NCBI GenBank assembly: GCA_025174535.1
Contig: JALBUN010000009.1
Location: 1,364,001 to 1,428,000 of the forward strand
Direction: 5' to 3'
Origin: Cantharellus purpuraceus
Taxonomy: Eukaryota; Basidiomycota; Agaricomycetes; Cantharellales; Hydnaceae
DNA length: 64,000 nucleotides
Shown: positions 1 through 64,000 of the stretch, piece by piece
Layout of the letters: each line of letters opens with the position of its first letter
How positions within the stretch are numbered: the first letter of the stretch is position 1
Made by a program: the position numbers and the translations under genes
The notes under the pieces: generated by a model
Databases searched by the model: none
Seen by the model: the letters and a program-made list of their open reading frames with translations, nothing else
What the model was told of the DNA's origin: nothing

Positions 1-100
1 CTTGGAATATTCTACCCCTTTCCATAACATTCTAGCTGTTTCCTTCTATTATTAGATAGAACTTTCCAGAACCATTATTCAGCTCCTGATCAGTGTTAAT
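1..100 (-). repeat. Fragment of an LTR tail, cut by the window edge
   Basis: Positions 1-95 resemble 125-219, the 3' tail of the LTR next to it: both share the run cttggaatattctaccccttt and a similar order of motifs ending in cagctcctg. This is the end of a second, diverged LTR of the same family lying beside the annotated one. Only its last ~100 bp are in the window, so its start and target duplication cannot be seen. Confidence 0.5.
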
Positions 101-121
101 GCAGTGATCAGAACCTGTGAT

Positions 122-916
122 TGGCTTGGAATATTCTACCCCTTTCTTCCACCTTTCACAACCTTCCAGTAGTTTCCATCTATTAATAGGAATATTCCAG
201 AAGCATTACTCAGCTCCTGTAAATACAAAATATAAGGAGGTCATTCTGCCTCTGAAATAATAACATATTCTACCACTTCTACCCATCTTCTGCACACCAG
301 TGTGACTAGAGTGACATACAGTGTCATCCTCTATATCTCAGTAACTGTTGATTACCAGTTCAAGGATCTTTTACAGTTGTGTAACTGTACTTGATTGCAC
401 TCAAAGTAGTGATATTCCTGCTTTGGGTGTGAGTGTAAAATCTACAGGGTGAGATTGTCTGTCAATAGTCCTGCCATTAGTGCTCTTGTTTAAGTTACTA
501 GTGTGTACTGCCTTTGCAGAGCATTAGAAGCTTGAACTCATGTGAAGCAGTTGCTAGACTACTTCACACATTGCTGTTACCTGCTTCAGAGTGCCACTGG
601 TTGGATGGTTGGATTCATCCACCTACTTCCTTTAGCCTTCAAGTGCATTCCCCTCATTTTGGAATATCTGGACCCCTAAGCATCTATGAACTCTAGACTC
701 TGGAAGTCTTATTTCATTTCTTGCTGCTAAGAAACGTATTACTTTTCTGCATATCATCTGCATTGACCAATACAAAGGATTGTAACCAAAGTACAAACGT
801 TAAATCATTTCTGGAGTTGTGCTGCAGCAGGGTTATATTCTTCTCAGCTGTTCATTCATGGAATTGTGGTGATTTAGAGTTTGCCCTAACACCATAATTT
901 TGTGGGTTCCAAAACA
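122..916 (-). repeat. 3' LTR of the chromovirus
   Basis: On the minus strand this begins TGTTTTGGAACCC at 916 and ends ...CCAAGCCA at 122, giving the TG..CA ends of an LTR, 795 bp long. It aligns along most of its length with the 816-bp solo LTR at 22881-23696 on the other strand. Many differences are CG in the solo LTR against TG or CA here, which suggests this copy is more deaminated. The 5 bp beyond its outer end are gtgat (117-121); the partner duplication is not in the window. Confidence 0.9.
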
Positions 917-940
917 GTAGCTCCACTTCTCCCCCTTGAG
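917..940 (-). other. Polypurine tract of the chromovirus
   Basis: Directly inside the 3' LTR the minus strand reads a purine-rich run (ctcaagggggagaagtggag, then ctac) abutting the LTR TG. This is the usual place and composition for the primer of plus-strand DNA synthesis in LTR retrotransposons. Confidence 0.7.
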
Positions 941-1141
941 CCCCATTAGATCTTTGTGGCTCCATCTCTCTGAGAACTACCATCTATGAGGTAGTTCTCA
1001 TGCTGTGAGGGCGATGCTGATGACGAGGCCACAACAACAAGATACTCAATAGATGAGAGCCAATAAGAGATAATGCCAGCTGGTACAGCGGATATCCTCA
1101 GAGATCAAGCTGAGGGGATCACACTGCACCAAGGCAAGTCT

Positions 1142-1837
1142 TTATACTAAATGATGGAGATGGATAAGAGAACCAAGATAGGGGAATAATAGGGAGGAAA
1201 GATAGGGGAAGTGATAGGGGCAATGAAATAGGGGAGATGCACCCTGACAGGCTGTGCTGTTAGGGGCATCAAGAGAAAATACTAAAACTAGAATATGACT
1301 CATTTGAACCCTGACACATGCTTGAGTCACCCCACAAAGCTCTAAATAATCGTCTAGAGCTTCTAGGTCCTTACACAACATGTAAGGTTCCCAGGTGATG
1401 TCTCCCAACGTCCATGGAACTTGAAATTCAAGTTCTTTATTGCTTATCCATCGATGAGCAATGATTTCATGCCACTCTTGCTTGTCATCATTCCCAAAGT
1501 TGTAAAATGACTTTGCTTCCCATTTTGGGAATCTCATCCCATCATTCAGCACATACAGTCAAATGAGACTGACGTGGAACATAGGTGTAATGCGCCTACT
1601 AGTCAGTTCTGGTGGCAGTTCTAGTGTCACTGTTGAAGCTTTATTATGGGCTTCAATTATTTTATAGGGCCCAATATACCTGGGGACTAGTTTGCCGGTT
1701 CTACCCTTAGGTAGAGTCAAGTTCTTCATTGAGAGGTAGACTTTGTCACCTCTCTGGAAGGTTGGACCTTCCCAACATTTCTTATTGGCATGAAACATCT
1801 GAACAACGTGACTTTCTATAATCGCATTGTGCGCCAC
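1142..1837 (-). pseudogene. Integrase C-terminal region and chromodomain-like tail
   Basis: The 1559-1837 part encodes the post-core integrase segment (GDKVYLSMKNLTLPKGRTGK, then the RYIGPYKI motif and FHVSLI), typical of the GPY/F module of Ty3/Gypsy integrases. The same frame resumes at 1552 after a stop and encodes a chromodomain-like segment with EIIAHRWISNKELEFQVPW followed by WEPYMLCKDLEALDDYLEL. Such tails are thought to guide integration to particular chromatin. The frame differs from that of the catalytic core, so a frameshift lies between 2028 and 1837. Confidence 0.8.
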
Positions 1838-2027
1838 TAGCAGATTTGTTTGGGCCTGCTGTGCAAATCATTTGACACCCTTGAACTTGGTGTCATTGTT
1901 AATGGGCATGCCTATTCTAGGCATATACCTGTGGTTAAGTTCAAATGTAGTAAACCCCGTTGTTGAGCTTATGTTGGAGTTTAGCGCAAACTCCACCATT
2001 GGACACTTGTGTGCCCAATCTTTCTGA

Positions 2028-2909
2028 TCACTTCATACAATGGTACGAAGTATTTGGCCAATGGATCACTTGTTCCATTGCTCCATCTGTTTGTGGATGG
2101 AATGCTGTGGACATGAGGAGTTTCACTCCCATTATCTGCTGTAGTTCATGCCAAAAGATAGACATGAATTTTGAATCTCGATCAGACATGATCGAGTCTG
2201 GTACACTGTGAAGGCATACAACTTCTTTAAGGAATAGCCATGCTACTCCTTTTGCTGTTACACACATGTTTGTAGGTATTATATGTACCTGCAACATAGT
2301 GATTGATGACTACCAGTAGGTAGTCATAGTCATTCAATTTTGGTAATGGACCCATAAAGTCCATACCTATTGATTGCCAGGGCCGCTCTGGTATTGGCAA
2401 GCTATGAAGAAGCCCTGTGGGTTTCTTCATACTGTCTTTATTCATTTGGCACTTTGTGCACAAAGTGCAGAATGATTCAAGATCGGTGGTCATGCTGGCC
2501 ACCAGTACAACTGTCGAATGTAATTTGCAGTCTTTAGTTGACCAAAATGGCCAACTACTTGGTGTGCATGGTCGATTATTATCTTGACCAGCCTCCTCCC
2601 CTTCAGGAACACTGAGCAGGGTATACAGACGACATTGCATTTGTATATATTTTTGGTCCATATTAGACCATCACACACACCAAATTGTGTGTGCTCTTTA
2701 GGTGCTTCCAGCACCTTAGAAAGGACAGTATCCTTTCTATATGTGCCTTGTACAATCTGCATGAGGTTGATCCCATGCTCAACATGGGATTGCAATGGTG
2801 TTCTGTCATCATTTGATGACATCACTCCAACATCCTCTATTTCTTTAGAGGAATTAGAATCATCATTCAATGATTCTGTTTGAACATTGAGTGCTTTGGC
2901 TTCTAGCAC
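2028..2909 (-). pseudogene. Integrase zinc-binding and catalytic core, frameshifted
   Basis: The N-terminal part has the HHCC zinc finger of integrase (HAHQVVGHFGQLKTANYIRQ, then WWPA and CTLCTKCQMNKD). The catalytic core follows, with the first acidic residue in GMDFMGPLP, the second in PDSIMSDRDSKF and the glutamate in TDGAMEQ. Frame changes twice, near 2492 (between WWPA and MTTDLESF) and near 2300 (after DYLLVVI). The core is followed by a TGA near 2028. The order and spacing match Ty3/Gypsy integrase, so identity is secure although the gene is broken. Confidence 0.88.
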
Positions 2910-2939
2910 TCTGTTTTCTTTTTTCTTGAGCAGTTGCCT

Positions 2940-3479
2940 TCAGGTGACTACTGCTGTCCTGATCTCAACGAACTGTTCCATGGGGAGCAGTTCTCCTTCA
3001 GGGTTGAGATGTACATCTGCACTCACATAGATGTAGTTGGGATGACTCTCTGTTGGGGAGTCATCAGCATAGTAGAGTGATAGACAATCTGCTACTTTAT
3101 TCTCTACCCTGTCTATATGCAGGGTGGTGAAGTTGAAACAGGATAAGAACTCCCACCACCTAATCTGTCTAGAAGACAGGTTCTTTTGGGTCTCAAAGTA
3201 TTCAAGACCCTTGTGGTCAGTTACTAGGACAAACTTTTGTCATAGTAGCTTATCTTCCCATTTCATTAGGGCTTCAAGTACAGCTATAGTCTCATGCTTA
3301 TGGGTCTTATAGTGCTGTTGTGTAGCACTAAATTTCTTGGATAGGAATCTGGCAGGCCGACAGGTCTGCCAATCTTTTCCTTGTCCATAGATGGCTCTGA
3401 CTCCAGTTTTGGAGCTGTCAGTAATAACCCAAATAGTATTGGGGTTATTGACAACAATGGGCTTCAATATTGGAGCCCT
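2940..3479 (-). pseudogene. RNase H domain and linker of pol
   Basis: The frame shared with RT encodes PNTIWVITDSSKTGVRAIYG, then ARFLSKKFSATQQHYKTHKHE and, after a TGA at 3240-3242, LVTDHKGLEYFETQKNLSSR and VENKVADCLS. These are the D..E..D..D blocks of retrotransposon RNase H, which removes RNA from the RNA:DNA hybrid. A further TGA lies at 2940-2942. Both stops sit where relatives often carry arginine or another coding residue. Confidence 0.85.
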
Positions 3480-4571
3480 TCATGCTTGGAGCTTAATGCT
3501 TTCAAAGCATTTCTCCAGCAGCAGCGTCCATAAGAATGGATGATTATTACAAGCACAACCCAATAACGGGGTTGTGTATGCAGTTATGTCTGGCATATAG
3601 TGCACCAGATACTGCACTAGTCCAAGAAAATGTTGGACTTCATGGTATGACCTAGGTCGTCTCCATTCTCATATTCGCTGCATTTTATCAGTGTCTGGAT
3701 GCATGCCTTGGTCATCTATTAGGTGACCAAGGCAATCCATACTCATTGAGTATAGATTGATCTTATCCTTGCTCAGGAACATATGTGCTTTCCTGAGCTT
3801 GGTGAACACCATCTCTAGGTGGTGTTCATGCTCTTGTATAGTACAAGAGTACATGAATATGTCGTCCAGATATACATGGATGAATCTTCTGATATATTCT
3901 CAGAAAATGGCAGTCATGAGCTGCTGAAATGTTGAGGGGGCATTGCAGTCCCCTTGCTGCATGACCTGACTGACGAATGTCCCCAAGACAGTTGCAAACA
4001 CCATCTTGGGTATATCTGTCAGTCTGACACATATCTGTTCATACGCTTCAGACATATCAAGTTTAGATTGATATGTACAGCAGGCAACATCATGTCTAAT
4101 GTTGTCCTGATTGGGGAAGGGTGTTATGTCCTTCACTGTATCATCATTCTGTTTGCACAAGTCGAACATGGTGCAGAGCTTCCCATTTTTTTTGGGAATG
4201 CATAGCATTGGTACAGCCTGCTGGGTTGTAGCTGATACCCACCATTTAGCAGTGGTGTATTGCAGGACTTTCTCTGAAAGTTCTGCTCAGTAGTGCTCTG
4301 GACACTTGGGCAAGCGATAATGTATTTGCTTGTCAGGATCCATGAGATTAATCTTGTGGTTAACTTCCCTAAATGGGGGAAGTTCTAAGGGTATGCTGCC
4401 GAATAGGTCAGCGTACTTTTCTTTCCATTGATCCCTCAACTGAGGGATCTGACCAGCCATGTAAGTGGTTGATCCTTCACAAGATGAAGCTATTCGCATT
4501 GTGTTCTGATTTGAATCCTCCATTGGGGGGTCCTTTACTGAGTCTAGTCCTTCTTTTAGAAAGGACTGCAT
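3480..4571 (-). pseudogene. Reverse transcriptase domain of pol
   Basis: In a single frame interrupted by TGA codons (4287-4289, 3900-3902, 3669-3671) the RT blocks appear in order: PMLCIPKKNGKLCTMFDLC, QSKLDMSEAYEQICVRL, QGDCNAPSTFQQLM, the catalytic box VYLDDIFMYS, then the LGHLIDDQGMHPD thumb region and HFLGLVQYLVHYMPD. The catalytic YLDD is intact. The unbroken frame across about 1 kb shows that decay is by substitution, not by insertion or deletion. Confidence 0.92.
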
Positions 4572-4763
4572 TGTGGGTAGCTTGTGTTTAGAGTTACCCC
4601 CTTGGCATCATTTATTCATGCCAACACTCTTTCTTTGTATTGAGTCCATACCCTGTGACGGGGTATGAAGATCATCAGTATTATGCTCTCCATTGGTGGG
4701 GACTTCTTCAGTTCCCATCATGATTCAGCCTGGGCCATTAAAGTCCAGGCATATTCCTAGCTT

Positions 4764-5087
4764 TCATAGGAATGGGATACCAAGTATTACATTGTAATAC
4801 TCAACATTGGTGACATCAAAATATTCTTCAATGTTCCAACTACTAAACTTTATGGTGGTGTGAGTACCATAATTTATGGTACTCCTACTCCCAATGCATG
4901 CTAATTGCAGTGTGATGGGTTGCTCTAGTGCGAATGTCTTCATACCTGTCGCATGTGTGAATTCAGGGGATATCATTATCCCCTCACTTCCACTGTCTAA
5001 TAGACAGTGGGCTAGTGTTCCACCAATCTCCCAATACCCAGAGATTGTTTTGTTGTCTATGTGTGGTCTATCTGGTTGTGCTGTCAA
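4764..5087 (-). pseudogene. Retroviral-type aspartic protease domain
   Basis: The segment encodes HCLLDSGSEGIMISPEF, in which DSGSEG is the active-site D-S/T-G motif of retropepsins, and ends VEYYNVILGIPFL, the conserved ILG flap-end motif. A TGA at 4764-4766 replaces the residue after PFL; the frame then continues KLGICLDFNGPG, as relatives do. It lies upstream of, and in frame with, the RT. Several codons form perfect inverted repeats, for example 4862-4884. Confidence 0.88.
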
Positions 5088-5385
5088 CTTCTGTCAGCTC
5101 CTATGATTATACATAGGTTCAGCCAACCTGTCGACACTGACAGCAGCTATATGCAGCTGTCATGATTCCCTGCTTCTTGGGAATCTTGTTGCACTACAGA
5201 AACACACTGCATAAGTGTGTCTTGGTGGAATTTGATCATTGGGTCAAATTCATATCACATTAGAGCGATACATTGGTGTAGCCTCCCTTTCAGGGGTGTC
5301 ATCTTGGTCATCCCATTCGTATGGGGCAACCTCCTCATCCCATTTGTCAGCCACTTCTATAGCTGATACTTTTTCATCTAGATGG

Positions 5386-6088
5386 TGTTATTTAAATAAT
5401 GTGAATAATTGCCTTGCTGGGGTGTAGTGACGAGCAGAAGTCGAATAGAAAATGGAGCAGTGGTGGGAACACAATGTATGTGCAGTCGAATTGGAGATAT
5501 ATCTTGGGAGTATCCTCGTATGAAGTTTGATGGGATTTGGTGTAGTCTTCATTAAAAAAGTAGCCAGTGATTGTATGGCTTCGTAATTCAAGATTTGAGT
5601 GGGATATGCAATATTCTAATAGAATATGCAAAAGCTAATAGAAATACATGTTCGTTCTGGAGATATTCCAGATACGAATAGATTCAGACACACAGACAGA
5701 ATATGTGAGAGATAATTGCTCTATCTTTTCAAGTGCATTACAGACGTGATTTATATATGATACTAAGTCCTATGAATGAATGAAGTCATTCGTGAATGTC
5801 CTGAGTCAATGATGGGATGGATGATGAGATGATGATGGGGGGGATATGTCCATGATGATGAAATGATGAAAATAAAAGTGAAATAATGTCCAGGAAGTTC
5901 TGGAACTCACAGAGGCTTCTCCTGTTCCCTATTCCATTCCTATAACCATCCTCCTTTCCCCCCTTCACCCCTCCAAACCTCCTGAGCCTCCTACATGCTC
6001 CTGTTCCTCCCCTGTCCCCTCTAATCCCCCTCTCCTCTCCTTATTCCCCAGAAGTCCAGCAGCTAGATGTCCAGCAGCTGGAACAACA
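5386..6088. mobile_element. Solo LTR nested in the chromovirus
   Basis: A 703-bp insertion with terminal TGTT..AACA (tgttatttaaataatg at the left, ggaacaaca at the right), flanked by the perfect 5-bp direct repeat gatgg at 5381-5385 and 6089-6093. Removing it rejoins an inverted repeat of the host element. It lacks the dense small hairpins of the surrounding element and has no coding signature. Orientation is not certain. A diverged relative appears to lie at about 9430-10060. Confidence 0.88.
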
Positions 6089-6190
6089 GATGGTCCTTGG
6101 GATCATCCATTGCTTCTTCATGTTCTCCCTCTATTGGGGAGAATCTATCTATCTTATCCTCCACTATGTGTGAGGACACATCCTTTCAGA

Positions 6191-6443
6191 CTGCAGCTGA
6201 CCTTATGTTGCCCTTTAATTTGGGGCAGCTAGGTCACATGTGACCTGTCTGGCCACATTCGTAGCACACAATGTTACTAGTAACATTGTTCGATCGATCA
6301 CCACTTGCATGTGCTGGTGGGTTGGATGGATAATTGCCCTTGAAAAGGTAATTGTTGGAATTGGCCCTGGAGCTTCCATATGGGGTTCCAGCCTTGACAC
6401 ACTCACTTGTCATGAGTGTGTGTTGGGAGCCATATACACACAT
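6191..6443 (-). pseudogene. Gag zinc knuckle (CCHC)
   Basis: The minus strand encodes VCYECGQTGHM, then TGA, then PSC: a C-x2-C-x4-H-x4-C knuckle in which one residue is a TGA stop where arginine is common in relatives. Such knuckles bind element RNA for packaging. It is separated from the protease by the nested LTR at 5386-6088. The frame differs from the gag core upstream, so there is an indel between them. Confidence 0.8.
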
Positions 6444-6561
6444 CCTTGGGGCGTGGGTTGACTCCCCATATTCATCATACCAGTAGTTCTATTGACTACT
6501 GATTATGGGTTGAGGGGGATGTGTTAGTCGTGTTCTCCAGGCGTTGCATACTGTGGTGGCA

Positions 6562-7224
6562 TCACATTGCTTCCTCTATCATTTGAGCAGTTTCATACAA
6601 CTGCTTAATACTGCTAAATTTGGCATTGAAGCCCTTCTTGAGGACTTCCTGTCTCAGAGGTTCACACATTGCAGTTACAAACCTCTTCCTGTATGTGTAT
6701 GCATCCAGCGGCATTATCATGCAACCCACGTACTTATCTAGGTCGTTCATTAATTCATGAATGGTCCTTTGACCCTGTATTACAGAGTCAAATTTATTTG
6801 ATGCATGGTGATGCATTAGGGTGTGTAGGAATCTACACTGCAATCCTTGGATTGCAATTTCCAGGGTCCAGTCTTGGACTGTCCTGTTGTAGTATTCTAC
6901 ATTCCTGTAAAACCGTTCCTGGGCCTCACCTTTAAGGCAAGTCCCTAAATACAATAGCTGAAACTTTGTACTTGATGGCCCTAGAAGATTATTCATCTTC
7001 AGCCATCATAGCATACCTGCTACAAAGATCTCAAACTCTTTGAGATCTGCACCTCTGGCATATTGCTCAGGAGGCAATACTTTAATGCCTGCCTTTGCAA
7101 GTACAGACTTCTCTGGGTCTGTATTTCTATTATCAACTATGGATACTCGCACCATGCAAGTAATACCGTCAATAGTATCAATTGTGTTCAATTGATCTGG
7201 TATGCCTTGACCTTCTAAGGTCAA
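6562..7224 (-). pseudogene. Gag capsid-like core
   Basis: Two pieces in one frame (7006-7224 and 6562-6996), split by a TGA just before WLKMNNLLG. The second piece encodes a retrotransposon-gag-like stretch with YLGTCLKGEAQERFYRNVEY, DWTLEIAIQGLQCRF and a later MCEPLRQEVLKKGFNAKFSS segment. This matches the general layout of fungal Gypsy gag (alpha-helical capsid domain before a CCHC knuckle). The family call rests on position and motif layout, not on a database search. Confidence 0.7.
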
Positions 7225-7858
7225 TGGTGCTGATTGTTCCCTGTTATGGGGAACATCTTCTTAAGGTACCCATTGGGTATCTCATTGCTCATGGTGGGTG
7301 TCTCCTGAAAGGCCCACCACTTGTACATGCTGGTAACTGTTCAGCATATGTTGCAACTGTCAGTTTAAATTGACAGCCACATTGAGCTCTTGCTGGGGCC
7401 ACTGCTCTCTAAACAGCTGGCTGAGCTCCTGCTCTGCATGTTTAGCCTTCTGTTTGAGGGCTAATCTATGTTTATGAGAAGCCTCAACTTCTCATTGTTT
7501 CCATAGCTCAATCTCTTGATTGAGCTCCTTTGCCATAGATTGAGGAGTTTCCTCTTCAATCTGGATCAGTAATCCTTGCCTCACAGGGATTATTGGGTCT
7601 CTGATTCCCTCCATTGGGGAAATTTCATTTCCTCTGTCCAACTGATCATTTGGTTGGACCCTCTCACCCTGGGGAGATCCAGACTCTCTGGATTCAGATT
7701 CTCAATGAGAATCTGATCTTCAGTGACATGACTTGTGTCACTCAGAGTTCTCTTGGAGCAATTTTAACATTGTTCCTAGCTCTGCAATTTGCTGCCCCAT
7801 AGTAGTGGCAGCATGCCCTGCTTCAGCAGCCATCTTGGCTGCCTGAGCACTAGCTTCA

Positions 7859-8125
7859 CTAATGCTCATTATGCATGAGTTGTTCAGTCAATCTTGCAAT
7901 TGACCTGTGGGTTTCATGCCACTCCGTGCTGTGCAATTCCCTAGTAGAAGTATTGCTACTTCTACTTGTGCTCATATATTGAGCATGTTCCTTTACTTTA
8001 GGAGTGTTGGAGGCAGTTAATGACTGTCTCCTCCTTTCTTCTCTAATCAGAGAACCACTCAATGAGGGGTTCCTGTTCGACAGATGATCCATTGCGCGAC
8101 TGTCTGTGTGGTCTTGCAACCACAA
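7859..8125 (-). pseudogene. Gag N-terminal segment
   Basis: An 88-residue polar, charged open stretch (RDEERRRQ-like patches, Ser/Thr rich) upstream of the capsid region, as expected for the N-terminus of a fungal Gypsy gag. It is in a different frame from the gag core at 7224, so it is broken from it. Sequence between 7225 and 7858 keeps coding-like glutamine/leucine-rich fragments but no clean frame. Several perfect hairpins lie inside it (7943-7966, 7969-7985). Confidence 0.45.
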
Positions 8126-8755
8126 TGACTCTCTCCTATAGTCCTCCTTACAAGAAGTCCCTACAACTTCTCTAGGGTCTAGCTCCCCTTCATGGGAGCT
8201 TCTGCTGCTGGCTACATGCCATCATTCACCATTTATGATGTCCTGGGCACTGCCAGCATGACTCACTCTACTGTGAGTCATCATTATGATGACTCCTTTC
8301 TTTCTTCTATCTTTGTAGACTAACTAAGTTAGTCTACTAGTTGCTCACTTATATGAGCAACTGGGGGGGTTGGTATACATCTGTACACCAGCAACAGCTG
8401 GCTTTCTAGTATTGACTAGAAAACTTCAATAATGAGGAAGAATCACTTGATTCTTCCTTTGGAAGTTCAAAAAAGTGTAAGTTGGTGTCTTAGTTCACAC
8501 CATTACACAGAACTCAACCAAGTGTATTGGTTGCATGATGTGTTGTACAGTGTGGTAGTTAACTAAGTTCTGTCTACTATATGTAGACCCACATGTGTAC
8601 TTGGGTCCACTGGCTTATATAATAACTATACATATGCACCCTATGGGTGCATATATCTATCAAGAAGACAGCATTCCTTAATGGAATGCTGCATACATTA
8701 ATTATAACTATATAACTATATACTATAGTAAGTAAGTACCTTGGATACTTACAGG

Positions 8756-10080
8756 AGGGAGGGGACTTCACTGTTCCAGTTTAGCTGGAGATAGAGTGAG
8801 GGCAATAACTATTGAGTCAGATCAAGTGGACTTGGATTCAACTTGTGTGTTGCACCCCCTTGGATCATTGGTCTAATATTTTGGAGTTCAGAGTATGGAG
8901 TTGGATCAGGGATCCAGAGTTCAACTTGTCAAGAGGGTACTTGTCAAGAAGCTAGCAACCAAGAAGTTGATGGGGGCAATCTTAGTCGATATATGAACTA
9001 CTATAACATACAGAGAGTAGCCTGTATAAGTATGTGAAGAATTGAATGATAACTAAAAGTGATAGGACAATAAGACAGATGTGAAATATAACATGGAAAG
9101 GAGTTTGGAGTTTTGGACTCAAGTCCAAACTAATACTAAGCAATATAAAAGATAAAGGTTTGTTATAACTCATAAGAGGAAAACTACTTATATAGAGAAC
9201 AATAATGGAGTTTGGGGTTGATGGAGGTGGAGTAGAAGGAGATGGAGATGGAGTCTGGAGATTGGACTTGGTGTTACAGCATGTTGTTAAGAAAAGATGT
9301 GGAGGAGTGTTGTGTGTGAGTGTAAGATGAAGGTGAGGGATGGTGGCGAAGTAGATTTTGAATAGGGGAGCAATTACTGCAAGGATGCAGATATATGTGG
9401 GGTCGATGGAAAGGTGTTGTTTAGTAGAGTGATGTTACCAAATATCAGAATATTCAGTTAAGAGCTGGGACTTCTGAAAAATATTTGAGCAGAAATGGGA
9501 ATAGCAACACTTCAAAAAAGTGTTTGCTTAATAGAAATGGATGTAATAATCCAAATCGTTCGTAATTTGAGATAGAAATAGTTGATGAATATCCTAATGG
9601 GATATGCAAAAGATTTCAAATTGAATAGGTCGTTTAGGAGTTATTCCAGGAACAACAGAAAAGTTGACACAAGCTGTTTGTTTGCAGCTTGGAAGGGATT
9701 AAGAATAGTGAATCCAATCTCTTTGATACTCATACACAGTTGTAGCTAATATACAATTTGACAATCACATGATAAGAATGCCCTTTAGTAAGATTGAAAC
9801 ATATGATAAAAGAAATGATGCAGATACCGTTTGACTTGAGGTTTATGACGAATGAAAATCATCATAATACCTCCCTTTTGAGTAGTAGCCACCCCCGTAG
9901 AATGAAAGCATGGCTCACAAAATAAAATCGAAAATCACCTCCTCCTCATCCCTTAATCAAAAAATTCCTAAACTTTTCACAACTTTCCCTTATCATAAAA
10001 ACTCTCCCTTCTTATTCCAATAGGTCAGAATAGTATTTGAATAAATTCTTGACACATGTAACATGTACTCCATCTCTGGT
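8756..10080. mobile_element. Unresolved LTR-type transposon debris
   Basis: No protein-coding signature is visible. Around 9540-9870 the order of short motifs (gatatgcaaaag, ttattccag, a gaatga..tcat block) resembles 5500-5800 of the nested LTR, so at least part is a diverged relative of that LTR family. A purine-rich run (minus strand ctcaaaagggaggta) lies near 9870. The start, aggggacttcactgttcc at about 8762, resembles 22849-22866, just left of the solo LTR at 22881. Clear ends and target duplications were not found. Confidence 0.45.
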
Positions 10081-10944
10081 TGAGACCAGCTCCTTACACC
10101 TTACATAATGCAAACCACTGTAAGAAGGGATATCTGATATCCACATCAATGAGAGGGAGAGAGCTGTCACATGTGATAGTTCTTCTCCTCAGTTGGTGGG
10201 AATGAGTTCTGACTTTGATGGAACAGCAGGTAGCAGGTAGTGTCTGCAAGCTGTTCTGAAGCTGCGGCCAACTGCTCATTCCATGTAAATTGAGTGGATG
10301 AATAGACCCAGATGAATTTTGCAGATGAGAGACATGAATTCATGGTTGTGGGTAGCTATGTATCTTGATTGTACCCTGAAGCACACCATCTCAGGAGCAA
10401 AGCACATTTTGCAAACTGCTGAAAAACTGCACTTATATATGAAACCAAAGCTAAAGCTTTGGTAATAATATAAACCCAACTACACATGTGAGACTTGGGG
10501 TGTGCCAAATGTGAACTTCACCCACCTGGCTTATTTATGAATGCAGACACTGTCAATCTACACGCTGGCACCATGTGCCCAGAGTGATACTCTATGATGT
10601 GAATGGCCACCTGCTTGCACAAAGAGCACAAACTTAGTTACCTAAGGTGAACTAGCTGGTCCAAACTGGCTTGTCTATATAGAGGTTAGCTTGGTGGTTA
10701 GGTGCACTAGGTCCAATATGATATAGCCAAAGCAGTATATAAATATTGGTAACCACTATTTATATACACCATTCAATTGTATGATGCACATTGAGTGACA
10801 TGCCTAATGACTGCTATATACATCTGCATTCTTGTCATTTGTAGCCACTTCTGACATGCCTCTGTGGTACTATTCCTCTGCATACTGTGTCTCCAAGGCA
10901 TTTAGAGTTTTCCCTAACACCATAATTTTGTGGGTTCCAAAACA
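10081..10944 (-). repeat. Second LTR, related only at its 5' end
   Basis: On the minus strand this begins TGTTTTGGAACCCACAAAAT at 10944. The first ~45 bp match the start of the chromovirus LTR (872-916) with one or two differences, after which similarity is lost. A TATA-like run (gtgtatataaatag on the minus strand) and the absence of an ORF fit an LTR. The lower boundary is approximate. A purine-rich tract lies just outside 10944, so this is probably a 3' LTR whose internal region extends to higher coordinates. Confidence 0.5.
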
Positions 10945-11260
10945 CTTACCCCCAAGTGTATTTTTCATAAACTGTGAGTCCATTGTCTGGGAGTCCAAAG
11001 CTGCCCCTTCATCAAAAAGTCTATCAGTCAACAAGACTGAAGCTTCAGTCTGGTGAACATGAGGACACCAATGTGTGACACTCACCAAGCTGTGAAATGT
11101 AAATGGGTGGCTCTCAATGCCAACTCACATAAAGGGTTAGAACGAGTGGCCATAGTGAAGACAAGAAGTCAGTGCATCCAGCCAGGCTTGAAAGCGTCAG
11201 GTGTCACATGTGATTCTCGAGCTAGCACCCATGGAACGGTCCTAACACAAAGTCAATAAG
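10945..11260 (-). mobile_element. Truncated internal fragment of an LTR element
   Basis: Next to the LTR end at 10944 the minus strand shows a polypurine-like run (cttgggggtaag) and then sequence with the same small perfect inverted repeats as the chromovirus, for example the 18-bp palindrome at 11034-11051. A short ORF crosses it without a recognisable domain. It seems to be the 3' remnant of another hairpin-rich element, cut off before the host gene block. Confidence 0.4.
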
Positions 11261-11477
11261 GCGGATGATGAGTAAGCGGGGGTTGCACTGACCTTGCAAG
11301 CTGGCTTTGGAATTTCACGCCATGGGAGTTCAGGCATCACCCGAGTTTGCAGCTCGCACTAACCGCGCATCAAGAGACAATTTCAAACAAAAGGGTGGAA
11401 AAGAGAGATTTTATCATAGCCTTTTTAACACGCCGTGCAAGGTAAGCTGACACTGGCCCGCCAGCGTCATGCGTGTG

Positions 11478-12120
11478 TCAAGTGCTAAATCCAACCCCCA
11501 GGGGTGTACTGTCATCGCCGATTCGCCATATTGAAACCGTATGTTTTTGAGTCCACATATTTGGTGCGAGAATGATGTCAAAGAAAAATAGTGGCAACTG
11601 GAGGAAATGGGAAGAGTGGCGAGGATAGTGCTGAAATGCTAAGCGTCCAGACTGTCCAGCTTCTGCTTCCTGCGTTGGCAACTTTGATGCAAGGCACCCT
11701 GTCCTGAGTATCCTAGCCATTGTTTTCCCAAGACCGCGCCGAATGCGGTCAAAAGGCTGCTCGACAGGCTCATGTACGCAAGCGTTTGGATCCATATGGT
11801 GGTAGAGCTCGGTCCAGTCCGGACAGGAAGGGTGTTTCGGGTGGAGAATGTCGATTTGTTGAGCAGTCTCATAGAAGTATTCGGACTTAGGCTTGACTGC
11901 ATACGATGAAGGCTGAGCTGACGGCCAAGAACAGACCCACCTGAAGGTGCTTTGGATTTAATGTAGGTTAAAGCAAAGAATATAGCACGTACGAATTTGA
12001 GAAACACGTCCATATCTATGTTTTGCATTTCGATAAATTCATCACCATGCTGGTGTGCCACATGTTCTTACGCGAACAGGGATGCGAGGGGACATCTTGG
12101 TCAGTCCGTGGAAAGATATC
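11478..12120 (-). pseudogene. DUF6535-type membrane protein, broken copy
   Basis: The minus strand encodes a piece typical of the basidiomycete DUF6535 family: VGLFLAVSSAFIV, then SPNTSMRLLNKSTFS, IWIQTLAYMSLSSSLL and FGAVLGKQWLGY, ending with a hydrophobic stretch and ANMWTQKHTVSIW. An intron with good borders (gtacgt..cttcag, 11941-11992) separates the first hydrophobic segment from upstream sequence. The frame shifts near 11900 and again near 11640, and there is no convincing upstream start, so this is probably a pseudogene. The family's function is unknown; members are predicted multi-span membrane proteins. Confidence 0.65.
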
Positions 12121-12292
12121 CAATTCGTGCATAGTGTACAATACACCCTGGAGAGTAGCCACTGGCCAGGACCAAACTCGTGAGCTTGCGTTAGACCTGA
12201 AGCGTACACTTGCTGAGTTGTTGGTTTGTCCTCAAAATTTGCAGCAGTGGCGGCAGGTGGATTGTTCGTTTTTCACAGTTTGGTCAGCATAG

Positions 12293-13290
12293 TTAAGGAC
12301 TAAAGTAGGAGTGAATGGTAGACAGCACCGGTCAATCGCCAACCCTCATGCACATGATCTGATATGCTTCTCACGATGGACAAAGCCATCGCCACCAGAA
12401 GTTCTCACGCATTCCGCATCCCTGGCTCGCCACACGAGATGTCTGGCACCCAGTTCGAGAGTGGAATGAATAACATTTCAAATTCACACACGCTGCATGA
12501 CGTTTCTCTAACTCAGGCTCTTCTCGGCCAAATTCATTTACATGAGCCGCCGCCGTACAGATATTGGGCAATGACTCGAACCTCGTATCTTATCGCTGGC
12601 ACGCAGACATTTCCGCAGCTAGTCAGGTCGCCGCAAGTGGAAGAAAGATGTTCACGTGGGTGGGCTTGCGTTGAAGATAAGAGTGGCAAAAAAATATACC
12701 ATAAGTCAGAATCACAGCGACGCGACGCCGCTTTGCATGAGCAGCCAACGACGGTACTATCCTGCTTACCAGCACGAGCTCGAGAGCTCTTCAAGCAATC
12801 TACGCAGCCAACAAAAGGATGCATCTCTATCTTGAACATCTACAGCCGTGCTTGGCTGGTGTTAACTTTCTACAGTGTGTTTGAGACCGAGGGTGATTCA
12901 TAGGAAGTTGAGGATACATAAAAGCGTTTAAGCAACGGCGAACGCAACGGCGGTCGCATATCCATCCCCTGTGCGCATCCGCACGGGAATGCAAGAATAA
13001 GTTTCTTTCTATCAGTTCACATCATATATTCGCGCGAGGCGTACGTTTCTGGCCAGAGTACAAATCAATCTGCTGCAAAAGCCCAGGAAAAAAGGCAGAA
13101 TCGAACGGTGTCGTAGAAGTAGGCATAATCACAAGCTCACGGCCGCACTAGTCCTCAAGGCCTCATCACCATCGCCGCAAGACACATGCTCACACCTTCA
13201 GCTCTGCGATCACTCGTCTAGCCAAATCTGCCCTTTCAGCAGACCGAGGCTCAATGTGGCACTTGAACGGCTTCGGATGACTTAAAAGCG
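12293..13290. other. No confident gene between DUF6535 remnant and P450
   Basis: A 179-codon ORF runs from 12364 to 12903 on the plus strand, and a 101-codon one overlaps it on the minus strand. Neither has a recognisable domain, intron signals or a biased composition that would separate it from chance. The interval 12904-13290 is presumably the downstream flank of the minus-strand P450. Confidence 0.4.
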
Positions 13291-13300
13291 TACGAGTCGG

Positions 13301-15460
13301 TCAGGCATCCCGAATCCATTCACGAAAAAAATAGAATAAACGCTCGAACCTGATTGTCCCACTCATCCACTCGAGCTCTGGCTCAATCACATCACCATGT
13401 TCGTCCCGCGCCTTTGTAATATTAAACGTCGCAAGCGACATGGCGATGCAGAGGAAAAGAAAGGGTTCTGCGAGCTGTTGTCCCGGACATATCCTGTGAA
13501 CCATCAAGCTCGTGAGCATCTTACAGCATGAAGAAACCATTCCATCAGAGACACCGTAAACAAAAAGAAACACCCTGACCTTCTGCCGAAACCAAACGCC
13601 AGTTGCGACGGATTCATCGCTGCACCCTCAGCCTTTTCCTCCCCCAAGAACCGCTCGGGTCGGAACGTATGTGAGTCGGGGAATACCTCGGGATCACGCA
13701 GCATCCCCCTGATGGTGTGAAAAATAGATATATGAGTATGCAAGGCAGTGGGAAAGAGTATGGTTGTTGGTACGCACCATATGTTCGCAAAGACGATGGA
13801 GCCAGCGGGGATTCTATATCCTTCGTAGACATCGTCTTGCATCAATCGATGAGGGACACCTATCCGGAGAGCAGGGGCATTGACGTACGTGAGCTGTCAG
13901 TCAAACACTAGGAACTCACCCAGAGGAGCAACCGGCGCCCATCTCAGTAGTTCTTTGACAAGTGCATCAATATACGGCAACCTGATGCGGTCAGCGATAG
14001 AGGGAAGTCGCTCGCCGCCTATGACCTTGTCCAGCTCGGCTTGCGCAGCGTACTGCACGCGGGGGTGAGTGCACATCGCAAGGAAGAACGACGAGATGGA
14101 GGACACGGTCTGGAGGCAATATGAGTGTGAACTGCAATTCAATCAGGGATCAGTGGAGAGGGGAGCTTACCGTATCGGCTCCGCCTGGCACCCCCGGCAG
14201 TGAATACGTCCTCAAGTCTGCATGCAGGAAGGGTCAAGCCACTCACCTCCATAAAGGGACAACGCCGCCCACTTGACGACATCCTCTCTCTCCTGCGTAT
14301 ACCCATCCCGTAACAACTTCGAGACAAAAGACGTCCTCGCCTCTCCCTGTGCCTGCATTCAATGAACACACGTCGTCATCACTTGCACAACCACACTATA
14401 TCAAGGATTGTCACATCTGCACAACGCACCATTTGGGATTTTGTAAACTGAAAAGGCTCGTTGGCCATTTGGAATAAATGCTCTCGCCATATTGCCGCTG
14501 TGCGTCGGAAAGCCATGCCTGGTAGACTCGCGGGAATGTATCGCACTTTAGCGTTACATACACGAATGAGTGCGTGAGTCAGTGAGGAGTCGTGGACGCA
14601 CGCCATGGTATGAAATCAACTACAAAAACGCCCGGAGTGACCGCAATCGAGAATTCATCCACGGTCGACTCAGCGAGTTGTACGAAGTGGTCCGACTCGC
14701 CTTCCGATACGTCATATCCATAAGATATACTCAGTATAATCGCTCCTGCTGCGCTAAAATCAGGGTCACCCAAGCACAGTGTCAGAAGTGGAGTGTGCAA
14801 AGACTCACTGCCTTATATGCGCCACAAACTGCTCAGGCGTATCCAACACTCTCCCCAAAAACCTTGCGCATGCACTCTCCTGCAGCCCTCCAAACGTGCC
14901 CACCGCGCCCGGGCCCAAGACGCCTTTCGCAAGACGCCTCGTCTCGCGGAACCGCGCATCATACGGCATCAACGCGAGGGAGTGGTCCCAGCCTATGAGG
15001 TCGCCCGCCATCGTCATGCGCGGACGGTCAGAGTAGATGGCGGAGCGCTTTTCGAGGAGGTCGAGCGCGGCTTTGGCAGAGTTGAGCACAATGATAGAGC
15101 GGCCGAATGTGGTGAGATATATGATGTTGCCTGTGACAATCATCATGAGCACGGTGCGTGAGTGTTCGAACGTGGCAATCAGTGCTAGGGAAGGATGGAT
15201 GGTACAAAATGTATTATACCATAGAGTTTTGACCATTCTGCGAATGTGATCCATTCCACGGCTCGTGGGATATTGAAGAGGTTGCCCACGAGGGGCCAGC
15301 GGAACGGACCCGGCGGGAGGAGGGGCCCCTTTGATTTCGCGTTTCGGGCTCGGAGCTGGGTAGATAACAAATACAACGCGAGGGCACACAAGAGGGTGGG
15401 GAGAGGTGCAGGAAATAGGAAGAGGGGGAGAGAAAGCATGATGGTATACACTACAAGCAA
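13301..15460 (-). CDS. Cytochrome P450 monooxygenase (OrdA/CYP64-like), 10 exons
   Basis: Exons (minus strand, 5' to 3'): 15460-15220, 15130-14809, 14753-14602, 14545-14430, 14352-14247, 14184-14171, 14109-13920, 13859-13778, 13708-13580, 13493-13301; total 1545 nt, 514 aa, the normal length for a microsomal P450. All introns are GT..AG, 55-89 bp. An N-terminal hydrophobic anchor precedes the proline-rich hinge LPPGPFRWPLVGN (about 48-60). Then come the I-helix GGGADT, the K-helix ELLR (E-x-x-R), FRPERF and the heme loop FGFGRRICPG with the cysteine thiolate ligand. It should hydroxylate or otherwise oxidise a small lipophilic substrate in the ER with a P450 reductase. Resemblance is to OrdA-like fungal P450s; the substrate is unknown and no biosynthetic cluster surrounds it. 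Exon 6 is only 14 nt. Confidence 0.92.
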
Positions 15461-16012
15461 ACTGGCAGTTTTTAATTAGCTAGTATTTCCCTGTCATGCC
15501 AACCAAGCTCTAGCTCAGGGGCCCATCATAGTAGCGTTCGTGAGCATCATGCGCACCTACATCCGACTTGCATAGTAAATCACCTGTTTGACGCCAATGC
15601 GCCAGCGGCACGCATACCAGTGCGTGGGCACAACCACACCGATGCGGAGGCCAAGCAGGTCCTATAGTAAATACGAGTTGGGGCTGTTTGGGCAGCGTCC
15701 GAGAGACATATATCACATGACCATTGTGGACTAATTCAGGGAGCATGCTAAGAGTCCGGATCTCAATGCGATGGCACAACAGGGGTGGGTGGCTCGTTTG
15801 AGGAAGAGTTCACAAACGCTCAGCTACATACCGTACCTCGGTTACATAATTTAGAAGCCAAAAGATTATTGACTGGCTAATCCTCACCACCACTCATAAA
15901 TGCTAGCGACCTCCCAAGTTATGATTCAAGCGCAAACTATAACAAGGAATACCAAGAAGAAAAAACTGAAAACTGTCTCAAATAAAGATACAGTGGTGGC
16001 ACAAATGGTGCA
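15461..16012. other. Intergenic, no gene seen
   Basis: Between the start of the P450 and the end of the first Clp1-like gene, both on the minus strand. It should hold the P450 promoter. Only short random-looking ORFs are present and no clear TATA box was recognised. Confidence 0.5.
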
Positions 16013-17080
16013 CTACAGCTGCGACACCGGCACCCACTTCGCCCCAGTCTTGATCGCCAACGCACTTAACAACACCTCCCAAGCCACCTCAATCACTTGC
16101 GAAAGCTTGTCATCAAACACACCCAGCGCCGCCACGTTACTCCATAATCCGTGGACCTTGGCCGCGTGCGATAGCAGCGCATGAGCGGTAAAGGTGGCGG
16201 CATACAGCCGCGGGAGCTGATCCATCGACGGCTTGGCACCCCGCAGAGATATGGGAAGCAACGCCGCAAAGACGCGGTCCACCCGCTTCGTGTATAGGTA
16301 GTACAGAATAATCGAAAACGTCGCCAGATTAGGGATGCAGAAGGGTGTGACGGGGAGTGTGAGCTTGCTGCCAGCCGCAGCGGAAACTTTGGATTCTGCG
16401 GGGGGGAAGGGGGGGACATGCGCACAGTGCGCTGCGAAGACGAGGGCGTGTACGGGGAAGAGGGATACTCGTGTGGCGGGTTTCGAGTGAACTGCTAACA
16501 AATGTGAGGGTGCCTCCCCTGAGAGGTTATTAACCGCGACTTCAAGTTGCCGGGGTAGACGCTCGCGTGGCGTATCCACTATGGAGGTCGCCGCAACGTC
16601 ATATAATCTGAATCCAAACTAAGCTCACGTCGTCTCAAAAACAGAGCAAACAAAGACTTACTGCGGTCCCAGGACTTTCAGGCCATCACGGATAAAATCC
16701 AGTGCTACGCCCTTCAAACCAGGGTCGACCGCCTCAAGAGCGGCGCGAGATATATCTTTGAAAGGTGCACGCCTAAGACACCTTGGGAGCGTAACGGTCT
16801 TTTCATGGCCCTTGGATCCCGAAGATGTCTTAATATTTGCCATCTCGACATCCGAGTCGGCGTCCGCGACCGAAAATCGAAGCGTATGTAACGGTGCTAT
16901 AAACTGCGTGCGACAACGAGGGTTGCGAGCGGCCTCTCGCGAAATGACGACAGGCGAACATGTGGCAATATTCGTGCGGGAACGCAGTCGTCGCCCATTT
17001 GAGTTTCGTAAGACCGAAGAAGATGATTTGAAGACAGCGTTGTCTTTAGGAGTAATGGGTGTAGGAGTAGTACAAACCAT
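16013..17080 (-). CDS. Clp1-like protein, copy A
   Basis: Exons 17080-16662 and 16607-16013, joined across a 54-bp intron (gtaagt..ttcag), 337 aa. It belongs with the two similar genes at 18.0-19.0 and 20.4-21.5 kb. Shared blocks are RAPFKDISRAALEAVDPGLK, LDFIRDGLKVLGPQ immediately before the intron, LPRQLEVAVNN, SLFPVHALVFAAHCAHVPP, YYLYTKR and KVHGLWSNVAALGVFDDKLS. I recognise this layout as that of mushroom Clp1-like proteins, related to clampless1, a gene required for clamp-cell formation under the A mating-type genes; this is from memory of the family and was not searched. The N-terminal ~100 residues are Ser/Arg rich and probably disordered. No catalytic motif is visible. Confidence 0.75.
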
Positions 17081-17155
17081 GTTGATAGGAATGAGTCTTC
17101 ACGGGGAATATCGTGTGGCGTAGGTGCTTTTGTGAAGAGCGAAGGAGTTGCATAG

Positions 17156-17170
17156 TGTCCTTATATACCG
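17156..17170 (-). promoter_or_regulatory. TATA-like box upstream of Clp1-like copy A
   Basis: The minus strand reads ggtatataagga about 80 bp upstream of the start codon at 17080, a plausible core-promoter position. Confidence 0.4.
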
Positions 17171-17982
17171 TAGCTAGTGACAATAGAGTTTCGTGGAAAC
17201 TTTGATTGGATGAATAATTGACTGTTCTTGAACACGTGGGAATATTTCCTGGATGGATGGCTGACTATTTTGTAATCATGGACCTACAATGCCTGTCATT
17301 TCAATCTCCGCTCGGGTCACTTTAGATTAGTACCACTCTTTTGAGAACACCGGAGCCGTTGGGAGATCGGTCCGTGGGTCCGTCAATGACCTAACCATAG
17401 TTGCTTAGCAATGGGACAGGCACGTGACTCGCGTCAAACGTGTTGCGCTCTATCGCCTGCAGCATCCATCGCGCTCAGGCGTCTGCGTCATCGCCAGCAC
17501 GTCGCCAGTATCGTCGACGGCAACTCTGCAGCGACCAGCATCATTTCTCAAATTCTTCATCAGCATCCCACACTGCTTGACGCCGTTTCATTTCATCACC
17601 TTGTTCTGTTCGTCGACTTCGCTCGCCACCTTGGAAATGAACACGAATTCGGCGACAAGGGTTGCTGGGTGAAAGCTAGTGTGTATCACTATCTAAAGGT
17701 AGGCTGAATACTGTGGTCAACTTGCATCAGCTTAGGAGCGGATGTAGACGGCAACAAAACATAGTATATATATGTCATTTTTGTGGGCGGAACACGAATG
17801 GTCACGGTCATAATGATGCGTGACAATGATAATGACGACCGTGGGGGATTGTGGCAGCCGTGGGGATTGAATGGCGTGTGGGTACATGTGGGGTCCATTA
17901 AGGTTATGGGTCCATGGACGGATCTCTCAGCGGCCGGGGTATTTTAACTCTTTTTGTCTATCTACTAGGTTATAGTACGTAA
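17171..17982. other. Intergenic between two Clp1-like genes
   Basis: Two overlapping plus-strand ORFs (17411-17707, 17424-17672) have no recognisable domain and overlap in different frames, which argues for chance. The stretch should contain the upstream region of copy A and the 3' flank of copy B. Confidence 0.4.
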
Positions 17983-19001
17983 TCAGACCATCTTCCACTG
18001 CGTCCCAGTGCTAATTGCCAACGCCTCCACCAACACTGCCCATGCCGCTTCCATCGCTCTCGAAAGCCTCTCGTCAAACACCCCTAAGGCCGTCACATTG
18101 ATCCACACTCCAAACACCTTGGACATATACTTTCGGAGCATCTGAACATTGAAGGTAGCAGCATACGTTGTTGCATACTGCTCGACTTGCTCGGGCGTGA
18201 GGTCCACGTCCTCTGGCAGACTGATAGGGATAGGGAACACCGCCGCGAAAAAGTCGCTTGTGCGCCGGTGGTACAGGTACTTCAGTAGCAGCGGGAACGT
18301 TTTTGGGCTGGGCGGGAGGAATGGGATAACGGGCAGAGTGAGTGCGCTTCCTGCCTCGAGGGGTGTCCTCGGTTCAGAGTAGGGGAATGGGGGAACATGC
18401 GCACAGTGGGCCGCAAGGACGATCGCATGCACAGGGAAGATGGTGATTTGCCTCGAATCCCGTGCGTGGACTGCCAATAGGTGTGTGGGTGGTTCCGCCG
18501 AGGTGTTGTTGACCACCACCTCGAGCTCCGTGGGAAGATGCTCGCCGGACTCAGGAATACTCACTATTGAAGTCGCCGCGATGTCATAATATCTAGATCA
18601 AACTCAGCGTGCATCATCTCAAAAGTACAGCAAACTTACTGCGGTCCCACCATTTTCAGAGAGTCACGAATAAATTCCAGCGGGACATCCTTCAGGTGTG
18701 GATCAACTGCTTCAAGCGCCTCGTTATTTATGTCCTTGAACGGAGCACGCGAAAGGCACTTCGGGATCATCACGGTGTTCGGAAGGATGTCAGACCACAA
18801 GAGTGAGCTGATGTCCGAGCCTGCTATCTCAGCATCCGAAACAAAGTCCCCACCGATAGGAATTTTAAGCACTATCAATGGTGAGCTTCCTGGCAGAGAC
18901 TCTCCGCTGCCACTACGACCAAGCCCCCTATCGCTGCGAACGGATTCCGGAGAAATAGGTGGAGTAGGTGTATCATCCATGTGGTTAAGACGCATTGACA
19001 T
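17983..19001 (-). CDS. Clp1-like protein, copy B
   Basis: Exons 19001-18640 and 18592-17983, joined across a 47-bp intron (gtaagt..gatctag) at the same place as in copies A and C, right after GPQ; 323 aa. Conserved blocks: SRAPFKDINNEALEAVDPHL, LEFIRDSLKMVGPQ, LPTELEVVVNN, TIFPVHAIVLAAHCAHVPP, KYLYHRR and KVFGVWINVTALGVFDERLS. The start at 19001 is chosen because it gives an N-terminus of similar length to the paralogues; an in-frame ATG 72 nt upstream (19073) would add a lysine-rich extension. It is tandem with copy A and divergent from copy C. The region between YLYHRR and the ALGVFDE block is slightly longer than in the others. Confidence 0.75.
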
Positions 19002-20447
19002 GGAATATATGGTGATGCCAGTGGTCGGTTTAAATTTTTTTTTTTGTTTGGTTTTTCTGACAAGAGCAAGCAAACTGCATATTTCTTTTATACGATGTCG
19101 GGACCATGGTGGGAATATTCTTCTGAATTGTCGCTGTAATCATGGACCCACAAACGTGTTGTTTTTACAGGTTATAAAGGGATTTCTCGTCTCTCGACTT
19201 GAATTGCAGTTTGAGCGCGCTTGTGTGTTGACAGCCTAACGTCGCTTCCATTTATTTTTTCCGCGTTTCATCGCGAGTCAACCAACGCGACCCGACGAGA
19301 TTTACAGCGCCTGCCGGTATTCCAATCAATTGGCTCCCATTGTTGCTGGGTGTTCCCTTCACAGTGCGGTCCCGAAATCCAAGCACCCACACCTGTAGTT
19401 GCGAAGAAGCTCGGAACCCCTGGCGCGACTTCCATACTCATGGCATGTTCCAAGTCCTCAAACGGGATACATGTCATTGAGTTTTCACCCCAAATTTGCC
19501 TCCGTGAACCCCTCCTAAGCCGATGGATCCCTGTATGCGGTGCCTTGTTCTTTGGTCTCGCTCTCAACATGTCTGCTACGGTATATCTCCAGGTCCTTCA
19601 GAGCGAAAGGTGTTGCTTGTATGAGCTCTATTCGTTGTTTACACATCTCCAAGGATACGGGCTACGATCGCACCAAGAGAGAACCGTGTGAACGAATCCA
19701 CTAGTGACGCGGGATGCCTGCCCTCGTGACTTCTTGCGACACGTGTTGCGTGAATACGAAACGATACATGGGGTTAGTCTCCTTGAATCCCTTGAATCCA
19801 GACCACATCAAGAATGCAGCTGACGAGGACAAACAAACAGATATGCTGCTAGCCACAAGCCGCAGCCCAATATGTGAACAAGAGATGTGAGCCGTACACA
19901 TGAATGGCTTTCCAAGGCTTTTCAAACGCCGGGCTAATGCGGAGAATGTTACCCCGAAAGGCGAGCCGCGATTAGACATGGATATATCCGTCGAACGAAG
20001 AGATTAATAGGAAGAAGCCGAAAGAAGTACAATCTCCCAACACATCATGGCGATAACCATATCGAGCGCTGTGAGAAGGCAGATGACTTGGGAATTTCGA
20101 AACACGAAAGGCGAAGCGATGGGTATACCGTGACATGAAGGTTGGTTAGAAAAGAGAGAAGGAGAGAGCGGATATGGCACCTTGGAAACCCCCTTGAGCC
20201 AGCAGGCGATAACAAAGACGAGGCCGTAGAAAAGGAAGGAAATCGGAGATCGCGTGACTGCCGAAGATTGGCAACAATGCGGAGATTGAAATGGCGTCTT
20301 GTAGGTCCATGATTACAAGGGCATCAGCCATCTACAAGAATGTTCCCACGGGCCTCGCAACGAATGCCGGTATAAAGACTCTGCGTGGCGAGCACTCCTC
20401 CTCACACCACTACCACTACCACGTGAACTCATCTCCCTGAATCTAAG
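19002..20447. other. Divergent intergenic region of copies B and C
   Basis: About 1.45 kb lies between the start codons of two divergent Clp1-like genes and could hold shared control elements. ORFs 19221-19691 (+), 19268-19570 (-), 19701-19979 (-) and 20146-20331 (-) have no domain I recognise. The last two are adjacent on one strand and partly hydrophobic, so a small spliced membrane protein cannot be excluded. A TATA-like cggtataaagac at about 20368-20379 sits 70 bp upstream of copy C. Confidence 0.4.
20368..20379 (+). promoter_or_regulatory. TATA-like box upstream of Clp1-like copy C
   Basis: ggtataaagac lies about 70-80 bp before the ATG at 20448, a normal position for a core promoter in fungi; the leader that follows is rich in cac/ctc repeats. 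Confidence 0.45.
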
Positions 20448-21510
20448 ATGGTTCTTAACACCTCTCCTGATCCCATGGACAACAAGGAGAACGTCCTCTT
20501 TAGACCGTCTTCATCCGTCCTGCGAAACGCCAACGGACGCCGACCTCGTTCCCGTACCAGCAATACGCCCTCCCCCGTCGTTATCGCTCGCGAACCTTCT
20601 CGCGAGCCGCGCCGTCACTACACCCAGTCACCGCCAGCAACCCAGTCTTCGCTCCGATTCGCCATTGACACCGATATTGAGATGACGGATGTCGACGCAC
20701 CCACATCCTCAGAATCGAACTGCGCCCCGCAAACTCCCCAGCGGAGCGTCCAGTTGCCCAGAATCCTCAAACGCGCACCTTTCCGGGAAGTCTCCCCTGC
20801 AGCGCTTGAGGCAGTGGATCCAGCTTTGAAGGGCGTCCCGTTAGAGTTTATCATTGACAACTTAAAAGTAATTGGGCCGGAGTAAGTAACACTCACATTA
20901 TCTAAAGACGACATATGTTGATTTTGGCCCAAGATTGCTCACCGTCGCATCAACTACAATCGCGGACCCGTGTCATGACCGCCTCCCTCGCAGACTTGAG
21001 GTCACGGTCAATGACTTTTCCTCCGATACCCCGACACATTTGTTCGCAGTACACACGAAGCCCATTACACGCGTATCCCTCTATCCCGTACACGCACTGG
21101 TCTTTGCGGCGCACTGTGCGCATATTCCACCGATCCCCGAAACGAACACCGCGGCGCCCGCTGAGGATAAGAAGAAGGTCGTGCTCCCTGTTGTGCCACT
21201 TTGCCTTCCGAACCCGCCGACGTTCCCGATGCTGCTGCATTACCTTTATACGAAGCGCGGAGATCATTTGTTGGCATTGTTGCTCCCCATGCCTCCACGA
21301 GGCCCTCAACCGTCACTGAAGCAACTCTCGCAGACGACGGCTGCGACTTTTACTGTTCAGGCGCTGCTGTCGTACGCGGCCAAGGTACACGGACTGTGGA
21401 GTAACATTGCGGTGTTAGGCGTGTTTGACGAGAAACTGTCGCGGATGATTGAGGTGGCTTGGGAGGTACTGTTGGATGCGTTGGCGATTAGCACTGGGGG
21501 GACGTCATAA
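20448..21510 (+). CDS. Clp1-like protein, copy C
   Basis: Exons 20448-20881 and 20934-21510, joined across a 52-bp intron (gtaagt..cccaag), 336 aa. The intron falls right after the LKVIGPE block, matching copies A and B. Other conserved segments: KRAPFREVSPAALEAVDPAL, LPRRLEVTVND, SLYPVHALVFAAHCAHIPP, HYLYTKR and KVHGLWSNIAVLGVFDEKLS. Copies A and C are clearly closer to each other than to B (compare YLYTKR and GLWSN). The N-terminal third is Pro/Ser/Arg rich and likely unstructured, the rest mostly hydrophobic-helical. The role inferred from the family is in mating-type-dependent development; no direct evidence in this window. Confidence 0.77.
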
Positions 21511-22006
21511 TAACAGGAAGGCAGGAGAATACACAGCTCTATGTTTTGCATGATCATGATCATTCGTATATCTTTATTATTGGCTTTTGCTTTGCTGTGT
21601 ATTTTGTGCTTACCGTATGTTCTGCTATGCATGGTTGACTGGGAATGAATCAGGCTCGTACCTATCCGGCCTTCAGCGTAATGGCTACGTATGTAGGGTG
21701 GCGTCGGCAAGGCTAACTGCGGGGTACCCAGCATGACTCAGCTAGTTAGATAGTAGCGTCGGGCCGGCCGACCCATCTAAGTACAGTACACTAGCTCATA
21801 ATGCATGCGCTCGTGGTGAATAAATCTAATAATGCATTGGAGTTGGCCACCGCCCAAGTTGGGCGGCGGGTAAGCGCCCACAAATTTGCATATCGGATAA
21901 TGGATAGAGTCAAGGGTTACTTATGCAGTATGAGATGAGAACCCCTTGCCATGGACCAGCACAAGAGAAAGCCATGTGACAAACATCGGCCATATGCACA
22001 TAAACC
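21511..22006. other. Intergenic, no gene seen
   Basis: The 3' flank of Clp1-like copy C, running into the second transposon block. A 125-codon minus-strand ORF at 21357-21734 overlaps copy C antisense and is treated as a shadow. Confidence 0.4.
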
Positions 22007-22358
22007 TTGCAACAAGGCAACAATAATGACCCAGCCACATCATCCAAACCTGTACAGAAAGCGGGGTGGGAAAATTTGACCCTCTATGACTGGCTCACAG
22101 TTTTCAGATATATGGACAATCATCCAGATCTTGGACAAGCCAATATTGTTGCCCATTTCAGCACACTCCATGAAGGCGCTCTCCTATTTAGCCAGCCAGC
22201 ATTGTCTCGGAACCCGAAGTGAAGGCAGGAATTAGAAGCTCAAGCTGATGCTAATCCCATGACTTTGTCATCAAAAAGATTATGAGTGGTCACACAGCCT
22301 GATGTTGAAAGGGCTCTGATTTTGTGGGTTCACAGCATGGAGGGAAAGGGTGAAACTG
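22007..22358 (+). pseudogene. Pogo-like transposase, N-terminal fragment
   Basis: The reading frame encodes GWENLTLYDWLTVFRYMDNH and QANIVAHFSTLHEGALLFSQ, then LSRNPK. After two TGA stops it continues QELEAQADANPMTLSSKR and PDVERALILWVHSMEGKGET. This is the DNA-binding helix-turn-helix region (CENP-B/pogo type) of DDE transposases abundant in mushrooms. The stops sit where CGA arginine is common. Homology ends at about 22358, so the catalytic domain is missing. Confidence 0.75.
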
Positions 22359-22880
22359 TCAATGTATTGAATTCTGAATAATAAAGCTCAGTCCGTATAT
22401 TATGGATATGGCTCATTTAATCTACCTGAATAGTAAAGCTATACATGATAGATATAAGCAATAGGTAAAGATAATAAGTGTCAATGTTTCTCACCTCAGT
22501 CCATATATTATGAATATGGCTGAGGGTGAGAAAACCACCACAGAAGTATTATATACATCTGCAAAAGAAAATATTCAGGAATAGAGAATGGAGTTCTGAC
22601 AGGTACCCAATTCCATGGTGTGTCATTAATGCAGACATACTCAACACATGTGCTAATACTCCACATATATTCTATATTCCAACACAATGGACCTATGCTT
22701 CTTGAGAAGCAGCAGAGGTTTGAAGAGCTGCTCCAGGTTCCAGAAAATTGTTACATCCTGTAACACCAAGTTGTTAAGGGACTGAAAAACTCAGGGGGTC
22801 AAAGGGAATAACTGGAGTTCAGCTGCTAGTGAAGAAGGGTAGGGACTTTACTGTTCCAGTTCAACCAGAGACAGAATGAG
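22359..22880. mobile_element. Hairpin-bearing transposon fragment
   Basis: Non-coding sequence with inverted repeats like those of the chromovirus: an interrupted stem at about 22491-22530 and one at 22697-22710. The motif ctcagtccrtatattatg appears twice (about 22387 and 22495). The run at 22849-22880 resembles 8762-8800. It ends at the target duplication of the solo LTR. Confidence 0.45.
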
Positions 22881-23696
22881 TGTTTTGGAACCCGCAAAAT
22901 TATGGTGTTAGGGCAAACTCTAAATCACCACAATTCCGTGAATGAACAGCTGAGAAGAATATCAAATCCTACTGCAGCACAACTCCAGAAACGATTTAAT
23001 GTTTGTACTTTGGTTACAATCCGTTGTAATGGTCAATGCAGATGATACGCAGGAAGGTAATACGTTTCTTAGCAGTAGGGAATGAATAAGACTTCCAGAG
23101 TCTAGAGTTCACGGACGCTTAGGGGTCCAGATATTCCAAAAAGAGGGGAATGCACTTAGAGGCTAGAGGAAGTAGGTGGATGAATCCAACCGTCCAACCA
23201 GTGACACTCTGAAGCGGGTAACAGCGATGTGTGAAGTAGTCTAGCAACTGCTTCACACAAGTTCAAGCTTCTAATGCTCTGCAAAGGCAGTACACACTAG
23301 TAACTTAAACAAAGAGCACTAATGGCAGGACTATCGACAGACAATCTCACCCTGTAGATTCGTAGTCACGCGAGGTAGATACTACACTCACGCCCAAAGC
23401 AGGACAATCACTACTTCGAGTGCAATTGAATACAGTTACACAACTGTAAGTGACCCTTGAACTGGACAATCAACAGTTACTGAGATATAGAGGATGACAC
23501 TGTATGTCACTCTAGTCACACTGATGTGCAAATGATGGGGTAGAAAATGGTTATTTATTTCAGAGGCAGAATGGGCTCCTTTTATATTGTATTTACAGGA
23601 GCTGACTAATACTACTGGAAACTTCTACCTATTAATAGATGGAAACTACTGGAAGCTAGTGGAATATGTGAGAAGGGGGTGGAAGTTTCCTAGCCA
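22881..23696 (+). mobile_element. Solo LTR of the chromovirus family
   Basis: An 816-bp sequence starting TGTTTTGGAACCC and ending CCTAGCCA, flanked by perfect 5-bp direct repeats atgag (22876-22880 and 23697-23701). It aligns in inverted orientation with the LTR at 122-916 along almost its whole length. No internal region is attached, so it is a solo LTR left by recombination between two LTRs. It keeps many CG dinucleotides that are TG or CA in the other copy, suggesting a younger insertion. Confidence 0.93.
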
Positions 23697-23720
23697 ATGA
23701 GCTGCTTGGATTTGCTTTGA

Positions 23721-23935
23721 CTCATGGCATGAGTCATGGATGGAGTCATAGTGTGACTCAGAGCAGGAGTCATAGCATGAGTCATGGAAGGAGTCATGGT
23801 ATGAGTCATGGAAGGAGTCATAGCATGAGTCATGGAAGGAGTCATAGCATGAGTCATGGAAGGAGTCATGGCATGAGTCATGGAAGGAGTCATAGCATGA
23901 GTCATGGAAGGAGTCATTGCATGAGTCACCATTAC
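23721..23935 (+). repeat. 24-bp minisatellite carrying ATGAGTCAT
   Basis: A tandem array with a 24-bp unit containing ATGAGTCAT followed by ggaaggagtcat. Perfect ATGAGTCAT starts at 23729, 23777, 23801, 23825, 23849, 23873 and 23897; the last six are spaced exactly 24 bp apart. The nonamer is the consensus palindromic site of Gcn4/AP-1-type bZIP factors. ORFs crossing the array on both strands simply reflect the unit length and are not real genes. Confidence 0.85.
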
Positions 23936-24149
23936 TCAAATAACTCGGTCAATACTTTGTTTCCCAGGCTGATTAGCACAGCTATGGGTAGGCACGGCTT
24001 CTATTGAACTCTCCACTGAAAATGGAGTCAGGAGGTGCAGTGGTTGGGAAGATATTGAGCATTTACTGGCAGTGGTGACCAGATTGAGTCGGAGATTGAA
24101 ATGAGTCATGTGATCGAAAATGAGTCAGTTGTCCAGGTGACTCCGGCTG

Positions 24150-24404
24150 ACTTTGGGGCTGCTGACATCTGCAAAGGTTTGTGGGTCCATGTGGGTCCCA
24201 AACTTCACCCAGCAGAACAATAAGTCCGTAGACTCATTTCTGCATGGAAAATTCCCGAAAAAATATGAAAAAATAGAATATTTGAATGGCCCTGAATCAA
24301 GAGAAAGCAGCACATATATGCTGATATTTTAAGGCCATGGAGCGAAATTGTACAGTTTCAGGACTTTAAACAAGATCTTTTAAGGGAAAACCAGTTCCCA
24401 TACA
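24150..24404 (+). repeat. Dispersed repeat, copy 1
   Basis: The tract with atgaaaaaatagaatatttgaa, then gcagcacatatatgctgata and tttaaggccat, is found in inverted orientation at 26841-27030 and again at 27120-27340. It is non-coding. The whole is probably part of one transposon family; the ends are not defined. Confidence 0.6.
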
Positions 24405-24875
24405 CAACCCCCACGACGTACTCCGACTCTGACCTGACCTCCAACCCAATCTCCAACCCAATCTCCAACCCCCAATCGGACCTAGTGCATAAATGAAGTC
24501 CCCTCCCTTTCCTCACTAGCATCCAAACTCTGGTTACTCCATTGAACCCCCTTTAACAAAAATGAGCAGCTGCAGGGAGCAGGTTGGTTGAATAGTTTTT
24601 ATATGTGAGTGAGGCTTCCTTGGTTTGCATTACAGTTACATACTGTATGCTCCAGGTATAACATTAAGGAGTGCAAACAGCATGGTGAAGCAGGATCTGT
24701 GGATCTGGCTGCTGTTGAAGCAGAGCAGGAGAGAATGTCATCTATGTATATTCACTGACATGGACTTGGCTTCTGTGCAGAGATTGAGAGTGGTGAGGAT
24801 GTTACGCACTAGGTCCGATTGGGGGTCAGAGATTGGATTGGAGGTCGGGTCGGAGTCGGAGCACGTCATGGGGGT
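24404..24875. repeat. Foldback: ~75-bp inverted arms around ~310 bp
   Basis: The left arm (about 24409-24495) reads ccccacgacgtactccgact ... ccaatcggacctagtgc. The reverse complement of the right arm (about 24806-24875) reads almost the same, including cccaatcggacctagtgc. The left arm also contains three tandem copies of a ctccaaccc unit, the right arm fewer. The spacer encodes nothing recognisable. This could be a foldback or MITE-like element. Confidence 0.6.
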
Positions 24876-25140
24876 CAGAACGGACTTGGCTTCAGCTTAT
24901 GTGCTGCGCCCTCACTAATACCGGTGTCTGAGATTTCAGAGATGGAGTACAATTTAGAGAGTTAGGATCGGACTTAGGAGCTAGGTGTGATTCAATATTT
25001 GAACTGGGGAATGAAGTCCCCAGTCGGGCAACTTAAATACATATTCGAAATCTAATAATAATTACTCTGGTGATGGGTCTCCAAGGCCAACGGCCTTATG
25101 TGAGTATGTCCGAGTCCGATGGGGACGGATGTCTGGGTTC

Positions 25141-26536
25141 TGTTTTGGAACCGTGAACTTCAACCTAAACTGTGGTGTTAATCACAATCTAAGTTTAGCC
25201 CGAGGATGTATGACCTTTCAAGGCTAGCAATAAGCTTGAAACTATTTTAACGGAGAACCCAATTAAGAAATTATACTCCGGTGAGCAATCACAATCAATG
25301 TTGCCACAGGAAGTGAAGCAATAGAGATTTATGCTTGTCACGTGTAGTTCACACTTTACTGCTGATGCAATGTAAAGTCAAAGATTGACAGGCGTTCAAG
25401 GGTTCAGATACTTCAAAGGGGGAAGTAACCTAGTGCCTTAGTACCACGGGTTGAGTGGATTAAAGCTAACAATAATCCCTTCAACGTAAAAAGATAGATA
25501 TGCACTTGAACACTTCCTTCTGAACAAGCGTATTCACTGTACGTGTTTATCCGTGATAGAATCAACAGTCAAGGGATATTAATCTCGTCTCAAAGAGGTG
25601 AGTTAATAGACTGTGTTGTTGATTTATTGAAATGCCCACAATTGAACCAACCAATCAATAGCAAAGTACGTGTTAACCTGACTAACCTCAGAGTCTCAAT
25701 TAAACGTGCAGTATTCTTGACCAATCAATAGCCTAGTACGTATTAACCTGACTAACCTCAGAGTCTCAATTAAACGTGCAAGATTCTTGATTATAACCAA
25801 TAGCCCGATACATGATAATTTGGCTAACCTCAGAGTCTCAATTACACGTGTAAGGTTCTTGATCAATGAATAACAATTAATACACTTCAAGTTACTGCTC
25901 CGAGTGGGCTTGTAGTGTGTTAATTACTAATCAGTTACTCTGTATTAACCTCTTCTCCGAGTTTGATTAATATTAGAGCCTGCTGCGCTTGTAATATAAT
26001 AACTTCTGGCTTCTCTGAGAGTCAATAAAAGTTAATATACACTAAGAGTAGCTGATATAAGCGTGATGCTTATGTGATGATTACTCAATGCTTGAGTAGA
26101 CACTGCTGTGTGTGTGTGGTAAAAAGATATTATTTATTGCACTGCTGTTGCAGCCCTTTTTATATACATGGACTATCTAGCTTATGTAACTAATCAGAGA
26201 ACATTCCTGGTGCTTAGGGAAGCCCCTGGAAGGAAAGAGATGGCTGGGGAACCTTGTGGAAGGTCCAGGAAGATGTCAGAACCTTCTGTGGCCGCTTTTG
26301 GCTGAAGTGCGCGAACTCCGATGATTATGTAATGCGCACGTCGTTCGCTCGTGCGCGAGTGCTCGTCGGAGTTGAATGACAGATTATATCAGCAACCGAC
26401 CCCTTGTGTACACTTGTGGGCTCAAATACACAAAAAAGCGAAATATAAGTACATTCAATAGAACATTTGAAATACCTTTAAACTACTAAATGATAGTCCT
26501 TATTTAAAGTAGTTTAGAACTGCATATACCCCAACA
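25141..26536 (+). mobile_element. Solo LTR of a second family, 1.4 kb
   Basis: A 1396-bp sequence beginning TGTTTTGGAACCGTG and ending ATACCCCAACA, flanked by perfect 5-bp direct repeats ggttc (25136-25140 and 26537-26541). The first ten bases equal those of the chromovirus LTR, the rest differs. It contains a ~70-bp repeat in three copies at 25651-25868. No coding domain is present. Confidence 0.9.
25651..25868 (+). repeat. Three ~70-bp tandem repeats inside the LTR
   Basis: Units start at 25651, 25721 and about 25796. Each has an accaatcaatag-like start, then a block ending ctaacctcagagtctcaatt, then an aaacgtgca..ttcttga end. The third unit has an altered start. Confidence 0.8.
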
Positions 26537-26840
26537 GGTTCCTATGGTGATGCTGATGCATCAATCGGAACTGGAGACAGATGGGTGGAATCGGCGGTGA
26601 CAATCAGACAGGTAACTGGAGACGTAGTGGTTTCCAAATGGAGTATAGATTTCATATGCGCAGGGATCTGAGGGGATCGGACGGGGATCTGGGCGTTAAT
26701 GAATATAGTCATAACAGAGGAAGCACACACCTTGATGTTCCTGTATGAGATGTTGAATAAGGTGACTGCATGCCATGTGTATGGAAACCACCTTTTCCCT
26801 ATCAAATTCTATTTATGCAGCACTAATGTGCTCTATTTCA

Positions 26841-27340
26841 CTTTTCCATTCCTAAATATCAGCATATACATGGTGCTTGTACCTGGAATTGACTTAATCA
26901 AATATTCTCTATTTTTTCCCTATTTTTCTAGGGATTTTCCATGCAGAACTTTGCTCAGAATGTGCTGATTCTGCTGTGCTACAGCTGTGGACCCACTGAT
27001 ACCCACAAACCTTTGCACAGTCAGCACTCCACCTCAGAACCAGGCATTTGACCCAAATTCAAGCTCAGATGTCTTTGATCAATAAATATTCTGTAACTTG
27101 ACAACCACAGCCTCTCAGGGCACCATTTTCTGTGGAGACTATTGTTGAGAAATAAATTTGTGACAGTGCCTTGCTGTATGGGAACTGTTTTCCCTGAAAA
27201 GATCTTGTTTATGGTCCTGAAATTGTATATTTTCACTTTATGGCCTTAAAATATCAGCATATACATGCTGCTTTCTCTTGATTTAGGGTCATTCAAATAT
27301 TCTCTATTTTTTTTCATATTTTTAACATGCATTCATGAAC
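26841..27340 (-). repeat. Dispersed repeat, copies 2 and 3
   Basis: Two blocks about 400 bp apart in direct orientation (starting near 26848 and 27248), each with aaatatcagcatatacatg followed by tcaaatattctctatttttt. They are inverted relative to copy 1 at 24150-24404. A further part at 27020-27240 also matches copy 1 in inverted orientation (gatcttgtttatggtcctga). Confidence 0.6.
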
Positions 27341-27670
27341 CACGAAAGAACAGCACCTGACAGCTGTGAATTAACTTCCAGTTCTATGTACCACAGATAA
27401 GGAGCTTGTTTGGGCTTCTCCAAATTCTGTGTGGCTCACTCTTTCTCTTCGCCATCTGTAAAGTGACAATGGACCATATGAACCATGCGGACTATGCTCA
27501 CTCTCAGTGGAACTATTGCAAGTGTCGGCTGTCGACTCCCCTTGAAGACTGCGCTTGCAGCATCTGATTCTAGTTCAATGTCCACATCAAAGCTCTTTTT
27601 TGGCCTTTCCCAGCGCTGACGTGGCGAACCCTGACATGAACTATGCGAACCCTGCGTACTAAGTGGGGGG

Positions 27671-27791
27671 GTGGAGTGTGGAGCCGTCTGTGGAACCGCC
27701 ACTTGGCTCTCGCCATATAGAACCCCAGAGCCTGGCCAAGCGGCGGTTCCACACTCCACGACTCCACTTACTTGGCTATCGCCATATAAAA
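27671..27791 (+). promoter_or_regulatory. Inverted and direct repeats with TATA box upstream of 27915 gene
   Basis: Two arms (about 27678-27705 and 27736-27766) are inverted copies around ccacttgg/ccaagcgg and gtggaaccgcc/ggcggttccac. Overlapping them, acttggctctcgccatata (27701-27719) is repeated directly as acttggctatcgccatata (27770-27788). The second copy holds the TATA box TATAAAA at 27785-27791, the first has tatagaa. This fits a duplicated core promoter for the gene starting at 27915. Confidence 0.5.
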
Positions 27792-27914
27792 GGCGAGAGC
27801 TGTACTCGATGCTAGTCGCTCTTTCGAGTTTCACTCTCATTTTGCAATCGGGCTTGGCTCCTGAATTTTCTCCAAACAGACTTTCCTGTTTCCGGGGTCA
27901 ACGATACCTCCGAT

Positions 27915-28638
27915 ATGCCAACCCATATACCGTCACTCGTTAACACCAAATCTCTCAGGAAAACCTCTGCTGCGGCCAACTCTATATTTATACCGCGGTC
28001 ATTCTTTAACAGAAAATCCCCAAAGAAAACCTCTGCTCCCAAATCTCTATCGGCTCTCAACGCATCAAACCGCCGTACGGCAAATAACCCCGTTCTGCAC
28101 TGTATACTAAGAAAACGCCGTAACCATGTCAACGCAGCTCACCGAGGCCATTCTACCACCTCACAAGCAAATGGTGGTCTACCAGACAGTCTGCCTCGAG
28201 CCATGACTCGCTCTCCAGTAATGATATATCCCTTCTCCCTCATCACCAGATCCATGTCCCCAAATCCAGACCTTCAAAATACCCCTCCTTTCTATGAATC
28301 GCCGGGAGATGATGTGATCTTGTCGGACCCTTCACCCAACCAGGAACTCTACGATATCCTAATGTTGCTTATCGCAACTTCAGGCGTAGAGGCTTACCCT
28401 CTAAGTCGCTTCTCTCGACGACTGACAGGTGTTTATAGCAACGAAGATGTCGACTATGCACTTTCTCACCATCCTTTCACAGTCTCGGTGAGTTACGGTG
28501 TTTATTTTCTTAACAGCTCTCCTGATCCTTTTATAGGCTGGCTTTGTGACATACAACCCATCCAAGGATGAGTCTCCAACTCGTCCAGAGAGATACAAAA
28601 CCTTAATTGAATTCGCTAAAAAACATGATTGCTTCTGA
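27915..28638 (+). CDS. Unknown two-exon protein, 224 aa
   Basis: Exons 27915-28487 and 28537-28638, joined across a 49-bp intron (gtgagt..ttatag). I do not recognise the family. The N-terminal ~95 residues are rich in Arg, Lys, Ser and Asn, possibly a targeting or disordered region. The C-terminal part has a compact predicted globular segment with QELYDILMLLIATSGVEAYP, DVDYALSHHPFTVS and, after the intron, AGFVTYNP and YKTLIEFAKKHDCF. Later ATGs (28203) are possible starts. A good TATA box lies 125 bp upstream. Single gene between two transposon-rich or empty stretches. Confidence 0.6.
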
Positions 28639-31600
28639 CGCATTCCCTGTCCATCCAGGGTGAATACCTGATTGATTGTGCATCTCTACTCTTCTGCTCA
28701 TCTTACACCATCGCTTATCCGTTTTCTTGCCATATTTCTTGACTTCTCGACTCTTGATATGTGTTTCGTGTCAATGGCGTCTTCTCCCTTCGGCGTAGCA
28801 TATATGCATCTCCAGCTTCATAATTCATTGCCTTTCTGATCACCCAGAATATCACCTGGCAAGGCTTGTCAATAAAATAAAGTGGTTGACCTGCAACATT
28901 TCGTGTGATATTGTCATGATACATATACCATGGTGCATTATTTGCCCAGGTGGAAAAAAAGTCTAAAACCTGGCTGTATATACGTCCTGATCTACCAGTT
29001 TGAGTAGACATTGTTTTTGACCTCCAGGAAGTGGTTTTGGTTTTGGTTCAACTAACCAACTACACAGAAGAATGGAGGAAAAGATAAAGACAGTATCTGA
29101 ATCTCTGGATCATGAGTGATATGAGGAGAAATAAACGAACAGACACGAACCATGCTAGGTTCTGTATGCTCGTTGATGATTATTACACGTTAGCCACAAT
29201 TCAGTCTTCTTAACAAATGATGATTACAATGCCCGACATGTTAAATCACCTATTTAACTTGTTCCATATTCTCCCGTACTTTGATTTTCACAACTCCGCT
29301 GGGAATGCTACACTCCAAATGAACCATGCGCTAGAGTGGCCAGAGAAAGCTCTGTGGCGTGAGGTAAATAAACAGGCTTCGTACCTGATCCTAGATTTAG
29401 ATAGGTCAGTGATACTTAGGCCTTGTCTGGGAAACCGGTTATTTTGTCATGAAGGGGGGAAGTGGATGCGGAATTATCCATGCATAGCAACTGCGTGGTA
29501 CCACGAGAACAATCTCAGGCAAATAACGAGTTGTGAAATGCCATTCTGCGTCCTGTCTGAGAAAATGATACGAAGGGATATCATGAAAGGACTACATTGT
29601 AGCATGTAGAAGTGTATAGTGTCGGTACCACAGAACTCAACAACCGCAAATACACACGCACAGCGGTCAAGTACGGCGATCTTTGTCTCAGTCTGCCCAC
29701 CTGACTCGGTGGGATACAAGTTCAATATTGTTCTACTAGACACCTCAGTTGGTTGCTCCCCGCACAACTGAAGTGTACGTTCCATTTCTTTCTCTCATGT
29801 GTAATTACATTGGCCGCGAGTCTTGTAGTCTACACTTAAATAGTTACTGAATTTATGAGTTGGTTGCTCCCCGCACAACTGAAGTTCTACACTTAGCCTT
29901 CCCTTCGCGTCCCATAAATATCACATATGAGAAACTTTCCAGCATGCCTGCTAGTCTAATTTCAGTAGAGTTCAACCGCACTCCTTCCATTGACGTTAGC
30001 GAACATTTTAAATGAGAACCGGGTTCGCGTAGATCAGATCAGCAAGTCGTGACTGCCGCGACACAACTGTTTTTTGTGTCACATGTCACGTCCTTTCCAT
30101 TGCGCTTACAGGCACAGGAATTACTAAAGCTTCTTACCGGGCATCCTACAGCCCGCCATTTAATACGCCTGTGATTAACGACATATGCGCTCTTTTCCCC
30201 TCGTCAGCGAGCACTGTAGCACTTGCTTTGAACGTATTAATGTGAGCTCCCAATTTGAAGATTGCACTGCTGGTGATTTGTGGTATGGTGATTGCCCTGT
30301 ACATGTTACAGACAACAGACAGATACCAACGGGATATTCTTCATTTCTCAGCCCTTTTTCCCCAAATAACAAGACGTCCACAAAGTTTAACTTCTTGACA
30401 AGCAAACATCAAACGCTGTGGCATATCATACAGGTATCTACGTATTTGCGACCCTGGCACTCACCTGGCTGATCATAGATTTAGATATCCACGCACTTCA
30501 CACCCCTGCCGTCGCTAAGAGCACACTTCTCACATCTTCATCAAAGACTCTTCCATCGTTTCCTATCTGCTACTACGAATTCGTTCGAGTGATAGCCAGC
30601 AAGGAGCCCGACATGAGCGTTGAATTCGGGAGTCCGCTCTTGGATTAACTGGTCGCATGCAAACTATACCGGCCATAGAATACAAGCGCTTGGGTGCTTT
30701 TCGTGTGGTGATCGTCTGCATGGGTATTGCAGAATGGGTTGTGACCCTCAAATCATCGATCATCAACTTTTAGTGCGATGTGGGTCTGCATGCGTACGTA
30801 TCCCCCTGACAGGAGAAATCAAATCTCGATGCCTTCATGTACCCCCGCATGCACCGATTTGGAGATCCCAACAAACCCATCCTTCCTCGGTACCGAACAC
30901 AGCTCACAGCCCACATTGAAACCGTTCTTCCACCTATCTGTTCCTAAGAGTATATTGGCTTGCGTAAAGCACCCGCTTTTCATTGCTCGCAGCATAGTAG
31001 CTCAATCGCATCTAAATCGACCTGTCTAACTATCAGCGTATAGCTTGTACAGCTTTTCCTCCCCCTTGCTTTTCTATCACCAACATTCCAAACAGACTGC
31101 ATGCCTTTGAGCCACTCCCAGCTTCATCTTCATTTCCTCACCAGGTTACGCGCTTCATTCATCAATGTGTCCACGCACGAGCGCTCTTGCAATCGAGTCA
31201 TACGGCTAATCGTAACGGCTTCCAAGTTGTACGGTCTCTTTTAGGCTTCTCTATATTTGGAGGTCCCTGTGATCAATTCCAACCAGCGATCATGTTTTCA
31301 TTAAAAATCGAATATTACCCTTTACGGCAACGCTCCATCAGGTCTTTATGCCGATATAGGCAAGGAACACATAGGCACGACAACAAATCCAAGAGCCTGC
31401 TGCGCGGTTGTCGAAGCTCTAGGCGTGCAGCGCATCAATTGTGACGGACTGGCCAAAGTTCTTGGGATGCATTGTCAAGTACCTGGCCTAGATCCAGACT
31501 TGGCCCCTTTCCTTTGAGAGGTGGTTGAGGACATGTGTTGTGTTTCATTCACGATCGAATTTATCTAGGGCACACACAGCATGCCTTGTGACACGGTGCC

Positions 31601-33717
31601 CCTCGCGGATGTGAGCAAAGCGCGTGCGTGTGTAGGCTGGGCTGTGCATTCCTGTAATTGTACCATGAGTGGGGTTAGCCGAAATTTTGCAAGTACCGAG
31701 ATCAGACATGAGATCCGGAGATTCAACGTCCCTCGTGGCAGGCTCATTCACATTCGAACTTCTTGAACACAGCTTTCACTTCAATCATGGTCATGGTGCA
31801 TAAAGTTCATTGTGAGGGCGGAACTCGGGACCACTCCAGGCCGGCGTCTCGGATATATGCGGGGTGTTGGGCGGTAAAAGTGATCCGGGAGAGATATATT
31901 ATGCACGGGCGACGTTTCGTTCGACAGAAGCTGGTATGCAACAGTTGGTATGCAACAGTACTATAGAAATGGTGGTTCAGGCTTCTATCGTGAGGAATCT
32001 TTACTTCTCGTGGCGCGGCAACTGATCGCACAAGCAAGGGGTATTTCCTACCTCAGGCTGGTCGCTAAAAGAACCACAGTCTCTGTAAACCACCCCTAGT
32101 CCGGCGTCTACGCTGGTGCCTGTATGGCGACCTCAAGTATCCTCCCGTGGAATAGTGTTCCGCAGACGATAGCGCGGGCAGAACCAAGCAAGCCAGTCGT
32201 TTTCTCCCTTTTTAACTGAGGCGCCACGCCACTATGCCGTAAACAGTGGCAGATCCTCTCGTACGCGAAACTTAATCAGTCTCAGGAGCGGAGCATTTGC
32301 GCCGAAGGTAACGGCGCGTACTTAGCTCTAAGACACTCTATACATACCTTACCTACCCACCTGGCTCGACCCAAGATGCGACCGACTGACGTAAGTCATG
32401 TCAACGTACCATGGGAACAAGATACAGGAACACGCAGTATCAAGAGGCGTCGTCATCGTCGTTGCTAGTTTTCTCTACACCGGCAATGCGCACTGCATCC
32501 GTGGTCGAAAACTCGAAAGGAATGTGTCAAATCTGTCAAGATGCGCTTCCCCGAGGTATGCTCGGGCTCTCTCCTGGCTGCGGGGCACTGCAGCTTGATC
32601 GACGTTCACATCATCTCCAGGGCAAACGGCCAAGTGGGCGTTATTACTGTGATAATAAGTGCGAAGATCGCATTTTTTCGCATCGAAGAGGGTGTATCGA
32701 AGCGATGCAATCTTGGAGATTCAGGGCAACCTCAAAACTGAGCTCGAGGGTATGGTTTATGTGAGCAACACTGGTATATTGCCAATTCGTTCAGCCAGGA
32801 TGGATTATCGGTCGATCAATCAGGCATTATCAGAAAGCTAGCTCTAGCTGTGGTACAAGAGCTGGGCGAGAATTGAGTTTGGCGTGAAAAGACAGAACGG
32901 GCGTTACTGTCACTTTAATGAGTTGACGTATGGTGATTACGGTAGCTTGGCACGCTGATTGATGCCCGACGCTTTTCATTCCTCGGGGGCACACTTAATC
33001 ACGTGGGTGATTTAGCACTTTTGGTGCACTATACTGCATATAGTATAGACTAAAATGATGCCAAGTTTCGCTCATTGTCTCTGCTTTAGTGCAAGTATCG
33101 GATGCAGGGTCACAGGTGGTCAAAATAATACATATTAATTGGCCTTATCCCCCATGAACGGGTGTCCGCAGAATACGTGCCTGCCAGTTTAACGCTGTAG
33201 GGTGCTACTGTTCGTACTGCTGGCAAAAAACGATGACCTAGACCTTTAAGCTGACTGAGAGACTCAAGGCGCTTTTACGAAGGATTCAGAAAAGGTCTGA
33301 TCTGACGCCAAGGGAAGGGAGGAAGGAAGGAAACATCAAAACAGGCGCGGAGCAGCTTCGGGGCGGTGTGGATGCGTCATCGAGCCATGAACGCATGACG
33401 TTTTAGCGGGTGAGCGGAGCACGATCGGGACGGGCGGTCGATTTCCTTTTTTGCGGGTGTGTTTGTCGAATGAATGGTTTGTCAGGGTGTATGAGGGCAT
33501 GAGGCGAGAGAAAGAAGACTAAGGGGGGGAAGGCGAGCAGGTTGAGGTGCCTGGCTTGCCAAAGTTTCGTGCATGAGTTGGGAAGAAGGGGAAAGGAGGG
33601 AGAAAAGCCCGAGTAGATATGTTGACTAAAATTGTGCTGGTAAGACATGGTGGTTACTGGGAATTACCTCGTTGTGTGAAGACGCAGACCTTCACGTCCT
33701 CCACAATCAACCCATGA
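28639..33717. other. Gene-poor stretch of about 5 kb
   Basis: Only ORFs under 140 codons, none with a domain I recognise. The better-looking ones are 28715-29011 (-, 98 codons) and 29217-29609 (+, 130 codons). 32411-32764 (+) has a MCQICQDAL start with scattered cysteines but no full zinc-finger pattern. A duplicated 25-bp block is annotated separately at 29749-29886. Confidence 0.4.
29749..29886 (+). repeat. Duplicated 25-bp block with inverted ends
   Basis: gttggttgctccccgcacaa, flanked by ca/ga and ctgaag, occurs at about 29749-29773 and 29861-29886, 110 bp apart. Within the first, cagttg and caactg form an inverted pair. A similar layout with different sequence exists at 59625-59770. Confidence 0.65.
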
Positions 33718-35127
33718 CTATGCCCGCTTACACAAGATCATCGCCAGCGGCCACTCCACGGCCACCTCCTCCCCCTCTTCCCCCCCATTCTCCCTCGCCA
33801 CCTCCTCCTTCAACTTCCACCAAAACCTCTCCACAACATCACCTACCTTCCGCACGCCCTCGCCTGCGCCGTCCCCACCGCCCGCCGGCGGCAATGGCCG
33901 CCGCGCCAACCCCGTACGCTGCGCTGCATCCGTGGGGTTGTGCTCGTCGAAAGTGTGTAGGGAGGAGAATGTGCGGAGGTATGCTTGCAGCGCAGCCCAG
34001 GGCATGCGTTTCTGGAGGAGGAGCGGGCGCGGGTTGGGGAGGGACGGGTAGTGCGTGCCTGAAGGTTTTTGCGAGTGAGTGAGTGAGAGCGGCGAGCGGG
34101 ATAGTAGGGAATGAAGCAGGTGTGGGGCAGTGGGGCAATAGGGGCAGCAGTAACATGTGGGGTGTTGATTGGAAAAATGTATGATAATATGACGCGAAAT
34201 AACGAATAACTATAAAAAAAACCACGCTCAACGCGACACACGCACCCGTCCAAAAGATATGCTCGTGCTCTTTGAACGCCTCCCCCGGTGCACGCGGGAC
34301 ATCGAGGAGGTGGTTATCCAATATGGCGCGGCCGGGTTGTTCCCAGTAAGGCCCCACGGAGTCGGTGGGATCGGCACCTTGACAGTAGGTGTGGATGAGT
34401 GGCGTGAGAGCGGGGTGGTTTGTGATGCGGAATTGGGAGTAGCCCTGCGTAGAATAAATTGACAAAATGTTTCGGACGATGGGTGGGAATGGGGGTGTTT
34501 ACCCAGAGAGCGACAGATCCATCACGACGCAGTACACGCGCCAGCTGCGGCCACAGTCGTGCATAATCAAACCAATGAGCAGCCTGTGCTATACAATACC
34601 AAAACGCCACATGATGAGTGTCCGTTTCATCCCGCCACAATTTGATAGGAGACATTTCTAATTCTACGAACCAGAAACAACGAGGTCAACACTCTGGTCC
34701 TCGAGGAAATCGAGATCTTCCGCGGCGTGTTTGAGGAATGTCATCTGAGGAGAGGGGGAGACGGCGCCAGATGCGGTAATATTGGCGCGGGCTTTCTGAA
34801 TCATGGATTCGGAGGGGTCGATACCGATGAGATGGTCGAAGCGCGTGAGGGCGGTTGTTGCTTGGCCTGTGCGTAGCAAACAAGGGGATTGTGAGCAATA
34901 CGTTTATACTCCCCCCAAAAAATAAACTGCAAAAACAGAAAAGCCAAAGCTGAGTTAGCAAATCACCCACCCGTCCCACACCCCAAATCCAACGCCACAC
35001 CCCACCGCGCCGCACGCCCGCTCCTCTCATGATACGCGTACACAAAATCGTACAGCGCACGCGGGTATGTGGGGCGGAACGCCGCGTACGACGATACATT
35101 AAATGCGGGTTTTGCAAATGTCGCCAT
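33718..35127 (-). CDS. SAM-dependent methyltransferase (class I, Methyltransf_11-like)
   Basis: Exons 35127-34971, 34866-34672, 34588-34503, 34444-34246, 34058-33718; total 978 nt, 325 aa. Motif I is VALDLGCGTGQAT, split by the first intron after GTG, followed by HLIGIDPSESMI, whose acidic residue should hold the SAM ribose. Then come a VDLVVS strand, AQAAHWFDYARLW and VLRRDGSVALW. The C-terminal part ends LQAYLRTFSSLHTFDEHNP, FWWKLKEEV and VEWPLAMILCKRA, as in fungal relatives of trans-aconitate/Crg1-type methyltransferases. A small-molecule acceptor is likely but unknown. The last intron, 187 bp, is long for this genome but keeps frame. Residues about 245-280 carry a low-complexity Gly/Ala/Arg insertion. 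Confidence 0.85.
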
Positions 35128-36689
35128 CGTGACTCAGATACGCCTGTGGGTATTCCGATACGTATCCAAATGAAGAGTTTTGAGCTTTAGGTTTCTACGC
35201 TTTGTGATATGTGAGTCAGGGGATATATGTGGACGTTACCGTACCTACTTGCTTGACCTCGTAGTGCCCTCCTGAGTCACAGACCGGCGGGCGGCTGGCG
35301 GCCACCGGTACCTGGAATGAATCATCCGGCCCGGACAACGCTTCGGGATTCCCACGCCATCCGGAGCCACCATGGCGAGTGGAGGTGCGGAGGACGCCAT
35401 ATGGGCGGGATATTATGTCCCGGTCGCGCCAGATTCGTTGCTCGGGCTGTCCCGGTACGGATGAACGGGCAACAAGCAGATGTTGGAAACGTTTGCACTG
35501 TATTTTTGCTGGCGTGGGTCTATCGGAGTGTGTAGAGAATGTGATCGAATCACCCAATCGTATTGCAGCGTACTAATCGTACTATTAGCTCGCACAGCCT
35601 GTAGTATGGTTTACGTTCCAATTTCAAACATATTCCTCGAAACCATGACTGACTAGGGCATTTGCCTCTTTCCGTATAGCCGGTTGCTACTGATCAACTT
35701 GAACCAGGCAACACGGTGTCGATACACTTGCAATGCCACGTGATGTTCTAGGTGTGCAAATGAAAAGGCGAGTGAGCGTGATTTACCATGTTATCGTTTG
35801 TGGTAGTGAACCCCCTCATTCAAATCTCACCGGTGTTCACCTCATCTTGTCTCGCCTTGCAGAACAGCGACGCAGGGTGAGCGAGCGGCGAAATTGGCTA
35901 GATAGTACCGCCTGTTTGGAAGACCCAGGGATGCACAGAATGAATGATCTTGCAAATTTGTTGTCTTATCTGATTGTGGTGGAGCTGAGCGGTAAATGAA
36001 TTGTACACATTCCGCAGTGAGCGCGATGGCCGGTGTTGCGCGAGACAAGCGTGTCATTCGGTGAGCGGTAGGAGTGTCATCATCGAGGCGGGGTAGATGT
36101 TAGATATTAACGTCGCGGGTAGAAATTGAATGGTGTGTTGTGACTCTGGGCGGTAAAGATACGATGAGCGCGGCAAGTGCAAGATGCGAATCGTGCTGGC
36201 TGAAACAGAAAGATATACTTGTGATGTCATGATGCGAGGAGATCGGGTTTCGGTCGATAATGCCGGAGGACGAGCTGTAAACATTGATATGGATCCGCTG
36301 CTCCGGCGGATAGATGTGCAGAGTAGATTCTGATGGTGTGCGCGAGTGGTCGTCGAGGGAAATCGATCCGAGGACCGGTGAGGTAAGATCCGGAAGGCGC
36401 GCGTGGATGGAAAGAGGCGAGAAGGGGCCGGCTGTACTGATAACCCAGCGGGGAAGGCGATCTTTGATCGTGCGCGCGTGCCTGATCTACTACCGCCAGT
36501 GGCTGTGCCCCCCCCACCGTAGCTGTCTTTATTACCGGGACTTTCCGCCTTGGCGCTGATACCCCGATCATCTAGTTAACAGACTTGTGCAGTATCACCC
36601 TCTATATAAATTCACCAACTCCGCAACTGCAGAACCCCTGTTGACGCATTTCCGGTACGTTTTGTGCGTGCCACCGTCCTGCCACCACC
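35128..36689. other. Intergenic between methyltransferase and the 36.7-kb gene
   Basis: This holds the divergent upstream regions of two genes. A TATA-like tatataaattc lies at about 36602-36612, some 80 bp before the ATG at 36690. ORFs here (for example 36227-36571 on the minus strand) have no recognisable domain. Confidence 0.45.
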
Positions 36690-38503
36690 ATGCCGCACTC
36701 CGTCACCACTCCCTCAGATCTCGACCACCCATTATTCCTCACCGCCTCCGCCGCTGCAGACAAGCTCGCCGCGTATCGTGCCCAACTCTCCCCCTTCACC
36801 CCCTGCCTCACACCCAGCCCCTCCCTCCCCTCCACGCCCTCCACCGCCTCCTCCCCATGTCTCCACCCCACCCCCTTCTTCGACCCCACCATAGCTACCT
36901 ACGCCGCGTCCCCCGCCGTGCATTCCCTCGAATCCCTCATATTCCCCATCGACCCCACCGCCGCCTTCGACCCATGTGGCAGTCTCACACACTGCGACCC
37001 TCTCATCAACATTCACCCCAACCCACTCCTCGCCGCGCGCCGCGCCAGCACCGACTCCGGCATCAGTCACATCAGCCACTCCAGCCGCGCCAGCACCAAC
37101 ACTAGCCTCAGCATCCGCACCACCCCCGAGCAGCCCCCTACGCACGCGCAATGGCCCGCCGTCCAACCTTCCGCCGCGCCAACACCCGCACCCGCACCCG
37201 CACCCGCACGTGCACATACAAGACGCGGCGCGTTCCGCGTATCGTTTGCGACCCCCCAGCTCGCAGACGACATGCACGTGTGCGTCGTGCAAGACAGAGC
37301 TGACGACGCAGACGACGATGCAGAGGCAGAAGAGCATCCCCCGCCGCATAAACGTACCCGTCGCAGCACCGCGTCCGCCTCCGGCACAACGGCGCGGAAA
37401 AGAAGCAGCACGGCGGGCACCGCGCGTTCTCGCACCGGACGACATAAGCCCAACACCACACCCTCCCAGGCACATAACAAGATAGCACCTACATCCGCAC
37501 CGGTGAAATACCGCTTCGTATCCGTGCATACCGCACCACACCCCGCTTCCTCCTCCTCCTCTTCTCAGACTCCCTACATCTCCCCCAACACTCCCCAATC
37601 CGCCCCCCACCCACATTTACACAACCCGTCCTCAGACCCTACCATCACCTCCACCTCCGACCCCAAATCCACAGACACCTACGACACCCCCTTCCTCGAA
37701 GAACACCTCGAAGACTCCGAGGACGAGATGCCGTTCGAGCATGGGCCCACGGAGCTGCCGCCAAGAATGTACCCCGGTTCCGGGTCCGGAGGCGGATCAG
37801 GAGTGGGCGCCGGAGCGGGTGCCGGAGCGGGGTTGGAATTTGGCTCTGGGTTGCGATGGAGTGGGAGACAGGGCAATGGGTATACGCATAGCTATGGGTA
37901 TCATGAGAAGGTGATACCAGCGGTGCGGGCGTGCTCCGGTGCAGGTGCAGGTGCGGTGTGGGGGAGTCGGGCGTTGAGAACGCGGTCGTATCCTGCTGCT
38001 GGGAGTGGGTCGGGAAGTCATGCGGGAGGTGTTGGATATTCTGGATATGCTGGGTACGCGCATGGGAATGCGGGGGCTGGGACCGCAGGAGCTGACGGGG
38101 GCGGAAGTGTGGTGTATGTGAGAGGGAGGAGGAAGATTGTGGGGAAGATTCCGGCGAGTGAGCTTGAGTTTGTGAGTGTCTCCTTCCGTTTCTGCATTCT
38201 TCCTTCCCTTCACCTCCTCTGTTCTAAACTCTGCCCCTCACATAAACATATGCCCAAACTCATGCCCAGCGATGAATGACACCTTTACTGACTTTCTCCC
38301 ATCTGCTCCAGCTCCCCCTCCTCGAAGCGCGGTTCACAGCACTAGAGAAAGCACTAGAGAAAGCGGTGGCCATGCGTGGCGAGAGAGCGTTGAAGAATGC
38401 GATGTTGCCGGGCTCGAGTTTTGAGGGGGTTGGAAGCGCTGAAGACAGAGTTGTGAAGAAAGAAGCCGAAGAGGGGGGATGGGAGGGAAGGCGAGATATA
38501 TAA
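36690..38503 (+). CDS. Unknown family, paralogue 1 (557 aa)
   Basis: Exons 36690-38171 and 38312-38503, joined across a 140-bp intron. I do not recognise the family, but it is paralogous to the gene at 43718-44809. Both have VKYRFVSV, an acidic run then FEHGPTELPPRMYPG, a basic RRKIVGKI-type patch, and the intron right after a ..EF/DF end. The second exon is also shared (LPLLEARFTALEKALE, then LKNAMLPGSS). Most of the protein is low complexity: Pro/Ser/Ala rich to about 210, an acidic and basic patch to about 260, Gly/Ala/Ser rich at about 365-480. Only the shared motifs and the coiled-coil-like C-terminus look constrained, pointing to a disordered nuclear or adaptor-type protein. The antisense 294-codon ORF is a GC-driven shadow. 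Confidence 0.7.
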
Positions 38504-41500
38504 GGGAGAAGATAATATCGTGGAAGTCCTTTGCATTTCGTTGCTCTGCGCCCCGTATTATGGATATGGATTTGGATCCGCAATTTGGCTTGAAGTTGGC
38601 TTGGAATTGGCATAGGGATTGCATCGTGCCAATTGGTGTATTCGCCTCGTATCACATCGCTTCTCGAATGTCGGGCTGCTCTCTCTGATCTCTGCGTTCA
38701 GCCTCAGCGTTCTACCCCAGTCCCAACCTCACTACTCAATCCCACCCTCACTGCTTGTCATCACTTCCCCACTTTCAGTGCTCATCAACGCCTCCCACCG
38801 CTCATCATCACCTCCCAAACCCACCTCTCAACCTCGCCGCTCACCTCCAAACCCACCTCTCAACCTCGCCGCCCACTACCCACTGACATCAACATCCCGG
38901 GCACACCCACCTCTCCTCTTCATTCGTGCATCCCCCCCCTACTCATACACCCCCTTCCCCTCTCTCTCAAACATCCACCTCACACCTAATACCTCCCGTT
39001 GTAGCATAAAACCCCACTCACTCAATCCACCTCAGGTCGCCTATTATCGCCTCCGGCACACCCACCCCTCATAATATCACCTCATTTCATCCCCCTAACC
39101 CCCATTCTCATATCCCCATATCATATCCTCATGCGCTCATACCCTCACTCTCCTCTCGTCGATCTCTGGCGATGGATCGACGACACACGTCAAAAAGTTA
39201 ACACTGTGTCTTCTGGTCTTTGGTCTCTGGGTCGCCAAATGTTGGGTCTCGGATCGTTGTTGTATCTTAGTGCGGCAGTTGTATCGTTCGTATAGCATCG
39301 TATTATTGCATACTTTATTGGGTTTTGGACTCGCTTGGTTCTATACCTTGTTTGCGGTGTCGTCGAAAGTGTAATCTGAATTGGAAACTGATGTATGAGT
39401 GGAAAAATTGTGCAGGTTGAAGGCAAGCAATGTTTCCTCTTAGGTTGATTATACAGAGTCGAGTGAGTCTCAGTCTACGTGGGATTATTCACCGCAGGGT
39501 AGTTATTCCATGCCTTGCATTACAGTAATTCGAAAGGGATCGGAAATCATTCAGTTGTACCTCCCGTCAAATACACGTCCACCCCGTTTCCTCCCCAGAT
39601 TCATCCTCACAGAATCGAGTACTTGCGATGTCTGTCGGCCCGGCCTCGGCTCTGCTTTCAATACCAATGTATCTCGTGCTAAGGTCTAGATAGTGATTCA
39701 CACGGCCCATACGACAAAATTAAACCCAATTCCCTGAGAAGATTGCTTCTTCGGTGAATATCATCAAATCTTAAGCCAACCCCGTAGTGCAAATCAACTC
39801 TACATGCTTCCCTCCGCTACTATTTTGAAAATACCACGCCACCTGCCAGATGGTGAGCCTATCCGCCCGGGTTCCCACCCGCCGCAGCTTGTTCTGCCAA
39901 GATATGCCACATCCTCGATCTGAACAAGAAAGGTACCCTCGGCAATCTTAGCCAGACGGAATCATAAGACATGCCCCCAGATGCATGTGATGCGCCGTTA
40001 AAGTAGCCGACAGCCGCCTGGATTAAGGAACGTCACGTCTAGGTCGCCAGATGAATGGTTGATGCGCCTACCCGCACTGACACAGAAATAACTTTCGCTC
40101 TTTGGAAATCCTAGACCGAGCTGGCCGCTGATGCGCGTTGCAGCGTATCGAGTCAGTCGTCGAGTAAAACCAGGGCAAGCGAATCGTTTGCGTTAACCTG
40201 GCTTGTTTAAGAAACGTTTCAAATGCACAGTAATCGAAAGCGGTTTAAATGGCTGGATTCTGAATGCGAAGTCGGAATAGGCATCAAATGATACTACGTC
40301 ATACAGAGTCATATATCCATACGGGGAAATTAGCCGTACTAAAACACCAACCGAAAGATGACCCATGCTGCCGACTTGCCCTTGCTTGCTGCCTGTCTTC
40401 TATGGCAGCTCTTGTCAGAATCACTTTCTGTCTAACCTCCAGTACATCCATCGAATAAGCCATCGCCCGCTCCGGTATATTCCGGAAAAAAACTGATTCG
40501 GATGTGAGCGAGCGGAGCGACATCACATTTACACACCGGATCTCGGAATTCTGATGCCTTGCGGACACACCTACCCCGACATCACCAACCCACATCGTGA
40601 ACGTCACTATTAAATACCTACGTTTATAGGCAACCGGTGTGTTTCGCGACCGGCAAAATATGATGAATTGTGACGTACAGGCATACGAATCCAATCAGTC
40701 TTCCTTGCGCGTGCTTGATTATCACCACCATCACCTCTAAAGCTGTCCTACCGCTGTCAAAACGTTGAAACGTGACAGTTTGCCGCTGCTCTCACCACCC
40801 AGGGCTGTAGGCAGCTGCGCATTGTTTATCGCGCTTGTGGATGTAATCAAGAGGCTACGGTTAAAGGGGCTGGTGAAGTCTGGGGTAATGGTGCTTCGAA
40901 GAAGCCCGGATTTGCGATCTGCACGAAGACGACCGCATCAATATCTGCGCAGCCTCAAGGCGCCCTGACGATTCCATGTTGAAGGGGAGCTTCGACTATG
41001 CCGGGCTATGCATGCAATATGATCATGAGCTGAGGCATTTGTTGTCCTGGATAACCATGAAATTAAGTCATGCCCGCCCATCACAGGAATAAGGGCCGGA
41101 GAGAGATCTTCAATAGAGGATGCGCACACAGCGACCCGGGAACTCGTTTCAGGGTTGGCTTCCTGATCTTCCTAACCTAATTAACCACGGCTCCCGTTGC
41201 CGTGCTGTGACCCAAGTCCTTCCGATCTACTCCGACGACCCTCACTCTATTCTACTTGGCGCTGTCGACATATACCTTAGATTCTTGCATTTGTCTCCAG
41301 GATGGAGCTTAAGGACTTCCGACACATCCATCCCCCATCAACACGACTCTGATCGAGTGTCAGTGCTAGTGCTTGGGGCGCCAAGTCCAGTGCACAATGC
41401 GCGGTTCCAGCGTGCAAAGTGAATTTCCACGCCACGGAAGGAGGGCGATCCAGATCACTGCTCAAACAAGACCAATTTAAACGGTGACACCTCTCCCCTG

Positions 41501-43717
41501 GAGAAATACCCACACTCAGGTTCGACTTTTTCCCCGCTCCAATACTAACGCATCCTTAAACAACGAGTTCGTCGCTCGCGTGTTAGAGCGCGCGTTTCAT
41601 CTGGACTTGCTATCTGCCACTTTTCCACTGCATATGTCATCCATCTTGCCGCCCACGATGACTGGATCATTGCAGCAAGGACGAAGCTTCGATCTGTTCA
41701 TCCTGTGACGCCGGTCGGCTTCTTTGGGCACCATGGCTTCTGGCTCGTGTTTCATCGTGCGCATTCCCTTCCTAGCTCTCCGGGCTTCATAGGATGCGGA
41801 TAATGAAATGATTAATGGTGGAGAATAATAGCTGAGACATGGCGGTGACATCGAACTCTCCGCGAATTGAAAACGAACTTGGTATCCATTGTTTGAACTG
41901 CTGTTGGAGGCTAAAACGTAGGATCTCAATGATGGTAATGTACCCACAGTTCACGTCTCTTTCTATATAGCAGGTTGTTGTCACATAACAAGGATTCATC
42001 TTTTCGAATCGAGCGTAGCTTAAATTGGTCCTGTAAGGTGAAGGCTGTGCTTGGACGGCCCGGTGGCTGAAGGACGATCTGCCGTTATTGATAGTTCTCT
42101 GTGACCATCATCTTACGGAATGGCAACAAAGGACTATGGGCAGGAGTCAGGCAGGCAATAATGAAGGTATGCTCACAGCGAAACCACCCCAGAATAAATG
42201 CTGAGTACTGCGTTATTCATTCTACTAGTGGGCACCGGATTGCAAAGTTCATGGATCAAGAGCTATGGAGGTTTCGAGAAAGCGGCTGGAGGTTGTTGCG
42301 ATGATCATTTGGCACTAGCGGTGATAGTGGGTCACCGCATGAAGAACTCGAGGCAAAGATCAACAATGCACGATTTTCCCCGACGCTCTGATTTTCATGG
42401 GAGCAGCTCCATATGACGGAATGCACCATCTATCCCTTGTTTAACAAAGTTGATCTCTAGTCAGTCTAAAACTGATTCATGGACTCTGTCACCGCCAACT
42501 TCGAAGTTCGAGAACTTCTCGACTTCCGGAAGGGCCGCCAAGCGGTGATATCATTTCAACGGATTTGAATGGAAGAGCCTTACCGACTCTGAAGCCGAAT
42601 CTGTGATCATGCGGGATGTTAAATATCCATCACGGGCGGCATGAGATGACCAACAATGAAATGGTCAGCAAAGACGGCGGATTATCAATTTCGACCATGG
42701 TTTCGAGACTGACTGTGACGTGCGAGTTCGTCGATGGTGCACGTTGGGGTTCATGTGTTTCACAGAGTTGTGATCATCAATACAAGGCTGTAGGCCTGTT
42801 GGCTTGGGAGTTAGAAGAGATGCAAGTGAAACGCACAAACCGTGCTGCCCATGCACAGATCATGGGTGATTAAAGAATTGGCAGTCGCTACGCACATTGG
42901 CATGCCGGAGAACGAAGCTGTGACGGCGCGTGACAAGAGAGCTAGCTGCGTTGACCGCAAACATGATCAGGAAGGCAGTTCGGGCCAGTCGGACACTACT
43001 GCTTTCGATTGCTTCTACGGTGCCCATCAGCATTATCTCGCTGTCGACACCTACAACTTTTCCACTTGCAACATGTATCCCCGAAAAAGTAAACATGCTT
43101 ATTTCTCCAATTGGAAATGTCAAAATGTTGCACCAATATTCTGAGCCATTTGTGCTCTGTCAGCTGAGAGTTGCAATGACACGTCCGTGTTTTGTAATGT
43201 GAACGGTAGGTGTTCGATATTCTGCTAGTCATATAAAGGACACTTCCCGACACTGCAACTCTTAAGCCAGATAGAAAGGGAACTAAACTTGTAGAGCTGA
43301 GCTAAGGGATCATTTCCCAATCTGGAATAGACTATAATCTAATAATCTCCCCAATTGAATTGTGAGTCATATCCAGTGTCACCAAGATACTTTACATGTT
43401 CAACCAGGCTGGTTCCGCCCGTGATGTTTCGGATTTGCGCTGAGGTTCAAGTGCTTCACTATGAGGACAGCTCAAACACATTTACTTAAACTTCATGATC
43501 ATGGATGTAAGCATCTTTTAACTCCACACAGCACTTCTTACTTGACATCAGAATCGGATCGTAACCGCAGTGTGGGTACTGTGGTACACGCTTCTCGTCC
43601 CACGGAGTTGAGATTAATAGAGGTCCGTGTTCCCGTTGCACACAGCCCAGAACTCTTAAATACGGTACTTGCAGATAGCTGTTCAGAACATGCAAACGCG
43701 ACTCATCATCTCTCGAC
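38504..43717. other. Gene-poor stretch of about 5.2 kb
   Basis: 38700-39120 is a C-rich low-complexity tract that includes a ~31-bp tandem pair around cccacctctcaacctcgccg (about 38818-38880). The rest shows only short ORFs (all below about 135 codons) with no domain I recognise. Part may be regulatory DNA or decayed sequence. Confidence 0.4.
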
Positions 43718-44809
43718 ATGCGCCCCTTGTCTTCTAGCACATCTTCAGGTCAATTCTCCGCTTCCAACGCATACAGCACACCCAGTCCCTCCATGTATCC
43801 TCCTAATACACCCTCCCGTCGGCGTGATCTCGAATTTGAACACACCTATCGCGATGATGCTGTCCATTCATTCAACAAGCCTCGCCGCGCAAGCATGGAC
43901 AGTAGCACCAGTCGTGCCAGCTCTCATTGGGCCTCATCACCTCATTTCTCCCGGAATGCCTCTATCTCGCCCAATCTCTCCCCCATATCACCTTTATATT
44001 CTTCATCTCATTCCTCTTCTTCCAAGGCAAATCGCTCCCCTCCCGATTCCTACTATGACGTCCCCGCAACGGCCACTTCACCCGGCTCGCCACCCACGGA
44101 GCGCAATAGGCGCAGCTCCAGAGCTACACCCGAAGCTTCACGCCAAGGCTCGCGGCCACCCGCACGGCCTCCTGCTTTATCCGTTATTTCCATCCCCCCC
44201 GCCCAAGCCTCCGACCTCACCTTTGACCCCGCCCAAAAAACCACCAAAAAAAGTAAAGGGTCCAAGGGCAGAGGCAGGAGCCATTATGCTGAGTCGTCCT
44301 CGCGGCGCGGTGATTCCAACGACCGGTCTCCCTCGCCGCAGCCCGTCAAATACCGGTTTGTGTCTGTCCAAGAGGCACAGCCGAGCACAGGACGTGCGTC
44401 AGCCGCTGCTGGGCGCGGTAAGGGAAAGGAACGTGTACGGCTGGAGGAATATATTGAGGAAGAAGTGGAGGAGGGCACGTTTGAGCATGGCCCTACTGAA
44501 TTCCCGCCGAGGCCGTATCCGGGCGGGGAGTATGCAACAAGTCCTTTTCGAAAGAAAAAAGAGGTTGGGAGAATAACTGGGAGTAATGTTGATTTTGTAC
44601 GTTCTCTCGCCCTACGTTTATATTTTCCTTGCATGGAATATGTCTATTAACTGCTAATTTTGTAGTTGCCAGTCCTTGAGGAACGCTTTTCACGTCTCGA
44701 AACTGCGATAGATCATTACATGGACCTGCGTGCTGAACAGGCGGTGAATAATTCTATATTGCCAGGAACATCAGGATACGGGCCATCGTGGCGGAGTTCG
44801 AGGCGATGA
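43718..44809 (+). CDS. Unknown family, paralogue 2 (340 aa)
   Basis: Exons 43718-44596 and 44666-44809, joined across a 69-bp intron (gtacgt..ttgtag) at the same relative place as in the 36690 gene. Shared motifs: VKYRFVSVQEAQ, FEHGPTEFPPRPYPG, then KKKEVGRITGSNVDF before the intron, and after it LPVLEERFSRLETAID, LRAEQAVNNSILPGTSG. The N-terminal ~200 residues are Ser/Pro/Arg rich. The shorter length and lack of the Gly-rich insertion make this the plainer member of the pair. The function is unknown. An overlapping 371-codon ORF in another frame (43461-44576) was not chosen, because only the present frame shares motifs and a splice position with the paralogue. Confidence 0.72.
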
Positions 44810-46013
44810 TCAGCTCAATGTCATCACAATGTGCAACGATGTCTCATCTTTACTCACTATTCAAAGGCACGACTATATCTCCAAACCATGGCGGTGAAAT
44901 TGAAGGCCTGCACCCGAAATAATCAATTATACCAGCAAGTTCCAATCATTACAGCTCCAATACCCATCGAAGTCGCGACCCGACCCCACCCCTACCCTGT
45001 CTACACCCCTACCCCGTCTACTTCTCACCGCTTTATACCCTCCGCCTCCGGGCTAAAATATTTATGTGTGCTTATCCCAGTCGGTCTTCTTCAATGTAGC
45101 ACAAATGATAAATCATTACGGACTCTCGAATACCCGCCTCTCTGCCACTAGCCAGTATTTGCTCACTACACTAGTTTATTAACCTGTGCTCTAGCGTTGT
45201 ATACATGGAGCGGTTTATACCACACGGTAGAGGCATTTACTGATAGCATGGGGATAGGGACGCGGTTCCCGTTCAAAACTCCCTTCCCTTACAAAAACCC
45301 AAAGCAATACGACGAAAACGCGGTGAGGTAGCCGTTCTGAATGTTTTATGGTGGCTGCATACCTTCATCTATCCTTATTGGTTAGACAATGTAACGCTGG
45401 TGTATCAAGAAGCCTACCTAAATCTGAGCATCTGGTACATAACCGGCATATGCCTGCGCCAAGCCCCTTGTCCTCGTACCGATTGGGTGACGTCGTATAA
45501 ATATAAGTTTCACCGAGATTTTCTGTGACTCATTTTTCAGTATCGAATGCAGAAGAAGGGTTGGCACTGCTGTGCAGAGGCTATGTAGCGTTGATCAAAC
45601 AGCCGTTACGAAGACAGGACTACTCGTCCGAAGATCAAAGAACGTTCGTGCCCAAGTGGTACTCTTGGCAGCACCCTGCACACTGCCAAAGAATATGGGC
45701 GAGAAGTGGGCCAACCATCCACAATCAACTCACGCGAAACTATAGGACCACATAAATGCTTCATCTAACAGTATGCCCGATTTCACACGATAGCACGCAT
45801 CGCAACGGCATGCAGGGATTTTACCAATTCATTTGTCCATCGTCCATGATGTATGAATTTCACTGTTCTGCATCTTTTAAAGTTACCTGCGATCTCAGGA
45901 CCATCCGTCAACGCTGACAGAAACTTCTGGTGATGTTGCGTGATGGCATGTCGCATTGATCTGGGCGTATCAGCTAGGCAGTGAATAGCGTGCTAGATAC
46001 GAGCGAGATAGGC
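44810..46013. other. Intergenic, no gene seen
   Basis: Short ORFs only. A small direct repeat (ccctaccctgtctacaccc / ctaccccgtctac) lies near 44990-45020. Confidence 0.4.
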
Positions 46014-48230
46014 GCGTCATTGCTTCCTAAATATTAATAGATGGGTCGGGGTTTATGCCATGGCAAAGTGAATAGATGGCGACCGTAAATTCTTGTCGGC
46101 ATAATGCAGAAATACGACTTCAAGCTCACAACGCTAAAAAAAAGTTTGAGAAAAAATCGACTAACAGGGCATAATGGACTTGGACGCCAGCGCAGCCTTG
46201 GCCTTGCCACGCACGTTTCGCGCGAGTGGGATCTTTCGAGCCGTGTCATCATCATAGGTTCCTTGCACCGGGTAGATGAAGGGCAGGGAGTCGATTGGCT
46301 CTTTGATCGTGAAATGCAGGGATACGACTCGGGAAGGCTTCCAAATCAATATGCAGATCCCGTTATATTAAGCCGACATATAAACACTGAGCCACCCTCG
46401 AGAATTACATCTCAACGCTGTGTCGCCCATCTAGTAAGGCTAACTCTGACAACGCAGAGAATAGGGGGTAGACTTATGAGAGGGAGGCATGGAAGAATAA
46501 TGATTATGATACACATTGTGTAGGTCTACTCGTGAAATCCTCGGTTCTGTAACGTCCCTGTTATGCTGCGCCGATAGATCTGGATGCTGCATGACTCCCT
46601 TCAGCTCGAAAATCGACGCCTCATCGCTGTGCTGTTCATCTGGTATATGCCGACGCGAGTGGGTTCATGCCAGGATGCCTGCGTCGTATGGCGTTTGCTT
46701 CCAGGTCTATCATACTACGCCTCTGTTTCACGCCCCTGCGTCGTTGACATGATAATAGACTAGGCAGCCAGGTGTGCACAGCCTGAAACCTGCTCACTGG
46801 ATAGCACAGCATTTGTCGTGTCGTCGTGCTTCTGCCGGCCAAAGATGATCGGCGCCGGCAGATGCTCATTCGTACTGGTGTGATCGCACTCCTAAATTTG
46901 AAAAAATGTTGAACAGCGTGAGCGGTGCCGAGGATGCTTCGATGATATTTCTTCCAGTTCCTTTGAGGCGCACGGGGAGTCTGAATCGCGGTTTGTCCAT
47001 GATATGTGGATCAAACTTGAAGGTGCAAAAGAGTGACCGTTATAATCAACGGAAAGGGGCCCATTAATTGATAGGGCGCATATGGAACCGGCTCAAGCTG
47101 AAAGCCCTGCTTTTTGATGCTTTCCAACCCCTAGTCTCAACTTACCCCGCCGTAAGTCCAAAATGGAGCAACAACGGTCAGACCGCCGAATGCAAGCCGA
47201 ACGGCATGCATTGGCATCCCGACTTGCGATGGACAACCAATGGCCAGTCAGTGTTCATGAAGCGCCCTCCGCACGACACGCGTCATTGCTTCCTAAACAC
47301 CAACGGAAGGTCGAGGTTTGTGCCAGGGCAGAGTGAGATTGATGGCGACCGTAAATTCTTGTCAGCATAGTGCAGAAAACAGGGCATAAACGAACTTGAA
47401 ACGCCCAGCGCAGCAGGTTTCGCCTTGCCCCCCCATGCAGGTTTCGTATGAGTGAGATCTTTCAAGCCGTGCCATCATCATCGTCGTCGTCATAGGTTCC
47501 TCAGCGCATCGGGCAGATGAAGGGCAAGGAGTCAATTGGCTCTTTCCCGGCCTACTCGTGAAATGCTCGGGTTCTGTAACGTCCCTGTTATGCTGCGCCG
47601 ATAGATCTGGATGCCGCATGACACCCTTCAGCTCGAAAATCGACGCCTCGTCGCTGTGCTGTTCATCTGGCATATGTCGACGCGAGTGGGTCCATGCCAG
47701 GATTCCCGCGCCGCATGGCGTTCGCTTCTGTTTCACGCTCCTGTGTCGTCTCATGCGTCGATACACCGGATAGCACAGCACTTGTCGCGCCGCCGTGCCT
47801 CTGCCGGCCAAAGATGATCGGCACCGAATGCTCATTCGTACTGGTGTGATCGCACTCCTAAAAATTTGAAAAATATCGAGCAGTAGGGTGAGCGGTGCCG
47901 AGGATGGCCTCCATAATACCTCCAGTGCCTTTGTGCGTCTGCATCGCGGTTTGTCCTTGGACAATGTGGATAAAGAAGGAGGAATTACAGAACTCGCAAA
48001 GTCCGGTGCCAATTGCAGCACTTGAGACACCGTTATCATCATCAAAAAGGGGGCTCTCCCATTAATTTTAATAGGTGCGGCATATGGAACCAGCTCAAGC
48101 CGAACACCCCGCCTTTTGATGCTCTCCACAGGCCGAACGGCATGCATTGGCACTCCCCTTTCAAAGTGACTTGCGATGGAGACAACCCCATGGCCGGTCA
48201 GTGTTTCATGAAGCTCTCTCCTCCTCGTGC
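46014..48230. repeat. Diverged tandem duplication, ~1.0-1.25 kb units
   Basis: Unit 1 starts near 46014 and unit 2 near 47279: both read gcgtcattgcttcctaaa, then gatggcgaccgtaaattctt. A second anchor, ctgtaacgtccctgttatgc, occurs at about 46546 and 47574, and a third, cgcatatggaacc with aagccgaacggcatgcattgg, at about 47077-47215 and 48070-48150. The spacing of anchors shifts from ~1265 to ~1030 bp, showing an indel of about 230 bp in unit 1. Minus-strand ORFs cross both units (46636-46869; 47362-48153, 263 codons) and share DEQHSDEASIFELKGVM-like peptide, but no known domain. Confidence 0.75.
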
Positions 48231-48540
48231 GCGCTGGCCAATGACTGCTGTGCCCCCCGCTTGCCGTGGAGCGTCACCAGAGCCTTGCGAACTGCTCCAC
48301 TTGTATAGCGACACCCAATACGCCCTAAATGTCTGACCTACTACTGCTACTATAAATGCTTGCCAAGGTCTCACTCAAGTCTTGCCCGCAGCAAAGTGTG
48401 CAGTGTGACACGTGATGATCGTAAAGTTTTCAAATAAAACACGTGACGGGACGTGACGCTGTACCCCACCCGTCGACCACCGTGTATTTATGCATTGCCT
48501 GTAGATCAATTCCCCACCACTCTCTCAACCTCTGCATTCC

Positions 48541-49814
48541 ATGGCACCGCCTCCCCTAGATTTACCCAACCAGCGTCCTTTCTTTGAACGCCATCAAGTA
48601 GCCATAGGTGCCGTTAGATGCCGAGCTTTCAGCTCTCTGGGCTAATCTGGCGTATTTCAGCGGGCTTTCTTCTCAAATTGGCGGTCGACACGATCACGCT
48701 TCCGTTACTGCTGTGGCCTTGGGCGAATAGGATTGTCGATTGGGTTGACACCGGCAAGACTGGGCAATGTCGGGTGTGTATATATACCCCGCACGCCATG
48801 ATGGCGCGGAGCGCGTCGAGGCCGAGAGGAGTGGTCGTACATGTACACGGCGGGGGGTGGACAATGTGAGTCTGGGGCGTGTCACCTCTCCCCCTCCCCG
48901 ATTGTGATGGGGAATTTTTTTTCTTTTTGTTGTTAGAGGGTGCCCAGAGGCGGAAATGGCGCTGTGCCGCTACCTGTGTGACGAGTTGGGCGTGGTGGTG
49001 GTGGCGCCTGATTATCGCAAGGCACCTCGTACGTTTGTTCGTTTCAAAGTGTCTGGACACGATGCTCATGTATGTAGGCTACCCTTACCCTCATGCGCTG
49101 GAGCAATGTTATTCTGTTCTTGTTTGGGTAGCAAGGTACGACGTGACGCTGCTGTTGGTGTACGTGGGCTAATGTGTCGTGAGCAGTGGCGGCCTCAGCC
49201 GTGTCCTTGGAAAGCGGAAGCAACCGATTGACATGGACGTGACACGCATTGCACTCTCGGGGGCATCCGCTGGATCCAATCTCGCTGCTTCTCTTACGCT
49301 GCTCTCCCTTGAGCGCCCTCTCCCGCAAGCCTGTCAAGTGGTCGGCCTCGGACTCTTGTATCCTGCACTGAACCTAGATGTGCCTTACAAGGACAAACTC
49401 GCGCGTGTGGATCCTACCAAGGTATTGCCCCTGTGGATGTCTCGACTGTTTTTCAGAGCATACCTCCCGCCGCCGCGGTCCACGTCTGACCCGTATGTCT
49501 CCCCCGCACTGGCTGCTCCTGGCGTGCTGGCACGATTCCCCTCGACGGTCGTGCTGACGGCGGCCTACGACTATCTGGCCCACGAGGCGGACGAGTTTGC
49601 GCACCACTTGCTCGGCCTGGGGGTGCGGGTGGAGCATAGGCGGTTTACGCAGGTCGGACATGCGTTTGACGCGATGCCCGCGCGGAGCAGAAGGCAGAGG
49701 GTGCTGAACGGTGATGCCAGGGACGAGGCGTGGGAGATGATGGCGGGTGTGTTCCGGGACGTGTTGAGCGAGGAGGAGGACGATATGATCAAGGTCGAGG
49801 TGCTGAAAAATTAG
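48541..49814 (+). CDS. Alpha/beta hydrolase, HSL-type (abhydrolase_3)
   Basis: Exons 48541-48607, 48661-48865, 48937-49028, 49078-49135, 49187-49814; 1050 nt, 349 aa. After a hydrophobic N-terminal segment (LLKLAVDTITLPLLLWPW) comes the oxyanion motif HVHGGGWT, the APDYRKAP motif, PHALEQCYSVLVWVA, the nucleophile elbow ALSGASAGSN (G-x-S-x-G), the acid in VVLTAAYDYLAHEADEF and the catalytic histidine in VGHAFDA. This is the full triad of hormone-sensitive-lipase-type esterases, acting on ester bonds of lipids or small molecules. The first exon border (donor after ATAG) was chosen because it keeps frame. TATA-like tgtatttatgc sits about 60 bp upstream. It is likely a membrane-anchored esterase with unknown substrate. 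Confidence 0.9.
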
Positions 49815-50266
49815 AGAGCGTCGCGACAGTTGTAGCCGTGGTATACCGTGGGGGGGGCGGCCGGCAGGGGCAGGGATGGATTGACTTTATGGATGCCTAT
49901 CTCGGATAGCCGTAGCCGTGCGGGCGGGCGGGTCACGTGGTGAGAGACACGTGGGAGGGCATATGAAGGGAATGGAGAGGGCAGCAGTTGTTGGGTGGGA
50001 GTGGTCGTCACGATCAGGATCGATGGCTGGCCTGTATCTTGTTCCTGGATTTCCAGATGATCACTCTCTGAAAGACGTTGCTACGTACGCAAGATGTCCA
50101 GGTTCATAACAAGACCGCCGCCCTTTTTGTTACTGGAATGTTGACGCCCTGACGAGGCGGAGGTCAAATCCGCCTATTGTTTGCGCGGACCAAATAAGGG
50201 AGGTCTCACCTTGTCTTTCGACGTCGACCGTCACCTCGCTTTTAGTCCAGGTTTCACTCGTGTTCC
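49815..50266. other. Short intergenic region
   Basis: Lies between two genes on the same strand. No TATA box or ORF of note; it should contain the FHA-RING promoter. Confidence 0.4.
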
Positions 50267-52013
50267 ATGGATTCTCCAACCAGCGACACTCCTAGGCAGT
50301 CCCTTTTGGGCTCCATCAATTTTCTAGCTCGTTCAAACCGTCCGAGAGCAGCCACCACGGCGAACAACACTGAGACTCCCGCTACCGCCGCATCCAACCA
50401 GCACCCGTCCACCCCCGGCCACAGACGCCGCCCCGCGGCCAGCAACGCCGCCGCTCCCGCCCAGCAGGTGCAGGGCTCTGCCTCGGGCGGTTTGGGCTAC
50501 ATGTTGCGCCGCCGCCGGTCAGCCACTGCTTTGGCGGAGCGTCCAGAGCACCGTGTAGAGGCCCCGTCGGGCCCCACGCACCGCATCCGTCTCGTCCCCC
50601 ACCTCGAGTCCCACCGCTCGCTCCATTTCGAGGCCATCAGCCGCGACGTGCGCCAGGGCGACCCCCCGCTGCGCATAGGGCGCTTCACAGACCGCTCCAC
50701 GCACTCGGGCAGCAACAGCAACAAGCTTGCGTTCAAGTCCAAGGTGGTCAGTCGTGGGCATGCCGAGGTCTGGTTCGACGCGGGAAGTGTAGGTGTTTGG
50801 CTTTCATTCCCTGGCTTGGCCCCTCACCCCGTCGCTCTATAGTTTTACATCAAGGACACAAAGAGTTCTTCTGGCACGTTTCTCAACCATATTCGTCTTT
50901 CGTCCCCCAACTCGGAATCTCGTCCGCACCCGATCAAGGATGGCGACGTTCTTCAGCTAGGCGTCGACTATCAGGGCGGCACGGAGGAAATCTACCGCTG
51001 TGTCAAGATGCGTGTAGAGCTCGGTCGGGAATGGCAGTCTGGGGTCAATGCGTTCAAGTGGGTTCTGTCTCTATACTTTGCAAACTTTTTCCTGAATACG
51101 TTTTCAGTTCGAATGCACTCATGCAGCTCAAGACTCTATCTGGAGCAGTAGCACCCTCTAGCGCTAAAGCAGGTCCCGCCGAGAAACGGACAAGGTCAAA
51201 TATAACGGATTGCTGTATTTGTGAGTCGCCAATCGTGTTCTGACACACTCGGCTGAACGGGTTTGGAAAGGCCTTTTCCAAGTGACCGTCTGTCAATCGT
51301 TGTTCATTGCACCATGTTCACACGTCTACCACTACAAATGCATCCGGCCCCTACTCGAGATGCACCACCCAGGCTTCTCATGCCCGTTATGCCGCACATT
51401 TGCGGACTTGGAGGCGGACGTGGAGGTTGAGCATCGGGATGTGGATCCTGGTGCGATGGAAGACGTGGAGATGGCGGCTGGCGATGCTGAAGACGCGCAT
51501 GCCATGGGCGATGCGGCGTCTCCGGAGCCGAATGACGTGCCGGAAGGACGCCAGGCAGATGTGGACGTTGATGTGGATGATGCAGATGCAGATGATGCGG
51601 ATGAGGGGGATGGAGATGGGGACGGGGACGGGGACGGGGACGGAGATGGGGACGGAGATCGCACGTCGTCGTCGCTGAGCAACGAGGGTGCACCGATTGA
51701 TGGGGATGTGGGACCCGTGCGTGCGGCCGATCCTATTCCTATTCCTATTCCTATAGTGCGGCAGGACTCTGGGGAGACGTCGGTTTTTGCGGGTGCGGAG
51801 GCGACGCCTTTGAATAGTACGTTTTTGGCGACGCTGGTGAGGCCGGGTGGGGAGGGGCATGTGGCTGGCGGAGGTGGGGGTGGGGCTGGTGTGCCTGTGA
51901 GAGGGACGATGGGGTTGGATGCGATTGCGATGAGCGATGAGGGTGAGAGTGTGGAGGAGGGTGGTGGTGGTGGTGGTGTTGGTAGAGAGGTGGGTGGGAA
52001 GCGCAAACGGTAG
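50267..52013 (+). CDS. FHA-RING E3 ubiquitin ligase (Dma1/CHFR-like)
   Basis: Exons 50267-50788, 50843-51057, 51108-51220, 51271-52013; 1593 nt, 530 aa. Residues 1-103 are disordered. An FHA domain follows (about 104-245) with LRIGRF, KVVSRGHAEVWFD and YIKDTKSSSGTFLN, which include the phosphothreonine-binding Arg, Ser-x-x-His and Asn. A RING-H2 follows (about 279-320): CCIC, then APCSHVYHYKC and CPLC, all eight ligands present. The C-terminal ~200 residues are acidic with a long Asp-Gly run. Yeast and fission-yeast Dma proteins and human CHFR pair these domains to ubiquitylate mitotic and septation factors at spindle poles or the division site, so a cell-cycle checkpoint role is likely. The long acidic tail is unusual for Dma. 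Confidence 0.9.
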
Positions 52014-53269
52014 TCTGCTGTTGTGCGCCGATGGTGAGGATGATGATGATACCGGTTTTATATATCCTTTAGTTGTAGGGAACTACTGGGTCGCTTTTGG
52101 AGGATTTTTCTGTTATGCTTTTTACGACAAATTTTTTTTTTTTTTTTTATGTATTTTGGATGGAATAATTGTACTGTTTGTTCTTTTTTTTTTTAATGGG
52201 GAATGAAAGGGTACTAGATTTAAAATGGTATTGTTATGTGTAGGGTGGTGACGTTTTACTGGGATATTTAATCTGTGTTCGCGCGTGTGCATGTGTGGGT
52301 TTTGGACTTTGCTCTATCCAGCTCACGCGGAGTGCTACTACTCTGTACTCGCGCGGTCACCAAAAGATCCCCTTCCTTCCTTCCTTCCTTCCTTCCTTCC
52401 TTTGTATTGCCGGTGCGCTGCGATTCGCGGCGGTCGAATTCGGATTTTATGTGTGATAATTCCGGAGAGGCAGGGCAGGGCAGGGCAGGACAGGGCAAGG
52501 CAGGGGCGAAGCAAGGCAAGGCAAGGCAAGGCAAGGCAGCTGGGGATGATGTCGTGGCGATGAGAGGTGAGTTTGTGTCGGGGTGGGGAGCGTGGGCCCA
52601 GATAGAGAGAGAGAGGGTGGAGCGTGAGCGTGAGCTGGCGTTTGGAGTTGGAGTTGGAGGATTGGGGGTGGAGAGGAAGGGGGGGAGGAAAGGGAGAAGG
52701 AAAGGCGGGGAGGACCGAGTGAACGATCGAAAGAAAGGCCTTTCTTTCGTCGAGCGTGAACCCGGGCCGGGCCTTTTTGTTGTTGTTGTTGGGAAGGGCA
52801 TCGTTGTTATGCTATTATGCATCACATGACACCCCCGCGCTCTCTCTCCTCTCCTCTCCTCTCCTCTCCCCTCCGGATGGGTATTTTTTGGCGCTGGTAC
52901 GTTCTTTGGTGCTGTTATACGCGGGTGACTGGTAACTTTTTGGTTTTTTTTTTTTTTCTTTTTCTTTTTTACGCTTGATGATCATAGGTCACATGGTGCG
53001 ATGGGTGCGTTGGCGCTGGAAGTGCGTGTGTGTGTGCATGTGACGCTGGGGTGCTGGATGTGTGTGTGCATGTGACGCTGGGGTGCTGGATGGATGATGC
53101 GTGTCGGGATGGCATTGACTGGCTTTGGTGTGCCCTGAGGGGTGGGTTGTGATGGGCGCGGAAGGCTGGGTTCGGTCAGCTGAGCGGGTGTGGTTTGGGG
53201 CGGGGGAATATGCGGTTTCAGGAGGAGTGAAGCTTGGGTTTGAGTATCAAGTCGTGGTGGTGGTGGTGC
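52014..53269. repeat. Simple-sequence region
   Basis: This holds poly-T runs, (ttcc)n at 52376-52401, ggcag and aaggc pentamer arrays at 52468-52540, a ctctc array at 52845-52870 and a ~32-bp pair (gtgtgcatgtgacgctgggg unit) at about 53027-53095. A pair of complementary 184-185-codon ORFs at 52268-52829 arises from this repetition and is not taken as a gene. Confidence 0.7.
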
Positions 53270-54690
53270 CGGTGCCGGTGTTGTTGTGAGCATCATGATA
53301 TTCCTGGTCTTTTTTTTTTTTTTAATAAACGTTTGATGATTTGCTTTTTCTAATAATTGTCTTGCTTACCAGGTTCATGCGGCCAGCACCCTAGACGATA
53401 CTATATAAACTTCTTTGACTGTTGTGTAACAACAATGCCATACTTGTGCATTTTTGCAGCACCATTAGCCTCGTGAGGTCGCTTCGGCACGCCATCATAT
53501 TCGTGTGAGCAAGCTCCTGGTGAGGGCGATGAAAATGCCAAAGGACTCTGTGTTCAGCGTTGAGCATCTTGCCTTTTGCGAGATTGTGGTGTCGGCTTAC
53601 CTGTCTGTCCTAGATCCTAGCTAGTTCCGAGTGACCGTCTCATTTAAACACCCTTGACTTTTGTGAGTGTAGTAACGCGACGCCACGATGCCATTCAGAG
53701 TTCGTCTGAATGTCTTTGCGGCAATTCGTTTGACGGGGCTGGGTACGTTGGCGTCTTGGTTGAGATTGGTAGGAGAGGACGGTCTATGGTGGGTCGGATG
53801 TAGGCCACATCTGTGCTTTTCAGTCACGCGGCGGTGCAAGTATTGCCGCGGTATCGGTGTTTTGGCTCTGTGTTCAAAGTTGAGTATCTTGCCTTTTACG
53901 AGATTGGGGTGTCGACGTGCCTGTTTATCCCAGATCCCGAGTGACTGTCTCATTTAAACACCCTTGACTTTTGTGAGTGTAGTAACGCGACACCATGCAT
54001 TGTCGCGACGCCACGACGCCATTCAGAGTTCGTCTGAATGTCTCTGCGGCAATTCATTGGACGGGCCTGGGTACATTAGCATCTAGGTTGACTTGATCAG
54101 AAGGAGAGGACGGTTTATGGTGGGTCGGATGCAGGCCACATCTGTGCTTTTCAGTCACGCAGCGCCATGCAAGCATTGCCGCGGTATTGTTACGCATCCT
54201 TGGCGATGGTGTTTGGTGTGTTTTTTGACAGGTTTGGTGTATCCGTGTTGTTGTGAGCCTCCTGATTTCTTTTTTTAACATTTGATGCTTGTCTAACAAT
54301 TGTCTTACTTACCAGGTTGTTAGGGACATGATATGGCGGCCAGCACCCGAGACGATGTCATATAAACTTCTCGGACTGCAGCAATGCCATGCTTGTGCAT
54401 TTTTGCGGCACCATTAGAGGGTCCCTTGTGAGGTCGCTTTGGCACTCGAGAGCAAGCTCCTGATGAGGGGGATGAAAATGCCAAAGGACTCTGTATTCAG
54501 CGTTGAGTATCTTGTATTCTGCGAAACCGTGGTGTCGACTTACCCAGGTCCGAGCTAGTTCCCAGTGACAGTCTCATTTACGCACCCTTGACTATTGTAA
54601 GCATAGCAACGCGATGCCATGCATTGTCACGACGCCATTCAGAGTTCCTCTGAATGTCTTTGCGGCAATTCATTGTGATCAGGTTGTTGT
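53270..54690. repeat. Nested duplications with a conserved hairpin
   Basis: The ccattcagagttcgtctgaa core occurs at about 53690, 54018 and (with one change) 54635, each holding the hairpin CATTCAGA-gttcg-TCTGAATG. ttgacttttgtgagtgtagt precedes the first two, and a diverged form the third. Larger blocks (gccagcaccc..atataaactt, tgaaaatgccaaaggactct) recur at a distance of about 950 bp (53380/54333 and 53530/54476). No coding domain is visible, although a VTEKHRCGLHPTHH-like peptide is repeated on the minus strand. Confidence 0.7.
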
Positions 54691-56644
54691 GAACAAGCTC
54701 CGTGTGAAGGCGATCGAATTCGTCTTGTCGTCCATGTCCGCGTCGTCGGCCGTCGGTATCAGGAGTGCCCAACAACGCATCGTGTCTGTTTCCTTCACGA
54801 GGGTGAGTGTTGGTAGACCACTCGATGTCCGTAGGTGCGGATGTGACATACCCTGCTGTGGAATCACCGATGACAGACATTGCGACCGAAATAACGGACC
54901 ATACGGGCCTGGAAGTGGGAGGTACACGTCCCTTTGAACGCCAGTCCAAACGTTGTGCAAGGGGCCTGCAGGGTAGTACTACAAGAGGCCGCTCCTCGTC
55001 CCTCGTCCCTCGTGTCCCTAAAGCGACGACGACATAGTTGTATCTCCTCGAGGCGACCTGGATATCCGATACCATGCATGCGGCAGGCTAGGGAGGGTAC
55101 GTGAACGCGGCTTTGACTGCATTGTTTGATGGTTTACTTACCACGAGGTAGGGCCGAGTGAGTGGCGACAATGGAACCCTAGACTTCATCAACGCTCTGT
55201 GCCATCGATTGCGAGTTCGGGTATCAGGGATATGCCATTGTGCGCCGCGTGTTGCTCACGAATGGCAGCATAATGTCTAAAGGAAGGTGCGTGTATGGGG
55301 AACCTCCAGCCAGTGCCCGGCCCTGACGGAGAATCAGTTTTGAGATTCGGAGACGCAACGTGCATGCTCAATATGTGCCCACGCCATGTGTCGTCGAGCC
55401 GCCGGCCAGATGAGAACAGAGTGACAACTTTGTGAAATGGATGTGCCGCTTAGGCGTCCCTCAGGACTTGAAACGAGGTGGTGTAGATGTCTAGTCGAAG
55501 CCACTGATACCCCTGTGTTTCATGGCTGCAAGAGGTACGTGAATGCGACTGTGGCGGAAATTTTTTTGACTGTCCGCTTAGGGCGGGAACAGTGGCTACC
55601 ACCGGCGCATACAATCCAGGTATATTCAATGATTCTAATTACAACTCTCAGTTCACATCCACATTCAGGTTGAGGGGCGACCGAGGACTTGTAGTGAGGC
55701 CTCGTCAATAGGTGGGACGATGGCGGAGCCCACAAAGACCTTGTTCGTCAATGTTTGCATCTGTTACAGCTTGGCTCTATGGGTGCTCCAGTGCGCTCGG
55801 CATCTAATTTGCTTTCCTTTTAATGAGACGTAAACGAAGCTTGATGGTGCGGGTGCTATAGATCTCTATGCTGAAACTGATGCCGAAGCGACAACAGAGT
55901 GTTTTGTGTTCCGTCCGGCGGCACGGCCACTTGGGTCTCCACCTTGACAATAGAGAGGGTGCGGCGTCTGCTGCATAGTTTCATACATGCCGTAAGGCCA
56001 AGGTTTCGGCAGAGCCGTCGGTGGTGTTATATTTACTCCTTGACACGGTATGGCAGACATCCCTCGTTTCCATCACAAAACATTCAATCTCACACGAGGC
56101 CTTTCTAGTTTGTTGTATGACTCGGACCATAGAAGCGCCTTATACGTACAATTCATCAAGGGGTGTTGTCCATATTCCGGATCACTCGGGGCTGCCAATG
56201 GTCGCCTGCTAGAAAATTGTGTTGAAGGATGTGCTGGCTCTACCCAAATTTTCACGACGGACTTGCACCGGTGCGCGTGTCCCCACTCTGGCATCTCCCC
56301 GTTCACGATAATGCCTAGTTGACGAACTTGGAGACCGTGCAGAGTCAAAGATGAAGACTGTTTCTCCGTAGGATAACTACAGCGAACGATAGGTGGCATC
56401 AAACACATGTCCCCTTTTTTTTGGCGCTGCCGTAAGGGATTGGAAACAATTCAACACATTCAACACGTGATGATGCCAGACCATCGAGAAACGAAACAAA
56501 ACTCCGCTCGGTTGTGCGCACTCCTTTGGCTATAAATTCCCTTCTATCATGGCCGTCAGCAACATCCCCCCTCTCTACGACCTCGTCTAGCCACGACAAG
56601 ACAATAACCAACACTCTGCTCATCCAACACCCCTTTCTGACAAC
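54691..56644. other. No confident gene
   Basis: A 165-codon minus-strand ORF at 54578-55075 and shorter ones on both strands lack recognisable domains. The last ~100 bp are the leader of the F-box-like gene. Confidence 0.35.
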
Positions 56645-58205
56645 ATGGCACATCAACAGACGCCGTTTCCTAGCCGGGAATACTTTTCCCGTGGGGATGA
56701 GTACGCCCCTACAGATATGATAATACTGGCAGTATACTGACCTAACTCCCTGTCGCCTCCCCAGGTTCACTAGATCCCAAGGTTGGTTGTCCTTGATCAT
56801 CGTGTTTTCGCCTGACTAATTCTCTACAGTTGATCTAGACCCGCAATATCTAGACCCAGAGGAAACGGAGGCGACCCAGCAGATTCCGGGGGATGTGCTG
56901 GAGTTGCTGTTCAGATTTTTGCAGGATACAGAGATTGTCCCCAGCTCTCCTACTTCGGCTGCGCACGTGAGTCTGCGGATAGCGCAGATATTCCGCCAAT
57001 GGCACCAGACTGGTCGGAATGTACATCAATGGGTACCGGTGAGGGCGCAGTCGGATCCGCGAGTGACGAAGCATCTCCTCTTATTGAGTCGGAGGGCGCT
57101 GGTTCGCTTCCGTATCGACCTCGGAGAGAACGATATACTTGCAATTCCCCAAACGATGCATCTGGTTCGGCAACACTTTGACCACATTTCGCGGATGGAT
57201 ATCATCTTACCCTCGGAGCCACTGCGACGTGTGTTGAGTCACTTACACAACATACACTCGCCCATGTTGAAAACATTAATCATCCGTCTCATGTATCCCG
57301 ACCGTTCTAAGGTTTTCGCAATCGATTGGGCAGCACCCAATTATTTATTACACTGGGATCGACGCATGTTTTCCAACCTCAGCCACCTAGGACTCGAAGT
57401 GTATGCGCCGCAGCTTGAGGACGCTATTTGGAAGGGTCTAAGTACGTTGGAGTTGGCTTGCATGCCACCGTCATGGTGCCTGTTCACGTACCTGAAGGTG
57501 ATGGCCTTGTCTCCGTGTCTGGAGACTCTGAAGATAATTGGTAACATGGGTCCCGGGATTCTGCCGCTGCCGTTTCTCGAAGCCAATTGGCTCAAGGTCC
57601 TTCACATTTCCAACTCCTCTTCCGAGGATATCCGCCAATTCACTCTCCACGTGAAGCTACCGAGTCTGGAGGACTTGTCGCTCGCGCCTTCAAAGAGCAT
57701 GGACCTCGAAACATTCCATAGGATGTTGGGGAATCACGGGGACAGTCCGTCTAGCATTGAGGCCTTCGATAAAGTGCAATGGGTCGAACTTAGCTTCGAG
57801 GACGCGAAAGCGGTATTATGTTGCCAGCTGTTCGAAGATAAGGGTGCTTTCACCATATCTCTCCCAGTGGTCCATCGAGGCGCTTTTGTGCACATGATGA
57901 ACTTGTTTCCACTCGTGGAGGGGCTCACTATCAATCTTTCAGAGCCCCTGGACTTCACGTTCGGTCTCAGTCAAACGGTGGAGAGGGTAGAGGTGCAGGG
58001 CCGCCCTGATATGGTGATGGCATCTGGTATCAAAGGTCCAATCTGCAGGTGCTTCCCTCAGTGCAAAAGCGTGGACCTCCTCCCATCGCTGCCACCGTTG
58101 CACAGTCTGCGCGTACCTCGGACGCCTCGGACGCCTCCCGTTGAGAACAGAGAAGCAGGTCCTTCACGGTGGTACAACCAATCAAGGTGGAGAGGCATTT
58201 CGTGA
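56645..58205 (+). CDS. F-box-like / leucine-rich protein
   Basis: Exons 56645-56700, 56765-56781 and 56830-58205; 1449 nt, 482 aa. The second exon is only 17 nt. After a short polar start, QQIPGDVLELLFRFLQD (about residues 40-56) resembles the first helix of an F-box (IP-x-E/D-x-L-x-x-I-F). The rest is a long leucine-rich region without strict repeat length (for example LSHLGLEVYAPQLEDAIW, PSLEDLSLAPSKSMDLETF, FPLVEGLTINL), as in the many mushroom F-box/LRR-like genes. Such proteins usually link Skp1-Cullin ligases to substrates; this is inferred, since the F-box is weak. The C-terminus is Pro/Arg rich. The model keeps frame across both small introns. Confidence 0.72.
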
Positions 58206-59624
58206 CATGTTGCGGTAGGATATCTGGAGATCGGATTAGTACAACGGATGGGACATTCAGTAAATAGGAAATACCATTGTATCCTGTAGTAACAGATTGA
58301 TTTGCAAAACGTGCCGGATGCATTATTGCTTGATCGCATTTACAGTCAAGGTTGATTAGCATTGTGTCTTTATCGGACATGAGAATTGAGAGGAGAGAGT
58401 ATGCGCACTATCCAGACTCGAAGATAGTTGTTAAGCTGAGGAACGTAGGGCTTACTTAGTGTGCGCGATGCTTACCGTCTTGTGGGACGACCGACTCACT
58501 GTAGGAAGAGAAGACACTTCTCTGCAGTCCCGTGGGGACTGTTGAAAAGTGCAGGAAACGCTCTAAACCAGTGATCGAGTACTGGTCCAAAGTGCGGTTG
58601 GCGAGGGTGCGGAGAGATTGGCAGGCACTGATGCGCCATAGGAGAAATGAATATGAAAAGTACATGTTTGAACTGATCATAATTTCAAATATTGCTTCTT
58701 CTAAGTCCCAAATCTATCATGTAGCACTGGTTTGAAGGAATGTATACACTGGTTCGGACTATATGATACTGGTATAGACACCGCCGGACGGCCATTCTTT
58801 GTCACCTGCATCATAACACAACACACAGGGTAAAAGTAGGGAACAGGGAATACTGCCGGAAACCTGCAGCCTGAAGATAGCACTGTTGGATTATAGGCTC
58901 CATCATGAGTCCTATCTGTCACGCTCCTCCTATAGGGATGGGGTGATCATGAGGTGGGGGGGTTGATGGGGACTCTGGGCCGTCGCGTGGTTGCAACATG
59001 TGTGCAACACATACGGCTGAGGGGGACACTCTTGAACTGGGAAGAACTAAATAAATAAAAACACGGCGGGAAACGTTAAACGGTGGGTCACGTGTGTCGG
59101 TGTTGGAAGGCTCGTACACCAGCCGGGTTATGTGGAGGGGGGGAGGGATTATACAGTCTGTACATGTCGCTGAAATCGACTCATTCTGTGGTTTGAGTCA
59201 GCTCAGCCCGGTCAGAACAGGGCGAGGTATACGGTCCCTTAGTGATGAATGACATATATGCATATTTGACAGCACACTTGTAAGATAACTGAGGGAGAAG
59301 AGTCCGGTAGAAAATGAGGGACTACAGTGATTGACACACCCGATTGACAACTTCACTGGAGGTCACTGACCTCAACAGCAGAGCCTAATTAGGATCAGTC
59401 GAAGTGAACCTACTAGTGGAGAGCCCGTAGTGCACAATATTACCCTCAGTGATCTTACCAGTCGCGGAGTATATCATTAGCTGTGTGCCTACATTTACTG
59501 TTGAACAGAACAAGGCGTCCCTTAAGATCCACTACAGTCCACAAATGTGACTACGGATCTTCGTTGACCGAGTCGCTGATAGGGGCGCATTACTGAACGT
59601 ATATAAGTTTTGCTTGTGTAGTTT
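58206..59624. other. Intergenic, no gene seen
   Basis: No ORF above 120 codons and no domain. ORFs 58030-58380 and 58058-58339 (-) overlap the end of the F-box-like gene antisense. Confidence 0.4.
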
Positions 59625-59770
59625 AGTACCTCAGTCACTCGTTTAACACGAGACTGAGGTAGGATTTCTTCTACTTTATATTTAACCAGTAGCTGACACA
59701 GTATGTAGTTTATACTAGGTTTGTCAGAATAATAGTCACTCGTTTAACACGAGACTGAGTTTATACTAGC
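59625..59770 (+). repeat. Duplicated 24-bp hairpin block
   Basis: gtcactcgtttaacacgaga (followed by ctga) occurs at about 59634-59657 and 59733-59756. Each copy forms a stem with CTCGT/ACGAG around a short loop, and in the first copy the flanks cctcag/ctgagg extend it. The pair resembles, in layout only, the duplicated block at 29749-29886. Confidence 0.65.
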
Positions 59771-60006
59771 TTTCGCTGCGTTAACCTTCTATATTTACAT
59801 CTGTTTCTTGGGTCTATATAATGTTTAGAGTCAGGCGTACAAGGGACTTCAACCTAGAGAACCTGTGGAAGCAATGGGGAGTTAATACCACTGAGAACAT
59901 CCTCTCCTAGCACTGTTGTTTCCCGTTACATAATAACCACGCGCTGGTCCCGTTGTGGGGCAGCATGGACGCGTCACGGAAACAATAATCGATCCTGCTC
60001 AGAGTG

Positions 60007-60130
60007 ACTGTCACGGTAGTGGCTACGCGCTTGCGTTAGTCATCGAAAGCCTTGGATATTGGATACCATGCCCTTCCAATGTACAACACGATTGCGGCAT
60101 TTTGTCACCACTCAAACATATAGATACCAG
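60007..60130 (+). repeat. Direct repeat, copy 1 (5' end of ISA2-like gene)
   Basis: The block actgtcac..gtggctac.., then aaagccttggatattggata and ccatg..ccttccaa, is repeated at 63866-64000. It covers the likely promoter-proximal part and first codons of the ISA2-like gene, showing a partial gene duplication. Confidence 0.8.
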
Positions 60131-60894
60131 CCGTCTTCAAGAAGAGACTTCCATATCTATCCAAGCGCGGCTCACGTCCAATCCACACTCCTATTCCAAA
60201 ATGTTCATGGCACTCCAGTGATACATCGGCGGTGGATAGCCTTACGATCGTCGTTGGAACGATCCTGTCAAGACCTTTTGGATTCTCAGACACGACGGCG
60301 ACCTGCTCGACTATTTGCCACAGCCGCAGCAGAAGCGGCAGAGCAAGCCGGACACCTGCGTGGCTGGTAACGGTTCCGAAGCGCGAGGAAATCGATCCAG
60401 ACGACGATGTGGAACTGATGGGTGCAGATGATGCCCAGGTACAGCTCACCGATCGTGCAGTGGAGGTGCGAAGATGGTACGCATTGGTTGGTGTACGGTG
60501 GGCTGATGGGTACATCTCTTTTAATGCAGAAACTGCGCGCTATCTCTGTGGACGATAATGATCCGGCGCTAGCATTACGAATCGCTGTCGAGTCAGGCGG
60601 ATGCCACGGGTATCGGTACAAGATGGAGCTTGCCTCCCAGCGTGCTCCAGACGACTAGCACGTCAGTTTTACTTTCTTTGCTTTTTCCGTCTCTAATCCA
60701 TATACAGTCTATTTACCCATCCCACTCACCGACCTGCATCTATCGTAGTAGACGCCATGTCCCTCGGTCTGCTGAAGGGCTCCACCATCGACTATGCCAC
60801 GGAGCTCATTGGTAGCAGCTTTAGGGTCGTCGATAATCCGCAAGCCAAGGGGAGTGGATGTGGTTGCGGGGTGAGCTGGGAGGCCAAGTTTTAG
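60068..60894 (+). CDS. ISA2: ISA2-like iron-sulfur cluster assembly protein (5' exon uncertain)
   Basis: The certain part is exon ..-60465, exon 60530-60657 and exon 60708-60894 (stop TAG). It encodes VQLTDRAVE, KLRAISVDDNDPALALRIAV, then ESGGCHGYRYKMEL, the SLGLLKGSTIDYATELIG block and KGSGCGCGVSWEAKF. The cysteines in GGC and GCGCG are the A-type (HesB/IscA) cluster ligands. Isa2 works in the mitochondrial matrix, helping to build [4Fe-4S] clusters. The intron at 60658-60707 starts GC, not GT. ATG 60068 would give a basic, presequence-like start (MPFQCTTRLRHFVTTQ). However, the donor seen in the copy at 63939 (gtacgt) is altered here, and the link to the 60232-60465 frame is unresolved, so the 5' end may be damaged. 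Confidence 0.75.
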
Positions 60895-61223
60895 TTTGAT
60901 CAGAGATTGCAGAACTTATTCGAAGGATGGTCTTCAATCCATGCGACGACTAGCGTGATTAAATATGCAAATGCCCTCAAATTGGTATCTGCAAAAATGA
61001 TGATATGTTTTTAAAAGAGACTTGCGTGTACCTCGAGCTTGTAGATCTGTCGATCCCGGATTCTTGAGTCTCCATTGTTACAAGTAGCGGTCACGTGGTC
61101 GTGGGGCGATGATGTTGTAGTTACTGGCATTTGGCCAAAGGCTTCTCGGGCAAATGAGCTTTTTCAGTCGGTTGCAAGTTTCCATGAGGCATCGATATCA
61201 TCTTGGACCAAATCATCTAAAAC
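60895..61223. other. Short intergenic region
   Basis: An overlapping ORF (61075-61413, +) has no domain and overlaps the next gene in another frame. The upstream region of the 61224 gene is here. Confidence 0.4.
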
Positions 61224-62084
61224 ATGTTCCACTTTCTCAAGACATACATCTACAAGTTCTTCAAACTGTACCCACCCATGTACGAAAGACCCCCAGACCA
61301 TTTATACATCCCCATCCTCACTTCCAGTCATGAACACAACGCCGTATTCTTCTTCACCTCGATTTGCGACATCGATCCCGATGTTAGGTCTCAGTACCAT
61401 GTCGAGCGACTGATGTGGTACAAGGAACCATCTCATTCCAAACACGAGTTCATCGTAGCGGAGCTCTCATATTCTTGTGCCTTGCTCGTCGAGAGACAAC
61501 CTGCCCGAAACGCAGCATCGACAGCCATACTTTCTACCTCATCGCCATCGCTATCAGACAGGACGGTTTCCGCACACGATACGGTTCGAGGCATTTCAAG
61601 ATCCTCTCTCACCACACGCCTCGCGTCCAGTCCCGCCGAGAAGGTTTATCAATATACATTCCAGCGCTTTCCCTTGCTGGAATTTACCCGGCTCGTCGCT
61701 GTGATCTCGGAACAAAGGCCAAATTATGTGATCAACACGACGATGTGTTATTGGTTTGCATCGACTATTGTGTCGATCGCAAAACTGGAATTTGGGGATG
61801 GAGGGATTGAGCGGACCATGTCATCCCAGGCGGGAAGCTGGAATGTGTGGAGGTTCCATGTTGATGTAGACAAGACAGAGGCCTTATGGAAGATATACGT
61901 GGAGAAACGGGAGGCGGATCCAGACCCTCTTGGGCCCAAGGGGGGTGAGCTACGACTCTTCAAACAGATTGCAGAGAGAAATGCAGAACGTGCAGAGCGT
62001 GCAGAGACAACTGTGCAGGAGCAGCAGCAAAAGATTGAAGAGCTACAACGCGCCTTAGAGAAACGCAGGGGTCATGAAGGTTAA
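61224..62084 (+). CDS. Unknown single-exon protein with C-terminal coiled coil, 286 aa
   Basis: An intron-free ORF encoding a compact N-terminal region (FHFLKTYIYKFFKLYPPMYE, VFFFTSICDIDPDV, HEFIVAELSYSCALLVERQP) and a linker rich in Ser and Thr. A second block follows (FPLLEFTRLVAVISEQRPNY, CYWFASTIVSIAKLEFG). The last ~50 residues are charged (ERAETTVQEQQQKIEELQRA) and predict a coiled coil. I believe similar proteins are common and multi-copy in Agaricomycetes, but I cannot name a function. The codon pattern and length make a real gene likely. Confidence 0.65.
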   Translation: MFHFLKTYIYKFFKLYPPMYERPPDHLYIPILTSSHEHNAVFFFTSICDIDPDVRSQYHVERLMWYKEPSHSKHEFIVAELSYSCALLVERQPARNAASTAILSTSSPSLSDRTVSAHDTVRGISRSSLTTRLASSPAEKVYQYTFQRFPLLEFTRLVAVISEQRPNYVINTTMCYWFASTIVSIAKLEFGDGGIERTMSSQAGSWNVWRFHVDVDKTEALWKIYVEKREADPDPLGPKGGELRLFKQIAERNAERAERAETTVQEQQQKIEELQRALEKRRGHEG

Positions 62085-63003
62085 TAGGTGCATGGTTCAT
62101 TTCCTTGTTCTGACCATTAGTTCTTACTTTTCCATGAAGGACGCATATTCACCTTTACTGTAGTGATAGAGAATACCCTCGCATGGTAGGAATGTTTGTG
62201 AGAGATATATCCATGTAATACGTCGCGGATTTGTACATGCATGCAGCCATCTGCTGCCTGTTTAGTTTCTATTCCAATAATACATCTCGTTGAATATGCT
62301 TGTGAGTGCTGGGTCTCTAGTTCCTAACTTGCTAGAACAAGCTGTTTCTTTTCATCACCCCACCCATATCTTGGGATACAACGCAGTCTGGCAGACCTAT
62401 CCACTTCACATCCATCTACTCCCATAACGTTGGCACTTCGATATGCAATTCTTCTGGACACTGGAAGATTCATTAAAACCCCGTTCTAGTAGCTATTCAT
62501 TCAAACCTCAAACCCAACTTGGCAATTTCATGACAGGCCTTACGTAGAGGGCCACACTTGGAGCCACCAGAACGTAAGCGTTTCTATTGTTTTACACGCC
62601 TTATGCGTCTTCTAACCCTTACAAGTATGTCTCAAATATCCCTGCACCCCCCCATCTGGTTTTGTTCATTGCTAGCATTGATTCACAAGTTAATTTGACA
62701 CAGCCAATTGATATCCTACCTCACTCAGTGTTGGCACCTGTATAATTTCTGTCAACATTTCACTTCAGTCCAGTGCCACTATCAGATATTATCCAAGAGT
62801 CACGACTGTCCCGCGAGACGCTTGAGGCCATACCCGACATCTAACCTTCCACCGCAAAGACGTCTTACAATTACACGTCCTTCGAAGGGCCTTCATTGCG
62901 TCTGGAGCTTTCCCAAGACTAGACTCCACTATCACAGCTTCATGGCCATAACGGGATTACGTCAATGCTGATGTCCCTTTGCCGGCGCGTCCCTGGTCGA
63001 CCA
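62085..63003. other. Intergenic, no gene seen
   Basis: Only a single ORF near 90 codons (62708-62971, +), no domain. Confidence 0.4.
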
Positions 63004-63760
63004 TCAGTCGGCCTCCAGCTTCAGGCTACGTGGGCTCATCTCAGCCATGAGTTCGGCAGTGCGCTGCGCGTGGATTTGATCATAAGTCTCTGCGAACTTC
63101 TCCGAGAGTAGAGCCACCTGTCTTTCGATGAGGTCGGTCCTGGTGGCAGGCCAGCGACTCGGACGACGCTGGATCACTCCGTCAAGAATAATTATCTTGC
63201 GACCCGGTGGTGCTGGCAAGGGGGTGGCAAGCTTACAGTAAACGAGAGCCGATTCCTTTCAAAATAAGCAGGAACAAGAAACGTTTCGTAGCACTGAGCG
63301 ACGAACGACCTATGGCGCACACAAATACACTATTCACAGGCACCCTACATGAAAAACCGCCATCATCCGCACACAAGAACCAAGGTAAAAATGCAGATGA
63401 GGGAGCCTAACTGCTCACAGCTATTAGTCGTCGTCACAGCGATCCTAGGATCGCACTGCACAGCGCTGCCGCCGTGGGAACAACAAGCTTGAACTCTTCG
63501 TACATACTCTCCTCACGGCGTCCCGCCATCACTGCGTCATAGTGAAAGGCATTAGCGGGACGTGTAAATTTCATTGCGAGTACGCCACGTCCACATCGCC
63601 GGAGTTTCCCAGTGTTGTTACCGACCCGGGTTATTAGCTTTTGGGTCGACAATATGCCCATATGTAGGGTGCCCTTCAGGCTCATTGTGCCCAAGCCAGA
63701 CAGGTGTACTAATTAAAGTATCAGTGGCATGGCTCGGGAGCAAGACGCGAATCCTCCACT
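63004..63760 (-). CDS. Possible minus-strand gene, exons uncertain
   Basis: Two coding-like segments lie on the minus strand: 63694-63434 (MGTMSLKGTLHMGILSTQKL start, VPTAAALCSAILGSL end) and 63240-63004. The second encodes APPGRKIIILDGVIQRRPSR, LIERQVALLSEKFAETYDQI and AELMAEMSPRSL and has no ATG of its own, as expected for a final exon. A gtttactgtaag acceptor-like sequence sits just before it. I could not join them in frame with confidence and do not recognise the family. Confidence 0.3.
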
Positions 63761-63865
63761 AGGAAAGAATGATTAAAACTCTAATTAGTGCACATATACG
63801 CATGAAATGTGAGGAAAACGGACGAACCTCTTAACATGTGATCAACGGGGCAAGTGACCCATGTA

Positions 63866-64000
63866 ACTGTCATCGTGGTGGCTACATAGCTCACGAACCA
63901 GCTGCGTTAGTCGTCAAAAGCCTTGGATATTGGATACCATGTCCTTCCAACGTACAACACGGTCACGGCATTTTATCTCCACTCAAAATGTACGTATCAG
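63866..64000 (+). repeat. Direct repeat, copy 2: first exon of a second ISA2-like gene
   Basis: This matches 60007-60130. At 63939 it opens ATG and encodes MSFQRTTRSRHFISTQN, a basic, Ser/Arg-rich mitochondrial-presequence-like peptide, then a consensus donor gtacgt at 63990. The gene continues beyond the window, so this may be the intact paralogue of the copy at 60068. Confidence 0.6.

Follow-up and report, generated by a model that had tools for sequence, protein, structure and literature searches.

Short perfect hairpins tile a gypsy-type retroelement family of Cantharellus purpuraceus far above chance

A family of gypsy-type retroelements in Cantharellus purpuraceus is tiled with short perfect hairpins, and we confirmed that the excess of stems lies far above chance and above the other gypsy-type elements compared. 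This tiling is without an established explanation. With a probability of about one in two, we favour the reading that the retroelement has become a tightly packed series of small hairpins, each independent and ~22 nt long, that is kept by selection. The sequence analysed, here called the window, is a stretch of 64,000 nt (assembly GCA_025174535.1, contig JALBUN010000009.1, positions 1,364,001-1,428,000), and all coordinates below are window positions. The whole study covers a single genome, and its divergent copies also bear post-insertion changes.

Stems were counted when they were perfect, at least 7 bp long and closed by a loop of at most 12 nt, with a stricter set of at least 8 bp, and mononucleotide, dinucleotide and codon-preserving shuffles served as controls. 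The element (917-8753, minus strand) carries 10-15 stems per kb, compared with ~1 per kb in shuffles. We found 54 stems of at least 7 bp in 917-5385 (shuffle mean 3.85, maximum 8, n = 20) and 35 in 6089-8755 (mean 2.3, maximum 6, n = 20); for stems of at least 8 bp, the counts were 29 versus a mean of 1.35 and 19 versus 0.65, respectively. The pol frame in 2001-5385 held 44 stems, whereas codon-preserving shuffles had a mean of 4.5 (maximum 10, n = 200). The remainder of the window (12001-64000) contained 35 stems, or 0.67 per kb (mean of three shuffles, 35.7), and 11 other gypsy-type loci (L001-L008, L069, L070 and L073, the last from another record) contained 1.3-1.7 per kb. These results bear out the preliminary description, which had reported dense inverted repeats as a trait of the element and not of the host, with a stem-poor insert at 5386-6088 (1 stem found, shuffle mean 0.65); the density is neither as low as in codon-preserving shuffles nor equalled in other gypsy-type or host sequence. 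Protein motifs are retained, as that description says, and we confirmed the stems that it places at 971-1000, 2177-2196, 3803-3828, 3831-3849, 4783-4801 (over the codons of the protease ILG motif), 8275-8295, 8403-8422 and 8435-8458. Two figures required revision. Instead of one stem every 35-45 bp, strict counting gave 83 non-overlapping perfect stems in about 6.8 kb with both inserts left out, or one per ~82 bp; units lie closer together, with 116 in 3,385 columns, only if CpG decay is tolerated, at a threshold with ~30% background sites. By shuffling, an 8-bp stem (loops 0-12 nt) arises by chance once per ~3.6 kb, not per ~6.6 kb.

Composition or chance finds some favour in the other gypsy-type loci, which are also mildly raised over mononucleotide shuffles, with about twice the shuffled count (36 stems versus 13.8 in L001-L008, 21 versus 9.7 in L069 and L070 together, and 9 in 5.25 kb versus 3.2 in L073). 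However, the excess in the element stands against dinucleotide and codon shuffles, and identical stems occur in dozens of copies across many contigs. Composition, low complexity, chance and an assembly artefact have been refuted for the family, and their probability is negligible.

The array of the window copy starts with a hairpin-tiled 5' terminal stretch (7706-8753, minus strand, 16 stems), which may be coding sequence, leader or LTR and contains a 120-codon open frame (7859-8221). A tiled leader and gag-like region follows (6089-7705, minus strand, 18 stems, open frame 6562-7005). No gag family in Pfam matched 6089-7705, where Med20 alone was matched, below its cut-off, and gag is assigned there by position. 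The nested insert at 5386-6088 recurs at L069:6666-7431 in two pieces with 94.6 and 97.0% identity. Also on the minus strand are an aspartic protease fragment at 4764-5093 (Asp_protease_2, 24.6 bits, cut-off 24.3; RVP_2, 21.4 bits, cut-off 20.3), a reverse transcriptase at 3669-4286 in two open pieces (3900-4286 and 3669-3896), an integrase zinc-binding (H2C2) region at 2490-2939 (Integrase_H2C2, 31.2 bits, cut-off 25.5) and a Tf2-1-like SH3 domain on the C-terminal side of the integrase at 1559-1867 (PF24626, 51.5 bits, cut-off 30). RVT_1 (cut-off 29.6) scored 23.1 bits in one search, below the cut-off, and 37 bits in another, above it. A putative chromodomain-like stretch lies at 1317-1558 (minus strand); Pfam gave no chromodomain match there in the window copy, and the L071 counterpart scored 14.3 bits for Chromo (cut-off 25.1). 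The preliminary label of chromovirus, which calls for a chromodomain at the integrase C-terminus, is therefore provisional. The second hairpin-free insert, at about 1005-1316, is an abundant nested repeat of ~312 bp with 0 stems, and query 384-698 was matched by itself at many places with 95-97% identity.

The Pfam matches show protease, reverse transcriptase and integrase in the order PR-RT-IN of Ty3/gypsy elements, and the protease, reverse transcriptase, H2C2 integrase and SH3 domain in gypsy order resemble Ty3/gypsy elements with a Tf2-1-like integrase SH3. The hairpin tiling sets the element apart from the other gypsy-type loci examined. Sequence collections yielded 425 relatives of 54-82% protein identity, 120 of which were listed and used. 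The genome contigs searched contained one relative, L073, at 40% protein identity, and neither a single-protein query nor an alignment found a relative in viral contigs. No description of a hairpin-tiled retroelement was found in the titles and abstract beginnings of the open-licence literature, which is weak evidence of absence.

The tiling is a family trait. All 59 family loci (L010-L068, including duplicates and, as one row, the window copy itself) have a 1-kb bin with at least 7 stems, which rules out a peculiarity of the window copy, and the tiling runs from the 5' end via the gag-like and pol regions into a further 3' region. Position 917 is the truncation point of the window copy and not a family end: it lies inside a hairpin that is whole in L071, tiling continues past it in the family, and 39 places besides L071 run on for at least 136 nt beyond it. 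Position 8753 is a sharp 5' edge of the family, at which 21 of 59 match rows start (query 547 or 548). A 5' LTR at 7706-8753 was first suggested by 24 of 44 match rows stopping at query 1047-1049 of 1055. With the query extended 66 bases past the 7706 border, none of 40 rows from the best-scored places stopped there, and 41 of 42 rows from the best-scored places crossed the border in a further search. The rows had stopped because the query ended, and the LTR border was therefore dropped; with it went any use of a non-coding nature of the 5' region as support for an explanation. When L071 was compared with itself, its 5' end was not repeated within 9,976 bp, and no LTRs were found in the stretches compared, which stop short of the 3' ends of the copies. 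A second hairpin-rich family was suspected in L052. At least 14 of 42 match rows adjoin places of the known family, whose 3' part this sequence more probably represents, judged by position. Insertion of ready-made hairpins was rejected, as the reverse transcriptase stretch aligns to L069 almost gap-free.

The hairpins are local, with a span of 21.8 +/- 3.1 nt, and their outer edge, independent of the seed used, lies ~11 nt from the centre. Stem and loop lengths were correlated at -0.445, compared with -0.03 in a simulated null (first percentile -0.27). Palindromy extends into loops of 0-2 nt in 17 stems, and 17 of 42 positions at which the hairpin loop cannot close carry complementary bases. 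Close to the loop, 5' arms favour C and 3' arms favour G. C-G closing pairs stabilise loops, and this orientation is expected if the hairpins truly fold. No strong sequence motif was found in loops or flanks across units, and Rfam gave 0 matches at E <= 0.1 for 900-8800. Near-perfect units with one non-CpG mismatch included 39 with A.C, 16 with G.U and 28 with another mismatch (their centres overlap and are not independent); a G.U preference was absent, and A.C was at least as common.

We folded 17 sense fragments of 350 nt, each with 25 dinucleotide shuffles. The folding excess was 35.5% in pol (11 fragments), 31.9% in gag (4) and 48.2% in the 5' region (2), compared with 3.1% and 4.6% in controls, and the antisense values were 35.0%, 25.4% and 34.2%, respectively. 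An RNA-virus survey reports an excess of 7-15% for HCV and SARS-CoV-2, with a top value of 23.4%, and describes GORS as poorly conserved in position (PMC7642675). The array resembles GORS in having many local favoured stem-loops along coding sequence and a folding-energy excess well over shuffled controls (PMC7642675). It differs in belonging to a gypsy-type retroelement and not an RNA virus, in its higher excess (32-48% versus the survey's maximum of 23.4%, with overlapping fragments and a different shuffler in the survey), and in its ~22-nt units, lack of G.U preference and similar excess on both strands. Stem positions are retained between copies, with 13 of 16 L066 stems at family centres, unlike the poorly conserved positions given for GORS in that survey. 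The G.U tolerance and strand asymmetry that mark action on the RNA strand were not found, and the array is therefore likened to GORS and not classed as GORS.

The pol hairpins are achieved through choice among synonymous codons. Protein conservation in the stems was shown to be about normal, with stem codons matching relatives at 0.63 and 0.65 versus 0.69 for other codons, a difference that was not significant. This comparison used four pieces, for which there were 120, 36, 49 and 4 relatives, and left out sites with under 12. CpG decay dominates the differences among 45 rows (32-33% versus 2.1-2.7% elsewhere). At non-CpG third positions of pol, changes present in at least 3 copies affected 16 of 314 stem columns, 17 of 106 loop columns and 52 of 474 columns between units. 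Shared synonymous changes thus avoid pol stems (Fisher OR 0.40, p = 0.0008); singletons (99 in stem columns, 28 in loop columns and 142 in columns between units) do not (p = 0.49). Of six divergent copies, four were tested (L066, L059, L062 and L022), and the third-position effect appeared in 4/4 (p 0.00002 to 0.0099); L060 was without it (7/93 in stems, 12/193 elsewhere).

Several results count against selection. The pol effect on shared changes was not replicated in gag or the 5' region: shared gag changes were not rarer in stems (6/126 versus 12/248, most variable phase), and 5' region stems were not clearly slower (17/333 in L071 stems versus 32/530 between). Singletons were rarer in gag stems (47/357 versus 151/748, all phases), a deficit unexplained by neutral decay. 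Compensatory non-CpG pairs were scarce in pol (5 single cells), and the 5' region had 0 compensatory changes from one Watson-Crick pair to another; such change is hard to judge because CpG decay accounts for most differences between copies. The lack of G.U preference speaks against RNA selection because such selection should enrich G.U pairs on the sense strand, and together with near strand symmetry it makes both RNA and DNA candidates for what matters. The fixed outer edge ~11 nt from the centre and the complementarity in unclosable loops are also unexplained. Of the two causes proposed earlier, selection for a beads-on-a-string structure agrees with the avoidance of pol stems by shared synonymous changes and disagrees with the pairing and strand data; it nevertheless fits better than foldback template switching.

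In the latter process, the element's reverse transcriptase (or host replication) would repeatedly fold back or switch strand and copy one arm from the other, perfecting imperfect inverted repeats, an origin that we regard as possible but rather unlikely. Pairs without G.U bias, the nearly strand-symmetric folding excess and the palindromy into the shortest loops agree with it. Template-switch mutation at quasipalindromes has been described (PMC7202029). Its expected products are short, perfect inverted repeats and inverted loops, both seen here. Three exact loop inversions for which CpG decay cannot account lie within aligned copies: L023 has AGA to TCT, L052 an inversion of 8 nt and L038 AA to TT. 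A fourth, AGAA/TTCT, separates L052 from L035, and plain reversals, counted as a control, numbered 0. These four inversions suggest that strand switching occurs at these hairpins, but rarely. Of 10 exact reverse-complement rows, however, 5 trace back to a single CpG site (2456-2461, also present in an 8-nt version) and 3 to the L023 event above, and few copies show any event. CpG effects also explain the CACA/TGTG cases and what looked like inversions at 2456-2461 and at 5119-5126, all of which were rejected. The search also returned rows in L048 at 4027-4030 and in L021 at 8447-8449. Among gained stems changed in one arm only, 5 had changed in the 5' arm and 1 in the 3' arm (null ~2.6 each), but the numbers are small and the polarity uncertain. 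The preliminary description had proposed to test whether substitutions between copies preferentially complete stems, the mark of templated quasipalindrome correction; differences between copies completed stems no more than randomly placed differences (14 gained versus 11.9 +/- 3.3, maximum 22, 60 trials; at >= 7 bp, 9 versus 5.8, maximum 12). The two arms were equally well conserved at the protein level (0.627 and 0.645, p = 0.99), and a separate comparison showed no consistent trend; an asymmetry in one 128-codon piece (0.56 versus 0.72) vanished with more pieces. Less probable still is that the ~22-bp palindromes act as double- or single-stranded DNA and not as RNA, whether as cruciforms, minus-strand cDNA hairpins or two-turn palindromes read by a dimeric protein. 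Near strand symmetry, the seed-independent outer edge, the narrow span with its negative stem-loop correlation and the complementary bases at unpairable loop positions would fit such a role. However, units share no strong motif, which leaves no obvious candidate for a sequence-specific protein. The way C and G are oriented near the loop points to hairpin folding, and the outer edge may be set by how densely neighbouring units are packed. We know of no DNA-level function of such palindromes in retroelements. More broadly, and tentatively, the entire retroelement may be a strand-symmetric code of ~22-nt palindromes whose unit is set by a molecular ruler, which would be a genome architecture without earlier description. 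The ruler could be the small-RNA machinery, the hybrid that reverse transcriptase holds or a reader of two turns of DNA.

Under selection on the hairpins, maintenance of the stems would have acted while the elements were active. The likeliest function, though rather improbable in itself, would be to shield the folded genomic RNA from silencing guided by RNA or from other ways of sensing RNA, much like the role suggested in RNA viruses for genome-scale ordered RNA structure (GORS); stems of at most 12 bp would be too short for Dicer to use well. The next candidate would be packaging or compaction by Gag. A selected array would be more strongly structured than any other mobile-element sequence known to us. 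The concept of whole-genome RNA structure, taken from RNA viruses, would then extend to retroelements as well, and silencing shielding, packaging and template switching would become testable in laboratory fungi. If it is templated, coding sequence would record strand switching by reverse transcriptase, with proteins without visible harm. Under either reading, the ~22-nt unit calls for a ruler.

We counted stems, defined as perfect pairings of at least 7 bp with a loop of at most 12 nt, across the window. The results showed 54 stems in 917-5385 against 3.85 by dinucleotide shuffle, and 35 stems in 6089-8755 against 2.3, which upholds the excess claimed for the element in the preliminary description. 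The excess also withstood a codon-preserving shuffle, the pol frame having 44 stems compared with 4.5 (maximum 10 in 200 trials) after synonymous-codon permutation. The tiling was densest in protease and linker (15.4 stems/kb), the 5' region at 7706-8753 (15.3) and integrase (14.2); gag and leader had 11.1, RNase H and linker 11.0, and RT 9.6. Stem density was 2.2 stems/kb in the repeat left of the element (1-916), 2.3 in the flank beyond the 5' edge (8756-10054) and 0.7 in the host part, and the stem count of the window outside the element equalled that of its own shuffles. Two sequences are nested in the element, an abundant repeat of ~312 bp (about 1005-1316; 95-97% identity elsewhere) with 0 stems and the insert at 5386-6088 with 1 stem (0 and 1.4 stems/kb). 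Host genes and the latter insert thus lack stem saturation, as had been described.

The element lies on the minus strand, and protease, RT, H2C2 integrase and Tf2-1-like SH3 pieces were recognised in it; the gag region is inferred from its position. Neither a chromodomain nor the label chromovirus is established. The 5' edge at 8753 is sharp, with 21 of 59 match rows starting at query position 547 or 548 although the query extends further. Directly beside it lies the sharp border of the flanking repeats (8756-10054), pieces of which also occur in L052, L059, L070 and L072. An initial reading of 7706-8753 as an LTR was dropped when later match searches refuted the border at 7706, and no LTRs were found in the sequence examined, which stops short of the 3' end of every copy. 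At about 7913, within the 5' region, three copies (contigs C4, C23 and C5) are broken or interrupted at the same point.

The window copy is cut short within a hairpin at 917, where a very abundant repeat starts. This repeat, beginning at 916, gave 1,935 first-look candidates; a copy of its opening 45 bp, 98% identical, lies at 10900-10944, and a similar stretch is found in L072. In the family copy L071, family sequence proceeds beyond the 917 point with further hairpins, and 39 other places extend at least 136 nt past it (40 of 41 rows counting L071). The farther 3' stretch is more variable (73-88% identity in most match rows). Examined in L052 (2195-2860, minus strand) and partly in L035 only, it was likewise tiled, 666 bp carrying 10 stems. 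Of its places, 14 or more adjoin places continuing past the 917 point. A 108-aa open frame in this region (L052:2169-2495, minus strand) had only weak matches, all under the cut-off and several to coiled-coil models; it is perhaps a third gene.

The RT region gave at least 54 match rows (40 scored of 204 candidates), the main rows at 84-93% identity. All 59 family loci (L010-L068), 14 of which duplicate another row or the window in position, contained a 1-kb bin of at least 7 stems. So did one of the eight other RT loci L001-L008, L004, owing partly to an AT-rich repeat common to other loci. With every locus and the window pooled and duplicates retained, stem density was 12.3 stems/kb in family bases and 1.5 in other bases, confirming that the trait belongs to the element family. 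Two near-identical copies on contig C17, L028 and L029, lie about 4.8 kb apart and are likely a local duplication.

We then compared 45 rows including the window, leaving out 14 duplicates and L029. Variation was 32-33% in CpG-type columns and 2.1-2.7% in others, which makes post-insertion decay the apparent source of most differences. CpG to TpG/CpA changes occur throughout the pol segment of the family loci, the signature of cytosine methylation or of a RIP-like process, and TGA is the most frequent stop inside the frames listed for family copies. Private changes in pol were indifferent to stems and codon phase. Changes common to at least three copies, which mark the time of element activity, fell mostly at third codon positions and were rarer in stems (16 of 314 stem columns, 17 of 106 loop and 52 of 474 between; p=0.0008). 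The divergent copy L066 differed at 10 of 146 third positions in stems, at 12 of 47 in loops and at 51 of 234 between. Four of six divergent copies were tested, and all four agreed in having fewer third-position changes in stems; counts in the other two were 4/36 vs 18/86 for L063 and 7/93 vs 12/193 for L060, which lacked the effect. Shared changes in gag showed no stem avoidance, private changes there were oddly rarer in stems, and the 5' region gave no clear stem effect.

The best-supported reading, with a probability of about 0.5, is that the hairpin array is kept up. Its weak points are strand symmetry, missing compensatory changes and no replication outside pol. Folding excess was 35.5% sense and 35.0% antisense in pol, 31.9% and 25.4% in gag, and 48.2% and 34.2% in the 5' region (two fragments only), against 3.1% and 4.6% in controls. 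The sense values of 31.9-48.2% exceed those available from an RNA-virus survey, about 15% for SARS-CoV-2 and 23.4% at the highest (PMC7642675). Among near-perfect units whose single mismatch was of non-CpG type, A.C (39 vs 2.95) and G.U (16 vs 1.55) exceeded column-shuffle means more than other mismatches (28 vs 10.85), as expected from transitions in once-perfect stems; the counts showed no wobble-pair preference in sense RNA.

Strand symmetry would be accounted for if the hairpins were templated by foldback or strand switching, a somewhat unlikely origin that may nevertheless have been at work in earlier times. However, for recent evolution the direct test of templating came out negative, with 14 stems gained against 11.9 +/- 3.3 when the differences of each copy were relocated elsewhere (60 trials). 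Loop inversions beyond CpG decay were found in L023 (perhaps also L013) at 4273-4275, L052 at 3869-3876, L038 at 6845-6850, and between L052 and L035 in the 3' region. These suggest that arm-to-arm annealing does take place in one or another round of DNA synthesis, and are not proof that annealing built the array. Protein conservation against relatives was 0.627 in 5' arms, 0.645 in 3' arms, 0.632 in loops and 0.692 elsewhere, and none of the three arm comparisons was significant. A role of the units as DNA is a further possibility, though not a likely one.

The units span 21.8 +/- 3.1 nt. Loops of 0 to about 12 nt were enriched, with counts near background beyond, and pairing fell to about background past 11-12 nt from the unit centre, whichever part of the unit served as seed. 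Longer stems went with shorter loops (correlation -0.445, against a simulated null of -0.03 whose first percentile was -0.27), and some complementarity persisted where the loop cannot close (17/42). Dense packing of neighbours may partly set the outer edge.

The sole homologue outside this genome compared for the trait, L073 (40% protein identity), had 1.7 stems/kb. Its contig, with a gypsy-like RT, is filed under a Rhizonema (cyanobacterium) bin and may represent DNA of a fungus in a lichen sample. Against mononucleotide shuffles, stems numbered 36 vs 13.8 in L001-L008, 21 vs 9.7 in L069 and L070 together, and 9 vs 3.2 in L073. Since these other gypsy-type loci stand at two to three times their shuffles, a weak form of the hairpin trait may extend beyond the tiled family.
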